NCBI GenBank assembly: GCA_944390115.1
Contig: CALXOW010000005.1
Coordinates: 1 to 64,000, forward strand
Direction of reading: 5' to 3'
Source of the DNA: an uncultured Anaerobiospirillum sp.
GTDB lineage: Bacteria > Pseudomonadota > Gammaproteobacteria > Enterobacterales > Succinivibrionaceae
DNA: 64,000 bases
Numbering within the stretch: position 1 is the stretch's first letter; each line of letters opens with the position of its first letter. This document shows, in pieces, positions 1 through 64,000 of this stretch. The position numbers were made by a program, and so were the translations under genes. Below the pieces are notes generated by a model. The model worked only from the letters and a program-made list of their open reading frames with translations. It was not told where the DNA came from and did not search any database.

Positions 1-132
1 TCCCCTTTTGTAGGGTTTTCTAAAACTAACTACAGAAGGGGACGGTAATTCACCAAAAGTAGCTGCTCAGTCACGGCCACAGGATCAAAACAACCAGCAG
101 CACTAAGCTGCATTAGGCTTTCTTACGCCACT

Positions 133-186
133 AAGCGCCGAGCTTGAGACTTCCGGGATGCGGGAGCTGAGGCTGGGCGCTTTTTG
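133..186 (+). terminator. Possible hairpin terminator beside phoR
   Basis: An AAGCGCC arm at 133-139 can pair with GGCGCTT at 176-182, followed by a short T-run on the plus strand. It lies just beyond the phoR stop codon, but its T-tract faces plus-strand transcription arriving from outside the window. The loop is long, so this is weak. Confidence 0.3.
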
Positions 187-2103
187 TTAGGGATTTTGGA
201 TGCGCTCGCTTGACGGCGTCAGGTCGTGGGCCGTGCTGGACGCAGGCGGCGCTGAGATCGGGGCGGTGAGCTCGGCGGCGCTGCGCATCGTGCTTGGCGC
301 CTGCGGAATCTCCTGATTGCGCTCGCGCAGCGCCTGCTGCTTGCGCTCGTTGAGGGCGGCGAGCTCTTGGAGCTTGTTGAAGTTGAAGGTGATGGTAAAG
401 GTCGTGCCCTCACCTAACTTGCTTGCAATCTTGATCTTGCCGTAGTGGTAGAGCACCACGCGCTTGACGATCGAGAGGCCTAAGCCGGTGCCGCCGGTCT
501 GGCGCGAGTGCGACTTGTCCACGCGATAGAAGCGCTCAAAAATGCGGTGCTGCTCCTCTGGGGCAATGCCAATACCGGTATCCCTTACCGCAATCGTGCA
601 CTTGTTGCTGTGGCTGCGTAAGTTCACGGTGACTGTGCCTTGTGGGCGGTTGTAGCGAATCGCGTTGTCGACCAAGTTGTAAATGAGCTCGTAAAGGTAG
701 CGCTTGACGGCAGTAATAATGAGCTGCTCACCTTGAACCTGGAGCTTGACCTCGCGCTCGGTCGCCTTTTCTTGCAGATCGTCAAAAACCTCATAGCAAA
801 TTTGCTTGACGTCGCACTGCTCTAAGTTCGCAACCTGCCCCTCGTCTAAGTGCGACAAGAAGATAATGTCTTCGATCAAGCTCTTAAGGCGGGTGCTTTG
901 CTTGTGAATGCGTGAAGCAAAGTGCGGAATGTCATTGGGCGACACAATGCCGTTAGCCATCAGCTCGGAGTAACCAATAATGGCTTGCAGCGGGGTCTTG
1001 AGCTCGTGCGAGACATTGGCGGTGAACTCTTGGCGCAGCTGCTCGGTGCGCTTCTTCTCGGTGACGTCTAAGATAATCATGACGTAGCCGACACAGGTCT
1101 CGTTGTCGCTTATTTTGCTAAATCTGATTTCGTAGTCGCGGCCGTCACGGGTAATCGCCTTGGTTTGCTTGGGCGCTGTGATGCTATTGTCCATCATATC
1201 CTTTAAGTACTGAGCACTATCGATGGTCACATAGCTTTGATTGAGGCAATTTTCCTTGGTGACGCCAAAGATCGTGCGCGCAGCCTTGTTGATCGAGACA
1301 ATGTTGCCCTTGGCGTTGATCAGAACCAAACCGTCAGACATCGACTTGGTAATAGCCTGAAATTCGTTGTTTTTCAGACGGAGCTCGTCGATTTGCTCAT
1401 CGATCTTGCGTTGCTGGACGCTGATGCGCCATAAGAACGGCTCTAACTCAGGATAGGTGCTCTTGAGCTTTTGCGCTGAGTTCGACAAGTCCTGAAAATT
1501 ATGAAGCTTGTTGAGCTCAATCGCATTGATCGGAGCCATAAAGGAGCGGGCCAGCTTGGTCGCCAGAAAATAACAGCCACTCACCAGCGCAAGCAGGATA
1601 AAGGTCAAAAAGATGGTGAAGTGCGGGGTGTATAAAAAGAGCGAGTTGCTGGCAAAGGATAAGCGCAGAATCTGCCCTGACTTTAAGAGTAGGGCGTGGT
1701 AGTAGGTCTGGCGCTGTAAGCTCTGCGAAAAACGACTGATGTTGAAACTAAGCGGAGTACCGATATCGTCGGGACTATCGTCGGCCATAGTGTGGTCGAG
1801 CAAGCTTTGGACTTCGATGCGCTTGCCGTGATTTTCCATCTTGGTTTCGTCAAGCTTCGAGTCAAAGAGCACCGTGCCATCAGGGTCAATAATGGTGATG
1901 CGCAGCCACTTGGGGGCGGCATGCTCTAAGAACTCCCAGCCGCTCTCATTGATGGCGCTGGCGAGCACGGTACCGAAGTTTTGGAGGTAGTGCACCTCGT
2001 CTTGGGTCTTAAGGTATTGGTGAATCAGGAAGGCAGCTGTGCCGATAGCAAGCAAGATCCCTAAGGACAGCTCGACAAAGGTGCGAAATATTGTTTGGCG
2101 CAC
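187..2103 (-). CDS. phoR: Sensor histidine kinase of the PhoR type
   Basis: Membrane sensor kinase expected to phosphorylate the response regulator encoded just upstream, probably in phosphate sensing. The 638-residue protein has a first membrane segment at about 11-30, a periplasmic stretch of about 125 residues, and a second membrane segment at about 159-181. A PAS domain follows at about 245-350. The HisKA domain carries the H-box SHELKTP with the phospho-accepting His at 366. The ATPase domain shows the N-box DNAIRYNR near 481, DTGIGI near 508 and GTGLGLS near 537. A sizeable periplasmic domain plus PAS is unlike the short enterobacterial PhoR and resembles longer PhoR/WalK-type kinases, so the stimulus is not certain. 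The C-terminus is a Ser/Ala/Pro-rich tail. It lies 153 bp downstream of phoB on the same strand. Confidence 0.85.
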   Translation of the reverse strand: MRQTIFRTFVELSLGILLAIGTAAFLIHQYLKTQDEVHYLQNFGTVLASAINESGWEFLEHAAPKWLRITIIDPDGTVLFDSKLDETKMENHGKRIEVQSLLDHTMADDSPDDIGTPLSFNISRFSQSLQRQTYYHALLLKSGQILRLSFASNSLFLYTPHFTIFLTFILLALVSGCYFLATKLARSFMAPINAIELNKLHNFQDLSNSAQKLKSTYPELEPFLWRISVQQRKIDEQIDELRLKNNEFQAITKSMSDGLVLINAKGNIVSINKAARTIFGVTKENCLNQSYVTIDSAQYLKDMMDNSITAPKQTKAITRDGRDYEIRFSKISDNETCVGYVMIILDVTEKKRTEQLRQEFTANVSHELKTPLQAIIGYSELMANGIVSPNDIPHFASRIHKQSTRLKSLIEDIIFLSHLDEGQVANLEQCDVKQICYEVFDDLQEKATEREVKLQVQGEQLIITAVKRYLYELIYNLVDNAIRYNRPQGTVTVNLRSHSNKCTIAVRDTGIGIAPEEQHRIFERFYRVDKSHSRQTGGTGLGLSIVKRVVLYHYGKIKIASKLGEGTTFTITFNFNKLQELAALNERKQQALRERNQEIPQAPSTMRSAAELTAPISAPPASSTAHDLTPSSERIQNP

Positions 2104-2256
2104 AATGCGACCTCAGCAAAAGGCAAAAGAAGTCCCAGCCGTCACCTGCCTAAGGGGCCCTGTCAGCGTAAGTTTGCAGGGGCTAGGTCTTGACGGCAGA
2201 GATAAGTGTGGGCCTGAGTTTAGGCTTTATGGGGCTTAAGCTCAAGGGGCGGGCGC

Positions 2257-2922
2257 CTAGATCTCGAGCTTGTAGCCAACACCGCGCACGGTCTTGATGA
2301 GGTTAGCGCTGTCGCCTAACTTAGCGCGCAGGGTGCGGATATGGACGTCGACCGTGCGGCTCTCGCCGTCGTAGTCATGGCCCCAGATGAGGTCGAGGAT
2401 TTGCTCGCGGCTGTAAACGCGGCCTTGGTGCTTTAAGAGCAGGGCTAAGAGCTCGTACTCCTTGTAGGTGAGGTCGATCTGATTGCCACCGGCGCTGACC
2501 ACGTGGCTGTTCTCGTCGATGGTGAGGTCACCTGCGGACAGCACCTTAGGCTCATCTTGCTTGTAGCGGCGCAGTACCGCCTTGACGCGCGCGACCATCT
2601 CCATCATGGAGAAAGGCTTGGCCAGGTAATCGTCGGCACCCAGGTCTAAGGCCTGGATCTTCTCGATCTCGGCGCCACGGGCGGTGGCCATAATGACCGG
2701 TAAGTCGGCGGTCTTGGCGTTGCGCTTGAGCAGCTTGAGGAGGGACACGCCATCGGTGTCAGGGAGCATCACGTCCAGCATGATGAGCGAAGGACGCTGC
2801 GTCTCCAAGGCTTTTAAGAAGCTGGCGCCATCGGCAAAGCCTTGAGCTTCTAAGCCCATGGAATTGAGCGAGTACAGGACGATCTCGCGGATACTGTTGT
2901 CATCTTCAACGTAGAAAATCAT
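2257..2922 (-). CDS. phoB: Response regulator of the PhoB type
   Basis: Two-component response regulator of the OmpR/PhoB family, 221 residues. The receiver domain occupies about 1-115, with the acidic pocket E6-D7-D8, the phosphorylated Asp at 50 in LIMLDVMLPD, and the conserved Lys in the LAKPF motif. The winged-helix DNA-binding domain covers about 125-221 and contains the typical YELLALLLKHQGRVYSRE and RTVDVHIRTLRAKLG blocks. It is the first gene of a phoB-phoR pair. Naming it PhoB rather than another OmpR-family regulator rests on similarity in layout and on the kinase partner. I found no convincing tandem pho box upstream. Confidence 0.85.
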   Translation of the reverse strand: MIFYVEDDNSIREIVLYSLNSMGLEAQGFADGASFLKALETQRPSLIMLDVMLPDTDGVSLLKLLKRNAKTADLPVIMATARGAEIEKIQALDLGADDYLAKPFSMMEMVARVKAVLRRYKQDEPKVLSAGDLTIDENSHVVSAGGNQIDLTYKEYELLALLLKHQGRVYSREQILDLIWGHDYDGESRTVDVHIRTLRAKLGDSANLIKTVRGVGYKLEI

Positions 2923-3142
2923 ACGGCCTTCCTTGATCTAATGGGCAACAATACCGCGCAGCTTGGTGACAGGTGCAACACAACAAAAAGAAAGGCCCGA
3001 ACTTGCAGTCAAAAAAAAAAAACTTAGAGGATCGAGCTGAGCGTAGCTACCCGAAACAACACCAATTTTCGAGACCAAGATTATCAAACTTTGCGTTGTG
3101 ATCAAAGCCCCTAGCGGTGAAATCACTAAATTTTGTCCCATG

Positions 3143-3181
3143 AAAAAAGCCCCATCACCGTAGGCGACAGGGCTTTTTCTC
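3143..3181 (-). terminator. Rho-independent terminator
   Basis: Stem AAAAAGCCC (3144-3152) pairs with GGGCTTTTT (3170-3178). It sits about 25 bp past the stop of the minus-strand TRAP-type gene, with A and T runs on both sides, so it could work in both directions. Confidence 0.8.
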
Positions 3182-3206
3182 AGATAGAAAGCTTAAGCGA
3201 CTTCAG

Positions 3207-6200
3207 TTAGGCAGCTGGTGCAGCCTCAGCTGGAGCTGCTGGAGCCTCAGCTGGAACGGCTACTGGAGCGGTCTCAGCTGAAGCAGGTGCAGCCTCAACT
3301 ACAGCAGGCTCGGCAACTGTGGCCTCAGCTGGAACAGCGACTGGAGCAGCCTCAACTGGAGCTGGAGCAGCTGGCTCTTGGGTGATCGAAGCTGGGGCCT
3401 CGGTCTCAGGAGCGGTGGCTGGCTGAACGACAGCTGGCTGAACCTCAGGTACTGGAGCTGGAGCTACCGCTGGAACTGGAGCTGGAGCAACTGGAGCTAC
3501 CGCAGGAACCGGAGCTGGAGCAACTGGGGCTGGAGCCGGAGCAACAGGAGCTGGGGCAGGGGCTACCGGTGCTGGAGCTGGGGCCTTAGGAGCCTTTGGA
3601 GGTAAAGGCTTTGGCATTGGCTTTGGAGCTGGAACCGGAGCAATCTGAACCTCTTGTAATGGGGTTACTTGTACTGCCTGGAACTTGCCTGGAGCTACCT
3701 CAATGTACTGAATGGTGCTCTGCTCTGGGATGGCCTGGTACTGGACTGGAGCTGGAGCACGTGGAGCCATGTGGCGTGGGGCTGGAGCACGGTACTCAGG
3801 CTCAAAGCCGCGTGGGGCCATGTGACGTGGTGCTGGAACAGCGCAGCCATTGTCAAAGCCACGTGGGGCAGCGTAGTAGTCATAGCCGTAACCGTAGTCA
3901 TAGCCATAATCGTAGCTGTCCTCAAAGCCCTGTGGAGCGGTCTCACGATAGTCGCGGTAGTAGCGTGGCTCGTTGTAGCTGCGGGCTGGAGCAACGTGAC
4001 GCTGGTAGACGCGATCGTCGTGGAGATAACGTGGAGCCGTGGTTACTGGCTCGAAGCCTTGAACTGCAGGGGTTTCCTCAACTACAGGTAAGAAGCCCGA
4101 AGCGGAGGCGTAGTCCTCAATGATTGGGTCAAAGCCCGAAACCTCTGGGATATCCTCGACTAAGCCGGTGCGGCCTTGGCCGGATAAAGCAGCGTTCTCG
4201 GTTACGACAGGCTCAAAGCCCGAAGCGGAGGCGTAATCCTCAACGACTGGCTTGAAGCCTGGAACGGCTGGAGCATCCTCAACTAAGCCGTGCAGCTCTG
4301 GACCGGAAACTGGAGCAGCTGGAACTTCAGCAACTGGAGCAGGCTCAACGACAGGAGCTGGCTCAGCAACTGGGGCTGGAGCAGGCTCGGTGGTGACCTC
4401 GGCTAATACAGCCTCTTCAGCGGCTGGAGCGGTTTCCTCAGCAATTGGAGCAGGTTGAGCTGGAACGATCTCAGTGGCAGGAATGGTCTCTTGAGCTACT
4501 GGAGCAGTCTCGGCTGGAGTGGCTTCCTCAGCGGCAGGAATAGTCTCTTGAGCCACTGGAGCGGTCTCGGCTGGAGCAGCTTCCTCAGCGGCTGGAGCAG
4601 TCTCCTCAGCTACTGGGGCGGTCTCAGCAGGGGCAGCTTCCTCAGCGACAGGAGCGGTCTCTTCGGCTACTGGAGCGGTCTCAGCAGGGGTAGCTTCCTC
4701 AGCAGCTGGAGCAGTCTCCTCGGCTACTGGAGCGGTCTCTTCAGCTGGGGCAGCTTCCTCAGCGGCAGGAGCGGTCTCCTCGGCTACTGGGGCAGTCTCT
4801 TCAGCTGGGGCGGCTTCCTCAGCGGCTGGAGCAGTAGTCTCTTCGGCTACTGGAGCGGTCTCGGCAGGGGCAGCTTCCTCAGCGGCAGGAGCGGTCTCCT
4901 CGGCTACTGGGGCTGTCTCTTCAGCTGGGGCAGCTTCCTCAGCAGCTGGAGTGGTCTCCTCGGCTACTGGGGCGGTCTCGGCTGGAGCAGCTTCCTCAGC
5001 GGCAGGAGCGATCTCCTCGGCTACTGGGGCAGTCTCTTCAGCTGGGGCAGCTTCCTCAGCGGCTGGAGTGGTCTCTTCAGCAGGAGCGGCTTCCTCAGCT
5101 ACTGGAGCGGTTTCCTCGGCTGGCTCGGTGGTCTCAACTGGGACTACGTCCTTGACGGCCTCTACGGTCTCAGCGGCGGCAGCTTCAGCCTGCTTTTGAA
5201 TGTTGTACTCGATTGGAACCAGTGGGGTGATTTGGTCGACTTCGACACCACGGTGGCTCAAGAAGAAGAGTAAGGTGTCGTTGCCTAAAGCCTCAATGTA
5301 CTTGTTGTAGATTGGCTTGAGCTTCTCACGGAAAGCTTGGCGCTGAGCATCATCTAAGTTGGTGATGGTGACGCCCTTTTGCTCTAAGGTCTTGAGATAG
5401 AGCTTCTTGAACTCGGTGAAGAGGTTGTGCTGCCAAGTTACGGTCTCAGTTAAGCTCTTGGTGAAAGCGGCCTTGAGCTTGTCGTCGAGCTTGCCTAAGC
5501 TCTCTTCGTTGGCGACCCAAACCTGGACGTCATACATACCGTTCCATAAGGTGATGTATGGCTGAGTCTCATAGAGCTTGCTCGATAAGTACAGGGCTAA
5601 GTTCGAGGTTAAACCTTGGATCTCGCCTTGCTCTAAGGCGTGAGGAACTTCGCTAAAGTCGAGCTCAACTGGCTCAGCGCCCAGCTCTGCGATCACGTCA
5701 CCGGCAAAATCCGATGGCGCGACGCGGATCTTTAAGCCCTCCAGATCATCTGGGGAATCGACCACGCGGTTGTTGTTAGACAGCTCTAAGGCACCAGTAG
5801 TGTGCATGGTGAGCAGATCTAACTTGTGTGGAGTGAGCCACGATTGCAGGGTCTCGTTGACGGTCTCGTCCTTGGCAAAGAAGTAGGCTTGCTCTTCATT
5901 GTCAAATAAGAATGGCAGCCAGAAGGTGCCAAAGCGGTGGTCTAACTTGTAAAGGTCAGTGGCCGAGCAGATCTGAATGTCGATCGCACCGTCCTTTAAC
6001 ATCTCAACGGCCTTTTGCTGGTCGCCGGCCGACAGGCCATTGTTAGGGTAAATGGCAACGGTGACCTTGCCGCCGGAGTTCTCTTCGATGAGCTCCTTGA
6101 ACTTGTAAGCAGACAAGTCCGCAATGGAGCCGGCGACGCGATCGTGCGACAGTCGCAAGGTGACAGCATAGTCAGGAGCAGAGCTGTTCGAGACTACGGC

Positions 6201-6281
6201 AGCAACAACCGTTAACACGACGCACGCACCAAAGGCAGTAGCAAACTGACCTTTTGGAGTAATGATGAAGTTTTTAAGCAT
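3207..6281 (-). CDS. TRAP (DctP-like) binding protein with a 670-residue repeat tail
   Basis: A 1024-residue exported protein. Residues 1-35 form an uncleaved or cleaved N-terminal membrane segment. Residues about 37-350 read as a TRAP transporter solute-binding protein: it has the NGLSAGDQQKAVEMLKDGAIDIQ region, the DLEGLKIRVAPSD block and the helical GEIQGLTSN segment typical of DctP/SiaP, proteins that capture organic acids in the periplasm. From about 365 to 655 the chain becomes tandem Ala/Glu/Thr/Pro/Val units built on AEETAPVAEEAAP. After that come several GFxPVVEDYASAS-type units (660-760), a Tyr/Arg-rich block (about 760-870) and a PAPVAP-rich end. DctP proteins are normally about 330 residues, so the tail is exceptional. 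No TRAP membrane genes (dctQ, dctM) are adjacent. A structural or surface-tethering role is possible but unproven. Confidence 0.75.
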   Translation of the reverse strand: MLKNFIITPKGQFATAFGACVVLTVVAAVVSNSSAPDYAVTLRLSHDRVAGSIADLSAYKFKELIEENSGGKVTVAIYPNNGLSAGDQQKAVEMLKDGAIDIQICSATDLYKLDHRFGTFWLPFLFDNEEQAYFFAKDETVNETLQSWLTPHKLDLLTMHTTGALELSNNNRVVDSPDDLEGLKIRVAPSDFAGDVIAELGAEPVELDFSEVPHALEQGEIQGLTSNLALYLSSKLYETQPYITLWNGMYDVQVWVANEESLGKLDDKLKAAFTKSLTETVTWQHNLFTEFKKLYLKTLEQKGVTITNLDDAQRQAFREKLKPIYNKYIEALGNDTLLFFLSHRGVEVDQITPLVPIEYNIQKQAEAAAAETVEAVKDVVPVETTEPAEETAPVAEEAAPAEETTPAAEEAAPAEETAPVAEEIAPAAEEAAPAETAPVAEETTPAAEEAAPAEETAPVAEETAPAAEEAAPAETAPVAEETTAPAAEEAAPAEETAPVAEETAPAAEEAAPAEETAPVAEETAPAAEEATPAETAPVAEETAPVAEEAAPAETAPVAEETAPAAEEAAPAETAPVAQETIPAAEEATPAETAPVAQETIPATEIVPAQPAPIAEETAPAAEEAVLAEVTTEPAPAPVAEPAPVVEPAPVAEVPAAPVSGPELHGLVEDAPAVPGFKPVVEDYASASGFEPVVTENAALSGQGRTGLVEDIPEVSGFDPIIEDYASASGFLPVVEETPAVQGFEPVTTAPRYLHDDRVYQRHVAPARSYNEPRYYRDYRETAPQGFEDSYDYGYDYGYGYDYYAAPRGFDNGCAVPAPRHMAPRGFEPEYRAPAPRHMAPRAPAPVQYQAIPEQSTIQYIEVAPGKFQAVQVTPLQEVQIAPVPAPKPMPKPLPPKAPKAPAPAPVAPAPAPVAPAPAPVAPAPVPAVAPVAPAPVPAVAPAPVPEVQPAVVQPATAPETEAPASITQEPAAPAPVEAAPVAVPAEATVAEPAVVEAAPASAETAPVAVPAEAPAAPAEAAPAA
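4310..5190 (-). repeat. In-frame coding repeat (Glu/Ala/Pro/Thr)
   Basis: Tandem degenerate units of about 36-45 bp inside the TRAP-type gene, all in frame, encoding variants of AEETAPVAEEAAP. The repeat opens long frames on the opposite strand that are artefacts. Confidence 0.85.
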
Positions 6282-6904
6282 TAGACCGTCCTAATCTATC
6301 TGAGACCAAGGGGCGCAAGCACGAACCCAGGGGGGACCTAAAGGGTGACCCGAGCTTTGTGTGCGTCTTTGGTGGAGCAATCCTCTAAGGCGCGAGCCTT
6401 GAAAGGCTGACGCCTTATTGCCTTTTATGCAGCAATGAGTTGCCTCTATGCAGCAATGCGGCCAATGTGGGGCACTGACTCAACTTAAGTAAAAGCTGAG
6501 CTTGCTGCAATACAGTAACAACACATCTGTTGGGAAAAGTCCGCATAAACCGAGTGGTTCGGGACCTTAGAAAAAGGCAAGACTAAAGCGTGCTGAAGCC
6601 CGCTTCAGTGTCAGCTAGGCCTGAAGCCTAGGTAACTTACTAATTCTAGCATCACGACTTAAGCTAGTCAGTGAACTAGCGCGCAAAAATGCCGCGCGAG
6701 TTCACAGAACCAAGCACGCGCCGTGCGCCTAAGCCGCCTCAGGCGAACCATAACCGGCCTATTTTGGCGCTTGGTGCACCCCAAGGTACGTCAGGCGGGG
6801 CGGTAGGGCTGCTGGCAGGCCGGATCTTAGCGCCATGCCCCCAATCTGTCCTTGCCCCAATTTAGGGACGCACAAGCCCAGCTGGTGCTGGGCTATAGCG
6901 CTAA
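6282..6904. other. Intergenic leader region, 623 bp, no gene seen
   Basis: Upstream region of the TRAP-type gene. It holds an imperfect hairpin with TAAGGCG (6386-6392) and CGCCTTA (6411-6417) arms, a direct repeat TATGCAGCAATG at about 6427 and 6449, and a small CTAGGC/GCCTAG hairpin near 6614-6630. No coding frame with a ribosome site was found. Confidence 0.5.
6875..6894 (-). terminator. Hairpin after the AAA-ATPase-like gene
   Basis: AGCCCAGC pairs with GCTGGGCT around a four-base loop, 11 bp beyond the stop. There is no good T-run, so termination is possible but weak. Confidence 0.45.
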
Positions 6905-8158
6905 TTAGCTTGCCTGCTGGCCCAGCAATTTGCTCAAGGCTATGTTGCTCTCCTGGTTGGGGCATTTGAGGTGAAAAGGATCGCCATTGAGGAAGGTGCG
7001 ACTAAAGGTGAGATAGCCGCTCTGAAAAAGCAAGGCGTAAGGGTGCGTCTCAGGATTAATCGGTGATGACTCTATAAACGAATAGTAGTCGACTACGAGC
7101 TTACCTGTGCTCATATCCTGAAGCACATCAGAGCCATCAAGTCGCTCTAAAGCACACTTAAGCAGCTGTGGCAATTCCTGCTCCGTACTCTGATAAGGTT
7201 GAAGTCGGGCCTTAGCATCGCCCAAAAACTTGAGCACCGAATCTGGCGCAAAGACCTGGTTTTGCTGGGAGCCATCAAAGGAGTAGCCGCCATACCAGTC
7301 CGACAGCTCGTCTAATAGCTCCTCGATGTGAGCGGCGTTCACTGCTTCGGGCGCGCAGTCATTCCTGACGGCAGCTGCGGAGCGCAAATGCTTGGCAAAA
7401 TACTGCTTGAGCTCAGCGCGGGTATAGCCACAGCAGGTTGCAAATCGCCCATAATAGGACACGTCGGTGAAGTTGTTGGCCGATGGACCTAAGTCCAGCC
7501 CCTGAAAGCTGGTGGTTCCCGTGAAGAAAACGCAACGGAATTTGTACAAATACCTTTTTAGTGGTGCAAATAGGCTGCGTAGCAGCAATTTGCCATCAAG
7601 GAGCTCTTCTTGCTCATGAGTGTGGGCCATCAGCGGCGCATCGTACTCATCGATCAGCAGCACCAGTGAGCGATTTGGCACATTTTCGATCAGCGCATGG
7701 AAGACGTCACTAAAGTCAAGCGGCGCAGAGAGATATGGCACTGGGGCCAGATCGTCAGAAATGTCGATCTGGTGCTCATTGCAGAATGCGATAACGGTCC
7801 CCATCAGCTTTTGCTCAAACTCGGTCACCGTGGCACAGCCAGCATTGAGCTCATCAAAGTTAAGATGCAGCACCAAGTAAGAGCCATCGTCATGCCACAG
7901 CGATTCGATCGCTAGGCCCTTAAAGTAGGAATCATGCCCGTCATAAGGCTTAACTCCATGCCGGAATAGCTCCTCGATCGTAGAGAGCAGCGTACTTTTG
8001 CCGAAGCAGCGCGGACGAGTCAGGATGCGTGGTTTATGAGTGCCAGCAAGCTGGTAAATGAAATAGGTTTTGTCGACATAGACCTTGCCCTGTTGCCGTA
8101 GCTCGGCAAAAGTCAGGTCGCCTGTTGGCAGCTCTTGTTCTAAGTTGCTAAAGTTCAT
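6905..8158 (-). CDS. AAA-ATPase-like protein lacking the C-terminal PD-(D/E)XK domain
   Basis: A 417-residue member of the AAA-ATPase-like family (PF09820 type). It begins with the family's usual LPTGDLTFAELRQQGKVYVD entry, followed by the P-loop RPRCFGKST near residues 48-57; the common form is RPRRFGKS. Other family marks are LLIDEYDAP (Walker B-like, about 165-175) and the GYLTF and CPNQE segments near the end. In full-length members (about 520-580 residues) a PD-(D/E)XK nuclease-like domain follows the PNxEV segment; here a stop codon comes about 13 residues later, so that domain is missing. The region beyond the stop does not encode it in another frame. The function of the family is not firmly established. 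A relative that keeps the nuclease domain begins at the right edge of the window. Confidence 0.75.
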   Translation of the reverse strand: MNFSNLEQELPTGDLTFAELRQQGKVYVDKTYFIYQLAGTHKPRILTRPRCFGKSTLLSTIEELFRHGVKPYDGHDSYFKGLAIESLWHDDGSYLVLHLNFDELNAGCATVTEFEQKLMGTVIAFCNEHQIDISDDLAPVPYLSAPLDFSDVFHALIENVPNRSLVLLIDEYDAPLMAHTHEQEELLDGKLLLRSLFAPLKRYLYKFRCVFFTGTTSFQGLDLGPSANNFTDVSYYGRFATCCGYTRAELKQYFAKHLRSAAAVRNDCAPEAVNAAHIEELLDELSDWYGGYSFDGSQQNQVFAPDSVLKFLGDAKARLQPYQSTEQELPQLLKCALERLDGSDVLQDMSTGKLVVDYYSFIESSPINPETHPYALLFQSGYLTFSRTFLNGDPFHLKCPNQESNIALSKLLGQQAS

Positions 8159-8246
8159 CTTGCTCTCCCCGTGCTGATATTGTGGTTTGAAGTCCCCTTA
8201 ATTGTAGCACCCACAAGGAGCCTGAATTGAGTGCGCTAGGCGTAAC

Positions 8247-8273
8247 GCAAAAAGCCCAGCAGGTGCTGGGCTT
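8247..8273 (-). terminator. Rho-independent terminator of the DUF805 gene
   Basis: Perfect stem AAGCCCAGCA/TGCTGGGCTT at 8252-8273 with a T-run on the minus strand, 31 bp past the stop of the gene ending at 8304. Confidence 0.8.
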
Positions 8274-8303
8274 AGAACGAAAAAGAGGGTGGGCTAGCTG
8301 GCG

Positions 8304-9344
8304 TTAGTGCTTGTCTTGCCAGATATCCTTGGCTTGCGGTGCCTTGGGCGGCGGCGCGTACATGCCTTGGTCGGCTTCAGGGTAGAACTTGCTGGCCGAT
8401 TGCTCCCCTGAGAAGGTCGCGTCCTGCTGACCTTGGTTTTGTTGCTCATTCGGGCCGCCAAAGTTTTGGCCGTACTGGTCTTGTGGGGCTTGCTGCCACT
8501 GACCATCTTGCGGGGCTTGTTGCCAGCCGCCTTGCGGCCCAAAGTTCTGCTCGTTCGGGCTGACGTTCTGCTGCCATGGGCCGTTAGGCTGCTGCCAATT
8601 GCCTTGCGGACCATATGGGCCATTGTTAGGGTTGAAACCCTGCGGACCATTGGGGCCGTAGCCGTAAGAACCTTGGTTCGGGTCATAGCCTTGGGGCCCT
8701 GGTTGTGGGCCATAGCCCTGAGGACCGAAGCCTTGAGGGCCTTGCGGGCCATAACCTTGAGGGCCAGGCTGTGGACCATAACCCTGGGGACCGTAGCCTT
8801 GCGGACCATAACCTTGTGGGCCGTTTGGATTGAAGTAGCCAAAGCCTTGGTTCATTTGCAGCGGATCAGGGCCAAAGCGGTTGGGGCCGGTCGTGCCCTT
8901 CTTAATCAAGAAGACTAAGACGATCACGGAGAGGACCAAGGTCACTAAGACCATGGCCGTTAAGATGCCACTCATATCGACCAAGAGCGCCTCAACTTGC
9001 TCCTCGTCATAGTAGCCGGTAAAGATGGAACCGCCTACTGCCATAAGTACTAAGGTAAAGATGGCAATGACGCCCACAGAAGGCAGGAGCATCCACCAAC
9101 CACGTTTATTGACGTCGTGCAGACGGCGGACGGTCGCCGTGATTTGGGCAATAAAGAGCCACAGGCTCAGGACAAAGTACACGAGCATGCCGATAAGCGG
9201 CACCAGCATGATCAGGCCGCCTAAGAAATTAAAGATGAAGACAGCGAGCATGAACCACCAGAACTCACTGCGTGGCGCGCGGTCGCTTACGTTAAAGATC
9301 TTGGAAATTAAGCACGTATGCAGTGATTGGCCGAAGTTGACCAT
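8304..9344 (-). CDS. DUF805 membrane protein with Gly/Pro/Gln/Tyr repeat tail
   Basis: The N-terminal 150-165 residues form a DUF805 domain: a cytoplasmic entry with RAPRSEFWWF followed by three or four membrane helices, the RRLHDVNKRGWW motif, and the closing GTTGPNRFGPDP. The remaining 180 residues are a low-complexity tail made largely of GPQGYGPQ units, then Gln/Asn-rich sequence. I place the start at the ATG at 9344, not an earlier in-frame TTG, because AAGGAGAGG precedes it at the right distance. DUF805 proteins are inner-membrane proteins of unknown function. The tail looks like the Gly/Pro/Tyr-rich assemblies of some surface or phase-separating proteins, but that is only an analogy. 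Confidence 0.75.
   Translation of the reverse strand: MVNFGQSLHTCLISKIFNVSDRAPRSEFWWFMLAVFIFNFLGGLIMLVPLIGMLVYFVLSLWLFIAQITATVRRLHDVNKRGWWMLLPSVGVIAIFTLVLMAVGGSIFTGYYDEEQVEALLVDMSGILTAMVLVTLVLSVIVLVFLIKKGTTGPNRFGPDPLQMNQGFGYFNPNGPQGYGPQGYGPQGYGPQPGPQGYGPQGPQGFGPQGYGPQPGPQGYDPNQGSYGYGPNGPQGFNPNNGPYGPQGNWQQPNGPWQQNVSPNEQNFGPQGGWQQAPQDGQWQQAPQDQYGQNFGGPNEQQNQGQQDATFSGEQSASKFYPEADQGMYAPPPKAPQAKDIWQDKH
8420..8850 (-). repeat. In-frame GPQGYGPQ coding repeat
   Basis: Degenerate 15-24 bp units in the 3' half of the DUF805 gene, encoding repeated Gly-Pro-Gln-Gly-Tyr. They create an artefactual long frame on the same strand in another register. Confidence 0.8.
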
Positions 9345-9767
9345 AGCCCCTCTCCTTATGCTGCGGCTGGAACTGCTTAATCTTAGCATCGATCCTGGAG
9401 CACCGGGCAGTTTGGAGCTGTGATTTGCGTCACTCTATCAGCTGAACTTCATTTGATCTGAGCTGAGCTTTATTGGGGACGGATGCTCGAACTGCATTTG
9501 ATGCCAATTGTCTTAATTATGCCTGTCCCGTGTGGCCTTAAGTCCGGGCGGGCGTCAGAGGTCGCTGTATAGTGCTCGCAGCTAGTGCGCCGCTGGGTGG
9601 GGCCTGCCCACTATGGCGCGAAGATTAGCCGGAGATCGCAAGTTGCACATTTTGTCGCGCCAAAATAACGCCCAGCTCTCATTTTTTGGAAGTGTAGGTG
9701 GGGATTTGTCACGCCCTTTGCTAGGTTGAGAGGAAATCCTTTTGCTATTTTAGTGAGGAGGGTTGGT
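9345..9767. other. Divergent promoter region, no gene seen
   Basis: 423 bp between two divergently transcribed genes. No operator or promoter could be named with confidence; the last 15 bp hold the GAGGAGG ribosome site of the downstream gene. Confidence 0.4.
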
Positions 9768-10760
9768 GTGAAGTTTTCAAAAATAGCAGGAGCGCTGGCT
9801 TTATGCGTGGCCTTGGTGGGCTGGGCTAATGGTGCCTGCGCCCAAAAGAATCCAGCCGACATTACCATCGGTTACTCGGCGATGCAGCTGAGCAATCCGT
9901 GGTATATCTCAGTGCGCTGGGGTATGGTGGCCGCGTGCCGTAAACTCGGCATTAAGTGCGTCATCATCGATGCGCAAAACCGTGTCGATAAGCAAGTGTC
10001 CGACTTGCAGAACATGGTCGATGATCGCTTCGATGCCATTGCGTGCACGCCGCTTGATTCTGAGGCCTTGCAAGATCTGTATGCTCAGGCCAATGCCCAA
10101 GGCATTATCACGGGCTCGTTGGCCCAGGTCGTCCCTGGCTCGCACCTGGAGTACGGCATCGACGAGTATCACTACGGCTATGAGATCGGTAAGCAAGCGG
10201 CCGAGTGGGCACGCAATACCTTGCAGTGTCGCGGTAAGGTGGCCTTGATCACCCAGGACAATGTGTTGGCGACGGTGCCGCGTGCCGATGGCGCCGAGGC
10301 GGCGTTAAAGGAGATCTGCCCTGAGCTCAAAATTGTCCTGCGTAAGGAAGGCGCCAGCCCTGAAGGCGGCAAGCTCGTAACCGATGAGGCCTTAAAGGCG
10401 CATCCTGATCTCGATATGGTAGTCTCGGTCACGGACGCAGGTGGCGTCGGTGCATTCCAATCCTTTACTGTTAATGGGATTGAGAGCCGTCGTCATGCCA
10501 TTTTCTCGGGGGATGCAACTCCGGAGGCCATTTCCTTGATGAGCGACCAAAGCAGCGTCTATCGCGGCACGGTCGACCTTATGCCTTATCAGGCAGGCTA
10601 CCTGACCATCGAGTATCTCTATGAAATGATTCAAAATGGCGCGCCTGCTGAGCCGCGCAAGCTCTACATCCCATTTAAGCCGGTCACCGAGGCTGATGTC
10701 CTCACCGGCAAGTTGCCTGAGAATCTGCACTTAGCACCTCCGGCTGCCCAGCCGCAGTAA
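9768..10760 (+). CDS. Periplasmic sugar-binding protein (Peripl_BP_4, LacI-like fold)
   Basis: Probable substrate-binding protein of a sugar ABC transporter, 330 residues. The GTG at 9768 is preferred as start because GAGGAGG lies six bases upstream and it gives a clean signal peptide (basic MKFSK, hydrophobic core, ANGACA cleavage near residue 24). The mature part shows the class-B binding-protein pattern: ITIGYSAMQLSNPWYISVRWGM, the VSDLQNMVDDRFDAIACTPLDSEAL block, and DMVVSVTDAGGVGAFQS in the second lobe. It resembles MglB/RbsB-type proteins. No permease or ATPase gene is adjacent, so it is an orphan here; it could supply the mgl system or act in chemotaxis, but nothing in the sequence decides that. 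Confidence 0.8.
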   Translation: MKFSKIAGALALCVALVGWANGACAQKNPADITIGYSAMQLSNPWYISVRWGMVAACRKLGIKCVIIDAQNRVDKQVSDLQNMVDDRFDAIACTPLDSEALQDLYAQANAQGIITGSLAQVVPGSHLEYGIDEYHYGYEIGKQAAEWARNTLQCRGKVALITQDNVLATVPRADGAEAALKEICPELKIVLRKEGASPEGGKLVTDEALKAHPDLDMVVSVTDAGGVGAFQSFTVNGIESRRHAIFSGDATPEAISLMSDQSSVYRGTVDLMPYQAGYLTIEYLYEMIQNGAPAEPRKLYIPFKPVTEADVLTGKLPENLHLAPPAAQPQ

Positions 10761-10797
10761 CCAGGGACTTAGGAGCTTCCTAAGGTCCATTGAGCAC

Positions 10798-10821
10798 AAG
10801 GCCCAGCTTACGCTGGGCCTT
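10798..10821. terminator. Bidirectional hairpin between convergent genes
   Basis: Perfect ten-base stem AAGGCCCAGC/GCTGGGCCTT between the sugar-binding gene and the convergent DUF805 operon. T-runs are short. Confidence 0.6.
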
Positions 10822-10844
10822 GGCGTCAATAGAGTAACTTGCGC

Positions 10845-11414
10845 TTACTTGAACTTGCGCTGGTGCTTCGGGCGCTCTGGCAGCGGCTGCGGTGGCGTCT
10901 TAGGCTTGGTCTTTTTGACCGGCTTGACTACTGGGGCCTCTTCTTTAGGCTCTGGGCGTGTGACCACCGGCGTCTCCGCGACCGGGGCGGCGCCTAATGG
11001 CATCGGATCGCCGTAGCGGTTGGCGCCCTTGGTGCCCGGTAGGGTGCACAGGACTAAGAGGTAGACAAAGGCGGCAGCGGCAATGACTTCACCTACGGTG
11101 ACCGCCAGGCGCACGTTCATAAAGAAACCGGCCAAGCCTAAGAGCAGACCCACGATTAAAGGAAAAGCGTGGATGATGCTGCGATCGGTATCGTGTAAGC
11201 GGCGCGTCAGCACGGTGTAATTGCCGATGAAGAGCAGGAAGCTGACCGCAGCGAAAATGATACCGGCGTAGCCTGCGAGGTTGAGCGGGTACAAGGCCAC
11301 GCGCACTAAGATGGTAAAGAGGGTGAACCACCAAAATTCCGCGCGTCCGGCGCGACCGCTGGTCACAAAGAGTTTGTCCTTAAGGCACGTTTTAATGGCA
11401 AGCCAGATAGGCAT
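10845..11414 (-). CDS. DUF805 membrane protein (third gene of operon)
   Basis: A 189-residue DUF805 protein. It carries the family pattern: GRAGRAEFWWF near residue 20, about four membrane helices, the TRRLHDTDRS loop, and the CTLPGTKGANRYGDP closure near 130. The last 50 residues are Pro/Lys-rich and probably cytoplasmic. The start has AAGGAAG just upstream. It follows the preceding DUF805 gene by only 15 bp and is the last of three paralogues transcribed together. Role unknown; the family is widely found in bacterial inner membranes. Confidence 0.75.
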   Translation of the reverse strand: MPIWLAIKTCLKDKLFVTSGRAGRAEFWWFTLFTILVRVALYPLNLAGYAGIIFAAVSFLLFIGNYTVLTRRLHDTDRSIIHAFPLIVGLLLGLAGFFMNVRLAVTVGEVIAAAAFVYLLVLCTLPGTKGANRYGDPMPLGAAPVAETPVVTRPEPKEEAPVVKPVKKTKPKTPPQPLPERPKHQRKFK

Positions 11415-11429
11415 GTGAGCTTCCTTTTG

Positions 11430-12110
11430 TTACTTTGATTCGGTTTTACGCTGACGGCGTGACTTACGCCCGGTCGGAGTCGGCACACTGATCGGCTCGA
11501 CCTGAGGCACCGAAGCTTGGTCAGCTCCGGCGGCTTGGGCCGCTTGTGCGGCCTTTTCTTGGTCGACCTTGTTTTTGAACTTGCGCCACGGGTCACCTAA
11601 GAGCTCAGGGGAGGCCATATGCTTCGGGTTGACGAAGTCTTGCTGCTCGATGCTGGCGTCGTTGGGGTCAGTGCCGTAGCGATTAGGGCCCTGGGTACCC
11701 TCATTGCTGCACAGATAGAGGACGTAGAGGTAGAGCACCATGGCGCAACCGGCAATGGTCGACATGACGCCGGTGGCGATCTCAGGATAGAGTGCATGCA
11801 CCGGGATTAAGGCCACGAAGTAGCCCAGCGCAATGAGGTAAGGTAGTGCGATGATCTTGCCGGAGCGGTCAAGGTCATGCAGACGGCGAATGATGGCCGT
11901 GTACTGGCAGCATAAGATGGTAATGATGACGACGGCTTGCAATAAGGAGCCAACCACCGGTACGCGCGTGAGTACTACGCTCGCGGCTACCATGACCCAC
12001 GAGAGTAAAAAGAACTTCCAGAACTCAGGGCGGCTCGAGCGGCCATAAAAACGCAGGCCCTTTCTAAAGCCTAGCTGTAAAGCTTGCAGTACCGTAACTT
12101 CACGGTCCAT
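11430..12110 (-). CDS. DUF805 membrane protein (second gene of operon)
   Basis: A 226-residue DUF805 protein with FYGRSSRPEFWKFF near residue 20, membrane helices between about 28 and 145, the IRRLHDLDRSG loop, and CSNEGTQGPNRYGTDP near 150. The C-terminal 70 residues are polar and end in a basic RKSRRQRKTESK tail. GAGGA precedes the ATG by seven bases. It lies 19 bp after one paralogue and 15 bp before another, so the three are almost certainly co-transcribed. Sequence divergence between the three is high outside the motifs, so the duplication is old. Confidence 0.75.
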   Translation of the reverse strand: MDREVTVLQALQLGFRKGLRFYGRSSRPEFWKFFLLSWVMVAASVVLTRVPVVGSLLQAVVIITILCCQYTAIIRRLHDLDRSGKIIALPYLIALGYFVALIPVHALYPEIATGVMSTIAGCAMVLYLYVLYLCSNEGTQGPNRYGTDPNDASIEQQDFVNPKHMASPELLGDPWRKFKNKVDQEKAAQAAQAAGADQASVPQVEPISVPTPTGRKSRRQRKTESK

Positions 12111-12129
12111 AAATCAGTCCTCTTGCTCG

Positions 12130-12699
12130 CTAAGGCTTAAAGCCACTGTCGGAGTCGTTGTCGTCGCGGCGCTGCGCTTTGAGCTGATCGCCAAATTCGT
12201 CGTGACCCGAAAATGGATTGAAATGCTGCTGCTCTGACTCAGGGCGCGCGCCTTTATTTTTGCCTTCTTGCCATTGATACCACTCATAGCGCTCGTTGCT
12301 GTGGTAATTATTGCCTGAGCCCAAGACATTGCGGTAAAAGTCACCGTCCAGTGGGTCAGGACCGTACTTATTTGGACCATTGGTGCCCGGCAGGGCGCAC
12401 AGTACAAGCAAGATGAGCAGACCAAAGGTTGGGATGAATACGAGCAAGAGCCACCAAGCGGCCATATTGCGATCGTGCAGGCGGCGCGCGGCGGCGCAGG
12501 CGGTGAAGGCTAAGAGCGCGATCTCGGCTACCATCGCGACCAAGGCCAAGATACTGCCCATGCGCATAATGGTCATAAGCACCACGCTGCAAATTAAGTA
12601 GGTGCCAAACATCCACCAAAACTCACTGCGGGAGGCGCGGCCATTGGCGGAAAAGCGGCGATACCAGTTGACTTTAAGGGCGTCACTGAGAGAGAGCAT
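12130..12699 (-). CDS. DUF805 membrane protein (first gene of operon)
   Basis: A 189-residue DUF805 protein with ANGRASRSEFWW near residue 20, helices up to about 110, ARRLHDRNMAAWW, and CALPGTNGPNKYGPDPLDG before a hydrophilic, Gln/Asn/Ser-rich C-terminus. I start it at the ATG at 12699 (GAGG six bases upstream) and not at the earlier TTG at 12720. It opens the three-gene DUF805 operon, and a fourth paralogue lies at 8304-9344 beyond the sugar-binding gene. Confidence 0.75.
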   Translation of the reverse strand: MLSLSDALKVNWYRRFSANGRASRSEFWWMFGTYLICSVVLMTIMRMGSILALVAMVAEIALLAFTACAAARRLHDRNMAAWWLLLVFIPTFGLLILLVLCALPGTNGPNKYGPDPLDGDFYRNVLGSGNNYHSNERYEWYQWQEGKNKGARPESEQQHFNPFSGHDEFGDQLKAQRRDDNDSDSGFKP

Positions 12700-12829
12700 A
12701 GGAAACCTCGCAAGACACAATTGCCGCTTATCTTACCCCGTTTAAGGGCGCAGTGTCGTGAGCTGGGGGCAGAAATGTGAGGTGAGCTAAGGTGGGAAGC
12801 GGGGAAAGGGTGTTGCCGTAGGCCATAAG

Positions 12830-12904
12830 TGGCGCCCCCAGTAGGAATCGAACCTACAACTAGCCCTTAGGAGGGGCTTGTTATATCCATTTAACTATGG
12901 GGAC
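12830..12904 (-). tRNA. tRNA-Arg, anticodon CCU
   Basis: Read on the minus strand, a 75-nt cloverleaf with a seven-pair acceptor (GTCCCCA with TGGGGGC, one G-U), a TTAAATGG D-loop, an anticodon stem AGCCC/GGGCT around CTCCTAA (anticodon CCT), a GGTTCGATTCC T-arm, and an encoded CCA end. It matches the usual bacterial tRNA-Arg(CCU), which reads the rare AGG codon. tRNA-Arg genes are common integration targets, but no attachment-site duplicate was noticed in the window. Confidence 0.95.
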
Positions 12905-12999
12905 TAAAAGCGGGGCCTATTATACACAAGACTTGCTAAAAGGCATAGGCAAGCGCAAGCCGCGCAGACGGCGGCTTGGCAGAAAAAAAGATTGGTGGG

Positions 13000-14175
13000 T
13001 TAGACGTTGAGTTCAACCACATCATCTAACTGGACGTTGATAAGCTGGTTGGCGACATCAACTGGGACTAAGACCGCTGAGTTCGGCGAAACATCGATGA
13101 CCTTGTAGAGCTTCTTGGTCTCGCTGTTTTGGTAGTAGGTCATGCTGTGGCGATCTTGGAAGTCGCTGCGGTGAATTAAGTGGAAGCGCATGCCCACCTG
13201 GAGGTTGGAGTTGGATCCCAGGTTGATGCGGATCGTGTCATCACTGATATTGACCACACGCGCCATTGGGATTTGGCAGCGCAGCTGGGTCACGATATCG
13301 GCGATCGCGTACTTGGTGAGCTGATTGATGCGCTGGCCGTAATCCGAGGAGGCAAAGCGGTCCGAGCGCAGTGAGAACTTCTCACCCTTTAACTCCCACT
13401 CAGCATCGCCTGAGTAGTCCTTATTTAAGATCATGCGGCCGCTATAGACATCATAGACCTGGACCGAGAAGCGCAAGGTGCGGGTCGGGGTGTAGATGAG
13501 CTTGGTGACCGCGTTGGAGCCGACGTCAGAGACCGCCACCGAAGAGACCGAGCCCACAATGATGTATTGGGCTTGGGTGCGGCGCGAGATACTGTCTAAG
13601 GTGCGCTGTAAATTGTAATTAGGACCCGACGAGCTCTGATTAAACAACAGGCGCGCGCGATCAGGTGGTAATAAGGTTAAGGCCGGGCTTTGGGCGACCC
13701 CAGCATAGAGCTGATCGGTTAAGAAGTCAGCAAAGTCCGGCATATCAGCGGCCGACATCGAGGCCTCGGTGTCCTTATAGCGCAAGATGAAAGGCAGGAT
13801 GATCTTCTTGATATTGCCCGCATAGCAATCGCTACTTGAGGAATCATCGATCAAAGCCTTGACCAAGACCGTAACCATCTTGCCGTTTTCTTGCTCTTCG
13901 ACCACGATCATGCGGCGAATTGGGGAGCGGCTGACGATCTGCATCTTCTCATCGAGCAGGGTGCCGTTTTGGATGCTTTGCTCAATCGAGACATTGGCAC
14001 CGGCTTGCAGGGAGGCATTGCGCAGGGCATCATCGATTGCCATGCGGCGGGCTGCGGCGACATCATCATCAACAATCGCAGCAGAACCACGAGCGGAGTA
14101 CCAACCAGCCAGAGCCGATTGGCAACCTAAAGCCAGCGCAAGGGTGATGGCTAAAGCTTTGAATGCAGAGCGCAT
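13000..14175 (-). CDS. flgT: Flagellar assembly protein FlgT (H-ring)
   Basis: Periplasmic component of the H-ring that surrounds the outer-membrane rings of Vibrio-type sodium-driven flagella. The 391-residue protein has a signal peptide (about 1-24, ending SALA), then the FlgT N-domain signature GWYSARGSAAIVDDDVAAAR with RMAIDDALRNA, a middle domain built around the LPPDRARLLF region, and a C-terminal domain with the QVGMRFHL segment. The start at 14175 is chosen for its GGAGAG site and clean signal peptide; longer upstream frames have no support. It is divergent from flgO, the arrangement seen in Vibrio. Expected to recruit FlgO and FlgP and to help MotX/MotY-type stators, though those genes are not in view. 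Confidence 0.85.
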   Translation of the reverse strand: MRSAFKALAITLALALGCQSALAGWYSARGSAAIVDDDVAAARRMAIDDALRNASLQAGANVSIEQSIQNGTLLDEKMQIVSRSPIRRMIVVEEQENGKMVTVLVKALIDDSSSSDCYAGNIKKIILPFILRYKDTEASMSAADMPDFADFLTDQLYAGVAQSPALTLLPPDRARLLFNQSSSGPNYNLQRTLDSISRRTQAQYIIVGSVSSVAVSDVGSNAVTKLIYTPTRTLRFSVQVYDVYSGRMILNKDYSGDAEWELKGEKFSLRSDRFASSDYGQRINQLTKYAIADIVTQLRCQIPMARVVNISDDTIRINLGSNSNLQVGMRFHLIHRSDFQDRHSMTYYQNSETKKLYKVIDVSPNSAVLVPVDVANQLINVQLDDVVELNV

Positions 14176-14399
14176 GTTTTCTCTCCGACCTGACGGCCTC
14201 ACTAAAGAAGAATAAGCACAAAGGTGCCACCCAGGACAGCACCATTGCCGCACCATTACCATAAAAGTGCAGCTGCCGCAAAAGTGCAGCAAACAGGCGG
14301 CAAGTGCAGCCAACATGGGCTTGCCAAAGTGCAAAAAGCGTTCCGTGGCCCCCAAACCTTATTATTTGGCTTAAATAAGGGAAAAGATTGCCCACAGCG

Positions 14400-14600
14400 G
14401 TTGTACAATGGGGGCTCAGCTTAGGCCAAATAAGCTTCAGACCAAGGGAGCCTCAACTGGGGACTAATGAATGCTCAGCTTAGTCTCAATGTGACTTCAG
14501 CTGGGAGCAATGAGCCTTCAGCACGGGATAAAAGTGACCGCAGCTTAGGTTCAATGCGGCCTCAGTTTAGTTCAAGGGCTTGAGCTGAGCTCAAAGAAGG
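14400..14600. repeat. Degenerate CTCAGCTTAG/CAATG repeats between flgT and flgO
   Basis: Several degenerate units of about 25-30 bp, each built from CAGCTTAG-like, CAATG and CCTTCAG-like words. Part of the 627-bp flgT-flgO intergenic region; nothing coding was found in it apart from the sigma-54-like promoter near 14700. Confidence 0.5.
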
Positions 14601-14694
14601 AGCAGCGCTGCCGATATTGAGAGGTGCTATCGTCGCTGGATAAGTCCAAAAATGGCTTAAATAGGCGCGATGTGACTAGCTTTTATGGGGTGCG

Positions 14695-14710
14695 TGGCAC
14701 CGTTATTGCA
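14695..14710 (+). promoter_or_regulatory. Sigma-54 promoter of flgO
   Basis: TGGCACC-N4-TTGCA, with GG at 14696-14697 and GC at 14708-14709 exactly ten bases apart. This is close to the RpoN consensus and lies about 95 bp before the flgO start, as expected for FlrC-type class III flagellar genes. Confidence 0.75.
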
Positions 14711-14802
14711 ACTTGAGGCGGTGGTAGAGGATCGTAGCGAGAGCTTGCTGTGATCTGCACGCTATGGCCTACTCACAAGATCATGAGATCGAGGTTCAGG
14801 AG

Positions 14803-16038
14803 ATGCATGTAAAGACATCATTGCTCGTCGCCCTTTGCGCGAGCTTGTTACTCCCAGCCTGCACCAGCACCAATGTTAACCGTAACAGTGGTATGGCCGC
14901 TCAGGTTGAGGGTGCTCACACTCAAGGCGATAGCAGCGTCTATATGCAGCGCGGTATGGAGATGAGCACTATCGCGTCGCGTATGGCAGATACTCTGCAG
15001 CAGAACATGTTCTACTATTTGCTGCCTGATGCCCCAATTGACCGCAGCTCCGCTAATGGCAATGTCAAAATCGTGACCATGCCACGCCTTGCTTTAACCG
15101 CATTTGTGGATACCGATACCTACGAAGATTCGGGCTATTTAGGCCGTGCGTTAGCTGAGATGTTCACGCACGAAATGAGCAGCCGCGCCTTCGAGGTCAC
15201 CGAGTACAAGCTCACGGGCAAATTAGCCGTCTCCAAGGATGGTGACTACATCTTCTCGCGTGACTGGAAGAAAATTGCCAGCGACACCCATGTGAAGTAC
15301 CTCTTGGGCGGTACCATGACCCGCAATAAGGATGGCGTCGTAGTAGTTGCACGCATTGTGAACATGCAGACCCGCCAGACGGTAGCGACTGCGACCGACA
15401 TCATCCCTTATTCCCTCTTGCCTAATTGCTACCGCACCGCGCAAAAGAACTGCGCTTTCACCGGTACCAAGAATTATCTGAGCCCAGATTTAATCCGCGT
15501 TTATCAGGGCCAATTAGCAGGCGGCAACGCCAATACCAGAACCTCAGCTTTGCAGGTTCACGGGGTGGAGCGCCAAAGCACTGCTAACACCTTAACCAAG
15601 GCCCAGGTGCGCTCGGCAAGCGGCCAGCCTTTAGGCGGCGTCTTCTTAGCCTATAGCGACCCAAACTCGGCTAGCACCATTACCACGGTCACCGAGCCTG
15701 ATGGCCGTGTCATCACGACCACGACCACCTACAGTGGTACCGCTGCCGCCGCAATGGGCCAGCCTGCTAACAATGCCTATATGAGCGATGCCGATCGCAT
15801 TGAGCAGATGCGCCAGAGTGACCCACGTTTCACCAAGGACGTGGTCGTCGGTGCCACTTCCCGTGGTACTTACGATAAGTACCGCATGGAGAAGTCAGGT
15901 TCAGCCGCCGCCACTTGGATCAACAGCTTTGGCGATGACGTCGACCCAGTGGTCTATCCAGCCAGCAGCTACGTGCACAATACGATGTTAGTGCGCGACA
16001 CCGCTGACGAGAGCAATTACGAACGTTATAGCGAGTAA
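14803..16038 (+). CDS. flgO: Flagellar outer-membrane lipoprotein FlgO
   Basis: H-ring lipoprotein, 411 residues. I start at the ATG at 14803 because GAGG lies eight bases upstream and it gives a lipoprotein signal (MHVKTS, hydrophobic core, LLPAC lipobox with Cys near 18). The FlgO domain covers about 50-210 and includes VKIVTMPRLALTAFVDTDTY and a YLLGGTMTRNKDGVVVVARI segment. The C-terminal 200 residues are Ser/Thr-rich and longer than in Vibrio FlgO, which is about 220-250 residues. Upstream is a strong sigma-54-type promoter and downstream, after 14 bp, flgP. The extended tail may be species-specific. Confidence 0.8.
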   Translation: MHVKTSLLVALCASLLLPACTSTNVNRNSGMAAQVEGAHTQGDSSVYMQRGMEMSTIASRMADTLQQNMFYYLLPDAPIDRSSANGNVKIVTMPRLALTAFVDTDTYEDSGYLGRALAEMFTHEMSSRAFEVTEYKLTGKLAVSKDGDYIFSRDWKKIASDTHVKYLLGGTMTRNKDGVVVVARIVNMQTRQTVATATDIIPYSLLPNCYRTAQKNCAFTGTKNYLSPDLIRVYQGQLAGGNANTRTSALQVHGVERQSTANTLTKAQVRSASGQPLGGVFLAYSDPNSASTITTVTEPDGRVITTTTTYSGTAAAAMGQPANNAYMSDADRIEQMRQSDPRFTKDVVVGATSRGTYDKYRMEKSGSAAATWINSFGDDVDPVVYPASSYVHNTMLVRDTADESNYERYSE

Positions 16039-16052
16039 CCGAGGAGTAGAAG

Positions 16053-16520
16053 ATGAGAAAGTGTCTGGCCGTAGCAGCTTTGAGCGTGTTAGCTGCAGCG
16101 CTGGCCTTGGGATCCTCAGGCTGCTCGAGCATGATGCGCAATGCCTCGATGGCGGTGCACTACACCGACACCGGCGTCAATGAATTAGACCAGTACCCAA
16201 TTTTGCGGGCCTCGGGCTATGCCGTGCTCTCCAAGCAAAAGGGTGCGACCTCCACCGAAAAGCAGATCAACGCCATGCGCGCCTCCAAGATGGAAGCCTA
16301 TCGTGAGCTCACCGAGCAGTTAGTAGGCGTCTACGTTAAGGCAAAGAACCGCAATGGCAACACGGTCGAGCGCTCGGACACCTTAACCACCGAGGTTGAG
16401 GGCATGGTTCACGGTGCGCGCGTGGTCCGTCAGTACCCAATTGGCGACACCTACGTCACCGAGCTCGAGCTTGATACCAAGCGCCTGTACGACCTCTATC
16501 AAATCCGTGGTGTGTTCTAA
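16053..16520 (+). CDS. flgP: Flagellar outer-membrane lipoprotein FlgP
   Basis: A 155-residue lipoprotein of the LPP20/FlgP family that forms the H-ring with FlgO and FlgT. The lipobox (SSGC) ends the signal peptide near residue 24. The folded part includes ILRASGYAVLS, the KQINAMRASKMEAYRELTEQ helix and VRQYPIGDTYVTELELDTKRLYDL, which are characteristic. GAGGAG lies six bases before the ATG. It follows flgO by 14 bp in a two-gene operon driven by the sigma-54-like promoter at 14695. Confidence 0.85.
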   Translation: MRKCLAVAALSVLAAALALGSSGCSSMMRNASMAVHYTDTGVNELDQYPILRASGYAVLSKQKGATSTEKQINAMRASKMEAYRELTEQLVGVYVKAKNRNGNTVERSDTLTTEVEGMVHGARVVRQYPIGDTYVTELELDTKRLYDLYQIRGVF

Positions 16521-16914
16521 CCACGCAGCACGCTCAGCGCCGATAGCCAAAAAGCGCGGAGCGCTAAGCACAAGGCATCGCACTTGATGCCACCGCCTGG
16601 AGTTTTGGGCCAAAAGCCTAGGGCTCTGGGCTTAATTTTCTGAGCGCCAGGCACGCCCGTGGTAAGATTAGAGCGCGCACAGTGCCGCAATTGCTGCTGC
16701 CGTGAGGCGAGCTGCTGAAAGCAGGCGTAATGCTTGAGCTAAGTAGCCAGCACTAGAGATGCCGCCCAAAGTAGGCGCAAAGCTTGAATTAAAAGCGTGG
16801 CAGCCTAGTCTGAAGGCGAAACAGCTGAGATAGCGGCAGGCGCAGGATGATTTTTGCCGTTTGGGGCAGGGGCGGGCGCCGCCCGCAGGCAATTAAGGTT
16901 TTGAGAGGTTTTCA
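16521..16914. other. Intergenic region, 394 bp, with degenerate repeats
   Basis: A possible weak terminator (AAGCC/GGCTT, 16614-16633, then AATTTT) follows flgP. Two degenerate 26-bp units (core AGGCG then GCTTGA) lie at about 16717-16742 and 16771-16797. No gene seen. Confidence 0.4.
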
Positions 16915-17391
16915 ATGATTGCACGCCGTCCGATCCGATCGCTCAACCGCAAGGCGGTTCCGGTGGTTAAGACCTTGGTCGATTACCTCAATGACCAAGA
17001 TGCCATCTTAGACAATGTCATTAAGATTCTGGCGCGTGAGTACAACGCCATTAAGGAGCGTCGCCTCGAAGAGCTCGAGACGATTGCCGAGGACAAATCG
17101 TCCTTTATGCTCAAGCTCCAGGCCAACGACCAGCGTATCAAGCTTCATCCGGAGTCAGCGCAGCTTAAGACCAAGTACCCTGAGCGTGTGGCTCAGATTA
17201 AAGAGAAGCTGGCCAAGTGCAAGATGATGAACGAGACCAATGGCAAGCTCATCACGCTGTCCTTATCGGCCAACAAGCGCCTCTACGACGTGCTGATGCA
17301 GTCGCGCGATAAGTACTCGCGCAACATGACCTACACCGATAAGGGCAACACTACTGCGACGAGCCCACTGCGCGTTAACATCAACGCCTAA
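16915..17391 (+). CDS. flgN: Flagellar export chaperone FlgN
   Basis: A 158-residue helical protein expected to bind hook-filament junction proteins FlgK and FlgL and deliver them to the export gate. The family pattern is visible: an LVDYLNDQDAILDNVIKILAREYNAIKERRLEELETIA helix set near 20-60, a Lys-rich second helix, and the closing SPLRVNINA. It has a good ribosome site (GAGAGG) before the ATG and an intrinsic terminator after it. In Vibrio flgN lies next to flgM; here flgM is 18 kb away at 35843 and on the opposite strand, so the block has been split or rearranged. Confidence 0.75.
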   Translation: MIARRPIRSLNRKAVPVVKTLVDYLNDQDAILDNVIKILAREYNAIKERRLEELETIAEDKSSFMLKLQANDQRIKLHPESAQLKTKYPERVAQIKEKLAKCKMMNETNGKLITLSLSANKRLYDVLMQSRDKYSRNMTYTDKGNTTATSPLRVNINA

Positions 17392-17426
17392 GCTCGAAAG
17401 TTTAGGCAAAAGCCTTGGCGCAACAT

Positions 17427-17457
17427 AACCCCGTTCCTCACCGCCGGGGTTTTTGTT
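17427..17457 (+). terminator. Terminator of flgN
   Basis: AACCCCG (17427-17433) pairs with CGGGGTT (17445-17451), followed by TTTTGTT on the plus strand. Confidence 0.8.
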
Positions 17458-17483
17458 AACTTAAAGTTGTATCTATGAAAAAA

Positions 17484-17523
17484 GCAAAAAATAAGCTCCG
17501 ACCACTCGAAACGTCGGAGCTTA
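17484..17523 (-). repeat. 40-bp repeat containing a terminator hairpin (copy 1)
   Basis: Identical over 40 bp to 22782-22821. It holds the stem AAGCTCCGAC/GTCGGAGCTT and a T-run on the minus strand, so it can end transcription from the operon to its right. A diverged third copy is at 24738-24770. Confidence 0.85.
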
Positions 17524-17566
17524 TGGCTCTTGCGACGCTCAAGCTGGTGCACGACGTAAAATAGAA

Positions 17567-17598
17567 AAGGCGCCCATCCCCAGTGGGGCCAGCGCCTT
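17567..17598 (-). terminator. Terminator of the glycan/acyl operon
   Basis: AAGGCGC (17567-17573) pairs with GCGCCTT (17592-17598), followed on the minus strand by TTTTCTATTTT, 34 bp beyond the last stop codon of the operon. Confidence 0.75.
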
Positions 17599-17631
17599 CG
17601 AAGTGATTAAGGAACCTGTTAAGTTGTGTCT

Positions 17632-18675
17632 TTAGCGCTGTCCCAAGTAGTCATACTCGAGAATCTGCTCTAAGCGGCGAATGCTGCTGCGGTCATCCTT
17701 GCCCAAAATGCGGTCGATCGCGTTTTCACGCACCGCTTGGCTGACTTCCTTAAAGTACGGATGTTCGGCCTCCCGCAGTGCTTGCTCAAAGTCGATGTTT
17801 TCATCAGAGCGGTACTGCTTAATGAGGAACTTCATCATATCCATGCGCTGGTCAGTGCAATCGGACATAAAGATCACCGGGATGCCCAGTGCCAACGCAG
17901 GTAATGTCCCATGAATGCGTGAGGTGATGATGAGCTTGGCTTTGGTGCGGTAATAGTCGATAAGCGCGCGGGATTGCGCAAAGAAATCGAGGCTGCTGAC
18001 TAGAGCCGCCGGATCGTTGCGGTAAAGCAGACAATGAGTCGGCTTAGTGGCTGTTGCCTTGATCTCTTCAGGTAGGTAACGCATGAAAGATGGCTGTAAG
18101 TCCAAAATTACCGTGTTGTTGGCTCCTGGACTTGGTTTACGCTGGTAAAAGCCCATAGTCAGGCAGCCGGAGTAATAAGCGTCAACACCATGAGCTTTAA
18201 GGAAATCTCTGGTAGCACGGTCACGACAGCCAATAGGACCGTAAGGCTTGAGCTTTTGAGGAAGGTTGAGCTTGAGGGCGATATCAAAGCCATCCATGCC
18301 GCCGCGCTCGTCTGAACCTGAAATGCTTACGCCTAAGTACAAGCAGCTATTAGGGCGCACATGGCCAGAGCCAGGCTGATAGGCGTGCACAAACATATTG
18401 ACAAAGAGCCCGGTATAACCTGCCACAATGAGGCGCACGTCTTGAGAGTCGACGGATTCCTCCGCTTTTAGGTCAAGCGAGATGAGCTCGGGGTAGAAAC
18501 TATTAAAACCCCAGAGGTCTTGAGTAAGCTCGGTCTTGATGATTTCTTGGAGCGCTAAGAACTGAATGGCATCACCAGCGTTGCCATAGACAAAAGGTGA
18601 GAGTTGATCGTAAGGGCACTGTGAGCTGCCGCCATGTAGCCGAAAGTTGCGAAAGTTAAGAGGAAAGGCCAGCAT
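17632..18675 (-). CDS. Polysaccharide pyruvyl transferase family protein
   Basis: A 347-residue protein of the polysaccharide pyruvyl transferase superfamily (PF04230), which transfers pyruvate ketals or otherwise modifies glycans. The sequence shows the entry FVYGNAGDAIQFLAL, the central GPIGCRDRATRDFLKAHGV followed by YYSGCLTM, and the strongest mark, KLIITSRIHGTLPALALGIP near 250. GGAG lies seven bases before the ATG. It is the last gene of a six-gene minus-strand operon that also has an acyl carrier protein and a ketoacyl synthase, 9 bp after its relative. Substrate unknown; modification of a surface glycan or of the neighbouring flagellins is plausible. Confidence 0.75.
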   Translation of the reverse strand: MLAFPLNFRNFRLHGGSSQCPYDQLSPFVYGNAGDAIQFLALQEIIKTELTQDLWGFNSFYPELISLDLKAEESVDSQDVRLIVAGYTGLFVNMFVHAYQPGSGHVRPNSCLYLGVSISGSDERGGMDGFDIALKLNLPQKLKPYGPIGCRDRATRDFLKAHGVDAYYSGCLTMGFYQRKPSPGANNTVILDLQPSFMRYLPEEIKATATKPTHCLLYRNDPAALVSSLDFFAQSRALIDYYRTKAKLIITSRIHGTLPALALGIPVIFMSDCTDQRMDMMKFLIKQYRSDENIDFEQALREAEHPYFKEVSQAVRENAIDRILGKDDRSSIRRLEQILEYDYLGQR

Positions 18676-18684
18676 CGTTTGCTC

Positions 18685-19701
18685 CTACCGTTGAGACCAC
18701 AAGGCTTCAAGCTTAATGTCGGCTTGGTGAGCAAGCTTTACGTTGCCTTGGATTAAGCTTAGTAATAGCTGCCGCTGATAGAGCCCGATGTCACCTGACT
18801 GATAGCACACAAAGCTGTCTGTCTCTTGCCCTGCGGTCATGCGCTCAAACAATACGCTTTGAGCGGCACTGTCAGGGCTATGGTCGCTGAGGTAACGTAC
18901 TGGAATGCCTAAGGCTAAACACAGATACAGTGCGTATGGAGATGAGGTGATTACTTTGTGGGCACGGGTTACGTACAGAGCAAAGAGCTTCTTGGCCTCA
19001 AAGATTAAGATGCTCTCAAGCTCGCTTGGGCGTACTGGATAGTGCAGCAGGCGTACTTTATGCGCCAAATCAAAATTGGCGTGCTGATTGGTGCGTGTAA
19101 GCTCGGTTTTGAGCGCATCGAGCGCGCAGCCACGCACTTCACTCACAAAGAATTGGTCGGCGCATTTGAAATAGCTGCGGGGCAACAGCATGAATTGCAG
19201 AGGTCCGACGAGCTTGCCTTCAAGGCCGCAGGCTTGCACTTGAGCTAAGGTCGTTTCATCTTGGCAGTAGATCGGGCCAAAACGTTTGAGCTGTTGCGCA
19301 CTACGCTTAAAGCTTTCATAGCTGTCGTTGCTTTGGCTAAGGCCAAAACCAAAGAACAGAACCTTCCCTTGGAAGTGCGAAAGCTGGCTAAAATCTAACT
19401 CAAGATCGGCATTGTTACCAAAATAACCGGTGATGATGATGATGTCGGCAGTCGGAAGCTTTGATACCGTTTGGTTGCCGGGAACTCTACGCATTAGAGC
19501 AGACTTGGGTAGCAGGCCGATGTCTTGCTCGCTCACGCCTTGGTGCAGTAAGAAGCCAGCATTGCTCAGTACGAATTTCAGCAAGCATTCGTAGGTGAGA
19601 TAGTCGCTTAGGTCGGCAAGACCATTCCACATACCCCACTTGGCACGTAATGCCGGGGTGTAGGCACAATCATCGACACTAATTAAGATCTTGGGTGCCA
19701 T
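18685..19701 (-). CDS. Second pyruvyl-transferase-like protein
   Basis: A 338-residue protein that I start at the ATG at 19701, which overlaps the preceding gene by 23 bases and gives the typical MAPKILISVDDCAYTPALRA opening. It shares the layout of the pyruvyl transferase superfamily: FGPIYCQDETTLAQVQACGL corresponds to the invariant RD-T-LL block, and AHKVITSSPYALYLCLALGIP to the SRIHG block. In this copy the SRxHG residues are replaced by SSPYA, so a catalytic role is doubtful; it may act with the neighbouring paralogue or bind a different acceptor. Confidence 0.6.
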   Translation of the reverse strand: MAPKILISVDDCAYTPALRAKWGMWNGLADLSDYLTYECLLKFVLSNAGFLLHQGVSEQDIGLLPKSALMRRVPGNQTVSKLPTADIIIITGYFGNNADLELDFSQLSHFQGKVLFFGFGLSQSNDSYESFKRSAQQLKRFGPIYCQDETTLAQVQACGLEGKLVGPLQFMLLPRSYFKCADQFFVSEVRGCALDALKTELTRTNQHANFDLAHKVRLLHYPVRPSELESILIFEAKKLFALYVTRAHKVITSSPYALYLCLALGIPVRYLSDHSPDSAAQSVLFERMTAGQETDSFVCYQSGDIGLYQRQLLLSLIQGNVKLAHQADIKLEALWSQR

Positions 19702-20257
19702 CGATGAACAGCTCTCCGTTGAAGTAAGCTTGAGCTTGATGCGCGTGGAGAAATGCGTGGACGTAGGCACGCAATGACTCTAACTCAAAACTATTTTGGG
19801 TGTAGGTGTAGCGTTCGTCTTTGCCTACTATGCGCAAACTTGGATGGGGTTTGAGGTAGAGCGGTAGCAGGGCACGCTTGTTGTCGTTTTTAATGCGCGC
19901 GCACATGCGTTGCAGCTTGAAGTGCTCGCACATCCACAATATGGCAATTGCGTTAACCTTCTCCATCGACAGCACTTGATCCCCAAAAGTGTAGTTGCCG
20001 CCTTCTGCCTCAGACCAGTCGTTTCCTGTAGCCTTGAAGTCCGAGACACCAAAGGGCTGATCATCAACGGTGATGTAAAAGTACTTGAGGTCAGAACGCT
20101 CCTTGAGGTGGGCGCAGAAGCGCAAGTGCACCTCTGGTGCTATGAGTTGCTCGTTATCCATGGCACAGCGCACATAATCTGAGTTGCGCTGGGCCAGAAT
20201 GTAGAGCAAATCCGGCTGCTCAAGGTAGATGAAGTCGGTGAACCGAATGCGAAGCAT
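19679..20257 (-). CDS. GNAT-type acyltransferase, PseH-like
   Basis: A 192-residue protein resembling GNAT N-acetyltransferases of the PseH/RimJ group, which acylate amino-sugars in flagellin or surface glycan pathways. Visible marks are a beta strand opening MLRIRFTDFIYLE, the LYILAQRNSDYVRCAMDNEQLI stretch that parallels the WRN-x-x-VR signature of PseH, the HLRFCAHLK helix, and KYFYITVDDQPFGVSDF. The acetyl-CoA loop is not clear-cut, so this is a family-level call. It starts 2 bp after the acyl carrier protein gene and overlaps the next gene, so translation is probably coupled. An acyl-ACP rather than acetyl-CoA donor is conceivable given its neighbours. Confidence 0.55.
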   Translation of the reverse strand: MLRIRFTDFIYLEQPDLLYILAQRNSDYVRCAMDNEQLIAPEVHLRFCAHLKERSDLKYFYITVDDQPFGVSDFKATGNDWSEAEGGNYTFGDQVLSMEKVNAIAILWMCEHFKLQRMCARIKNDNKRALLPLYLKPHPSLRIVGKDERYTYTQNSFELESLRAYVHAFLHAHQAQAYFNGELFIDGTQDLN

Positions 20258-20259
20258 TG

Positions 20260-20478
20260 CTATTCCTGAGGAATCAGGTCGATGATTTCGCTTACCGTCT
20301 TGAGCTGGGCGAGCTCTTCCACATCGGGATCAAGACCAAGACTGTTCAAGAACAGCACGATGTTAAACAGGCCTAAGGAGTCTAAGTCAGCGCAGTCGGC
20401 GATCACTGTGTCCTCATCAAATGGAGTACGGGGATTAACAACCGCAAGGATCTCTTGTAAGGCTTCGGCACGAGTCAT
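20260..20478 (-). CDS. Acyl carrier protein
   Basis: A 72-residue acyl carrier protein. The phosphopantetheine attachment site is DLDSLGL with Ser at 34, in an acidic helical bundle (VEELAQLKTVSEIIDLI as the last helices). GGAG precedes the ATG. It is short and acidic like fatty-acid-type ACPs but lies with a KAS III, a reductase and an acyltransferase in a dedicated operon, so it probably serves a specialised acyl chain and not bulk fatty-acid synthesis. Confidence 0.85.
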   Translation of the reverse strand: MTRAEALQEILAVVNPRTPFDEDTVIADCADLDSLGLFNIVLFLNSLGLDPDVEELAQLKTVSEIIDLIPQE

Positions 20479-20510
20479 GATGTTAGCTCCTGTTCAAGTG
20501 CAAAGTGGGG

Positions 20511-21569
20511 TTAAAGTTCAATTGGGTCGTAAATGGTGGTCGAGCGCAGATCGACAATACCTGAGGCCACGCACAATCCCACGCCATAACCCGTGAGTAA
20601 GGTAGGGTAAGACTTGATGCGGGTAAGATTTGAGCTATGTTCACTGAGTGCTAAAGGAATCGAGGCGCTGGAGGTATTGCCGATATGCTCGGCTAAAAAT
20701 GGCACAAAGCCAGAATCGGCCTTAAGGGAGCGCTCTAAAGATTTGAGCATGACACGGTTGGCTTGGTGCGAGATGCAATAAGACAAATCCTGCGTGGTAT
20801 AGCCTGTGTGCTCGCAGATGGTGGCAATGTTGCTGCGCACATCCTGCATGGCAAAGCGGGCTAAAGCAGTACCGTCGATGTGAAGGAGCTGCGGTTTGAA
20901 GCTCAGAGGATCGGCACGCAATGTCATGCAGGTCATGAGATCATCTCGAACCACCTCTGCGCTTTCCCCATAGTTATCAATGAGATATGACGAAGGTGTG
21001 GCCGTTTCATCGTACTCAAGGATGGTGGCTGCTGCGCCATCGCCGAAGATGGCAGCATTACTAAGCTGGACTTCAGGATGGGCAGCGGCAAAGTCAGGAG
21101 TAAGATTATGGGCTAAATCAGAGGTGTCGCCAACTAAGAGTAGTACGCGCTGCACAAGCCCACTGGCAATAAATGCTGAAGCCATGAAGAGGCCATACAC
21201 ATAGCCTGCGCAGCCCTGAATGGTGTCTAAAAACAGGCAATCTTTGGAGAGGCCTAATTGGGGCTGATAAACAAAGGTGTTAGCTGGCACTGTGCTGTTA
21301 GGTGATTGGGTCACAAAGATGCAAGCATCAAAATCGCTACCACTAAGCTGTTCGCGCTCATAAAGAGTTAGGGCTGCTTTGGTGGCGGCATCGCCCATGG
21401 TTACACCTTTAGGGAAGTAGTGAACCGAGCTAAAGCCTAAGGAAGAGACTAAACGCCCTGCTTGATCGGCCCCAACAAAAGGGGCTAATAAGTCGGCCAC
21501 TTGATGGCTTTCCTGGCCGCGTGCACCCATGATGGCGCGGATCTTAACCGACGCAAATTGTTTGAACAT
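20511..21569 (-). CDS. 3-oxoacyl-ACP synthase III (FabH-like)
   Basis: A 352-residue ketoacyl synthase III homologue that would condense an acyl-CoA with malonyl-ACP or transfer an acyl group. The full catalytic triad is present: Cys120 in IQGCAGYVYG, His268 in ISHQANRVML, and Asn298 in GNTSSASIP. The FGDGAAATIL segment and the C-terminal GYGVGLCVASG are typical. It lies next to its own ACP and a short-chain reductase, so it is probably not the housekeeping FabH. Ketoacyl synthases of this sort also occur in the flagellin-modification locus of Campylobacter (established knowledge), which makes the nearby flagellins notable. Confidence 0.85.
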   Translation of the reverse strand: MFKQFASVKIRAIMGARGQESHQVADLLAPFVGADQAGRLVSSLGFSSVHYFPKGVTMGDAATKAALTLYEREQLSGSDFDACIFVTQSPNSTVPANTFVYQPQLGLSKDCLFLDTIQGCAGYVYGLFMASAFIASGLVQRVLLLVGDTSDLAHNLTPDFAAAHPEVQLSNAAIFGDGAAATILEYDETATPSSYLIDNYGESAEVVRDDLMTCMTLRADPLSFKPQLLHIDGTALARFAMQDVRSNIATICEHTGYTTQDLSYCISHQANRVMLKSLERSLKADSGFVPFLAEHIGNTSSASIPLALSEHSSNLTRIKSYPTLLTGYGVGLCVASGIVDLRSTTIYDPIEL

Positions 21570-21607
21570 CTCAATCCCCTTATGTTGTTGATTTAGTAGC
21601 GCTTCTG

Positions 21608-22348
21608 TTAGTAGCGCATTCCACCGTTGAGGTAACGAATGGTGCCGGTGCAGCTCGTGCTCTCTAAGAGCTCAGCCAATTCTTGCGCTGCTGTCTGGGG
21701 GCTGATCAGTCCCAGTGGTTGCACCTGCGTGACATTCTGAGCAAAATTGCGGTCAATCAGGCGGTTGAATTTGAGCATTGGTGTGTCCACATAGGCTGGG
21801 GCAAGCGCGTTGATGAAGACGTTTTGCGTGAGCAGTTCTTGTGCGCCAAAGCGCACCAAGGTCTCAAGTGCTTTCTTGGCCGCGCTGTAGCTTACGGTAT
21901 AGGCGGCCCCAGTGGTGGCAGCCATGGCCGATACTACGGCCACTTTAAGCAGATGGCTTTCAGGCTTTAGTGCAACCAGCACACGCATCAGCTCGACCAA
22001 GGAGAAATAGCAAATGCTCATCATCTCAAGGTTCTTGGGATAGGTCAGCTTGGTCACAGCTTCGATGCGGGTGATGCCAGCGCAATAAACTAAGCGGTCA
22101 ACTGGAGGCAGATCCTTTAGTGCCTCAGTAACAGTTGGCGCAATCAGTTCGGGATGTGCTAAATCAAGGTTAATGCCGTGGCAGGAATAAGGCTGGCAAT
22201 GAGTGGCAAGCTCGCTGAGTTTGGCTGCATTGCGCGCAATCACGGTAAAAATAGGGGCGGAGGCGGAAGCATTGCTTGCTTGGGTTAACTGCAAATCCAA
22301 GAAAGCTTTGCCAATACCTGAAGTAGCTCCTGTTAGCAGATAGTGCAT
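21608..22348 (-). CDS. Short-chain dehydrogenase/reductase
   Basis: A 246-residue SDR. The cofactor motif TGATSGIG lies at residues 6-13, an NNAG-type segment reads VYCAGI, the catalytic serine region is SAMAATTGA, and YSAAK places Tyr154 and Lys158. It most resembles 3-oxoacyl-ACP reductases or sugar/alcohol reductases; the substrate cannot be told. First gene of the operon; AAGGA lies before the ATG. The next gene begins 38 bp later. Confidence 0.8.
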   Translation of the reverse strand: MHYLLTGATSGIGKAFLDLQLTQASNASASAPIFTVIARNAAKLSELATHCQPYSCHGINLDLAHPELIAPTVTEALKDLPPVDRLVYCAGITRIEAVTKLTYPKNLEMMSICYFSLVELMRVLVALKPESHLLKVAVVSAMAATTGAAYTVSYSAAKKALETLVRFGAQELLTQNVFINALAPAYVDTPMLKFNRLIDRNFAQNVTQVQPLGLISPQTAAQELAELLESTSCTGTIRYLNGGMRY

Positions 22349-22781
22349 CCCCAGTTCCTTAAATCGAACTTTTCGATTGCGCGATAGATTTATGATTTAA
22401 TAATCATACGTTCTAAAATTAGAATGAATTTACTATTTTGATATAGCTGGCAAAGAAAGAAAGGGACCATACACTTATAAGCTAACACCTGTTTTGATGA
22501 TATATTTAGTGATATAAAAATTATGATCAATTTGTTCACGAAAAGCATTGAGCGGAAATAGCGCGATAATGGTGCAGAAATAGATGACAAAGATGCGTTT
22601 TTGCCAACAGGAAAATTAGTGGGGTTAATTCGTCATTGCTGCTCCTAAAGCAGAGGGGCGTGATCGTAAGAATGACGATAAAAATCAACTTCTCATGAAG
22701 TCGAGGTAGGCTGTGTGCAAAGGCTTATTTAGCACAGTGTAAATTTTCCAGTCATAATTCAATGTTGTATCTATGCGTAAG

Positions 22782-22821
22782 GCAAAAAATAAGCTCCGAC
22801 CACTCGAAACGTCGGAGCTTA
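22782..22821 (-). repeat. 40-bp repeat containing a terminator hairpin (copy 2)
   Basis: Identical to 17484-17523 over 40 bp, and both are preceded by GTTGTATCTATG. Lies downstream of flagellin gene 1 on the minus strand. Confidence 0.85.
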
Positions 22822-22975
22822 GGCTCATGCCAAGCAGGCAAGCATAAGCTTGCGGCAGTAACGATTTTGCTTGGCTCTGAGATGGTTAACTGAGGCGGAA
22901 CTCTGGGCCTCAGTGAATCAGGAGCGTGTGTGCCGCGCTGTACGTGCATTGCACTGCGTGGCGCGCGGGTGCACA

Positions 22976-23007
22976 AAAGCCTGACCTGCTTGAGCGGGCC
23001 AGGCTTT
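22976..23007 (-). terminator. Terminator of flagellin gene 1
   Basis: AAAGCCTG (22976-22983) pairs with CAGGCTTT (23000-23007), with a T-run on the minus strand, 72 bp past the stop. An almost identical hairpin follows flagellin gene 2. Confidence 0.8.
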
Positions 23008-23078
23008 CGTAGGACCTTATGTCCTAAGTCATCTCATCTAAGTTAGATGATTAGATTCAGGGGAATGCCCTAAATCTA

Positions 23079-23990
23079 TTAACCTAACATGGAGAGGGCC
23101 AGCTGAGGACGGGTGTTAGCCTGCATCAGCATGGAGGTAGCAGCCTGCTGGATGATGGACTGTTGCGACAGGTTAGCGGACTCCTCGGCGAAGTCTGCAT
23201 CACGGATACGCGAACGTGCATCAGCGGAGTTAGCGGAGACGTTGGACTGGTTGCGGATCGAGGACTCTAAGCGGTTCTGGATAGCACCTAACTCAGCACG
23301 CTGCGAGTCAACAATATCGATCATAGCGTCGATCGAGGTGATGGTGCGGTTAGCTGCGCATTGGGTGCTGACCGAGAAGGTCTTGCCATTGAGGTCAGTG
23401 CCAGCTAAGCCTGCTGCATTGGCTAACTTGGTGAACTGGAAGCTGTAGACTTCCATGTTGATGGTGTCGTCTTGGTTTGCACCAACGTGCAGAATCAGAC
23501 CAGCCTTGGTAGCACCAGCGCCAGGTTGGGTTTTAGCAGTGGTACCGTAAATGGAATCACCACCGTTGTAGCCCATTAAAATCTTCTTGCCACCAAAGGT
23601 GGTTTGCTCAGCGATACGGGTGATTTCAGAAGTTAAAGCATTAACCTCGTTTTGGATCGACTCACGATCATCGTCACCTAAGGTACCGTTAGAGGATTGA
23701 ACTGCTAAGGTACGAATGCGTTGCAGCATGTTCGAGATTTCGTCGAGGCCGCCTTCAACGGTCTGAGCTAAAGCGATACCGTCGTTAGCATTACGGTTGC
23801 CTTGGTTTAAGCCGTTGATCTGGGAGGTTAAGCGGTCGGCGATCTGGAGGCCTGCGGAGTCATCCTTAGCGGAGTTGATGCGTAAGCCCGAAGAAAGACG
23901 GGTGTAGGTGGTGTTCAGGCTGTTCTGAACGTTGTTCAGGTAACGCTGGCCATTTAAGGACGAAACGTTGGTATTTACATAAACTGCCAT
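23079..23990 (-). CDS. fliC: Flagellin, copy 1
   Basis: Flagellar filament protein of 303 residues. The N-terminal D0/D1 region (MAVYVNTNVSSLNGQRYLNN to about 150) and the C-terminal D1/D0 region (from about 220, ending QANTRPQLALSMLG) are canonical, with ISSMLQRIRTLAVQSSNG-type and ANLSQQSIIQQAATSML motifs. The central domain is very short (about 145-215), so the filament would lack large D2/D3 domains. A single Cys sits in STQCAANRT, unusual because flagellins normally lack cysteine. It is nearly identical to the gene at 25034-25951 except in the central 70 residues. GAGGAA precedes the ATG. Surface residues here could be the target of the nearby modification operon. Confidence 0.95.
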   Translation of the reverse strand: MAVYVNTNVSSLNGQRYLNNVQNSLNTTYTRLSSGLRINSAKDDSAGLQIADRLTSQINGLNQGNRNANDGIALAQTVEGGLDEISNMLQRIRTLAVQSSNGTLGDDDRESIQNEVNALTSEITRIAEQTTFGGKKILMGYNGGDSIYGTTAKTQPGAGATKAGLILHVGANQDDTINMEVYSFQFTKLANAAGLAGTDLNGKTFSVSTQCAANRTITSIDAMIDIVDSQRAELGAIQNRLESSIRNQSNVSANSADARSRIRDADFAEESANLSQQSIIQQAATSMLMQANTRPQLALSMLG

Positions 23991-24343
23991 TTTGAGTTCC
24001 TCTTATTGCTCTAAGTTCAGGGCTTTTGGCCCATGAGCAGCACTAAGTCACACAAAAGCTTGCTCTTACCATCAGCTTGGTTCTGACCAACCATGCTCAG
24101 GCTCTGACCAGCCTTTGCGTGCCTTGAGTAAGAACACCATCATGGCGCCGTGCAACAAACTGCCGTCCCATGCTGGTTTTGATTTCCCGGTTGCGACTTA
24201 ATGTCGAAGTTCTTATGCATTTCTGCATCTGACACTTTAGTTAACGAACCAGAGCCTGCGATGTTTAATTACCGTCGCGCGATCTTGCGCAAACCAAGAT
24301 AGAATCAAGCCTAGACGATAGATCAATAGTTACAACTAGCCCC

Positions 24344-24370
24344 TAAATCTCTACTTTGATCTAAACTTTA
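24344..24370 (-). promoter_or_regulatory. Possible FliA-dependent promoter of flagellin 1
   Basis: Minus-strand TAAAGTTT (24363-24370) is a perfect FliA -35, but the -10 eleven bases on (GAGATTTA) matches GCCGATAA poorly. The same TAAAGTTT-N11-AGATTTA layout is kept at flagellin 2. It would give a leader of about 350 nt. Confidence 0.4.
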
Positions 24371-24737
24371 GATCAAAGAGTAAAACCGCATAAATAAGCC
24401 AAAAATGACCAAAATGTTGGTCGCCTAGGTGCCCTTACTAAAAACTTTAGGCCTGCACAAGAAAAATCTGCCTCGAGCTTCGTTACCATCCATCAGCTTG
24501 AAATTTTCATAAAACGCGATAAATAAGGCATTTGTTGCAAATGGTGTTAAGGGCGATTTCAATCCACAAGCTGGATAGATACATGCAGTCTTCGAGCAGA
24601 AATGGCTTGTTATCAGAGATTGTGCCACAGCGGTTTAAGGTGACGGTTGCTTGCGCTTATAGATTTTAATTGACTAGTAAATGCGATAAATACCGTGTTT
24701 ATTGCGAGTGAAGTGTTTTTTGAGGGAAAAGTTAAAG

Positions 24738-24770
24738 ATAAGTTCCAGTCACTCGAAACGCTGGAGCTTA
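24738..24770 (-). repeat. Diverged third copy of the terminator-hairpin repeat
   Basis: AAGTTCCAG pairs with CTGGAGCTT around ACTCGAAAC, the same loop as the two identical 40-bp copies. Lies downstream of flagellin 2. Confidence 0.7.
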
Positions 24771-24930
24771 AGTCCATGCCAAGCATTCAGACTCGTGAAA
24801 ACTTGCGGCAGTAACGATTTTGCTTGGCAGTGAGATGGTTAGCTGAGGCGGAACTCAAGCCTCAGTGAATTGGGATCAGCGCGTTAAGCTGTACGTGTTG
24901 GTTGCGCACTGCTTGGCGCGCGGGTACACG

Positions 24931-24962
24931 AAAGCCTGACCTGCTTGAGTGGGCCAGGCTTT
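24931..24962 (-). terminator. Terminator of flagellin gene 2
   Basis: AAAGCCTG/CAGGCTTT stem, nearly identical to the hairpin after flagellin 1, 72 bp past the stop codon. Confidence 0.8.
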
Positions 24963-25033
24963 CGTAGAACCTTAGGTCCTAAGTCATCTCATCTAAGTTA
25001 GATGATTAGATTCAGGGGAATGCCCTAAATCTA

Positions 25034-25951
25034 TTAACCTAACATGGAGAGGGCCAGCTGAGGACGGGTGTTAGCCTGCATCAGCATGGAGGTAGCAGCC
25101 TGCTGGATGATGGACTGTTGCGACAGGTTAGCGGACTCCTCGGCGAAGTCTGCGTCACGGATACGCGAACGTGCATCAGCGGAGTTAGCGGATACGTTGG
25201 ACTGGTTGCGAATCGAGGACTCTAAGCGGTTCTGGATAGCACCTAACTCAGCACGCTGCGAGTCAACAACATCGATCATAGCGTCGATCGAGGTGATGGT
25301 GCGGTTAGCGCCGCATTGAGTGCTGACAGAGAAGGTCTTAGTGGTTGCACCAAGATCATTAGCAGTTAAGTCAGCTGCTGCTGCTAACTTCGAGAACTGG
25401 AAGCTGTAGACTTCCATGTTGATGGTGTCGTTTTGGTTTGCACCAACGTGCAGAATCAGACCAGCCTTGGTACCACCATTGCCAGGTTGGGTTTTAGCAG
25501 TGGTACCGTAAATGGAATCACCACCGTTGTAGCCCATTAAAATCTTCTTGCCACCAAAGGTGGTTTGCTCAGCGATACGGGTGATTTCAGAAGTTAAAGC
25601 ATTAACCTCGTTTTGGATCGACTCACGATCATCGTCACCTAAGGTACCGTTAGAGGATTGAACTGCTAAGGTACGAATGCGTTGCAGCATGTTCGAGATT
25701 TCGTCGAGGCCGCCTTCAACGGTCTGAGCTAAAGCGATACCGTCGTTAGCATTACGGTTGCCTTGGTTTAAGCCGTTGATCTGGGAGGTTAAGCGGTCGG
25801 CGATCTGGAGGCCTGCGGAGTCATCCTTAGCGGAGTTGATGCGTAAGCCCGAAGAAAGACGGGTGTAGGTGGTGTTCAGGCTGTTCTGAACGTTGTTCAG
25901 GTAACGCTGGCCATTTAAGGACGATACGTTAGTATTTACATAAACTGCCAT
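25034..25951 (-). CDS. fliC: Flagellin, copy 2
   Basis: Flagellin of 305 residues. The first 150 and last 90 residues are essentially the same as in copy 1; the differences lie in the short central domain (for example GNGGTK for GAGATK, and LTANDLGATTK for LAGTDLNGK), with several substitutions and a two-residue insertion. The lone cysteine (STQCGANRT) is also kept. Flanking DNA on both sides is duplicated, giving a unit of about 1.95 kb. Two near-identical flagellins may make a mixed filament or serve as reserves for recombination. Same GAGGAA ribosome site. Confidence 0.95.
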   Translation of the reverse strand: MAVYVNTNVSSLNGQRYLNNVQNSLNTTYTRLSSGLRINSAKDDSAGLQIADRLTSQINGLNQGNRNANDGIALAQTVEGGLDEISNMLQRIRTLAVQSSNGTLGDDDRESIQNEVNALTSEITRIAEQTTFGGKKILMGYNGGDSIYGTTAKTQPGNGGTKAGLILHVGANQNDTINMEVYSFQFSKLAAAADLTANDLGATTKTFSVSTQCGANRTITSIDAMIDVVDSQRAELGAIQNRLESSIRNQSNVSANSADARSRIRDADFAEESANLSQQSIIQQAATSMLMQANTRPQLALSMLG

Positions 25952-27466
25952 TTTGAGTTCCTCTTATTGCTCTAAGTTCAGGGCTTTTGGCCCGTGAGCA
26001 GCACTAAGTCACACAAAAGCTCTTACCATCAGCTTGGTTCTGACCAACCATGCACAGGCTCTGACCAGCCTTTGCGTGCCTTGAGTAAGAACACCATCAT
26101 GGCGCCGCGCAACAACCGCTGTGGCGTCCCATGCTGGTTTTTAAATCATGGATGCGACTTAATGTCGTAGTTCTAATGCATTTCTGCATCTAGCATCTAA
26201 GTTAACGAACTTGAGTTCGCTATGTTTAATGGCCACTGTGTCGAGTGGTGCAAACCAAGATATAATTAAGCCTAGATGCTAGATCAATAGTTACAACAAA
26301 GCCCTAAATCTAAGATTTGAACCAAACTTTAGCTCAAAGAGCAAAACCGCATAAATAAGCCAAAATCACGATAACTAGGTGCCGTGATAACCGTTTTGAG
26401 CAAAACTTTAGGCCCGTGCAAGAAAAAAAAAAACTGCCCCGAGCTTCGTTCCTTATCACCAGCTCTAAATCTCATAAAACGCGATAAATAAGCCATTCGA
26501 TGCGGTTTTCGAGTAAAAGTGTGTTTAGCGAGTAATCGAGATAGATACACGCAACCTTAGAGCAGAAATGGCTTGCTCTAAGGGCTGCTGCCGCAGCGGA
26601 ACCTAATCTGTCCTTACTTGGCTTTTAAAAAAAAATAATTGACTAGGAAAAGCGATAAATATCGCGTTAATTTCATTGAGTTGGTTCTTGGTAGGCAGAG
26701 TCCTGGGCCTTATCTGGCTATGGGTTAAGCCGAGTGGCTCGGGTGAGCTTCTTGGTAGCAGTACCAGCTAAGATTAGGGAATCTGTTTGAAAATGGTTGA
26801 CTGGGAAAGGCAATAAACATCGTCTTTTGAAGATATATGGTGAAAGTTAATTGTGCCGTGTACGACTTACTGGAGTCTGGTTCAGCACCGTATGGTGTGC
26901 GAGCAAAAGGCCAACCTCCTGTGATTTGGGGGCTTGTTGAGGAGACGAGCGCAAGGTTCATTCACCATACGCGCTTGCCACTGCATATGAATGCGCCCTA
27001 AAAGTCATCCACCATCGGCGTAGTCTGTCTGGTGCAGCAGGCGAAAGGTCAGCGCTCTTTTAGCGCGGCCTGCCGTAGCGAAGGTCAAACCGCAAGCTTG
27101 CCTCTAATAGCTTTCGCCTCCAGCACCAAGCTACCCACAATCAAAGCTGTTCCATCACTGCAAATCCATGCTGTTACCAGCCCATGGTTGCTCACTTGCC
27201 GTAAATTTTGTTGACTAGGAAAGCTTGCTCCTACGCGCCAAATCAACCCTTTACTGGCGCTTACCTTAGTCCTGACTGGCACTTGCCCTAATGTCAGGCA
27301 GTCGCTGGGCGCATTCGCTTAAGGCTCATACATGTCCCTTCACAACTGTCCTCGCACGTCGCCCGCTTGCGACCTGAAACTGTCCGGTCGCAGTTGGTAG
27401 AACCTTACCCAAAGGTTACCGCCGGTTTAGAGCAGCCATAGAGCGCTCTCCAGAAGGCAAACAGGT
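25952..27466. other. Non-coding region upstream of flagellin 2
   Basis: About 1.5 kb with no supported gene. It contains the flagellin 2 leader, two GCGATAAATA words (26481, 26652; the latter forms GCGATA-AA-TATCGC), and recurrent TTGACTAGGAAA-like words at 24670, 26640, 26788 and 27208 that suggest further decayed copies of the upstream unit. Positions 27000-27460 show nothing I recognise. Confidence 0.45.
26305..26331 (-). promoter_or_regulatory. Possible FliA-dependent promoter of flagellin 2
   Basis: TAAAGTTT (26324-26331) with TAGATTTA eleven bases downstream, the counterpart of the site at flagellin 1. The -35 is perfect, the -10 weak. Confidence 0.4.
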
Positions 27467-27674
27467 GATCTGCGAGATCTGCAAGATCGAATCGATCTGC
27501 ATGATCTGCGATCTTATGATCTCAATGATCTCGTGCTCTGGTGATCTCACTGATCTGCCCTCCACCTGCGCTGCGACCTAATGATCTGCGCGATCTGATG
27601 AGCTCTGATCTACGTGATCTGATGATCTCCGATCACCTCGATCTGTAGCTCTGCGATCTGGTGATCTGCCGATC
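27467..27674. repeat. Array of 20 GATC sites in 208 bp
   Basis: Twenty GATC tetranucleotides counted by eye, mostly 7-9 bp apart, within degenerate 9-bp words of the type GATCTGCGN. About one GATC would be expected by chance. GATC is the Dam methylation and SeqA binding sequence in gammaproteobacteria. The array has no open frame. It lies about 650 bp upstream of the orphan AAA+ operon. Confidence 0.9.
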
Positions 27675-28059
27675 GCCGTCAGCGCACTTGCAACGAGTTG
27701 CAGCTTTAGCCGCCGATTTTCGTTTTAAATGCTTCAAATTTGGCTTAAATATCAGCTTTTTTGAGCTTTTCTGGCCTTTTTGTCACTTTGGCCGATGCTG
27801 TAACTATGCAATTTGATGCTTGCTGAGTGCGCAAAGCCTGATGGCATAAGGCTTGGCGCGCTTTTCTAGATATATTTTGGCCTCAGGGCATTTCGCGCTC
27901 AAACTTTTACGTAAACATGATTTTTATCACAATTTTGCAAGTTTATTTCTCATTGATTTGCAAGTGGTATTTTCCGCTTGTTTAAGCTCTTTACTTGCAT
28001 TTTGCTAGCTACATTTGTGACGCCTATTGAAAAATTATTGAGCTGCTTTTGGGCTTAAG

Positions 28060-28082
28060 CCCTGATTGCTTCAGGGTTCTTT
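28060..28082 (+). terminator. Upstream terminator hairpin in the leader
   Basis: CCCTGA (28060-28065) pairs with TCAGGG (28071-28076), followed by TTCTTTAG. Reads in the direction of the operon, 240 bp before its first gene. Confidence 0.55.
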
Positions 28083-28273
28083 AGTGTTGGTTTAGTCACT
28101 TTATTTGCTGGTGCGGGTGTAGGGGGATTCTTTGCTGTTAAGCCTGATTTATTAGCCATTTGCTGGCGGTTGGATTGATACAACAGCAGGGCGCGTTTTG
28201 CTCTTTATTACGCGCGGGTGCTCCGAAGTCGTTTGCTAAATTTGAGTACAGGAAAGCTCCTTCTCATTTAGTT

Positions 28274-28306
28274 AAAGCCTCTGTGATTTATCCAGAGGCT
28301 TTTTTA
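28274..28306 (+). terminator. Terminator hairpin 17 bp before the first gene
   Basis: AAAGCCTCTG (28274-28283) pairs with CAGAGGCTTT (28293-28302), then a T-run. Lying right before the start codon it could end transcription from upstream or act as an attenuator for the operon. Confidence 0.7.
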
Positions 28307-28322
28307 TTACAGGGAAAAAACT

Positions 28323-29303
28323 ATGTACTCCCAATTACGCCTCTGTGGCGCCCAGCTCAAGTCCGAGCTGGCCATCGGCCTCTTGCCTTCTCAGCAGCAT
28401 TGCTTGCTGGCAAGCGCGATCGTTGCGCCTGCTAAGAACACCGTCGCGTCAGCTCAATGCATGGTGCCGTCAGCCCCAGGCACGGCGGCGCCTGCCAAGA
28501 AAGCTGTGGTCACCCGCCTTATCTTCCCTGTGGCCGATCGCGATCTTGATACCCTCATGAGCTTGCTCTTGGCCCAGTACTTTGGCCATAAGCTGGTGCT
28601 GACCGGCTTTGTGGTGCAGCCTGAGGTCAGCTACATCATGCTGCCTACTAAGGTAGCGGTACCGGTGGAGAGCCGTCCGGTGCTTAAGAGCACCGAGCCT
28701 GCCTTTATGGTGAGCTCCTTGGCCATTGCTCCTAGTGCCGCGCGCTATGAGCCTAAGCTGCCGTACCTGACCTTTGATACGCCGTATGACGCGGCGATCA
28801 CCTTCCATCAGGTAGCGCCGTTCCAGCCGGTAGCGCTCTTTTACGGCTCCCACTACATCCCACGTCAGTGCTACTCCCAGGCCTTAGGTCTGCGTCCTCT
28901 GTCTTATGGCCTGCCGGGTCATAACACCTATGGTGGGCAGTGCGCCGCTAAGTCTGCTCTGGATAAGGCCATGAGCATCCTGCGCGGTTCTCACTTAAGC
29001 GCGCCGACGGCCCTTGCCTCTAACCACGCCTTGCAGCTCTGCCTAAATCCTGAGGCTATCACGCCTCTCTATGGCGCTTTCTTAGCCCAAAACCGGCTCT
29101 GTCCTTTAACTGAGCTTGCGCTTTCTGGCGCTGCGCATGAGGCCTTTGCCCAGCATTCGCCCTTGGCTTCCTTACGTGCTTGTCTGGCCTACCACCATCA
29201 CGATGCCTGGCTTACGCAGCTGTCCCGTGACCATCGGGTCGCCAAAGCCTTGGCGGCCGCGCCGCAAGCCTTGACCGCCTACGGCACCCACCTATGCGCT
29301 TAA
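28323..29303 (+). CDS. Unrecognised 326-residue protein, first gene of orphan operon
   Basis: I do not recognise this protein. It begins MYSQLRLCGAQLKSEL, has an Ala/Pro/Lys-rich stretch to about residue 60, then a more structured part with DRDLDTLMSLLLAQYFGHKLVLTGFVV-type helices and the motif YLTFDTPYDAAITFHQV. The C-terminal half is Cys- and His-containing (YHHHDAWLTQL near 300) and Ala/Leu-rich. No signal peptide or membrane helix is evident. The ribosome site is weak (AGGG, nine bases upstream) and the start is chosen because it is the first ATG after the terminator hairpin. It heads a plus-strand run of eight genes up to 35651, with short intergenic gaps. Confidence 0.55.
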   Translation: MYSQLRLCGAQLKSELAIGLLPSQQHCLLASAIVAPAKNTVASAQCMVPSAPGTAAPAKKAVVTRLIFPVADRDLDTLMSLLLAQYFGHKLVLTGFVVQPEVSYIMLPTKVAVPVESRPVLKSTEPAFMVSSLAIAPSAARYEPKLPYLTFDTPYDAAITFHQVAPFQPVALFYGSHYIPRQCYSQALGLRPLSYGLPGHNTYGGQCAAKSALDKAMSILRGSHLSAPTALASNHALQLCLNPEAITPLYGAFLAQNRLCPLTELALSGAAHEAFAQHSPLASLRACLAYHHHDAWLTQLSRDHRVAKALAAAPQALTAYGTHLCA

Positions 29304-29331
29304 GTCTCCTTTCGTTTGGAGTTTGTTTCCT

Positions 29332-29556
29332 ATGAAGACCAATCACCGCCATTCAAGCCGTAAGGCCCAAGAGTTACGTCGTGCCGCACGTAAGGAGCGC
29401 GCTGCGCTCAAGACCGAGGTCGCCCCGCAGGAGCAAGTTCAAAGCTGCATTTACATGCAGGGCGGCACGGCAAACATCCGCCGCATCAGATCCTTTGCGC
29501 GCCGCCATCAAGCCATCACGCTCGACCAAGTGTCATCGCGCTATTGGTTGACCTAA
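29332..29556 (+). CDS. Small basic protein, paralogue 1
   Basis: A 74-residue protein beginning MKTNHRHSSRKAQELRRAAR, rich in Arg and Lys at the N-terminus; the rest has no recognised domain. GGAG is ten bases before the ATG at 29332, and the ATG is followed by the same KTNH words as in the next gene. Basic heads of this type could bind nucleic acid, but that is inference. It is 28 bp downstream of the preceding gene. Confidence 0.6.
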   Translation: MKTNHRHSSRKAQELRRAARKERAALKTEVAPQEQVQSCIYMQGGTANIRRIRSFARRHQAITLDQVSSRYWLT

Positions 29557-29616
29557 CTGAGCTCACTCCCGCTCGTTCTCTTTCGTTTTCTTTTCGTTTG
29601 TTTGGAGCTTGTCTTT

Positions 29617-29904
29617 ATGAAGACCAATCACCACCAGCAAAACCGCAAGGCGCAGCAAGCGCGTCGCGCCGCCCGTAAGGCGCGCACTGCCCAGTTGCAC
29701 CCCGTTAGCACCGCTGCCACAGAGCCCGTCTATTACATGGAGCTCAGCTCACAAGTGCCTCAATACGGCAAGCAGCGCAAGCTCATGGGCCGATATCGTT
29801 GGACCTTTCACCCTGACAACCTCTCAGCCCGAGCTGCTATGAAGTATTTAAAGCTCCCGCACTTCCTTATGTCTCTTCTTTTAGGAGGGCGCCTCTATGA
29901 GTAA
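29617..29904 (+). CDS. Small basic protein, paralogue 2
   Basis: A 95-residue protein with the same head as the previous gene (MKTNHHQQNRKAQQARRAARKAR), then an unrelated tail containing YMELSSQVPQYGKQR and a C-terminal KYLKLPHFLMSLL helix. The two genes share the DNA leader as well (TTTGGAG, then TTTATGAAGACCAATCACC), so they arose by duplication. Its last eight bases overlap the next gene, which suggests translational coupling. Function unknown. Confidence 0.6.
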   Translation: MKTNHHQQNRKAQQARRAARKARTAQLHPVSTAATEPVYYMELSSQVPQYGKQRKLMGRYRWTFHPDNLSARAAMKYLKLPHFLMSLLLGGRLYE

Positions 29905-30427
29905 GCGTAAGCAGCGTCAGCTGCGTAGCCGCAGCAAGAAGTTTCAGCGCACAGCTGAGAGTCTGGGCCGTCTGGAGTCTCAGGGCTGCCCTGAGGGCGG
30001 TCCTGAATCGGATCTCCCGCTGTGTTTTGCCCTCAACCCGTGCTGGCCTGAGGTGCAGCTCTACTTAGAGCAGCTTAACCCCGGCTATCGCGCGCTCTTT
30101 GACACCAAGTCCTGCGAGCAATGTGAGGAGTTCCTGTCCTCCGATGACTTCTGGGCGCGGGTCAAAGATGGCGTCACGCCACAGGCTGCGGCTGATGCTG
30201 TGCTCAGTCATGAGTCGCGCTATGAGCGTCGGGGCGCTCAGGCTCCGTCCTACCTTGCGATCGTGCGTGCCGCTGAGTTTAACCGTCCGCCTGAGCCTAT
30301 CGACTGCGCCTTAGAGGCACCGGGTTGGGGTGAGGACGCCGCCTTGGTCGAGCGCTTCTTGGCCGCGCATGAGGTCAAGGCCACGCATGAAGTCTCGGCC
30401 GCACGTGACTGTGGGGCCACGCATTAG
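29897..30427 (+). CDS. Unrecognised 176-residue protein with basic head
   Basis: Begins MSKRKQRQLRSRSKKFQRTA, another Arg/Lys-rich head, followed by an acidic body with six cysteines in the first two-thirds (for example LCFALNPCW and KSCEQCEEF). The CEQCEE pair could bind metal, but the spacing is not that of a known zinc finger. AGGAGG lies close before the ATG. It overlaps the gene before it by eight bases. A hairpin with GCCCAGC/GCTGGGC (30442-30459) and a short T-run follows, so transcription may be partly cut here. Confidence 0.55.
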   Translation: MSKRKQRQLRSRSKKFQRTAESLGRLESQGCPEGGPESDLPLCFALNPCWPEVQLYLEQLNPGYRALFDTKSCEQCEEFLSSDDFWARVKDGVTPQAAADAVLSHESRYERRGAQAPSYLAIVRAAEFNRPPEPIDCALEAPGWGEDAALVERFLAAHEVKATHEVSAARDCGATH

Positions 30428-30441
30428 TTCGTTTCTGTTCT

Positions 30442-30464
30442 GCCCAGCTGGGGCTGGGCCTTTT
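30442..30464 (+). terminator. Terminator-like hairpin inside the operon
   Basis: GCCCAGC/GCTGGGC stem with four-base loop, then CTTTT. Lies between two genes of the same operon, 16 bp before the next start. Confidence 0.5.
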
Positions 30465-30479
30465 GGGAGATTGTTATTT

Positions 30480-30860
30480 ATGAAGAGCGCTAAGCAACGC
30501 AACTTACGCCAACAACGCAGCCGTAAGGCTAAGACTGAGCGCCGTGCCGCGCGCATCCGCCAGCAAGAGTCGGTCGGGACTAGCCCGTATCGCTGTAGCC
30601 CAGAAAAGCTCCAGGAGCACATTAAACAGGAGCTCCCTTTCATCATGCTGCTCGTCAAATGCGTACCTAATTACGCCGACTACTTGGACCTGCTGAAAGA
30701 GTTCGGCCTGGAATCGGGCCTGGCGATCCTGACCAGCCCTAAGTTTGGGGATTTGCTCCAAAGCTCGTACTCGCGCTCCGAGGCGGCTCAGCTGACGCTG
30801 CTGTATCTGGATTTAAAGCTGAGAGCAGGGAACGGCTCCGGCTTTACCCCTGGTCGGTAA
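30480..30860 (+). CDS. Small basic-headed protein, paralogue 4
   Basis: A 127-residue protein starting MKSAKQRNLRQQRSRKAKTE, similar in composition to the heads of the three genes before it. The rest is helical (PEKLQEHIKQELPFIMLLVK, then YADYLDLLKEFGLESGLAIL), without a recognised domain. The ATG at 30480 is chosen over an earlier frame start because GGGAGA lies 11 bases upstream and because the leader TTGTTATTTATG matches those of the neighbours. Function unknown. Confidence 0.55.
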   Translation: MKSAKQRNLRQQRSRKAKTERRAARIRQQESVGTSPYRCSPEKLQEHIKQELPFIMLLVKCVPNYADYLDLLKEFGLESGLAILTSPKFGDLLQSSYSRSEAAQLTLLYLDLKLRAGNGSGFTPGR

Positions 30861-30959
30861 CGTCGTCCCGCTGGCTTCTGGCTCTACTTCTTTGTGTGAG
30901 CTCAGCGAACTTAGCTTTGCCAGTACTGGTATTACTAACTAACTCGAGGTTTTATTTTT

Positions 30960-31421
30960 ATGACTAACCCAGCCTTTCATGCCCGTCCTCATGGCGCTTG
31001 CGCCCCTGGCTTTAAGTGCAAGCACTTAGGTGCGGTACGCGCCGTCAAGAACTTCATCAAGTTCAGTCACAGCAAGAGCGGCATCGACTCGGTGGGCCGT
31101 GACCAATTGTGGCTGCACTACTTCGATGGCTTCGCGGCCTTTATGGTGGTGGCCGGCATTACCACCGTCGAGCGGGAGCGTCTGGCGCAAATGTGCCCAG
31201 CGCTGCGTCCTGGTCCTGCCATGGACCCCATCGCGTGCGCCACTGATACCGCTCATTGCGGTACCGGTACGGTGGTAGGTGAGCTCAAGCCGCAAGCCCA
31301 GGGCATTCTGTCTTCTTCCAGCGACCTGACCGCCGAACCCCAGCCTGACGCCTTGATTTCCTATTGCGAGCAGCTGTTACGCTCAGCGGTCCGTTTCAAC
31401 CCTGCTTTTTCCCAGAACTAA
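30960..31421 (+). CDS. Unrecognised 153-residue protein
   Basis: A protein of 153 residues beginning MTNPAFHARPHGACAPGFKC, with several cysteines and a central segment SVGRDQLWLHYFDGFAAFMVVAGITTVERERL that may be an amphipathic helix pair. No domain recognised. The preceding gene ends 99 bp upstream, and GAGG with the TTTTATTTTTATG leader precedes the start. The next gene begins 14 bp after its stop codon. Confidence 0.5.
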   Translation: MTNPAFHARPHGACAPGFKCKHLGAVRAVKNFIKFSHSKSGIDSVGRDQLWLHYFDGFAAFMVVAGITTVERERLAQMCPALRPGPAMDPIACATDTAHCGTGTVVGELKPQAQGILSSSSDLTAEPQPDALISYCEQLLRSAVRFNPAFSQN

Positions 31422-31435
31422 GAGAGGTTCTTATT

Positions 31436-33187
31436 ATGACTACCTGCATCATGCCATCCCTGCCCGGCACTGCGGCCGCACCAGTGGCCATGGGCGTGCC
31501 AACTGCGCTCCCGCCGCTGGCCGCTAAGCCGCGCCCTCAAACTTTCTGCGCTCTGCCGCAGAGAGTAGAGGCTTACACCAGTGCACGCATCACCTACGAG
31601 TCCCCGGCCTTCACGCTGAGCGCCCTGGGCGACGTTGCATCGTGGGGTGAGGCCATGCGCGCTCATCCTACTGAGCGCATAGCCGTGCACAGTGCTGCGT
31701 CCATCACTGCTCAGGACGCTGCAACTTCCAGCGCTCAGGGGGCTGCGAGCTCATGGACCCAGCGTGCGGCGTTCACCGGTGCTCAGGCCACTGCAACTAT
31801 CAGCGCTCAGCCCGCTGCGGGCGTGTTAGCTCCGAGTGCTATGGCAAGTAGCACTCAGGCTGATGACTCCGTTGGTGCTCAGCGCGTTGCGCTCAGTAGC
31901 GCCTTGGTCGCTGAAGGCGCACACACTCAGGGGAATGCGGTACCGGCCCCTGAGACAGCTGGCGCTCACCGTGCTGGGGTGACCCGCACTCAGGGCGCTT
32001 GGACTCAGCAAGCGGCCGCGACTGGCGCTCAGTCAGTTGATAACACCAGTGCTATGTGCTTTCGTAATGTGCTCTGGGGGCAAAACTTAGTGGCGTACCA
32101 GAGCACGGGGATGATTCCTCCGGCCTCTGAGGTCGCGCCTGAATCTGAGGCGCTGGCGCTGCCGCCGACCTTACTTAAGGCCATCGCCCAGGAAATGGCC
32201 GCTAAGAAACTCGCCTTTAACGCCGAGGCGGCGCACGGCACTTTTGGTGCGCGCGTACTGGGGGCGACCTTGCCTGATGCGCTGCTTAGCGGCACCGCTG
32301 AGGCGGTCGATGGTCCGACCCTGGCGCTGTGGGCACGCGACTTGGCGGGAGCGGGCGCTCCTTATCTGCCTGCCGATGCCTCGGCGGCCTTGGTTGTCAA
32401 CGAAACGCGCCGCGATTTGCGCCGTGTTTCGGCGCAGGACAGCTTGACTGCCAGTCGGTCAGGCTGGACGCCGCTTGATGACGCGGCCTTGCTGGCACCA
32501 TTGGACCCGGTCGAGCCGGTGCCTTTAATTGAGCTGGGGCAGGCTGGAGTGCGCTGGGATGATTCCCCGCTGACCGAGCCGCTGCCACGCTCGTGGCGCC
32601 TCATGTCCTTATTGCAGGCGGCGCCGGACCTCGATCCTGATATGGAGCGCAAGCTCCAAGCAGCCCTGGAGGCGCAAGTGGCCTACGCCGAGCTCTGCCA
32701 CGATTGGCGCAGCTACGACGGCTTAGGTGAGTCCGGCTTTGGGGACAGTGGTTTAGGGCCGTGGGCCTGGGATGACGATCTCCTGCCCGATCCCCCGTTC
32801 TTAAGCCAAGCCGATCTCGACTGGATCGCCGACGGTTGGAATGACTCCAGCGCGCCGCTTGCCGCCGCCACCATTCCAGTTCAGCTGCCCTTAAAGGAGC
32901 AGGTGCGCCGCCGTCAGGAGCGTGAGCAAGAGGAGGAGCGCCGTCAGAGCAAAGAGTACTGCTCCAGCGAGCTACTCCCAGTAGGCGTGCTGCCGAACTC
33001 TATTGAGGCGGGCTTATCTGAAGCGCGCTCAGCCAGAATGGCATGTGCCACGGGATCCGAGTTGCGTCCAGTCAGCGTGTCATCCGAGTTGCGTCCAGCT
33101 GACGTGGCTTCTGAACTGCGCGGCCCCGGTGCTTTGTGGTCTTGCGCCGAGCCGCACTGCTCGTTATTAGGAGGTTGCTATGACTAA
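31436..33187 (+). CDS. Unrecognised Ala-rich protein with octapeptide repeats
   Basis: A 583-residue protein that I start at the ATG at 31436 (GAGAGG upstream, TTCTTATTATG leader), dropping 24 residues of the longer frame. Residues about 85-200 are tandem eight-residue units of the type xAQxAAxx, encoded by 24-bp repeats. The middle (about 200-480) is less repetitive and has an acidic, Trp-rich part (WDDSPLTEPLPRSWRLMSLL, then DDDLLPDPPFLSQADLDWI). A Glu/Arg coiled-coil-like segment (RRRQEREQEEERRQ) and three SELRP-type repeats close it. It overlaps the AAA+ gene by eight bases, so the two are translationally coupled and probably work together. No von Willebrand A domain, the usual partner of CobS-like ATPases, was seen. 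Confidence 0.6.
   Translation: MTTCIMPSLPGTAAAPVAMGVPTALPPLAAKPRPQTFCALPQRVEAYTSARITYESPAFTLSALGDVASWGEAMRAHPTERIAVHSAASITAQDAATSSAQGAASSWTQRAAFTGAQATATISAQPAAGVLAPSAMASSTQADDSVGAQRVALSSALVAEGAHTQGNAVPAPETAGAHRAGVTRTQGAWTQQAAATGAQSVDNTSAMCFRNVLWGQNLVAYQSTGMIPPASEVAPESEALALPPTLLKAIAQEMAAKKLAFNAEAAHGTFGARVLGATLPDALLSGTAEAVDGPTLALWARDLAGAGAPYLPADASAALVVNETRRDLRRVSAQDSLTASRSGWTPLDDAALLAPLDPVEPVPLIELGQAGVRWDDSPLTEPLPRSWRLMSLLQAAPDLDPDMERKLQAALEAQVAYAELCHDWRSYDGLGESGFGDSGLGPWAWDDDLLPDPPFLSQADLDWIADGWNDSSAPLAAATIPVQLPLKEQVRRRQEREQEEERRQSKEYCSSELLPVGVLPNSIEAGLSEARSARMACATGSELRPVSVSSELRPADVASELRGPGALWSCAEPHCSLLGGCYD
31685..32030 (+). repeat. 24-bp in-frame tandem repeat
   Basis: About 14 degenerate 24-bp units, most starting GCTCAG or ACTCAG, in the unrecognised Ala-rich gene. 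They encode eight-residue units with an Ala-Gln pair. Confidence 0.8.
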
Positions 33188-35651
33188 GCTAATGGCCCTC
33201 ATCACGACCGCAGGCCGTGCGGCCTGGTCGTTCCCGCTGCATCCGTTTAAGGCCGCGCCGGTCGGCTTTGCCTTAGGGCATGAACCGGAGTGGGCTTCAG
33301 CGGCGGCGTTTAGTGCCCTTACGCTGCATACTGAGCCTATTGATAGTGTCTGGAGTCAGTACTTCATGGATCCATGGGGTTACGGTGAAATCACTATGAT
33401 TGCACCGCAGCTGGCACGTGATTTAGGTGCGTTAGTAGTGTCGCCGGTATGTGCGCAGTTTGCCCCGGTGGAGTCGGCGTCGGTGGTTGCCTCTGGGGTG
33501 GCGCTCCAGCCGTGTTCGGTGCTGCCCTCGGTTACGCGGGTCACGCTCGCGCCCTTAGGCTCAAGCTTGCCGTCCTTGGTCACGAGCCGCGTCTACTCGG
33601 CGGTGCTCCATGGGGCGCCGGTGGATGCTGGCTTTGAGCCGCCCCAAGCGCATTATGGGGCGCAGCTCTTGCCCGAGCGCACCGGCCATCTCAAGCATGG
33701 CTCCATGTACTGGGCGCGTCTTGCCAGCGATGAGGTGCGCACCCAGCTGCGCTCCAGCGATGAGGTGCGCATGGTCGATGCCTTCCCGTGCCCGAGCGTG
33801 CCCGATGATATGACCTTGTGTCCACCCGGTTGCGTGCCGGGCAACGCTGAGGCCTGGGCGACGGAGCATTCGGTAGGGGCGGCCAAGCTGCATTTGGCCT
33901 TGAACACCACCACGGTGCGCACCGGGGCGGCGCTGACCATCGCCTTAGAGGAGGAAGTGTGCTCCTACTTAGATGGGCTGGAGCCTTATGGCATGGTCAG
34001 CTACGTCGCAGCTCCCGACAGTACGGCGATGCGCGTGGTCTTGCGCTCGGAGTTCAATCGTGCCGCCTTGCAGGCGCACGTGCCCGCTCCGCTTATCAGC
34101 ATCAAGGCCCAAAGTGCGCTGGAGCTGCGCTCAGTGGAGCTCGATGCGCTCTTTGCTGACTCCTTGGTGTCCGGGGGCACGCTGGGCTTGGGCGCGGTGG
34201 AGCTTGCGGTAGTTGATCCGGCGGTCGCATCGATGGTGCCGCCATCTAACCCCAACTACATCTTTGCCCGGAGCGCGCTCTATGAGCTGCTGCTCTATTT
34301 GACTGAGCCCAGCCATGACGCGCTGTTCTTATCCGGGCCCACCGGCTGCGGCAAAACCTCAGCCGTGTTTGAGGTGGCAGCGCGCCTCAACTGGCCGTTA
34401 GAGTCGGTTACCTTATCGCAAAAAAGTGAGGTCAGCGACTTGATCGGCGCTCATATCTTAGAGCACGGTCAGCTGCGCTTTAGCTACGGGCCGCTCGCGC
34501 GTGCCATGCTCTATGGCGAGATCTTGCTTCTAAACGAGATCGACTTGATGAGCCCAGGGGAGCTTGCGGCCCTCAACGATGTCTTGGAGGGACGCGCCTT
34601 GACCATCAGTGCCAATAATGGCGAGGTGATCAAGCCCCATCCTTTCTTTCGTGTCGTGGCGACCGCCAACTCCAAGGGCCAGGGCGATGAGTCGGGCTCC
34701 TATCATGGCGTCAAGCTGCAAAACCAGGCCTTCCTCGATCGCTGGCGCTTTTGCGAGGTGGGCTACCCTAGCGCTGCCCAAGAGCGCTTGATGTTAGAGC
34801 GCGCTTGTCCCAAGCTCAATCCGGACTTTCGTGACGGCATTTTGCGCTTTGCCACCGAAGTGCGTTTAGGCCATAACAGCGGCCTAGACAATCGCGCCTT
34901 ATTGCAGCGCTTGGAGCAAGCTGAGGTGCGTTTACTCGCCGCCACCATGCAGGACTTAAAGGAACACGCTCAGGCCTTAAAGGACTTGTTGGCGCAAAAC
35001 GCCAACTTGCCTGAGGCCTCGGTGGCCGCTGCGCAAGCAGAGCTGAACAGTGCTCAGTTAAGTCCGTTCTTTGATGAGCTCTTAGCCCACCAAAGCTTGC
35101 TCACCCAGTACGACGGCGCGCGCGACACGGTTGAGGCCAATACTGCCGCCAACGAGCTCTTTGCTCACTGCGAGGAGCAGATGCCCGGCTTTGAGCAGCT
35201 CCATGAAAATAGCTGCACTCAGCTCGAGCGCGCGCAAGCGGTCGCTAAGGTGGAAGCTGAAACTGCCTCAAGTGAGGGCGCTCCGGTGTCAGGCCTGTCC
35301 GCGCCTTTTTCCAGTCGCTCGCTCTTGCGCATCGCCACGCTCTATTACGGCCATCCTGAGCTTTCGGTGCAGGAGGCGATTTCGCTGGGCTTTGCCTCGC
35401 GTCTGCCGCCTGCCGAGTACGAGTACCTGTTGCGCCTGAGCTACGACATCTTTGGCTACGGCAGTAACTTCAACGCCTTACCGCACCAGGTGGACGATGA
35501 AGCCAAGTACCAGCAGGAGAAGGAGCGCCTGCTCAAGTACAACTTGACTCAGGTGCAGTCGCACTTAGCGCGCTTGCAAAAGTGCCAAGCCGACTTGCTC
35601 GCGGCCAAGCCTAAGGTCAAGGCCAAGGGGAGGCGTAAGGCCTCGGCCTAG
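33180..35651 (+). CDS. AAA+ ATPase of the CobS/MoxR type, 823 residues
   Basis: The central part (about 360-560) is an AAA+ domain of the MoxR/CobS (AAA_5) group: Walker A GPTGCGKT near 385-392, the region VTLSQKSEVSDLIGAH, Walker B LLLNEIDLMSPGE near 449-458, sensor 1 RVVATANS near 490, and an FLDRWRF arginine-finger-like segment near 520. Proteins of this group remodel partners, usually together with a VWA-domain protein. The first 350 residues are unlike any domain I know, and the last 200 include coiled-coil-like Leu/Ala/Glu-rich stretches and a basic KAKGRRKASA end. The gene overlaps the preceding one by eight bases. Cobaltochelatase is unlikely because CobN and CobT are absent and the size is wrong. 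A role in a mobile element, phage or defence-like process is possible but unproven. Confidence 0.7.
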   Translation: MTKLMALITTAGRAAWSFPLHPFKAAPVGFALGHEPEWASAAAFSALTLHTEPIDSVWSQYFMDPWGYGEITMIAPQLARDLGALVVSPVCAQFAPVESASVVASGVALQPCSVLPSVTRVTLAPLGSSLPSLVTSRVYSAVLHGAPVDAGFEPPQAHYGAQLLPERTGHLKHGSMYWARLASDEVRTQLRSSDEVRMVDAFPCPSVPDDMTLCPPGCVPGNAEAWATEHSVGAAKLHLALNTTTVRTGAALTIALEEEVCSYLDGLEPYGMVSYVAAPDSTAMRVVLRSEFNRAALQAHVPAPLISIKAQSALELRSVELDALFADSLVSGGTLGLGAVELAVVDPAVASMVPPSNPNYIFARSALYELLLYLTEPSHDALFLSGPTGCGKTSAVFEVAARLNWPLESVTLSQKSEVSDLIGAHILEHGQLRFSYGPLARAMLYGEILLLNEIDLMSPGELAALNDVLEGRALTISANNGEVIKPHPFFRVVATANSKGQGDESGSYHGVKLQNQAFLDRWRFCEVGYPSAAQERLMLERACPKLNPDFRDGILRFATEVRLGHNSGLDNRALLQRLEQAEVRLLAATMQDLKEHAQALKDLLAQNANLPEASVAAAQAELNSAQLSPFFDELLAHQSLLTQYDGARDTVEANTAANELFAHCEEQMPGFEQLHENSCTQLERAQAVAKVEAETASSEGAPVSGLSAPFSSRSLLRIATLYYGHPELSVQEAISLGFASRLPPAEYEYLLRLSYDIFGYGSNFNALPHQVDDEAKYQQEKERLLKYNLTQVQSHLARLQKCQADLLAAKPKVKAKGRRKASA

Positions 35652-35755
35652 CCCACTGCGCTGGGCCCAGCACTGGGTCAGGCGCTTGGGTTGGGCCTGA
35701 CCATGGTTGGGCCTGACACTTGGGCTCTGCCTTGGTTGGGCGCTTGGCGCCCACG

Positions 35756-35784
35756 AAAAAAAGCCAGCGGATGCTGGCTTTTTT
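35756..35784. terminator. Bidirectional terminator between the AAA+ gene and flgM
   Basis: Perfect AAAAGCCAGC/GCTGGCTTTT stem (35759-35782) flanked by A and T runs, between convergent genes. It can end both the orphan operon and the flgAM transcript. Confidence 0.85.
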
Positions 35785-35842
35785 ATGAAGTCTGTCCAAG
35801 GTGAGTGCAGGCTCGGGTGCTGCCTTAGGGCAGCGGCCTGCG

Positions 35843-36175
35843 CTAATCGAGGAGGAAGCTTAGATCTTGCGATGCCGCTAACATCTTGGCGGCGGTGCGC
35901 TGGTCGTTAAACTCGAAAGTGCCGGTGGCTAATTGATGGCGAATGGCCGCGACCTTGGCGTAGTCGATGCCATCAGATTGCAGCGCGAGATCGGTGGCGC
36001 GAGCTACAGTCTTGGCGCCTTCGGTGAAGCGGACGTCATCAGGCTCTTGGGTCTTGGCGGCGCTGCCTGCACTGTAGGCTGCGACCTTGGACTGGGCCTT
36101 AGTTGCACTGCGGGTTTGAGCCACACTCTCGGGCATGGCCGTAATCGCTCTTTCACGTACGAAATCGATTGCCAT
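35843..36175 (-). CDS. flgM: Anti-sigma-28 factor FlgM
   Basis: A 110-residue protein that would hold FliA inactive until the hook is complete and it is exported. The family core is seen at about 50-105: VRFTEGAKTVARATDLALQ, then the SDGIDYAKVAAIRHQLATGTFEFNDQRTAAKML block that contacts sigma-28. The N-terminal half is disordered (Thr/Ser/Ala-rich) as usual. Start at 36175 is chosen for its GAGGGA site. It follows flgA on the same strand after 337 bp. FlgN, usually beside it, is far away at 16915. Confidence 0.85.
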   Translation of the reverse strand: MAIDFVRERAITAMPESVAQTRSATKAQSKVAAYSAGSAAKTQEPDDVRFTEGAKTVARATDLALQSDGIDYAKVAAIRHQLATGTFEFNDQRTAAKMLAASQDLSFLLD

Positions 36176-36512
36176 GTTAAATTCCCTCTTGAACAGAAAA
36201 TCTTGGGCCAAAATCTTGCAACGCATACCTATTTGCCCTCGGTGCTTAATGACCCTTGAAGCGCCTGAGAGCATTGCCCAGAAAAATGGGCTTTGCTTTA
36301 CCGTTAGTAACGGATTGCGCGCGCTTTTCTAAAGGGCTGACCGACAAAAATCTTAAAATTTGTGGGGTCGGGCGCGCTGTTGTCACTATTTGGGAGCTCC
36401 CAGCTTTCTTTTGGGGCATATCCCCAGATTGCTGCCATAGCCGGGCCCAAATAATTTGGGCCCCAATGGCGGGGCCCAGTTCGGTGTAGTTCGTTTTAGA
36501 AGGTCACTTGCT
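36176..36512. other. flgA-flgM intergenic region, 337 bp
   Basis: Contains a strong palindrome GGGCCCAAAT/ATTTGGGCCC at 36443-36463 and a GCCCA/TGGGC hairpin near 36278-36293. A FliA-type promoter for flgM was looked for and not convincingly found. Confidence 0.4.
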
Positions 36513-37265
36513 TTAGAAAATCACTTGGACTTCACCAGGGGCGGTGACCACCGCCGAGATGACCTTATCGCTCTTGATATTGCGCACCCGAATCGATTCA
36601 TTGACATTGCCTTCTTGCAGGGCAATGCCTGAGGTCTTAAGTGAGAGGCCGCCTGATCGGGCGACGATGTTGACCTTATCGTTCTTGCACACCACGCAAA
36701 AGCCATTGGATCTGATTTGCTCGCCTTGGCGCACGTCACGCTTTAAGCGGCTGCCCACCAAGACATTAGGGTCGGATACCGCCGTGGTGAGGTTGGTGTT
36801 TTCGTTGAGATAGACCTGCTTTAAGTCATCGGGGCTGATGACATTGCCCTTGGTTAAGTTGCGCGCGGCCACTAAGGCCGGAGTTAAGACGCTGACGCGC
36901 ACCGGAATGTAGAGCGTGTATTGATTGCCCGGCTGGCTGCAAGAAATCATGACCTGCGAGGAACTGCGAATCTCGTTGCCGCGCAGCTGCGCTGTGAGGT
37001 AGCCTTCGCAGCGGCCGCCATAATTGCGCCGCTCATCTAAGCGTCCGGCTTCAACCTCGACCTTGATGTCATCAGTGCGGTTTTGAAATTGCGCCAGCAC
37101 ATATTGCTCGGCTACCCGCCGTAAGAACTCAACCTCTTCGACGGTAGCTAAAGCAGGGGCACACAGGGCCAGACTTAGCGTGAGACTCAGCGTCAGACTC
37201 AGCGTCAGACTCAGCGTCAGACTCATCACCATGGCGCCAAGCTTGTGCCTTAACGATAATCTCAT
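36513..37265 (-). CDS. flgA: Flagellar P-ring chaperone FlgA
   Basis: Periplasmic chaperone for the P-ring protein FlgI, 250 residues. I start at 37265 because GAGGAGG lies upstream. The signal peptide is odd: after MRLSLRHKLGAMVM comes a run of repeated LSLT units (12-bp tandem repeats, about four copies) before ALCAPALA. The mature protein shows the FlgA SAF-type region: VSVLTPALVAARNLTKGNVISPDDL, then VGSRLKRDVRQGEQI, and the C-terminal NIKSDKVISAVVTAPGEVQV. Cysteine pairs in NYGGRCEGYLT and VMISCSQ may form a disulfide. Upstream, after 283 bp, cheV is divergent. Confidence 0.85.
   Translation of the reverse strand: MRLSLRHKLGAMVMSLTLSLTLSLTLSLTLSLALCAPALATVEEVEFLRRVAEQYVLAQFQNRTDDIKVEVEAGRLDERRNYGGRCEGYLTAQLRGNEIRSSSQVMISCSQPGNQYTLYIPVRVSVLTPALVAARNLTKGNVISPDDLKQVYLNENTNLTTAVSDPNVLVGSRLKRDVRQGEQIRSNGFCVVCKNDKVNIVARSGGLSLKTSGIALQEGNVNESIRVRNIKSDKVISAVVTAPGEVQVIF
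37150..37225 (-). repeat. 12-bp tandem repeat in the flgA signal sequence
   Basis: Four copies of AGCGTCAGACTC (plus-strand reading), encoding LSLT units in the FlgA signal peptide. A change in copy number keeps the frame. Confidence 0.85.
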
Positions 37266-37474
37266 TTCCCTGACCTCCTCACTGAGCTGGTGCGCGCCGC
37301 AACGGTGCGTTGCAACTTTGCTCATTGTACCAGCCCTCACTTAGGGGGCACTCAGGGGGCAAAAATGCGATGCAGGTGCGGTTGTGACATGACGAGTGGT
37401 GCAAATGGTGGCGTGCTTATCTATACTGAAAGTTGCGCTTTGCCAGAACGCGGTAATTTAAGCCTGCCGTGATC

Positions 37475-37490
37475 GGGCACAAAGCGTGCT
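37475..37490 (+). promoter_or_regulatory. Sigma-54-like promoter of cheV
   Basis: GGGCACAAAGCGTGCT; GG at 37476-37477 and GC at 37488-37489 are ten bases apart, with GGCAC kept at -24. It lies 60 bp before the cheV start. Confidence 0.5.
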
Positions 37491-37548
37491 TGCTGAAGCT
37501 AGGGTGCCGTGGTGGCGCCGCGTGAGTTTTTTCTGAAAGGGGATAAAC

Positions 37549-38520
37549 ATGGCTGGCGTAATGGATAAAGTCAACCAGCTTACCGAGCTGGTTGGTCAGA
37601 ACCGTATGGAGCTTTTGCTCTTTAGATTGTCCGGATTGACCCAACGCTATGGTATTAACGTGTTCAAGGTCCGTGAAGTTTTGCCATGCCCACGCTTGAC
37701 CGTAATGCCACGCTTGCACCAATTCGTGATCGGTGTTGCGCACATTCGTGGCAATACCTTGTCGGTGATCGACTTGGCCTACGCTATCGGTGGCCGCCCA
37801 ACCAAGAACTACGAAAAGGGCTTTATCATCATCGCCGAGTACAACCGTTCGACTCACGCCTTCTTGGTCTCCAGTGTAGAGCGCATCATCAATATGAATT
37901 GGAATAAGATCATGCCGCCACCTCAGGGCGCTGGTCACTCCAATTACATGACTGCGGTCACCGAGATCGACGATGAGTTGATCGAAATCCTCGACGTCGA
38001 GAAGATCTTAGATGAGATCGCCCCTAAGAACACCGAAGTCACCTCCGATGCCATCAAGGCCCTGAAGGTTCCTGAGGGTACCCGCGTCTTAGTCGCCGAT
38101 GACTCTAAGGTCGCCTTAAAGCAGGTTAAGCGCGCCTTAAGTGAGATTGGCGTCGAAGTCATCGAGGCGCACGACGGCAAGGCCGCCTTGCATGCCCTCC
38201 ATGACATGTTAGCCGATGGCCACAAGGTCCAAGAAACCGTCTCCTTGGTGATCTCCGACGTTGAGATGCCTGAAATGGACGGTTACACCCTGTGCGCCAA
38301 TATTCGCAATGAGGCCGCGCTGCGTGACCTCTACGTTATCTTGCACACCTCCTTGTCGGGCGTGTTCAACCAGAACATGGTCTCCAAAGCAGGTGCTAAC
38401 GACTTCATCCCTAAGTTCAACCCAGATGAATTGGCGGCTGCCGTAGAAAAGGGCTTAGCCATCATCCAAAGCGGTACTTCCGGCGCCGACTGCGTCATGA
38501 AGAACGCCTTCAAGAACTAA
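37549..38520 (+). CDS. cheV: Chemotaxis coupling protein CheV
   Basis: A 323-residue CheW-receiver fusion that couples chemoreceptors to CheA and acts in adaptation. The CheW-like domain spans about 15-160 (RYGINVFKVREVL, AHIRGNTLSVIDLA and ITEIDDELIEILDVEKIL-type segments), followed by a receiver domain from about 180 to 310 with the pair D184-D185 in VLVADDSK, the phosphoacceptor Asp at 237 in VISDVEMPE, and a conserved Lys in IPKFNPDE. AAAGG precedes the ATG. It lies upstream of cheR and the flgB operon, as in Vibrio and Aeromonas. Confidence 0.9.
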   Translation: MAGVMDKVNQLTELVGQNRMELLLFRLSGLTQRYGINVFKVREVLPCPRLTVMPRLHQFVIGVAHIRGNTLSVIDLAYAIGGRPTKNYEKGFIIIAEYNRSTHAFLVSSVERIINMNWNKIMPPPQGAGHSNYMTAVTEIDDELIEILDVEKILDEIAPKNTEVTSDAIKALKVPEGTRVLVADDSKVALKQVKRALSEIGVEVIEAHDGKAALHALHDMLADGHKVQETVSLVISDVEMPEMDGYTLCANIRNEAALRDLYVILHTSLSGVFNQNMVSKAGANDFIPKFNPDELAAAVEKGLAIIQSGTSGADCVMKNAFKN

Positions 38521-38978
38521 GGTGAGCTCTCCCCTTTCCTGACTTATGGCGTGCGCCAGCACGCCTATCTAGGCTCCACTTTGCTTAATGCGCGCAGCTA
38601 CTTGCTGCGGCTAGGACTAGGGGCGGCCTTGCTGCGGCGCAGCCCTGGGGCGGTCTTAAGTTGGGGGATGGGGCACAAATTTGCCAGTGGGTTCATGCCT
38701 AGATGTGGCTATGCGCAGCTATTTGCGCTATATTAGATTAGTTGTCTAGGTTGGGTGTTTTTGCGTAAAACACTGGTGCTAGTTTTAGTAAGCCTAAAGT
38801 GCTTACTGCTAGGCTTCGGTTGTTTGATGGGCTGTCGCTGACTTGCCAAGGGCAGGCCTCATCAAATGTAGGGCATAAAGCCGCTCCTGTGTAAAATCTG
38901 CTGGGCGGTGTTAATTAGCTAGGATGTAGCGCGCTTTGCTCGCACTGGGCAAGGCTAGCGGCGCAATAAGAGGTACAT
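38521..38978. other. cheV-cheR intergenic region, 458 bp
   Basis: I see no gene. It contains GC-rich short inverted words between 38600 and 38660. No promoter could be named with confidence. Confidence 0.35.
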
Positions 38979-40184
38979 ATGGCAGGCTCTCCTCAAAGTC
39001 GTTATGGTTCAGATGCTGCTGCGAGTGGTTTAAGCTCGCGCACTTCTGGGACCTCGTTTTTCTCCCGTAACTCGCGCTCCAATACGAGCGATGCCCCATC
39101 CTCGCTCTATGGCAGCATAACTACCAGTAGCCGAGGCACTAGCTCAGTGAGCAACCGTGCTGCCAACGGTAACGCCATTGCTTCGGTTATGCGTAAGACT
39201 GCGCAGCCTAACCGCGCTCAATTCACCCCAAGCTCCTACCCAGGCATCACCAACTTAGCCATTGCCTCGCAAAAGGCCGGCTATGATTCGGTCGCGGCCC
39301 GTAACCCTGATATTCAGCCAACGACCCAAGATCGCCTGCAAGTGCAGTCGCGTACGGTCTCGGACGCCCAATACAAGCGCTTTGCGCAGTACATCGAAGA
39401 TCAAAGTGGCATTGTCTTAGGTGACAATAAGCACTATCTGGTCAACAGCCGCTTATCCTCGCTGCTGTTGCGCTTTAAGGTCTCCACCATCGATGAGCTC
39501 ATTAACCGCGCCATGCAGCCTAATATCTACAAGGATATTAGCTCGGCGGTGATCGACGCCATGACCACCAACGAAACCTTATGGTTCCGCGACACCTATC
39601 CATACCTTGCGTTAAAGAACATCATTCTGCCGGAGTTAGCCCGCAGCGGTAAGTCTCCAGTACGCATCTGGTCGGCCGCTTGCTCCTCAGGCCAAGAGCC
39701 TTATTCGATCGCGATGATCGTGCAAGAGCAAGTCACTAATATGGTTCACGTTGATCCAAATCAATGTCAGATCATTGGCACCGATATTTCTCCTGAGATG
39801 TTAGATCGCTGCCGCTTTGCTCACTACGATAACCACGCCTTAGCCCGTGGCTTAAGCGCTGAGCGTAAGGCCCGCTTCTTCAAGCCGACCAAGGATCCTA
39901 ACGTCATGCGCGTGGACGATAAGATCAAGCAGATGGTCACCTTCAAGCAGATGAACCTCTTAGGCTCCTACAGCTTATTAGGCCGCTTTGATGTCATCTT
40001 CTGCCGCAACGTCCTCATTTACTTCTCCAATGACGTTAAGAGCCAGATCTTAAACAAGTTCTCGCTGTGCTTAAATCCAGGCGGCTACCTGATCTTAGGC
40101 TCCTCCGAGTCGATTCAGGGCCTCTCGGACAAGTACGAGATGGTTCGCTGCAACCCAGGCTTAGCCTATCGCTTAAAGGCCTAG
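38979..40184 (+). CDS. cheR: Chemotaxis methyltransferase CheR with long N-terminal extension
   Basis: SAM-dependent methyltransferase that methylates glutamates on chemoreceptors. The protein is 401 residues, against about 280 in most relatives; the first 125 residues are a Ser/Arg/Asn-rich, probably disordered extension. After it come the CheR N-domain (QYKRFAQYIEDQSGIVLGDNK) and the methyltransferase domain with the SAM-binding motif WSAACSSGQEPYSIAM at about 231-246, ITGTDIS-type motif IIGTDISPEMLDRCR, and the FCRNVLIYF active segment. The AGAGG site sits five bases before the ATG, so the long form is the supported start. It precedes flgB with 200 bp between. Confidence 0.9.
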   Translation: MAGSPQSRYGSDAAASGLSSRTSGTSFFSRNSRSNTSDAPSSLYGSITTSSRGTSSVSNRAANGNAIASVMRKTAQPNRAQFTPSSYPGITNLAIASQKAGYDSVAARNPDIQPTTQDRLQVQSRTVSDAQYKRFAQYIEDQSGIVLGDNKHYLVNSRLSSLLLRFKVSTIDELINRAMQPNIYKDISSAVIDAMTTNETLWFRDTYPYLALKNIILPELARSGKSPVRIWSAACSSGQEPYSIAMIVQEQVTNMVHVDPNQCQIIGTDISPEMLDRCRFAHYDNHALARGLSAERKARFFKPTKDPNVMRVDDKIKQMVTFKQMNLLGSYSLLGRFDVIFCRNVLIYFSNDVKSQILNKFSLCLNPGGYLILGSSESIQGLSDKYEMVRCNPGLAYRLKA

Positions 40185-40308
40185 CCTAGTGCTAACGCCT
40201 TAGCTAAGCGCTAACGCCAAGCTTGCCGCTACCCCAGGTAGCAGCTAATCTCACCAGAGCCTGCGCAGAGCGCAGGCTTTGTTGTATCTGATGGCCTGAT
40301 TGGGGTTG

Positions 40309-40324
40309 TGGCATAGCTTTTGAT
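40309..40324 (+). promoter_or_regulatory. Sigma-54-like promoter before flgB
   Basis: TGGCATA-N4-TTGAT, with GG at 40310-40311; the -12 GC is replaced by GA. It lies 62 bp before flgB. A TACAAT follows, so a sigma-70 promoter is an alternative. Confidence 0.4.
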
Positions 40325-40385
40325 ACAATAAGGGCGGAAATCTGCGGGTGATGTGATCGCCGCAGGGGCAAATGAGGGAACAGAG

Positions 40386-40811
40386 ATGGCGGTAACTTTT
40401 GATAAAGTTTTTGGTGTCCACCAGCACACGATGCGCATCCGCAATCAGCGCGCCGAAGTCATTGCTGGTAATTTAGCCAATGCTGACACCCCAGGCTTTA
40501 AGGCCCGTGATATCGACTTCAATGAGGCCTTAGTGCAGGCGGCTCACGTTCCAACCACGCCTACCACTGAGATGCAGATGCAGACCACCGCGCAAGGTCA
40601 CATGACCTTAGCCGACCTCGAGGCCATGCAAGAGCCTAATTTGATCTTGAAGTACCGCAATCCGTTCCAGCCTGACACCGGCAACGGCAATACGGTCGAG
40701 GCCAGCTCTGAGCGCATGAAGTACATGAGCAATAACATCGAGTACCAAGCTACGATGCAATTCCTCAACGGTAAGATTTCCACCTTACGCCGTTCCTTAA
40801 GTGGCCAGTAA
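40386..40811 (+). CDS. flgB: Flagellar rod protein FlgB
   Basis: Proximal rod protein, 141 residues. I start at the ATG at 40386 (GAGGGA six bases upstream). The N-terminal rod signature reads HTMRIRNQRAEVIAGNLANADTPGFKARDIDF, and the C-terminal helix MSNNIEYQATMQFLNGKISTLRRSL closes it. Usual length for the family. It leads the basal-body run; flgC follows after 81 bp. Confidence 0.9.
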   Translation: MAVTFDKVFGVHQHTMRIRNQRAEVIAGNLANADTPGFKARDIDFNEALVQAAHVPTTPTTEMQMQTTAQGHMTLADLEAMQEPNLILKYRNPFQPDTGNGNTVEASSERMKYMSNNIEYQATMQFLNGKISTLRRSLSGQ

Positions 40812-40892
40812 TCAGAGCTAAGCTCAGAGCGTAAGCTCAGAGGGCGTGCGCCCAGAGATCTCAAGCAGTAGTCAGAAGTTAACGAGGCTCAG

Positions 40893-41354
40893 ATGAGTGT
40901 TTTCAGAATTTTAGACATTGCGGGCACGGCGATGAATGCCCAGTCGGTCCGCTTGAACGCTACGGCATCGAACTTGGCTAATGCTGAGTCGGTCAGCTCT
41001 TCGGTCGAAGAAACTTATAAGGCCCGCCGTCCACTGTTCTCGGCGGCCTGGGAAGAGGCGGTCGCCCGTAACGAGCAAACCGGCGAGCCGGTTGATCCGG
41101 TTAGCGGTGAGCCTTTTGGTATCGGCGTGTCGCTGCGCGGCGTAGTTGAGTCTGATGCTCCAACCATCAAGGAGTACAACCCAACTCATCCCCTGGCCGA
41201 CGCTGACGGCTATATCTACCGCCCAAATATCAACCCAGTTGAAGAAATGGCCGATATGATGAGCGCTCAGCGCTCCTATCAGACCGCTGTTCAGGTTGCC
41301 GATAGCGCCAAGAGCATGCTGCTCCAGACCTTACGCTTAGGCCAAAATAACTAA
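40893..41354 (+). CDS. flgC: Flagellar rod protein FlgC
   Basis: Proximal rod protein, 153 residues. The N-terminus FRILDIAGTAMNAQSVRLNATASNLANAES and the C-terminal PNINPVEEMADMMSAQRSYQTAVQVADSAKSM are typical of FlgC. The body has a Pro/Ala/Gly-rich loop (EQTGEPVDPVSGEPF). An intrinsic terminator follows, so flgD is not simply read through as in most clusters. Confidence 0.9.
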   Translation: MSVFRILDIAGTAMNAQSVRLNATASNLANAESVSSSVEETYKARRPLFSAAWEEAVARNEQTGEPVDPVSGEPFGIGVSLRGVVESDAPTIKEYNPTHPLADADGYIYRPNINPVEEMADMMSAQRSYQTAVQVADSAKSMLLQTLRLGQNN

Positions 41355-41422
41355 GCCTAGTCTAAGCCCTTGGCCTGGCTTAGCCCCTTAGGGGCGTAAC
41401 CGATTTTTCTCTAACTTGATCT

Positions 41423-41468
41423 AAAAACCGCCTGCGTCCTGATAAAGAGCGCAAGCGGTTTTTTATTT
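41423..41468. terminator. Bidirectional terminator after flgC
   Basis: Stem AAAAACCGC (41423-41431) with GCGGTTTTT (41455-41463), extended inward by TGCG/CGCA, and T-runs on both strands. It ends flgC and the convergent flavin reductase-like gene. Confidence 0.85.
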
Positions 41469-41493
41469 TGGTGGGGCCCCAACGGGCTGGGCC

Positions 41494-42078
41494 TTAGTCG
41501 TCGCCGTACTCAGGCAGGTAGATTTCCTTGCCGATAGCGTAGAAGTGGCCACCTGCGACATAGTGCAGGGTACGCAGCGATTCATCGGCCGAGTCAAAGT
41601 GCCAGTGGTTGTTGTGGTACACGCGGGTATCGCTGATGACCTTAACGCACTTGCCTAAGAACATATCGATGCTCTGCTCCATTTGCGCATTAGGGATGAC
41701 CTCGTACTCGAGGTAGGCGGCGCAGCCCTTAGGAACCGGCATGGAGATGCCTGGGAGCTCGATTAACTCAGCACCACTGTGCTCGAGCTTGTCCTTGTCA
41801 TCGTTCTTGGAGATCGAGCCTAACTTCATCACCTGCTTGACGATACCGACGGTTGGGTAGCACAGGACAAAGCGTCCCGACTTCTCAATCAAAGGACGGG
41901 TGTAGTGGCTCTTATCGATAATGGCATAGCCCTTATCAAAATCGCAGACGCCAGCCCAAGCGGCGGCCATATAGTCGAGGTCGCCCTCGTAGGAGGCGCC
42001 GATCAAGGTGGTAGCGCCGATGTTGAGCAGGCGATAGGACTTAGCGATGTCCTGCTCGGCAAAATAGTTGTGAACCAT
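41494..42078 (-). CDS. Flavin reductase-like (FMN-binding split-barrel) protein
   Basis: A 194-residue protein with the split-barrel fold of the flavin reductase-like family. It shows the family entry TTLIGASYEGDLDYMAAAWAGVCDFDKGYAIIDKSHYTRPLIEKSGRF, in which loops contact FMN, and ends HYVAGGHFYAIGKEIYLPEYGDD. Proteins of this group in anaerobes are often annotated as flavoredoxins or nitroreductase-like FMN proteins. It is on the opposite strand between flgC and flgD, so it breaks the flagellar run. GAGAGGAA lies before the start. Substrate unknown. Confidence 0.7.
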   Translation of the reverse strand: MVHNYFAEQDIAKSYRLLNIGATTLIGASYEGDLDYMAAAWAGVCDFDKGYAIIDKSHYTRPLIEKSGRFVLCYPTVGIVKQVMKLGSISKNDDKDKLEHSGAELIELPGISMPVPKGCAAYLEYEVIPNAQMEQSIDMFLGKCVKVISDTRVYHNNHWHFDSADESLRTLHYVAGGHFYAIGKEIYLPEYGDD

Positions 42079-42405
42079 AAATTCCTCTCAGCCAATTGAG
42101 TCCCTGGGGCTTAAGGGTGCAGACCAAGGCGCGTCGATCAGGGCGCACTGCCCGTGCCTTAAGGCCCTAGGGGCTATGGCCTGTATCATAGCGCAGCCCT
42201 CAAACCTTGCTTGTGCCCCAAGCCACAAAATGGCAGAAAGCCCCAGTTAAGGGCACTGCTCAAAGCGGCAAAAATGATCCGCCTTGGGGCTAAAATGGCT
42301 TATTTATCGTATTTTGCTGGTGGCTTAAATCATGCATTAAAGGCCCTGAAAGAAGGGGCCTTCGGGCCTGAGAATTTTTCTTATTGGGGGCCATGCGAGG
42401 ACGTC
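42079..42405. other. Divergent region upstream of flgD, 327 bp
   Basis: Carries the sigma-54-like site below and a hairpin AAGGCCC/GGGCCTT at 42340-42362. No gene is supported; an in-frame upstream extension of flgD has no ribosome site. Confidence 0.4.
42321..42336 (+). promoter_or_regulatory. Possible sigma-54 promoter of flgD
   Basis: TGGCTTA-N4-ATGCA, GG at 42322-42323 and GC at 42334-42335, ten bases apart. It lies 84 bp before the flgD start. Confidence 0.4.
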
Positions 42406-43293
42406 ATGCCTAGTGTTTACTCCACAACGAGCTCCAGCAGTTCGATCTACGAAGATCTGGGCTTAAACACGACTGAGTCGGTCAAAGAGGCCGCCTCTCA
42501 AGTTAAGGATCAAACCTTAACCCAAGAGGACTTCTTAATGCTGCTCACCACGCAGCTGCAAGCACAAGATCCAACCAATCCAGCCGACAATACCGAGCTG
42601 GTATCGCAAATGTCGCAGCTGTCCATGGTTGAGAGCTTAAACTCGATCAACACCAGCATGGATGGCATTATCGAGCAGGTTAAGTCGAGCTCGGCGCTCA
42701 ACGCCACTTCGCTCATCGGTACCTATGTGTACACCGATAGCAATAAGGGCTTCTTCGATGGCTCCAACACCTTAAGCTGGGCGATCGATGCCGGTGACGA
42801 GACCTATTACGATCTCGAGCTCACCATCAAGGATGCCTCCTCAGGTGAAGTCGTGTACCGCGATAGCGCCGATGCCTTAACCAGCGAAATCAAGTTTGCC
42901 TGGCCGGGCATTTACTCGCCGGATGGCCCAGTGGAGACACCATCGACCGGCGGCGGTGAGGGTGATACCTCCACCGGTGATGAGGTTGCCGCCGCTGATG
43001 GTACCGATACGGGTACTGATACTGGCACCGATACCGGCACGGGTGATGAGGTCGCCGATGGCGATGAGGGCACCACCGATCCTGATACCCCAAAGTATCA
43101 GCTGTGCGCCGCCGGTAAGTACGTCTTAGAGGTCACGGGCAAGAATGCCGCCGGTGAGACTATTCGTCTGCCGGTTAAGAGCTTAGGCTTAGTCACCTCG
43201 GTCACCTTAGGCAATACCACCAGCGATACCATGCTCTCGATCTATGGTGCCGGTGAGATTTCCTTCGAGGACGCCAAGAAGGTCACGATCTAA
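42406..43293 (+). CDS. flgD: Flagellar hook capping protein FlgD with Thr/Gly/Asp insert
   Basis: Hook scaffolding protein, 296 residues. The start at 42406 is chosen for the CGAGGA site. The N-terminal segment LTQEDFLMLLTTQLQAQDPTNPADNTELVSQMSQLS is the FlgD signature. From about 178 to 230 there is a low-complexity insert with repeated TDTG and GDEV units, encoded by repeats near 42955-43095, which interrupts the C-terminal FLN/Tudor-like part; a normal FlgD has about 220-230 residues. The last 60 residues (KYVLEVTGKNAAGETIRLPVKSLGLVTSV) resume the usual fold. The insert would be exposed on the cap. Confidence 0.85.
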   Translation: MPSVYSTTSSSSSIYEDLGLNTTESVKEAASQVKDQTLTQEDFLMLLTTQLQAQDPTNPADNTELVSQMSQLSMVESLNSINTSMDGIIEQVKSSSALNATSLIGTYVYTDSNKGFFDGSNTLSWAIDAGDETYYDLELTIKDASSGEVVYRDSADALTSEIKFAWPGIYSPDGPVETPSTGGGEGDTSTGDEVAAADGTDTGTDTGTDTGTGDEVADGDEGTTDPDTPKYQLCAAGKYVLEVTGKNAAGETIRLPVKSLGLVTSVTLGNTTSDTMLSIYGAGEISFEDAKKVTI

Positions 43294-43610
43294 AGATCGC
43301 ATATCGTGTCCTCGCCTTGAGGCCAAGGCCCACGCCGTGGACCTTGGCCTTGCTGTATTTAGTGCCACAAAGCACGATCTGATCCCAAAATGGCTTAAAA
43401 TAGCGGGGCTAATCAGCAAGCAGCCACTGCGCGCTAGGAGCGCAACCTGCGCAGAGCAATGGCGCAACCAAGCGCCGTAAGTACTCAGCAGGATCGCCGC
43501 AAAGCGGCGCCAACGCCCGCTAAATGGGGCTTGGCCTGGGCTTGATGGGGACTTGGGCGTGGCATAAGGCTTGCTAAAGTTAGGGGTGCTTTTCTCAAGA
43601 GGAGTGTCGT
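43294..43610. other. flgD-flgF region, 317 bp, where flgE is expected
   Basis: Contains a hairpin AGGCCAAGG...CCTTGGCCT at 43320-43350 that may end flgD, and the sigma-54 promoter of flgF. There is no remnant of flgE. Confidence 0.6.
43560..43575 (+). promoter_or_regulatory. Sigma-54 promoter of flgF
   Basis: TGGCATA-N4-TTGCT with GG at 43561-43562 and GC at 43573-43574, exactly ten bases apart, 36 bp before the flgF start. This is a very good RpoN match. Confidence 0.7.
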
Positions 43611-44357
43611 ATGGATAATTTGTTATGGGTGGCGATGGCCGGTGCTAAGGAGAATTTTCACTCCTTGTCGGTGCGCTCCAATAATTTAGCCAATGCAAAC
43701 ACGACTGGTTTTAAGGCTGAGTTTGAAAATACCCGTGCCATGAGCGTGTTTGGCAATGCCTATCCTACGCGCGCCTTTGCCATGACCGAGGTACCAGGCT
43801 ATAACTTCCAAGGTGGCGCGATGCAGACCACCGGCCGTACCTTAGACGTGGCGATGCAAGGCGATGGCTTCTTTGCGGTGGCTGATGCCCAAGGCAACGA
43901 GGCTTATACCCGTTACGGTAATTTCGCCTTAGGCCCTGATGGAGTGCTTCATACCTCCAATGGTTTAGACGTCTTAGACGAAAACGGCAATCAGATTGTG
44001 TTGCCGATGCCCCTTGCCGAGATCAACATCAATGCTGATGGTTATATCACCGGCAAGCCTTTAGGGGCTGATTCTGATGTGGTGGAAACCTATCAGCGCA
44101 TCAAGATGGTCAAGCCTGATTTAACCACGATCGAAAAGGGCTACGATGGCCTGTTCCGCTCGCGTGATGGGGCCACCCTTAATATGGATAATACGGCTCA
44201 GCTCCAAAGCGGTATGCTTGAGGCCTCGAACGTAAATCCTGTCGAAGAATTGACGAGCTTAATCCGCGTCCAGCGCCAGTATGAGGCTCAAGTCAAGATG
44301 ATGCAGTCAGCAGGTGAGATGGCTGACCAGCAAAACCGTTTACTTGCTTACGATTAA
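43611..44357 (+). CDS. flgF: Flagellar rod protein FlgF
   Basis: Proximal rod protein, 248 residues. It has the rod signature LSVRSNNLANANTTGFKAEF, the FFAVADAQGNEAYTRYGNF block and the C-terminal MLEASNVNPVEELTSLIRVQRQYEAQVKMM. Usual family length. It is followed 16 bp later by flgG. A sigma-54-type promoter lies just upstream. Confidence 0.9.
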   Translation: MDNLLWVAMAGAKENFHSLSVRSNNLANANTTGFKAEFENTRAMSVFGNAYPTRAFAMTEVPGYNFQGGAMQTTGRTLDVAMQGDGFFAVADAQGNEAYTRYGNFALGPDGVLHTSNGLDVLDENGNQIVLPMPLAEININADGYITGKPLGADSDVVETYQRIKMVKPDLTTIEKGYDGLFRSRDGATLNMDNTAQLQSGMLEASNVNPVEELTSLIRVQRQYEAQVKMMQSAGEMADQQNRLLAYD

Positions 44358-44373
44358 TCAGTAGAGGCTATAC

Positions 44374-45159
44374 ATGATTCCAGCTTTATGGATTTGTAAG
44401 ACTGGTTTGGACAGCCAGCAGACCAATATCTCGGTTACGTCCAACAACTTAGCCAACGCCTCGACCGTCGGCTATAAGAAGAGCCGCGCCATTTTCGAAG
44501 ACCTGCTCTATCAAAAGGTCAACCAGCCAGGTGGTCGCTCGACCGCTGATGCCTTCTTACCAGAGGGCTTAATGGTTGGTGCCGGTGCCCGCGTGGTCGC
44601 TACCCAAAAGAACTTCACCCAAGGTGATGTTGAGTCCACCGATAACTCCTTAGATCTGATGATCAACGGCGCCGGTTTCTTTGAGATTGAAATGCCAGAC
44701 GGCACCACGGCCTACACCCGCAACGGTCAGTTCACCACCAACGAAGAAGGTGTGATTGTCACCGCTGAGGGCTACACCTTATTACCTGAGATCACCATCC
44801 CAGAAGATGCAGTCGGTATCTCGGTTTCGATCGATGGCCAGGTTTCCGTACAGATCGCAGGTCAGACCGAAGCCCAAGACTTAGGTCAGATCACCGTAAC
44901 CAACTTCATCAATCCGGCCGGCCTTGAGCCAATTGGTCAGAACCTGTACTTACAGACTTCGGCCTCGGGCGACCCACAGCAGGGTGTCGGTGGTGAAAAC
45001 GGTATGGGCACGATTCGCCAAGGTCAACTTGAGACCTCGAACGTTAAGGTCACCGAAGAGCTGGTTAACTTAATTCAGGCTCAGCGTGTCTACGAAATGA
45101 ACTCTAAGGTTCTCACTACCGTGGACTCGATGATGGGTACTTTAATCCAATCGACCTAA
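44374..45159 (+). CDS. flgG: Flagellar distal rod protein FlgG
   Basis: Distal rod protein, 261 residues, with the standard length. Marks: MIPALWICKTGLDSQQTNISVTSNNLANASTVGYKKSR at the N-terminus, the GFFEIEMPDGTTAYTRNGQF block, and the QLETSNVKVTEELVNLIQAQRVYEMNSKVL end. Co-transcribed with flgF; flgH follows after 102 bp. Confidence 0.95.
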   Translation: MIPALWICKTGLDSQQTNISVTSNNLANASTVGYKKSRAIFEDLLYQKVNQPGGRSTADAFLPEGLMVGAGARVVATQKNFTQGDVESTDNSLDLMINGAGFFEIEMPDGTTAYTRNGQFTTNEEGVIVTAEGYTLLPEITIPEDAVGISVSIDGQVSVQIAGQTEAQDLGQITVTNFINPAGLEPIGQNLYLQTSASGDPQQGVGGENGMGTIRQGQLETSNVKVTEELVNLIQAQRVYEMNSKVLTTVDSMMGTLIQST

Positions 45160-45261
45160 TAGCCCGTAAAGCAGCTTAGGCCCTTAAGGGCCTAGGCTTG
45201 GGATAAGGAGCGCAACGGTAGCATAAAGCGGTAGCGTACCGGCAAAACAAAGAGGTAGGAC

Positions 45262-45954
45262 ATGACCAAGTTACAAAAGGCGATGTTAGTAGGGCTAATG
45301 CCTTTCCTGCTCACGGGTTGTGCGCTTGATGCATTAGGCCCGCAGCCGGACGATCCTGATTTTGCTCCTGCCTTGCCGGAAGAAGATTACACTACGGCAG
45401 TGCCAACCGGCTCGCTTTTTAATCCTTATTCCTCCAATAACGGCCTGTACACCGATACCCGTGCCCACAAGGTCGGCGACTTAATCTCGGTGCAGTTAGA
45501 CGAGCGTACCAGCGCCTCGAAGAATGCTGGTACCACCTTAGGCAAGAGCAATAGCATTGGCTTTGGTGCGTTGGCAGTGGGCGGCCGTCCAGTGACGATC
45601 AATGGTTACGATACCTCGGCTAGCCTCAGCAACACCTCAGATTTTGAAGGCAACTCCGACGCGAGCCAGTCCAACAGCTTAACCGGTAATATCTCGGTGA
45701 GCGTGGTCAAGGTCTTAGCCAACGGCAATCTGGTGGTGCGCGGCGAGAAGTGGCTCATGCTCAATAACGGCAATGAGTACATCCGCGTCACTGGTATCGT
45801 GCGCTCTGAGGACGTCAGCTCCGACAACACGGTTTCGTCGCAGCGTATCGCCAATGCCCGCATCCAATACGGTGGCACCGGCGACTTTGCTGACACCCAA
45901 GAGCGTGGCTTTATCAGCCGCTTCTTCAACAGCGCCTTTAACATCTTCTTCTAA
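45262..45954 (+). CDS. flgH: Flagellar L-ring lipoprotein FlgH
   Basis: Outer-membrane L-ring protein, 230 residues. The lipobox reads LLTGC with the lipidated Cys at 20. The family core includes GSLFNPYSSNNGLYTDTRAHKVGDLI, SVQLDERTSASKNAGT, and near the end EYIRVTGIVRSEDVSSDNTVSSQRIANARIQYGGTG. Normal size. The next gene, flgI, is 158 bp downstream, beyond an 11-bp tandem repeat. Confidence 0.95.
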   Translation: MTKLQKAMLVGLMPFLLTGCALDALGPQPDDPDFAPALPEEDYTTAVPTGSLFNPYSSNNGLYTDTRAHKVGDLISVQLDERTSASKNAGTTLGKSNSIGFGALAVGGRPVTINGYDTSASLSNTSDFEGNSDASQSNSLTGNISVSVVKVLANGNLVVRGEKWLMLNNGNEYIRVTGIVRSEDVSSDNTVSSQRIANARIQYGGTGDFADTQERGFISRFFNSAFNIFF

Positions 45955-45999
45955 GCCAAGGAGCTCAGAGCTAGCGCGCAGCTAGGCTCGCGCAAGCTA

Positions 46000-46045
46000 G
46001 CGCGAAGTTAGCGCGAAGTAAGCGCGAAGTTAGCACTCAGTCAGG
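46000..46045. repeat. 11-bp tandem repeat between flgH and flgI
   Basis: Three to four units of AGCGCGAAGTT or AGCGCGAAGTA, followed by AGCACTCAGT. It may affect the flgI leader. Confidence 0.7.
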
Positions 46046-46112
46046 GCTAAGCGACAAGCATTAAGCTTAAGAGGGTAAGGCTCGGTTAGGACGTAGGTCA
46101 GGATAGTAGGTT

Positions 46113-47225
46113 ATGCGCATTTATAAATTTCTTTTCGCTTTAGTCTGCTGTGTGCTCACTCTGGGCGCAACCATGACCACCACCCAGGCCGCTCGCCTTA
46201 AAGACTTGGCCTCGGTGCAGGGTGTGCGCAGCAACCAATTGATCGGTTACGGTCTGGTGGCTGGTTTAGCCGGTACCGGTGAGAGTAACTCTGACTTCAC
46301 CGAGCAGACCTTCCGCTCGATGCTCAACAACTTTGGCATCAAGGTTCCAGATAACGTCACCTTAAAGATTTCTGACGTCGCTCCAGTGGTCGTGCACGCG
46401 GAACTGCCTCCATTTGCCAAGCCGGGTCAGCAAGTTGATATCACGGTTTCAGCGATCGGCGAGGCCGAGTCGCTGCGTGGTGGCTCGCTCTTGCAAACCA
46501 TGCTGCGTGGTATTGACGGCAACGTCTATGCGGTCGCCCAAGGCTCCTTAGTCGTCGGTGGCTTAGGCGTATCCGGTGCCGACGGCTCGCGCGTCGTGGT
46601 CAACACTCCAACCGTTGGTCGTATTCCTAACGGTGCCACGGTCGAGCGTGAGGTTCCAACTGACTTTAACTTAACCGACAGCATCACTTGGAACTTAGAT
46701 CGCCCAGATTTCACCACGGCTAAGAACGTCGCGGACACCATCAACAGCATCTTTGGTCAAGGCTCGGCCGTGGCCCAAGACGCAGTTTCGATTCGCGTTA
46801 CGGCCCCACGTGACCCAAGCAAGCGCGTGGAGTTCATGGCCTCCTTAGAGAACCTCGATATCGCTGAGGGCCAAGAAGATGCCCGTATCGTGGTTAACTC
46901 GCGTACTGGCACCATCGTCGTGGGCAGCAACGTGCGCTTAAAGCCAGTGGCCGTAACTCACGGTGGCCTAACCGTCACGGTCAGCGAAGACCCACAAGTA
47001 TCGCAGCCTGCTCCATTTAGCCAAGGCCGCACGGCTGTGGTTCCAAACTCCAATATCAACGTCGAGGAAAAGCAGGGCCGCATGTTCAAATTTGACCCAG
47101 GCACCACCCTCGATGATTTGGTCCGCGCCATCAACGAAGTAGGCTTAGCCCCAGGCGACTTGATGTCGGTATTAGAGGCCTTAGACCAAGCCGGTGCGAT
47201 TGAAGGCCGCTTAGTCATCATCTAA
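46113..47225 (+). CDS. flgI: Flagellar P-ring protein FlgI
   Basis: Periplasmic P-ring protein, 370 residues. It has a signal peptide to about residue 27 (ends TTQA), then [55 protein letters not shown], and the C-terminal [40 protein letters not shown]. Family length is normal. It is the last flagellar gene in this run; flgJ, flgK and flgL, which follow in most clusters, are absent from the window. A terminator follows. Confidence 0.95.
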
Positions 47226-47248
47226 GCAGCACAAGCAAAAATAAAAAG

Positions 47249-47283
47249 AAGCGGGAGGCCACAAGCTTCCCGTTTTCGTCTTT
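47249..47283 (+). terminator. Terminator of flgI
   Basis: AAGCGGGA (47249-47256) pairs with TCCCGTTT (47268-47275, one G-U), followed by TCGTCTTT. Confidence 0.65.
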
Positions 47284-47420
47284 GCGCTCAGCGCACGGAA
47301 GGTAGAGCAGCCTTAGCAGCTTGGCTCAGGCCATTTCCCGCATTTAGGCCAGGTAGGATTGGCTCAGCCTACCATTGGCGTGATTGCTCGGGGCTCAATG
47401 CTGGGTTGAGCCCGACCCGC

Positions 47421-47516
47421 TTATGAGCGGTTAATTAAAATGGCAAGGAACAACATCGTTGCCGAGAAGAAAGCGCATAATGCGATAAAGATCCAATCCA
47501 TCCACGTGAAGTCCAT
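47421..47516 (-). CDS. 31-residue hydrophobic peptide, copy 1
   Basis: Too short for standard calling. The frame reads MDFTWMDWIFIALC then a Phe/Leu/Ala membrane segment ending AILINRS. One transmembrane helix from about residue 8 to 27, an acidic N-terminus with two tryptophans, and a basic NR end. GAGGT lies five bases before the ATG, the same ribosome site as in copies 2 and 3. Upstream, a GTG-started frame (VWLKPALLEIEV) overlaps it out of frame. Not recognised, but the layout is that of a type I toxin or another small membrane peptide. Confidence 0.65.
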   Translation of the reverse strand: MDFTWMDWIFIALCAFFSATMLFLAILINRS

Positions 47517-47741
47517 TTGGCACCTCAATTTCTAAAAGCGCTGGTTTTAGCCACACGGCTTCTAACTTGTACCAGCTGTTCACACCTATTAAAAGATGCT
47601 GGTGACCTAAAATCTTTCGCTCTATGCGCAAGGATAGTGGTGGTTAGCAACGCTCGGCTTTTATGGTTGGCTGCTCGCTGCCTCTGGGCTAAACGACATG
47701 TGTGAGCTCTTGCTCATGAAATCCGTGCCTTAGAGACAAAA

Positions 47742-47762
47742 CAGCCTCAGCGGCTAGGCTAA
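47742..47762 (-). terminator. Terminator of peptide unit 2
   Basis: AGCCT (47743-47747) pairs with AGGCT (47756-47760), followed on the minus strand by GTTTTGTCT. The same hairpin with AGCCTTAG/AAGGCT follows unit 3. Confidence 0.6.
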
Positions 47763-47846
47763 GACTATTTCCCGAATTTAGGCTGATTGAGATAGGATTG
47801 GTTCAGCCTACTATTTTCTGCGTGATGACTGCGGTGCTAAATGCCG

Positions 47847-47942
47847 TTATAAGCGGTTAAGCAGAATGGCATAGAACACTGCCGATGCACCGAACAAAGC
47901 GCATAATGCGATAAAAACCCAATCCATCCAGTTAAGATCCAT
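47847..47942 (-). CDS. 31-residue hydrophobic peptide, copy 2
   Basis: Reads MDLNWMDWVFIALCALFGAS, then AVFYAILLNRL. Identical in layout to copies 1 and 3: acidic/aromatic start, one membrane helix, basic NR end. GAGGT is four bases before the ATG. Unlike copy 1, the GTG-started leader (VWLKPVLLKIEVQ) is in frame with the peptide here, so a longer N-terminal form is possible. A TATAAT on the minus strand about 80 bp upstream and a terminator hairpin at 47742-47762 would give a transcript of about 290 nt. Confidence 0.7.
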   Translation of the reverse strand: MDLNWMDWVFIALCALFGASAVFYAILLNRL

Positions 47943-48278
47943 TTGCACCTCGATTTTCAAAAGCACTGGTTTGAGCCACACGGCTCCTAAATTGCGCCAG
48001 ATGGTACTGACCATTATAAGAGGTTTGCGACCTGAAAGCAGTGCTTTTTGCTGCAGGCTTGTGAGTCTCCTACCCCTCTGGGCCTGGAAAGCAAGCCAAA
48101 TATTCAGACGGGGACAGGTTAATGCGTCGACCACACCGGCTGTGCTTTTTGGCGCGGCCGTGGTTAGCAATGCTCGGCTTTTCTGTTGGTCTGTCCGTTC
48201 CAGCCGTGCACACCGAGCCCAGCGACAAGAGATAGTGCATGTTCGCAGCTCATAAAAGCCATGCTTTAGAAACAAAAC

Positions 48279-48302
48279 AGCCTTAGCTGTTAGGCCAAGG
48301 CT
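48279..48302 (-). terminator. Terminator of peptide unit 3
   Basis: AGCCTTAG (48279-48286) pairs with the CAAGGCT arm (48296-48302), followed on the minus strand by GTTTTGTTT. Confidence 0.65.
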
Positions 48303-48391
48303 ATTTCCCGAGAATTTAGGCTGATTGCTGATTGAGATAGGATTGGTTCAGCCTACTATTTTCTGCGTGATGACTGCGGTGCTAAATGCCG

Positions 48392-48487
48392 TTATAAGCG
48401 GTTAAGCAGAATGGCATAGAACACTGCCGATGCTCCGAACAAGGCGCAGAATGCGATAAAAACCCAATCCATCCAGGTGAAATCCAT
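48392..48487 (-). CDS. 31-residue hydrophobic peptide, copy 3
   Basis: Reads MDFTWMDWVFIAFCALFGAS, then AVFYAILLNRL; it differs from copy 2 at three positions. GAGGT is five bases before the ATG. The conservation of an in-frame, uninterrupted 31-codon frame in all three units, while the DNA between them diverges by insertions, argues that the peptide is really made. Its own TATAAT lies near 48566. Confidence 0.7.
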   Translation of the reverse strand: MDFTWMDWVFIAFCALFGASAVFYAILLNRL

Positions 48488-48692
48488 TTTAAACCTCGAC
48501 TTTCAAAAAAAAAGCACTTGCTTGACTAGCAAGGTTCCTAAATTGCGCCAGATGTTATTGAGCATTATAAGAGGTTTGCGACCTGAAAGCTGTGATTTTT
48601 GCAAACCAGCTTGTGAGTCGCATTCCTCTTGTAATATTGCCCTTTTACCGCTGGCTTGCAATCAGTGGGGCCTAGGTCAATGAAGACCAAGA

Positions 48693-49241
48693 CTAACTCT
48701 GATCAGAGTTTTGGTTCTCAGGTTTAGTTTGACCCTTTTCTTGGGCTGTTTCAGCTCCAGTGGTGGCAGAGTATCCTTGGTTAACGGTTACTTTATCTGC
48801 CTTGCTTGGGGCAATGATTATGACATTACCCCTTGAGTCAAGTGAGATATCAGCAGAAGTCTCAGCTTTACCGTTAGCATCAACCTTAGACTCAAGCACA
48901 ATGTGAACATCAGTCTTTAGACTGTTCTCAGTCTGTGCAGAGTTTACACCGGCACCGTCAGAAGCAGACGGTGCTTTACCTCCATCACTGGAGTTGGCTT
49001 GAGGTGATGGGCTATCTTTCAAATCATTCAAGGTGGTGTAAATGGTCCAACCAATAACGATCGTGGCGACGCTTAGCCCTGCCAGTGCTAACGAACAGCC
49101 GATAAAGAGCGTAGGCTCTTCGTTGAAGGTGATATCGAAGGCCAAATAAAGGCCAATTGAGATCGTGGTTCCCAGCATCCAGACAAAGCACTTGTTGCAG
49201 TAGCTCAACTTGCGCTCTGTATAGACTCGATTGATAATCAT
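48693..49241 (-). CDS. Unrecognised membrane protein with two TM helices
   Basis: A 182-residue protein. I start at the ATG at 49241 because GGAGAG lies five bases upstream; the longer frame has no site. It opens MIINRVYTERKLSYCNKCFVW, then two membrane helices at about 18-37 and 46-68 with an acidic link, and a hydrophilic, Ser/Ala/Asn-rich C-terminal half containing VDANGKAETSADISLDSRGNVIII, which looks like a small beta-rich element. It lies just upstream (minus strand) of the three peptide units and may be related to them, but no domain is known. Confidence 0.6.
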   Translation of the reverse strand: MIINRVYTERKLSYCNKCFVWMLGTTISIGLYLAFDITFNEEPTLFIGCSLALAGLSVATIVIGWTIYTTLNDLKDSPSPQANSSDGGKAPSASDGAGVNSAQTENSLKTDVHIVLESKVDANGKAETSADISLDSRGNVIIIAPSKADKVTVNQGYSATTGAETAQEKGQTKPENQNSDQS

Positions 49242-49640
49242 CGCGTCTCTCCGCTTGGAGTTAGTAGATAACCTGCCGAGCGTTCGGCAGAGCCTTGTTT
49301 TAGCACAGGGGAGGTGATACTCTAAGCGGACATCCTCCTGCTGTCTTAAGCGAGGATTTTCCCCTGTGCTGGCGGTATTGCTACAGCCTTGGTTTACAGG
49401 GATCCTAGAGCTGACATCTTGGTTTGTTTGCCTTCGAGCAACTACCACATCGATCGAAAGCTAACGGGCCGTAATGTCAGTGTTGGAAGGAAAGAGTTAA
49501 TCACCTTAGCTGTTTGGCCGTAATTAACTCTCCGTTCCCTAGGCCGTTGCTCTGGGCTTATCTGCCCTCGGTTTGGCGGGAGCGGTTGACTTGGTTTCTA
49601 TCCTTGTTCTTAGTTTCTCAGGCCTTGATCGAGAATGGAA
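49242..49640. other. Intergenic region, about 400 bp
   Basis: Upstream side of the two-TM gene. Nothing recognised except palindromic words near 49278-49350. Confidence 0.35.
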
Positions 49641-49649
49641 ACTTATGTC

Positions 49650-50180
49650 AATCGTTGCCGCCCAACGCAATTCAGTTTACCCCAATTTCCTCTTCACCCC
49701 CTTAAAATACCCGTTCAAAACATTTGACCAATGCGCCGGGATGGTGGTGGTTGGTCATGTACTGTTGCGCTTACAGCGCCATTGGCTTGTTACCGATGAG
49801 CTGTCTAAGTGGTGGAAGAAACATTGGACTGTGGTCGTGGGTCACTGGTTGGGAAGGATGTGACCGTGACTAAAGTCAATAGTTGCGTTCCACGAAGTCA
49901 AGTGTATCCCATCTTTTGCCGCACCCCCTTAAAATACCCGCTCAAAACATTTGACCAATGCGCCGGGATGGAGATGGTTGGTCATGTACTGTTGCGCTTA
50001 CAGCGCCATTGGCTCGTTACCGCTGCGCTGTCTAAGTGGTGGAAGAAATATTGGACTGTGGTCGTGGGTCATTGCTTGGGAAGGATGTGACCGTGACTAA
50101 AGTCAAACGTTGCGTTCCACGAAGTCAAGTGTACCCCATCTTTTGCCGTACCCTCTTAAAATACCCGTTCACTGCCTTCG
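49650..50180. repeat. 227-bp tandem direct repeat, about 2.3 copies
   Basis: Blocks at about 49704, 49931 and 50158 repeat with a 227-bp period, the first two over the full unit and the third partly. Each unit opens a short frame (MVVVGHVLLRLQRHWLV or MEMVGHVLLRLQRHWLV), but many differences between copies change the amino acids and the frames overlap, so coding is doubtful. A related stretch with GGTTGGCTGCTCGCTGCC-like words lies near 47650 and 50210. Confidence 0.75.
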
Positions 50181-50356
50181 CTCTATGCGCCAGGATGGTG
50201 GGAATGTTCAACTGTTTTGGTGGGCTGTTCGCTGCCGCCGGGCCAAAAGAAAGGGTAAAGTGCATTAGCTCAGAGAGCTTGGGTAGCTATTCGAAGCTGC
50301 GTAGATGAAGGTGGCTGTTGGCGCTGTTGCTCGCGCTGAGGCTTGGTGGTGGGCGC

Positions 50357-50382
50357 AAAAAGGCCAACCGTGAGGTTGGCCT
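50357..50382 (-). terminator. Terminator of the binding-protein gene
   Basis: Perfect AAGGCCAACC/GGTTGGCCTT stem (50359-50382) with a T-run on the minus strand, 54 bp beyond the stop codon. Confidence 0.85.
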
Positions 50383-50435
50383 TGGCTCAAGACTTAATGT
50401 AAGCAGGCTTGCCCTGCTGTGAACTCTTTTTTTTT

Positions 50436-51254
50436 TTACTCGGCGGCAGGGGCTTCAGCTTGAGCCTTTTCAGCGGCGATTTGCTCAGCGGTGCGGCCCT
50501 TGGTGTCCTGGCCAAACCACTTTAAGTGAATGGCGTCGAGCTCGCCGGAGGCGGTGATCTTATCTAAGCCCGAGTTGATCTTGTTTAACAGCTCCTCGTT
50601 GCCCTTGCGCATGGCAATGCCGTAGACGTCGGCCTGCTTCTCAAATTGTGGGTCAACAAAGTCGATTAAGGTGTCTAAGTTGGCCTTTTGCAGGTAGTAG
50701 AGGTTAACTGGACGGTCGTTGATGACAGCCTCGCAGCCACCATTGGTCAGCTCTAAGATGGCATCAGGCTCGTTGTTTAAGGCCTTGACGTGATCTGGGC
50801 TAATCTTGTCGGCAAAGGCGTGGCCAGTGGTACCAATCTGAACGCAAATGGTCTTGCCCTTTAAGGCGTCAGCGCTGGTGTACTCTTGAGCCTTATCCTT
50901 CTTGATAATGATCGAGAGCTTGGAGTTGTAGTAGCCCTTGGAGAAGTCGACGCGCTTCTTGCGCTCGTCGGTGATCGTCATGCCCGAGATAATGAGGTCG
51001 AGGTTGCCGGTCAAAATCGATGGGATTAAGCCGTCAAAAGGCATCGACTCAATCTGAATCTCATCACCATTAACCTTGGCAATGGCGTTGATGACGTCGA
51101 GGTCAAAGCCAATTGGCGTGCCTTCGCTGTCAACAAACTCAAATGGAGCAAAGGTTGGGTGAGTGCCCACGCGTAAGGTCTGAGCAAAAGTGGTCGAGCT
51201 CAGGGCAGCGCATAAACCTGCGCCTAAGACTAAGGCAGACAGTAACTTCTTCAT
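50436..51254 (-). CDS. Amino-acid-type ABC transporter substrate-binding protein (family 3)
   Basis: Periplasmic binding protein of the SBP_bac_3 family, 272 residues, probably for an amino acid. It has a signal peptide (MKKLLSALVLGAGLCAALSS, cleavage near 25), then the signature VGTHPTFAPFEFVDSEGTPIGFDLDVINAIAK, DGLIPSILTGNLDLIISGMTITDERKK and GKTICVQIGTTGHAFADK. The end is a short Ala/Glu-rich tail, and cysteines near 189 and elsewhere are not unusual. No permease or ATPase gene is adjacent, so it is an orphan binding protein or pairs with a system elsewhere. Confidence 0.85.
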   Translation of the reverse strand: MKKLLSALVLGAGLCAALSSTTFAQTLRVGTHPTFAPFEFVDSEGTPIGFDLDVINAIAKVNGDEIQIESMPFDGLIPSILTGNLDLIISGMTITDERKKRVDFSKGYYNSKLSIIIKKDKAQEYTSADALKGKTICVQIGTTGHAFADKISPDHVKALNNEPDAILELTNGGCEAVINDRPVNLYYLQKANLDTLIDFVDPQFEKQADVYGIAMRKGNEELLNKINSGLDKITASGELDAIHLKWFGQDTKGRTAEQIAAEKAQAEAPAAE

Positions 51255-51458
51255 CAATCACAAATCCTTGGTTTATTGGCGCTGCAAGAGCGCTGGCAAT
51301 AGGGCGTCGCTGCGGCGCGGGCCCGTGTTTATTAGGAAATAGGGCGATTTTAGCACCGCTGTGGGGTACACTCAGGCGCTGATTTTTAATGGTGCACCGC
51401 TTGGTTTTAGTCAGTTGTCTTGAACCGATTTGGTGCGCTTTCCTAGATTGCGGGCATT

Positions 51459-51486
51459 AAAAAGGGCGTGCCCGAAGGTACGCCCC
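51459..51486 (-). terminator. Second hairpin after mglC
   Basis: GGGCGT (51464-51469) pairs with ACGCCC (51480-51485), followed by a T-run on the minus strand. Confidence 0.65.
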
Positions 51487-51705
51487 TAGGGCATCACATG
51501 CATGGTGTGGTGCCTTGAGACAAGGTTTTTTGGGATCTTAGCAAAAACAGCACCCTTGGTGCCAAGGAAATCGCTGCCGTGCTGCGTACGCGCCCAGAGT
51601 AGAGCTGTTTGCGCTCAGCTGCGTGCGCTCTGCGCTACGTTGTGGTGAGCGCGGTGGGAGCAGCGCGGGAACCGCGCGGGGCGGGCCTTGGCAGGTGCCA
51701 TAAAG

Positions 51706-51731
51706 CCCTTGGCCCCGTAGGGGGCCAAGGG
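51706..51731 (-). terminator. Strong hairpin after mglC
   Basis: Perfect eleven-pair stem CCCTTGGCCCC/GGGGCCAAGGG with a four-base loop, 45 bp past the mglC stop. T-run is short. Confidence 0.6.
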
Positions 51732-51775
51732 CGCCCTGGGCGGGGCCCAGGGACTTGTTTTTGTTTGGTTGGGGA

Positions 51776-52996
51776 TTAGTTCTTCTTGCGGTACTTGCCC
51801 ATATCAATAGCAACAGCGGTGGCAATAATGATGCCCTTGATGACCTGCTGCCACATTGGCGATACCGAGATGAACTGTAAGCCGTAGGTGATAATGGTGA
51901 AGACGAACACACCAGCGATGATGCCGGAGACGGTTGCAATACCACCCATCAGCGATACACCACCAACCACGCACGCGGCGATAGCGTCCAGCTCATAGCC
52001 CATACCGTATTGGTTGGTGGCACCAGCGGTACGTGCTGCTTCTAATACACCGGCTAAGCCATAGAGACCAGCGGCTAAGACGAAGATGAAGAGGTTGGTT
52101 GCGTAGACGTTAACACCTGCGACCACGGCGGCCTCACGGTTACCACCTAAGGCGTAAACGTTCTTACCAAAGACGGTCTTGTTGAGGACGAACCAGATTG
52201 CTACGGTGACAACTGCGGCAATAGGAATCAGAATCGAGATACCTGGGAAGCCGCCGCCCTGGAAGAATTTGGTCTGACCTAAGGCCGCAAAGTCTGGACG
52301 GACACCACCGATTGGCTGCGAGTTGTTAGGTGGTAAGTCGAAGTACAGGGAGCACGAACCGTAAACGATAACCGAGGTGGCCAAGGTTGCAATGAACGGG
52401 TGCATTTCGTACTGCGCTACCAAGAAGCCGTTTAGCGCACCGAACAGCATGCAGATCGCGATCGCAATAATGATCGGGATGAACAGTGGCAGTTGAGCCA
52501 GATCTGGGTAGAAGCGGTTGGCGTAGTCGGCCGTTTGCAGCATCGAGGTGGAGATAACGGCAGCTAAGCCCACAATACGACCAGCGGACAGGTCGCAGCC
52601 TGCGATAATCAGGGTAAAGCAGATACCCAAGGCAATGATGAGCTTAGTTGACGACTGGGTCATAATATCCAAGACCACGCGAATCTGCATGAAGCGCGGT
52701 TGCAGGATACAAATGATCAAAACTAAGACCACCATCGCGATAATGATCGCGTAATTGGTCAGGACGTTGTTGAGCGTCTTGGCATTTAAAACGATATCAC
52801 GGGCACCTGGACGTGGATGGGTGTAGCGATAGCCGTTTTGGATTGTCATCCATAAGCCTACCAACATCATGATGACAGGCAAATCGTACAAGGTCTTGAT
52901 AGCGACGAAGTATAGGATGGCGCCTAATACAATTACGCCAGCGCCTAAGCCCGTCAGAGCCTTGTAGTAGGATTGTTGGGAAATGGTGTTAGCCAT
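51776..52996 (-). CDS. mglC: Galactose/methyl-galactoside ABC permease MglC
   Basis: Inner-membrane permease of the Mgl high-affinity galactose system. The protein is 406 residues, about 70 longer than in E. coli (336), owing to an N-terminal extension with extra hydrophobic segments (ALTGLGAGVIVLGAILYFVA, then DLPVIMMLVGLWM). The core matches the BPD_transp_2 family: TLNNVLTNYAIIIAMVVLVLIICILQPRF, IIAGCDLSAGRIVGLAAVIS, and the AIAACVVGGVSLMGGIATVSG motif. It ends the mgl operon, 11 bp after mglA. Confidence 0.9.
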   Translation of the reverse strand: MANTISQQSYYKALTGLGAGVIVLGAILYFVAIKTLYDLPVIMMLVGLWMTIQNGYRYTHPRPGARDIVLNAKTLNNVLTNYAIIIAMVVLVLIICILQPRFMQIRVVLDIMTQSSTKLIIALGICFTLIIAGCDLSAGRIVGLAAVISTSMLQTADYANRFYPDLAQLPLFIPIIIAIAICMLFGALNGFLVAQYEMHPFIATLATSVIVYGSCSLYFDLPPNNSQPIGGVRPDFAALGQTKFFQGGGFPGISILIPIAAVVTVAIWFVLNKTVFGKNVYALGGNREAAVVAGVNVYATNLFIFVLAAGLYGLAGVLEAARTAGATNQYGMGYELDAIAACVVGGVSLMGGIATVSGIIAGVFVFTIITYGLQFISVSPMWQQVIKGIIIATAVAIDMGKYRKKN

Positions 52997-53007
52997 ACAA
53001 ACCTCTT

Positions 53008-54516
53008 CTACTTCTTAAAGCTGGAAGCCAGGCGCATAATCTCGACCTGGTCAAAGTTCTGCTTGTCCACAAAGCCGGTGACGTGACCTTCGCACATTAC
53101 CATGATGCGGTCGGACATACCCATAAGTTCTGGCATTTCCGAGGAAATCATGATGATGGACTTGCCTTGCTTCAGCTGATCAAGCATTAAGGTATAGATT
53201 TCGTACTTGGCACCAACGTCGATACCACGGGTTGGCTCGTCGAAGATGATGATGTCCGAATTGGTCAAAAGCCAGCGGGCAATTAACACCTTCTGTTGGT
53301 TACCACCAGAGAGGTTCTTGATTGGAACCTGCAGGTTTGGCGTCTTTACGTTGAGCTCTTTACAAGCCTTCTCGGCGGCTGGAGCGCGCTTGGTGGTGTC
53401 CAAGATACCCATATGGGCAAAGGACTTCTGCGCGGCAATAACCGTGTTATCTAAGATCGACAAGATGCCAAAGATACCGTTTTGACGGCGCTCTTCGGTT
53501 AACAGGGCGATACCGTTGCGCTTAGCATCGCGCACCGAGTTTACCTTGATCTCCTTGCCGTCCTTGAAGATCTTGCCGTGATCTAAGGCGCGTAAGCCGA
53601 AGATAGTCTCCACGAGCTCAGTACGCTGGGCACCAACCAGACCACCAATACCTAAGATCTCGCCACGGTGTAACTGGAAGTTAACATCCTTGAACGAACG
53701 TGGGTTCGCGGCAGTGAAGTCCTTGACCTCGAGGACGACTTCCTCTTGAGGGGCTGGAGCATCGGTGCGTGGTGGGAAGCGGTTGGACATATCACGGCCC
53801 ACCATCTTCTTGATGATGAAGTCTTGGTCGATGTCCTTGGCGGCATAAGTACCGATGTACTTGCCGTCACGCATAATGGTGACGTCATCGGAGATCTTTA
53901 AGATCTCTTCCATCTTGTGGGAGATGTAGATGATCGAACGGCCTTCGTCACGCAGCTTGTTGATAATCTTGAACAGATACTCAACCTCGTTCTCAGTTAA
54001 CGAAGAGGTTGGCTCGTCCATGATGATGATCTTGGCGTCATAGGAAATGGCGCGGGCGATTTCCACCAGCTGGAGCTTGGAGGCAGAGACGCGGCCTGCT
54101 AATTCCTTCGGGTCAACGTCCAGGCCAATGCTCTTGAACAGAGCAATGGTCTTGTCGTACATGGCCTGATGGTCAACAAAACCGTACTTCTTGGGGAAGC
54201 GACCAATCCACACATTTTCCATGACCGAGCGGAAGCGGATTGGGTGCAGCTCTTGGTGAATCATGGAAATACCCATGGCAAGAGCCGTCTTGGTGTTTGG
54301 AATGTCATTAATGGACTTGCCATTAAATAAGATCTCACCCTCATCTGGGTGATACAGACCAAACAGACATTTCATGAGCGTTGATTTACCGGCGCCGTTC
54401 TCACCCATTAAGGCGTGCACAGTGCCTGGTCTTACCTTTAGATTGGCGTGGTCAAGTGCCAATACACCAGGGAAGCGCTTCACGATATCGTTCATCTCAA
54501 GGATGTACTGACTCAT
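53008..54516 (-). CDS. mglA: Galactose/methyl-galactoside ABC ATPase MglA
   Basis: Duplicated ATP-binding subunit, 502 residues (E. coli MglA 506). The first half carries Walker A GENGAGKST, the signature-type VSASKLQLVEIAR segment and Walker B IIIMDEPTSSL; the second half has the degenerate P-loop GGLVGAQRTELVE, the clean signature LSGGNQQK and IIIFDEPTRGID. Layout is normal for MglA/RbsA proteins. Lies between mglB and mglC; 529 bp separate it from mglB, which is unusually long and carries several hairpins. Confidence 0.9.
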   Translation of the reverse strand: MSQYILEMNDIVKRFPGVLALDHANLKVRPGTVHALMGENGAGKSTLMKCLFGLYHPDEGEILFNGKSINDIPNTKTALAMGISMIHQELHPIRFRSVMENVWIGRFPKKYGFVDHQAMYDKTIALFKSIGLDVDPKELAGRVSASKLQLVEIARAISYDAKIIIMDEPTSSLTENEVEYLFKIINKLRDEGRSIIYISHKMEEILKISDDVTIMRDGKYIGTYAAKDIDQDFIIKKMVGRDMSNRFPPRTDAPAPQEEVVLEVKDFTAANPRSFKDVNFQLHRGEILGIGGLVGAQRTELVETIFGLRALDHGKIFKDGKEIKVNSVRDAKRNGIALLTEERRQNGIFGILSILDNTVIAAQKSFAHMGILDTTKRAPAAEKACKELNVKTPNLQVPIKNLSGGNQQKVLIARWLLTNSDIIIFDEPTRGIDVGAKYEIYTLMLDQLKQGKSIIMISSEMPELMGMSDRIMVMCEGHVTGFVDKQNFDQVEIMRLASSFKK

Positions 54517-54600
54517 GAATTTGATCCTCGTAACTGCGTAAAGCGCTTGTGGTCAGCGTGCGTTTAGGCGCTTATTCGGTAAGGCCTAGCGCTTGGCTGA

Positions 54601-54797
54601 TAGTGCCGCCGCACCCCCTAAAAGGAGTGCGGCAGCACTAAGTTTCCACTGTAAGAGCTTGTGATGCCTGCGGCATCAGGGCTCAAACCTAGTGCCTTCT
54701 AAGCTTGCCCGTTAGGGGGCACTAGGTGCTTTACGCTTTGGACGTAGACTGAGCCCTGAGATGAACTGCGCGCGGCAGCTCATCTCAAGGCTCAGTC
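54601..54797 (-). promoter_or_regulatory. Set of four hairpins between mglB and mglA
   Basis: Hairpins at 54601-54640 (TAGTGCYGCCGCAC arms, G-U paired on the minus-strand RNA), 54662-54678 (TGATGCC/GGCATCA), 54687-54727 (ACCTAGTGCC/GGCACTAGGT) and 54747-54797 (long GACTGAGCC...TGAGATGA arms). They may stabilise the mglB message, as REP elements do in many sugar operons. Confidence 0.55.
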
Positions 54798-54913
54798 CCC
54801 AACGACCCACCGTGCTGTCAGGTCGGCTCAGGGAGCTTTCTTTTTGAAGTTAGCTCTTGTTAAGAGCTGATGCTTGGGGAGTGGCCTGAGAGGGGTGGGG
54901 CGGGGCTGAAAAC

Positions 54914-54992
54914 TGAAAAAAACCGCCCAGTCGGCCGCCGCTGCGGCAAGACAGCCGAGCTGTGCTCTTGCTTGTGGCGTCTTCTGGGCGGT
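54914..54992 (-). terminator. Terminator or attenuator after mglB
   Basis: ACCGCCCAG (54922-54930) pairs with CTGGGCGGT (54984-54992), then a seven-T run on the minus strand; the large loop has its own structure. It could end most transcripts after mglB, leaving less for mglA and mglC. Confidence 0.65.
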
Positions 54993-55045
54993 GCCTCAGA
55001 GCTTTTTTGCTCTTGGGCTTTAGCTTTCAGCTCAACAGAGAACTA

Positions 55046-56074
55046 TTACATGAAGTCCTTGTAGTTCTCTTGGGTTACGCGAACGTATGGAATCCAGACG
55101 TACTTGCCATCGGTGATCTTGTAGCCGATGCTCTGCTCGGTAACCTCACCACCGCTTGCTACTTGGTTAGCAATGCGAACAGCGGCAGTACCCTGGTTAA
55201 CAGCGTCGTTTAAGGAGGTACCTAACATCTGGCCCTTGGAAATGGCTTGCAGAGCTGGAGCGGTAGCGTCAACACCAACGACTGGGATGAACTTGGAAGG
55301 ATCCTTGCCATCGGTACCTAAGTTGTAGCCCTCAGACTTTAAGGCCTCAACTGCACCTAAAGCCATGTCGTCGTTGTTAGCTAAAACGGCCTCAATGCCA
55401 TCAACACCTAAGGAGGTGATGAAATTCTTCATCTTGTCGTGGCCTTGAACCTTATCCCAGTTAGCGTTGTCAGCACCAACCTCAACGATGTCTAAGCCAG
55501 CGTCCTTCATAGCCTTGACGCAGTACTCAGAACGTAAGGTAGCGTCCTGGTGGCCTTGCTCGCCCTTGATTAAGATGTACTGGAGCTTGCCGTCCTTGTT
55601 CTTATCAGCCTCTGGGTGAGCCTTGAAGTACTCAGCAATTAACTGACCGCCGATGGTGCCCGACTCCTCAGCCTTAGCGCCAACGTAGTAGGCCTTATCC
55701 CAGCCGTCTAACACAGCCTTGTCTGGCTCACGGTTGATGAAGACGATTGGTAAGTCAGCAGCCTTAGCCTTGTCAGCTAAAGGACCAGCGGCCGAACGGT
55801 CTACTGGGTTGATGATTAAGGCGTTAACACCCTTGGTGATGAAGGTATCAACTTGGTCGTTCTGCATTGGCTGACGGTTTTGCGAGTCTACGAGCTCGAT
55901 CTCAGCGCCTAAGCTTTCAGCGGCCTTTTGCATGTTGTTGCGAACGCCAGTCATGAAAGTATCGTCGAACTTGTAAATGCAAGAACCGATCAGAACATCG
56001 CTTGCTTGAGCGGTGCCAGCAGCAGCGGTTGCAAATAAAGCGGCAGCAGCAACAGCAATCAGTGACTTCTTCAT
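55046..56074 (-). CDS. mglB: Galactose/glucose-binding protein MglB
   Basis: Periplasmic galactose/glucose-binding protein and chemotaxis ligand, 342 residues (E. coli 332). It has a clean signal peptide (MKKSLIAVAAAALFATAAA, ending TAQA). The mature N-lobe begins SDVLIGSCIYKFDDTFMTGVRNNMQKAA; NRQPMQNDQVDTFITKGVNALIINPVDRSA and INREPD carry residues that line the sugar pocket, and GADNANWDKVQGHDKMKNF with NNDDMALGAVEAL follow in the C-lobe. GSCIYKFDD replaces the more usual GVTIYKYDD. First gene of the mgl operon, with a CRP site and a GalR-type operator upstream. Confidence 0.9.
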   Translation of the reverse strand: MKKSLIAVAAAALFATAAAGTAQASDVLIGSCIYKFDDTFMTGVRNNMQKAAESLGAEIELVDSQNRQPMQNDQVDTFITKGVNALIINPVDRSAAGPLADKAKAADLPIVFINREPDKAVLDGWDKAYYVGAKAEESGTIGGQLIAEYFKAHPEADKNKDGKLQYILIKGEQGHQDATLRSEYCVKAMKDAGLDIVEVGADNANWDKVQGHDKMKNFITSLGVDGIEAVLANNDDMALGAVEALKSEGYNLGTDGKDPSKFIPVVGVDATAPALQAISKGQMLGTSLNDAVNQGTAAVRIANQVASGGEVTEQSIGYKITDGKYVWIPYVRVTQENYKDFM

Positions 56075-56334
56075 AGATTAGTAACCCTCTACAGTGAATC
56101 AGCCTTAAGGTTTGGCCCCCTAGACTCTGTTGGTGGTAGCGCTAGATGCTACCCTGGGCGCAACCTCAGGACACGCTCATGATAGAGAGTTGTCGGGGTA
56201 AAAAATGAGAAACTCATCATGTTTTGGATTAAAGAAAATTAGACGTAATCGGTAGTGATAGCGCTTAGTTCTTAGTCAAGATACCACGCAAACCCGCATT
56301 CGTAAGCCAATGTTACAAATTTTCACGACCTTTT

Positions 56335-56350
56335 GTGGTAACGTTTACAT
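56335..56350 (-). promoter_or_regulatory. GalR/GalS-type operator of mglB
   Basis: GTGGTAACGTTTACAT (plus strand) differs from the internal gal operator of E. coli at two positions and matches the LacI/GalR-family pattern with a central CG. It lies about 260 bp before the mglB start. Confidence 0.7.
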
Positions 56351-56368
56351 TGAACTTTATGCTAACTT

Positions 56369-56384
56369 TGTGAGTGAGCTCACA
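56369..56384 (-). promoter_or_regulatory. CRP site of mglB
   Basis: TGTGAGTGAGCTCACA is a perfect TGTGA-N6-TCACA palindrome. If the -10 falls in the TGTAAAC near 56345, the site centre is at about -41, a class II position, with the GalR-type operator over the start point. The exact start is inferred. Confidence 0.8.
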
Positions 56385-57190
56385 CTATGCTTTTTTGACC
56401 CTCGTTGACTGTGTCATTTGCGAAGGACGGGGCGCAACTCACCGCACTTGCGTGCGTATTGCGCTCAATTGTTAATAAAAGTCATTAGCGCGTATAATCC
56501 TGATAAAATCGGTGTTTAGAACGTAAATGGCCGTAGCGCCGAGTAGAGAGTAGGGAAAAGTTTGACCTAAGCTGTGCTTTTGCCGTAAAGGCACGAAGAT
56601 TGCGCACGGATAGTCATAAGAGTGGTTAACCATTGCTAACCGTATAACATGAAATGGTCATTTTTAGCATGGTTTTAACCTGGCCCAAACGGCTCTTTTA
56701 GGTGGTTTGGCGGGTGATAAATGCGATAAATATCAGCTTTTGTTAATGTTACTTAATTACATCAGATCTGTGAGCAAGATCGATGTGAACCCTCACACCA
56801 AAAACGCAATTTGGGGACATTTTTAGGCTGGCAGGCCGTCTTAACCACCGTGCCTTGCTTGTCAAGCCCTAATTTGTCCTGAGCTCGGGGTGTGAACCGC
56901 ATTATTGCGCTGGCAGCGCGCTCTCAGTCCTGCTCTTGGGATGGTTTCCACGCCAACTTACGGCTGAGTTAGGTCGGAGCGCTGTCTGGATTGAGCAGGA
57001 GAGCGACTGACCCGTGTGCGTGGTCTAAGCCGTGATCGGCCTGAACAGTGGTGCCCATAGACGAGATCGGCCAGTGATGTCTTAGGGCGCGTTTGGTCAG
57101 TGCTATGAGAGCGCGCGGAGTGGCTTGCCTTGTCAGTGGCGATGGGATGGCGCACTGTGTGCGGTAGGGGCGGGAGTGTGGTAGGGCGGT

Positions 57191-57229
57191 AAAAATAAAG
57201 CCCCAGCGCTGCGAGGCAGGCGGGGGCTT
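57191..57229 (-). terminator. Terminator of proS
   Basis: AAGCCCC/GGGGCTT stem spanning 57199-57228 and a TTTATTTTT run on the minus strand, about 25 bp past the stop. Confidence 0.75.
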
Positions 57230-57254
57230 GCAGTACGGGGACTGCGATTTAATC

Positions 57255-58979
57255 TTAGAGACCTAACTTTTGCTTTAAGGCAGCTAAGACTTGGTCCTTG
57301 GCAATGAACTCGCGCTCACCGGTGCGGCGGTTCTTGTACTCGAGCTGGCCGTTAGCTAAGGCCTTAGCACCGACGGTGATAACGTGTGGAATGCCGATTA
57401 ACTCCATGTCCGAGAACATAACACCGGCCCGCTCGTCGCGATCATCGTAGAGTACCTCAACGCCTAAGTCCTCGAGCTCTTGGTAGAGCTTCTCGGCCTC
57501 GGCCTTGACTTCCTCGCTCTTACCTAAGCCAATGGCGACGATGCCGACCATGAATGGGGCCATGGAATCAGGCCAGACGATACCCTTATCGTCGTGGTGC
57601 TGCTCGATGGCAGCAGCGATGACGCGGGTGACACCGATACCGTAGCAGCCCATCTCCATTGGGATGTTCTGACCCTTGCTGTCAGTGACGGTGGCGCCCA
57701 TGGCCTGCGAGTACTTGGTGCCGAGCATAAAGACCTGGCCCACCTCAATGCCCTTACGCAGCTTGATGTGGCCCTTGCCATCTGGGCTTGGATCACCTTC
57801 CTCGACATTACGTAAGTCAGCGACTTCGTAAGTTGGGATATCGCGATCTAAGTTGACGTTGATTAAGTGGTAGCCATCCTCGTTGGCGCCGCAAGCAAAG
57901 TTGCTCATGACATTGGCGTTGCGATCGAAGATGATGCGGCCCTTAAAGCCCACAGGGCCTAACGAACCTGGGTGGGCCCCCATTAACGCGGCGATCTCTT
58001 CGTCGGAGGCAAACTCAACTGGGGTCGAGATACCCTCAATCTTACCTGCCTTAACCTCGTTTAACTCTTGGTTACCGCGCAGGCACAGCATGATGAGCTC
58101 GCAGGAGCCGTCTTCCTTAGGCTCACCACGCACGACTAAGCTCTTTAAGACGTTGTTCGCGTCCATCTTGAGGGCCGCAGCAGCTTCGTCCACGGTATGG
58201 CAACCTGGGGTTGGGGCCTTGCTGTATGGCTCACCTGCCGGACCACGTTGTTCAGTTGGAGCTAAAGCCTCGGCCATCTCGATGTTGGCCGCGTAGTTCG
58301 ACTCATCGGAGTAAGCGATCGTGTCTTCACCGGCCTCAGCTAAGACCTGGAACTCGTGGGAGTGGTTACCACCGATACTGCCAGTGTCGGCCTCGACCGC
58401 GCGGAAGGTCAGGCCTAAGCGGGTGAAGATGGCGCTGTAAGCGTCATACATATCCTGATAGGTCTGCTCTAAGCTCTCGTGGTCAATATGGAAGGAGTAG
58501 GCGTCCTTCATAATGAACTCACGGCCGCGCATCACACCAAAGCGTGGACGCATCTCGTCGCGGAACTTGGTCTGGATTTGGTAGAGATTAAGTGGCAGCT
58601 GACGGGCGGACTTAATCTCGTTGCGGCATAAGGCGGTGATCACCTCTTCGTGGGTAGGACCTAAGACGAACTCATTCTCCTTGCGGTCCTTGAGGCGGCA
58701 CAGCTCTGGGCCATACTTGACGTAGCGGCCCGACTCACGCCACAGATCGGCTGGCTGCACGACTGGCATCGAGATCTCAATGGCGCCCTTCTTATTCATT
58801 TCCTCGCGCACAATGGCCTCGACCTTGTGCAGCACTCTAAGGCCGGTGGGCAACCAGTTGTAGATACCGGAGGCGACCTGACGAATCAGACCGGCACGTA
58901 ACATCAGGCGGTGGCTATCGACCACGGCCTCAACTGGATTCTCTTTTAACGTTGAGAGCAAGTAACGACTTGTGCGCAT
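57255..58979 (-). CDS. proS: Prolyl-tRNA synthetase
   Basis: Charges tRNA-Pro, class II, bacterial long type with an inserted editing domain. The protein is 574 residues, as usual. It starts [20 protein letters not shown]; motif 2 is [27 protein letters not shown], and the INS editing domain runs from about 220 to 390. Motif 3 is [27 protein letters not shown]. The C-terminal anticodon-binding domain has [19 protein letters not shown]. Housekeeping gene; it is divergent from nqrM with 258 bp between. Confidence 0.97.
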
Positions 58980-59237
58980 GACAAAATTTAACCTTCGTTA
59001 AAATTTAACCTTTATTAGGTTAAGGCACCCTAAACTAGGACTTAAAGCGCAGGCCGCTTAGGCGCGCGCAGTCCAAAATCCCCTTATTTTAGTGAGGCCG
59101 GTGCGCACAATCAACGTCGCGCACCGGATAAATTTGCGCAAGGCCATACAGATTTAGGCCTTTTGCGCTATAGTTTTCTTAATGTCAGCTTACAATGAGC
59201 GCGCCGGTTCACCCTGGAGCGCGCAAGTGAGGTGGGA

Positions 59238-59462
59238 ATGATTTACTTAGTGACCTTTGGCATCTTTTGTGTGTTTGTGCTGTGCATGGCGCTCAGTCTG
59301 ATTTTCAAGCGCGGTGCGCTCAAGAGCGAGAGCGAGGCTCACGCCATCTTAGAGGGCATCAACTGCGCGGCTTGTGCTAACACCTCCTGCGGCTTTAACG
59401 GCAAAAAGGAGCATAAGCCAACCAAGCATTGCATGCACGAGCCGATTGAGTTCCAACAGGTT
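59238..59462 (+). CDS. nqrM: Na+-NQR maturation factor NqrM
   Basis: Small membrane protein, about 75 residues, required for assembly of the Na+-translocating NADH:quinone reductase (it supplies iron to the NqrD/NqrE site in Vibrio). A single hydrophobic segment occupies residues 1-22, and a conserved Cys cluster follows (INCAACANTSCGF, then HCMHEP). I start at the ATG at 59238; GAGGT precedes it. It is next to apbE, the flavin transferase for NqrB/NqrC, as is typical, but the nqrA-F genes themselves are not in the window. Confidence 0.85.
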
Positions 59463-59505
59463 TAGGCCTTAATCCAGCAGGTTTAGGCCCTAGAGGGAGG
59501 TTGTA

Positions 59506-60630
59506 ATGAAGGTAACAAAAGTACTGACCGCGTCGCTCTTAGCTTTATCTTTGGTGGCATTAAGCGGCTGTGGTAAGGAGCAGACGCCGGTGGGCGGCAC
59601 GAGTGGTGATGTGCTCACCCAGCCTTTTACTGAAGTCACCAAGATCAATGGTCAGGTTTTTGGTACCTTCTATTACATCACGGTGCCAGGCGGCTATCCT
59701 GGTGGTGAGGACACCTTACGCTCGGACGCCGAATTTGTCTTCACCAAGGTGGGCAAGGCCATTTCGACCTTTGATAAGACGGCCGAAATTGCCCGCTTCA
59801 ATGAGCACCACAGCACCGGTGACTTCCCAATCTCAAGCTACTTAGGTCAGGTGCTCGAGGAAGTGCAACGCCAGTCGCGCCGCATCGGCCAAGCGATGGA
59901 TCCAACGGTAGGACCGCTGGTCAACCTCTGGGGCTTTGGTCCAAAAGGTCAAATTGAGCATGCCCCAACTGATGAGCAGATCGCCGAGACTAAGACCTAT
60001 GTCGGCTTAGACAAGTTCTCGCTGCGTAGAGCTGGGGGCACGGCCTTCTTAGTTAAGACCGACCCACGCGTCGAGCTTGACCTCTCGACCATTGGTGAGG
60101 GCTTAGCAGCCGATGAGCTCGCGGCCATCATGGACCAAAAGGGTGTGGCAAATTACATGATCGCCATTGCCGGTGCCATTCGCTCCAAGGGCGCCAACCC
60201 TGAGGGCAAGCTCTGGCGCGTCGGCATTGAAGACCCATTAAGCAACGGCCAAAAGGTCTTTACCGCTGTCTGCCCGCAGGGCATGGCGATCTCGACTGCT
60301 GGTTCTTACCGCAACTTCTTTATCGACGATAAGACCAACAACTTCTACTCCCACGTGATTGACCCGAAGACCGGCCGTCCAATTGCCCACCGCACCGTCT
60401 CGGTCTCGGTGGTTGATCGCGCTGCTTTAGTGACCGATGCCTTGGATACCGGCTTGTTAGTCATGGGCGCCAAGAAGGCCGTCGACTGGGGCAATAAGAA
60501 CGACGTCGCGGTCTATGCCATCGAAATCGATGAGCAGGGCAAGGCCAAGGAAACGCACTCGCGCGCCTTTGACGTTTACCTCAAGTGCCAGGTGCATCAT
60601 AACCTCACTCAGACCGTACCCCTCGAGTAA
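59506..60630 (+). CDS. apbE: FAD:protein FMN transferase ApbE
   Basis: Lipoprotein that attaches FMN to threonines of NqrB, NqrC and RnfG-type proteins, 374 residues. Lipobox LSGC near 22. The family motifs are clear: TFYYITVPGG at the start of the domain, the FAD-binding block ELDLSTIGEGLAADELAAIMDQKG, IAIAGAIRSKG, and the C-terminal catalytic HVIDPKTGRPIAH near 285 with Mg-binding Asp and Thr in LVTDALDTGL. The DLSTIGEG form is the Nqr-associated version. It follows nqrM after 43 bp with GAGGG upstream. Confidence 0.95.
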   Translation: MKVTKVLTASLLALSLVALSGCGKEQTPVGGTSGDVLTQPFTEVTKINGQVFGTFYYITVPGGYPGGEDTLRSDAEFVFTKVGKAISTFDKTAEIARFNEHHSTGDFPISSYLGQVLEEVQRQSRRIGQAMDPTVGPLVNLWGFGPKGQIEHAPTDEQIAETKTYVGLDKFSLRRAGGTAFLVKTDPRVELDLSTIGEGLAADELAAIMDQKGVANYMIAIAGAIRSKGANPEGKLWRVGIEDPLSNGQKVFTAVCPQGMAISTAGSYRNFFIDDKTNNFYSHVIDPKTGRPIAHRTVSVSVVDRAALVTDALDTGLLVMGAKKAVDWGNKNDVAVYAIEIDEQGKAKETHSRAFDVYLKCQVHHNLTQTVPLE

Positions 60631-61367
60631 GACCAGCTCGCAGCGCACCTTCTGCCTCTGGTTAGAGCGCACTCAAAGCGAGCTTCAGTCTGGCTCAGTG
60701 AGCTCAACTCGAGTCCAGGTGCTCACAGGACGCACCCGGCGTAGGTACCAAGCGGGCTGAGCAATAGTGCTGACTCAGTACGTGCCCAGCGCAGGCCCAT
60801 AACCAGCTCAGTGCGTGTGCCCAGAATGTGTTGGGTGCAAGCTCTCAGCAGATTGAGCCAGAGCGCTCTGAGCGTGTGCTTGCTAAGCTGAGCGCAGGCA
60901 CTAAGCGAGCTTAGTACGTACCTCGATGGTGCTCGTGCGCGTACTTCAAACGAGCTGACCTCGGTTGGCATAGCCGTAAGATACCCAGTGGGTTTAGCTC
61001 GTTTCCAGATTAAGCTCAGAGTGGGCTCCCAACGAGCTGAGCTTGCTACGCTCAGCGTGAACGTAAGTGAGCTTAGTACGGCCCTGAGTGTGTGCCAAAC
61101 GCTCCAAGGGACTGCGCTCAGCGCGCCTCAAGCGGACTGAGCGTAGCGTGCTGAGAGCGCGCTTAATACATCCCAGCGTGGGCTCATAGGCTCATAACAA
61201 GTTCAGTGCGCTGCGAGCGGCTTAGTTCGCGCGTGGTTCGCATAGCGCGCTTAATACGGGTGCCTAGTTGATGCGGCGCATAGTTCAGGGCGCACTGAGC
61301 GGGCGCCGTGGCGGCGCATGCGCGGTGCGGCAGGTGGCGCGCCCAGGGCGGCGCGATCGGCTACAAT
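60631..61367. repeat. Degenerate intergenic repeat region, about 0.7 kb
   Basis: No gene is supported. The region is full of degenerate copies of words such as GAGCTTAGTACG, AGCTCAGTGCG and CCCAGCG-GGCTCATAAC; the clearest long pair is at about 60775-60830 and 61165-61215. It looks like a decayed minisatellite. Confidence 0.6.
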
Positions 61368-61428
61368 AGCCAAGACTTAGGCTTACTCCCCAGGGTGGGA
61401 GAGGGCCGGGGTCTTGGCTTTTTTATTC
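61368..61428 (+). promoter_or_regulatory. Possible attenuator in the mpl leader
   Basis: AGCCAAGAC (61368-61376) pairs with GTCTTGGCT (61411-61419), then a long T-run, 22 bp before the mpl start codon. A TACAAT is immediately upstream (61362-61367) with no convincing -35. If transcription starts there, the hairpin would end most of it unless opened. Confidence 0.5.
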
Positions 61429-61449
61429 TTGCGAGAAGCGAGTTTTGTC

Positions 61450-62820
61450 ATGCACATTCATATCCTTGGTATTTGCGGCACCTTTATGGGCGGTATTGCC
61501 CTGATTGCACAGCAGGCTGGGCATAAAGTCACGGGCTCAGACCAAAATGTCTATCCCCCAATGAACGATGAGCTCAAGGAGGCGGGCATTGAGATTTACC
61601 AAGGCTATGGCGCCGAGCAGCTTGATAGCAAGCCTGACCTCATCGTGGTGGGCAATGTCATGAAGCGCGGCATGCCGGTGGTGGAGCGCATGCTCAATGA
61701 GCGTATGAACTACGTCTCAGGCCCTCAGTTCTTAGAGGACCTCTATCTGCGCCACAAGACCGTGCTCGCGGTCTCGGGCACCCACGGCAAGACCACCACC
61801 ACGGCCATGCTCACTTGGATCTTAGAGGCCACGGGCCGTAACCCAAGCTTCTTAGTGGGCGGTATCCCTGAGAACTTTGGTTACTCGGCGCGCGCCACCG
61901 CCAGTGAGTACTTTGTGATTGAGGCCGATGAGTACGACTGCGCCTTCTTTGATAAGCGCTCCAAGTTCGTCCACTATCACCCGAATATCGCCATTATCAA
62001 CAATATCGAGTTTGACCACGCCGATATCTTCAACAGCATCGAAGACATCAAGAAGCAATTCCACCAGATGGTGCGCATTGTCCCAAGCTCGGGTACGGTC
62101 ATCTACCCTGCTCACGACCAAAATGCCGTGGACACCATCAAGAAGGGCCTGTGGTCGAAGAGTATCGCCGTCGGAGCTGAGGACTGCCCTTATACCATTG
62201 AGCTCACCCACGAAGATGGCTCAGCTTTCAAGGTCATCGAGCAAGCAAGCGGCGCCGAGCTGTGCGCGGTTACTTTGGCCGCTACCGGTGTGCACAATGC
62301 CCACAATGCCTTTATGGCGCTGTTAGCAGCCAAGTCCATTGGCATTGACTTTAAGGACGGCGCCCAGGCTCTGGCCACCTTTAAGATGCCAAAGCGCCGC
62401 ATGGAGCTCGTCGGCACCATTGGGGACATCAAGGTCTATGACGACTTTGCTCACCACCCAACCGCGATTGCCACCACCTTAGAGGGGCTGCGCAAGAATG
62501 TCGGTCCAGAGCGCCGCATTGTCTGCGTCTTTGAGCCACGCTCCAACTCGATGAAGATGGGCGCTAACCGCGAGTTCTTAGGTGCCTCCTTTGCCGCCGC
62601 CGATGAGGTCTTTGTCTATCACAACGAGGCCGTGCACTGGGATATGTCGATCTTAGAGCGCGACTGCCCAAAGCCTCTGCACATCATCATGACCAACACC
62701 CAAGACCTGATCGATGCTGTGGTCAAGGCCACCGACGAGCACACCACGGTTGTGGTCATGAGCAACGGCGGCTTTGAGAACGTCAAGGGCCGCTTAGTCG
62801 ATGCCCTCAAGGCCCGCTAA
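61450..62820 (+). CDS. mpl: UDP-N-acetylmuramate-tripeptide ligase Mpl
   Basis: Murein recycling ligase that joins L-Ala-gamma-D-Glu-meso-diaminopimelate to UDP-MurNAc, 456 residues (E. coli 457). The start at 61450 gives MHIHILGICGTFMGGIALIAQQAGHKVTGSDQNVYPP, essentially the family opening. The ATP-binding loop GTHGKTTTTAM is near 110-120, and EADEYDCAFFDKRSKFVHY and DDFAHHPTAI, with the acidic and His residues of Mur ligases, follow. The ribosome site is weak. The leader carries a terminator-like hairpin. Confidence 0.97.
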   Translation: MHIHILGICGTFMGGIALIAQQAGHKVTGSDQNVYPPMNDELKEAGIEIYQGYGAEQLDSKPDLIVVGNVMKRGMPVVERMLNERMNYVSGPQFLEDLYLRHKTVLAVSGTHGKTTTTAMLTWILEATGRNPSFLVGGIPENFGYSARATASEYFVIEADEYDCAFFDKRSKFVHYHPNIAIINNIEFDHADIFNSIEDIKKQFHQMVRIVPSSGTVIYPAHDQNAVDTIKKGLWSKSIAVGAEDCPYTIELTHEDGSAFKVIEQASGAELCAVTLAATGVHNAHNAFMALLAAKSIGIDFKDGAQALATFKMPKRRMELVGTIGDIKVYDDFAHHPTAIATTLEGLRKNVGPERRIVCVFEPRSNSMKMGANREFLGASFAAADEVFVYHNEAVHWDMSILERDCPKPLHIIMTNTQDLIDAVVKATDEHTTVVVMSNGGFENVKGRLVDALKAR

Positions 62821-62871
62821 GCCCCGGTGCTTAAGCCCCAGCGTTTAGGGGTTGCCATAGCCAGGCTCAGC

Positions 62872-64000
62872 TTAAGACGCTGAGCCTGGTTTTAGATCGA
62901 GCAGAGTCGAGATTAACTGTTCGGTCAAAGCAGCGCGATCAACCACAATGGCATTAGGGGCATCAGTTGCGAGCGAAGCTCGAATGGCGGCGTTAACCAT
63001 AGGGGTTAGCTCTGCTGGGGTGAACTTGAGCCCTGCTTGCTGAAGCTTTTGGTAAAGTTGAACCATTCTAGCAGCAAGACGGTCGGGCGTAATTGTGATC
63101 TGATTTTTACTGTTAGGTTGATCGGTTACTAACTCAATCACGTATTGGAACGTGGTCTGAAGGTGCAGATCAGACTCGACTGGGACAGCATCTGCCTGTT
63201 GGTCAGCTGTTTTTGTCGCGTTGGCATCTTGAGTTGCAGACTTGGAATCCTGAGTCTTATCAGCCTCAGCATCATTATCTTCATCTGTTTCTAACTTACG
63301 AACCGGCTCATCTAATGGTTCGACCCAATTTGAGTCAAGCTCTTGATTTTGATCGAGTTCGATCAGGCGCCAATAAGCAATCTGACGAGTAGCTTCTGCA
63401 ATAACTAGAATTAAACCATAGCGCTCATTAATACGAGGTCGTTGCCAAGTAGCCAGATTTTGACCATAGTTACGATTTTTAATCTGAGCTTGTGCCTTGT
63501 CTGCTAGCTTCTTAGCTGCATTTTTGCTGCCTTTGGCCGGTAAACGCTTGAGTTCAATGACAAATAATTTATCGGCAAACTCAATTTCAATGTCAGATCT
63601 ACCTCTGTAGTTAAAAATTTCTTCCCGGACTCGGTCCGAAACTTGACTGTGTATCAAAGCCCAGCAGATATAAGTACGGAACGAATTCTCTAGGGCGTGA
63701 GCCCAAATGTCATAAGGTATAATAACTAAAAACACATTGAGCGCATTGACTGCTTCAGCAGTGTTTAGTGTATGCATGGCATCATGGAGTTGTTGTGCTG
63801 TTTCAATAAACCAAGATTTCCCCATACCCCAACGATTGGTGATGTATCGTAAAAATACATTGGCATAGACTGATTCAACTTCTTTATTTGGGAAGTAGCA
63901 CCAGTAACAGCGTGCATAAGGGTTAGTAACTGAAGGGTCAACAACTTCCTTTATTGTTAAATATCCAGTCTGTACCATTAGTCCATTGAAACTAATGCTT
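62872..64000 (-). CDS. AAA-ATPase/PD-(D/E)XK family protein, C-terminal part (partial)
   Basis: The frame is open from its stop at 62872 to the right edge of the window, so the gene continues beyond it; no start is visible. The first residues in view (GLMVQTGYLTI) match the region after the ATPase domain in the AAA-ATPase-like/DUF1703 family, and FPNKEVESVYANVFLRYI follows. The PD-(D/E)XK part is at about 125-175 with YRGRSDIEIEFADKLFVIELKR (Asp and Glu-x-Lys residues), followed by the usual KAQAQIKNRNYG motif. The C-terminal 150 residues are an extra acidic, low-complexity then helical tail. It keeps the half that the gene at 6905-8158 lacks, but the two are separate loci. Confidence 0.8.
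   Translation of the reverse strand, partial: SISFNGLMVQTGYLTIKEVVDPSVTNPYARCYWCYFPNKEVESVYANVFLRYITNRWGMGKSWFIETAQQLHDAMHTLNTAEAVNALNVFLVIIPYDIWAHALENSFRTYICWALIHSQVSDRVREEIFNYRGRSDIEIEFADKLFVIELKRLPAKGSKNAAKKLADKAQAQIKNRNYGQNLATWQRPRINERYGLILVIAEATRQIAYWRLIELDQNQELDSNWVEPLDEPVRKLETDEDNDAEADKTQDSKSATQDANATKTADQQADAVPVESDLHLQTTFQYVIELVTDQPNSKNQITITPDRLAARMVQLYQKLQQAGLKFTPAELTPMVNAAIRASLATDAPNAIVVDRAALTEQLISTLLDLKPGSAS

Follow-up and report, generated by a model that had tools for sequence, protein, structure and literature searches.

Three tandem cassettes in an uncultured Anaerobiospirillum genome appear, from in silico analysis, to encode a real, lineage-restricted orphan peptide family. 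The family is type I-toxin-like, while the toxicity of its peptide and an antitoxin RNA are putative. The window (the whole 64,000-nt stretch of DNA that we analyzed) has three minus-strand frames of 31 codons each, arranged in tandem at 47.3-48.6 kb. Translation confirmed the frames, and all three lie exactly where the first-pass annotation of this DNA had placed them:

47421..47516 (-): peptide ORF of unit 1 (31 aa), translates to MDFTWMDWIFIALCAFFSATMLFLAILINRS
47847..47942 (-): peptide ORF of unit 2 (31 aa), translates to MDLNWMDWVFIALCALFGASAVFYAILLNRL
48392..48487 (-): peptide ORF of unit 3 (31 aa), translates to MDFTWMDWVFIAFCALFGASAVFYAILLNRL

At the DNA level, the repeat spans 117 nt with 74-76% identity across the three copies, which is far above chance, and units 2 and 3 share a repeat of 163 nt with 96% identity. 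No further copies occur in the window's own genome (G000), where a fourth match is at chance level (E 0.08). A relative in the same genus (G003) carries two copies beside flgI (L034 8383-8478 and 8809-8904). The protein of copy 1 is the same as that of unit 2, and copy 2 reads MDFSWTDWVTISLFASFGALAVFYAVLLARS. The only named record carrying the peptide is contig CALXXU010000004.1 of an uncultured Anaerobiospirillum MAG (64,484 bases), which we take to be that of G003.

The peptide was found in two of the 11 genomes of the genus and, at E-values up to 0.01, in two of the 57 genomes of the family. An initial search of relatives, run at E-values up to 1, gave matches in 57 of 98 genomes, with a best value of 0.004 outside G000 and G003; these additional matches are what is expected of short hydrophobic sequences matching by chance. 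Non-exhaustive samples of the order (395) and the phylum (398) yielded matches in two genomes, G000 and G143, and G003 is not among them, presumably because it was not drawn. The G143 match (E 5.5e-5) was rejected, as it lacks an ATG start and sits on the opposite strand within a 232-aa ORF.

Searches of Pfam, NCBIfam, PHROGs, PADLOC, PDB, Rfam, phages, plasmids and viral contigs gave nothing convincing. What came up was weak: PspC at E 0.077 and 0.15, a single PHROG at E 0.37, and a phage sequence at E 9. For the three window peptides, NCBIfam gave 0 families, and Pfam at E-values up to 10 gave no match to Hok, Ldr, Ibs, TisB, ShoB or Fst, all of which are present in Pfam. The database and related-genome searches that had been proposed as a check on the peptide returned no known family, and among the genomes searched copies only in the window genome and G003. 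In the literature that we searched (open-licence papers, mostly by title), there is no published report of this peptide and, by title, none of a toxin-antitoxin system of this kind in Anaerobiospirillum.

The same searches bear on an earlier suggestion that the peptide may be an accessory subunit, like KdpF or CydX, of a known enzyme. KdpF and CydX have a single helix and a length like that of the peptide. However, no Pfam or NCBIfam match comes near the cut-off (the best, PspC at E 0.077, scores 13.2 bits against 25), and the recognizable neighbors tested are FlgH, FlgI, a solute-binding protein and a transport permease, none of which is a gene of the expected kind. With the peptide also confined to 2 of 11 genus genomes, we consider such a subunit extremely unlikely.

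The frame is exactly 31 codons long in all five copies (three in the window and two in G003), with no indel and no stop, while their leaders differ by indels of up to 5 nt and their 3′ UTRs by up to 17 nt. The annotated integrity of the frame despite flanking insertions holds in the window units, and neither copy in the relative G003 has a disrupted frame. In neutral simulations, whose pairwise P values are non-independent because the pairs share history, unit 2 or 3 differs from G003 copy 2 by 11 amino-acid changes, against an expectation of 16.4-17.5 (P 0.001-0.004). Pairs with unit 1 give weaker results (P 0.02-0.08), and no selection is detectable when units 2 and 3 are compared with each other (6 changes, P 0.17-0.19). 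Pairs drawn from units 2 and 3 and both G003 copies have dN/dS ratios of 0-0.25 (0.11-0.25 when unit 2, unit 3 or G003 copy 1 is compared with G003 copy 2), and pairs with unit 1, where the signal of selection is weak, have ratios of 0.34-0.62. These sequence comparisons support the view that selection acts on the peptide frame.

The peptide has one strongly hydrophobic segment, with a hydropathy of 2.2-2.6 in the best 19-mer. Two Asp and two Trp residues precede this segment and one Arg follows it. Membrane type I toxins are described as shorter than 60 aa, hydrophobic and TM-helical, generally with a cationic C-terminus (PMC8309996). Our peptide matches the size and hydrophobicity of this description at 31 aa with a presumed TM helix. 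Its Arg30 is invariant in the five copies, but the net charge is -1 all the same, so the basic character attributed to it earlier does not apply to the peptide overall. IbsC, ShoB and DinQ are described in the same source as being without positive C-terminal residues (PMC8309996).

The hydrophobic moment is low (0.08-0.14), and invariant residues do not cluster on one face of the helix (P 0.31). Under the positive-inside rule, which is used to assign membrane orientation, the peptide would insert in the inner membrane with its N-terminus out and its C-terminus in. Its synthesis would lead to depolarisation or permeabilisation of the membrane, an action like that of a type I toxin.

Each unit would be a stand-alone gene whose product is a membrane peptide of 31 residues with a single helix. 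The unit would begin with a -10 of its own, which is degraded in unit 1, and continue with a leader of ~60-70 nt from an assumed start, a ribosome site, the ORF and ~100 nt of 3′ UTR closed by a hairpin. The corresponding signals are:

47522..47526 (-): ribosome site GAGGT of unit 1
47947..47951 (-): ribosome site GAGGT of unit 2
48493..48497 (-): ribosome site GAGGT of unit 3
47588..47593 (-): TTTAAT at the -10 place of unit 1 by alignment, degraded
48013..48018 (-): TATAAT, -10 of unit 2, with a weak -35 (CTGCTT)
48564..48569 (-): TATAAT, -10 of unit 3, no usable -35 found
47742..47761 (-): terminator-like hairpin of unit 2, followed by TTTTGT
48276..48297 (-): two overlapping terminator-like hairpins at the end of unit 3
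48517..48533 (-): terminator-like site within the leader of unit 3, may be chance

GAGGT begins 9-10 nt ahead of the ATG in units 1, 2 and 3, in agreement with the annotation of a ribosome site for each unit. The TATAAT reported upstream of units 2 and 3 is present as an exact hexamer, but the promoters are weaker than had been claimed, with a poor -35. A consensus promoter scan found no two-box promoter at the TATAAT of either unit; a looser matrix gave a weak -35 for unit 2 and left the TATAAT of unit 3 outside that unit's four best sense sites. Exact TATAAT occurs 6 times on both strands of the window, compared with a mean of 13.4 in shuffles, and is present in 4 of the 5 copies in the window and G003, with unit 1 having TTTAAT instead. 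The intrinsic terminators proposed for units 2 and 3 correspond to terminator-like hairpins with a T-run behind each. Transcripts of these units would be ~272 and 286 nt if they start 7 nt past the -10, close to the earlier prediction of ~290 nt. The terminator scan listed none after unit 1, and the terminator-like sites at 47000-49000 (5, versus 2.4 with sd 1.7 in shuffles) represent a modest excess.

The ribosome site is predicted to be occluded in four of the five copies, with an unpaired probability of 0.00-0.02 in the 5′ part and 0.01-0.08 over the whole transcript. In these copies, the site is less open than at 92-94% of 72 control starts, some of which may be false starts, and 1-7% of 100 context shuffles have a site with an opening that low. 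The pairing partner is codons 2-3 in units 1 and 3, and a site ~42-46 nt inside the ORF in unit 2 and G003 copy 1. The start codon is mostly open in units 1 and 3 (0.60-0.66). In the fifth copy, G003 copy 2, the ribosome site is not occluded (unpaired 0.25-0.47). The peptide would stay at a low level because its ribosome site is buried in the mRNA structure. In type I systems, mRNA elements that sequester the ribosome site are described as contributing to repression of the toxin (PMC8309996).

The genes in this region are FlgH and FlgI on the plus strand, and a family-3 solute-binding protein and a transport permease on the minus strand. The cassettes occupy a variable interval between flgI and the solute-binding-protein gene. 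A solute-binding gene of this kind is near flgI in 10 of 11 genus genomes including the window's, and the G010 contig ends before it would be reached. In G005, G006 and G007 it is reversed, and is the same kind of gene and a putative ortholog. The interval ranges from ~0.4 to 4.9 kb, and intervals share only 24-38 nt matches, except for the pairs G000/G003 and G002/G008. Small hydrophobic frames with an SD were sought in 12 flgI intervals of 11 genomes, giving, besides those of G000 and G003, three in G010 and one each in G009 and G006, and none in the other six genus genomes; this filter misses G003 copy 2, whose SD is GGGT.

Two side observations concern this interval. A second tandem repeat lies at ~49641-50250 of the window, with a spacing of ~228 nt and 87% identity. 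Its plus-strand frames have a Trp-rich basic stretch of 40 residues and show no sign of coding (2 silent versus 6 changing differences by eye), and related sequence occurs upstream of peptide unit 1. In G010, the flgI interval (L057 1582-3730) encodes four proteins of 110-122 aa, which contain several hydrophobic segments apiece and have separate ribosome sites, and also has a 29-aa hydrophobic frame. A family search with three of these proteins as query recovered those three and a weak G007 match (E 0.004); the fourth was not recovered. We rejected the idea that the G010 proteins are fused homologues, as hhalign comparison of three of the four with p187 (described below) and the peptide gave probabilities of 0.4 and 2.5%.

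Next to flgI, unit 1 and G003 copy 2 occupy equivalent positions. The two are identical at 88/88 positions between the stop codon and the hairpin, and the hairpin matches at 22/25, whereas the ORFs match at only 64/96 and the leaders at 49/71. Synonymous and nonsynonymous sites both differ (pS 0.44, pN 0.32). In 50-column windows, identity to G003 is 58-84% over 47401-47650, 100% at 47351-47400 and 94-98% just past 47650, with a second, shallower dip to 82-84% at 47251-47350. Since synonymous sites differ too, tract replacement by recombination or gene conversion would account for this pattern more readily than would selection acting only on the peptide. Units 2 and 3 have identical 3′ UTRs up to the hairpin (80/80, with 9 gap columns) and leaders that match at 56/70. 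The array would have grown by tandem duplication and would be changing by recombination in the variable interval behind flgI.

The identity of unit 1 and G003 copy 2 downstream of the stop codon, beside ORFs that match at 64/96, is what could favor a structured small RNA, i.e., a repeated RNA gene in which the frame is incidental and the 3′ UTR is the part that matters. Against this, the frame is intact in 5/5 copies, amino-acid changes are fewer than neutral in the most diverged pairs and the SD is at the right spacing. Folding of the full transcripts is also weak (z -1.6 and -1.8, with 13 and 11 of 200 shuffles folding equally well), the consensus structure has two-sided changes in 1 of 63 pairs and there is no Rfam match in the stretch. 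An RNA gene of this kind is therefore improbable.

The first-pass annotation had proposed that the near-palindromic TATAAT region could give rise to an antisense RNA. The plus-strand site there in units 2 and 3 (TTGCGC-17-TATAAG) would fire away from the gene. Type I antitoxins are described as having 18 to more than 75 nt of complementarity, mostly in cis and in some cases from a divergent location (PMC4147584). In the 124-222 nt upstream of each -10, the best complement to an 18-nt stretch is 12-13/18, which is no better than in shuffles (15 simple shuffles per unit). Given this divergent geometry and the lack of an 18-mer match beyond shuffles, the palindrome does not support an antisense RNA. 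As for one acting in trans, the unit-2 leader has 10 matches in its own genome; three are the units themselves, the others are weak, and the two best of these (E 0.137) lie in large coding genes and were rejected.

A different candidate is a promoter-like site in the 3′ UTR that points into the ORF:

47787..47814 (+): putative antisense promoter-like site TTGAGA-16-TACTAT in the 3′ UTR of unit 2
48332..48359 (+): putative antisense promoter-like site in the 3′ UTR of unit 3

Three of the five copies have the site, namely units 2 and 3 and G003 copy 1, and these count as one observation because they are nearly identical there. It falls in the 0.013% tail of window positions, of which units 2 and 3 are themselves two. 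It is absent from unit 1, which has no antisense site above the 0.4% tail, and from G003 copy 2, which has another, weaker one (0.045% tail). The scan listed no plus-strand terminator-like site within the units. In some copies, a cis-antisense RNA with its start in the 3′ UTR would perhaps help repression.

Directly upstream of the array, on the same strand, is a gene with a putative link to the peptide:

48693..49241 (-): p187 protein, 182 aa from its ATG

By eye, p187 has two hydrophobic segments and a polar tail. It is found in 2 of 57 family genomes, and these are the same two that have the peptide. Between the window and G003, p187 is 77% identical, far more diverged than the products of the flanking genes (FlgI 100%, solute-binding protein 98.9%, permease 99.8%), and the differences are chiefly in its middle part. 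G003 additionally has a p187-like protein on contig C150, where no peptide copy was found. The leader of p187 (49257-49410, minus strand) folds well (z -2.95) and has no Rfam match; that of a p187-like gene in G003 (L054 618-770, minus strand) also folds well (z -4.2) and resembles it by eye.

The shared distribution and position of p187 fit a non-toxic small membrane protein that, for example, regulates or stabilises a membrane partner such as p187 or a transporter, and is tandem-amplified for dosage. The simple TM helix, its low hydrophobic moment and the conserved acidic, Trp-bearing N-terminus agree with such a role. However, a peptide in only 2 of 11 genus genomes is not a core subunit, and no peptide copy was found on C150 along with the p187-like protein. 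We regard this explanation as possible but rather unlikely. An exported, bacteriocin-like membrane-active peptide with p187 as its immunity partner could account for the divergence of both the ORF (64/96 between unit 1 and G003 copy 2) and p187 (77%, versus 98.9-100% in three flanking proteins). There is, however, no exporter among the neighbors tested, and the p187-like gene of G003 is on a contig without the peptide, so this is very doubtful. We also see little probability in a lineage-specific two-part membrane system, kept in the variable interval behind flgI, in which the toxin-like array recombines and p187, a fast-changing membrane protein, takes the role of protein partner or immunity factor in place of an RNA antitoxin.

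We tentatively suggest a type I toxin-like mode of action for the peptide, without assigning it to the type I systems: the peptide features are present, ribosome-site occlusion is predicted in most copies and any antitoxin is a candidate. The tandem tiny hydrophobic peptides, the predicted ribosome-site occlusion and the lack of known relatives fit the earlier proposal of a possible new type I toxin, but the antisense RNA in that proposal is not supported. If toxic, the peptide would represent a type I-like family without a sequence link to any family searched, and the mosaic copies would lend themselves to studying how peptide sequence and leader structure change jointly.

Among known systems, Ldr/Fst and Ibs/Sib have a hydrophobic helix and a size similar to the peptide, and Ldr and Ibs occur as repeated copies. 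By contrast, our peptide has a net charge of -1, and the three window peptides have no match to these families in Pfam at E-values up to 10. The Gram-positive TxpA/RatA and BsrG/SR4 systems have a convergent, 3′-overlapping antisense RNA, as the candidate 3′ UTR promoter would likewise give, although the promoter-like site is in only 3/5 copies and the units have no listed plus-strand terminator-like site. Compared with Zor/Orz, TisB/IstR, ShoB/OhsC and DinQ/Agr of E. coli, the units are without a divergent stretch of 18-nt complementarity, have a short leader (~60-70 nt, assumed start) and match no family. They are like these four systems in the tiny hydrophobic peptide and in ribosome-site occlusion, which is predicted here. 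A parallel in arrangement is zorO/zorP, which form tandem copies as the units do, and ZorO is described as having been discovered in a search for tandemly duplicated small hydrophobic proteins (PMC8309996; PMC3919570).
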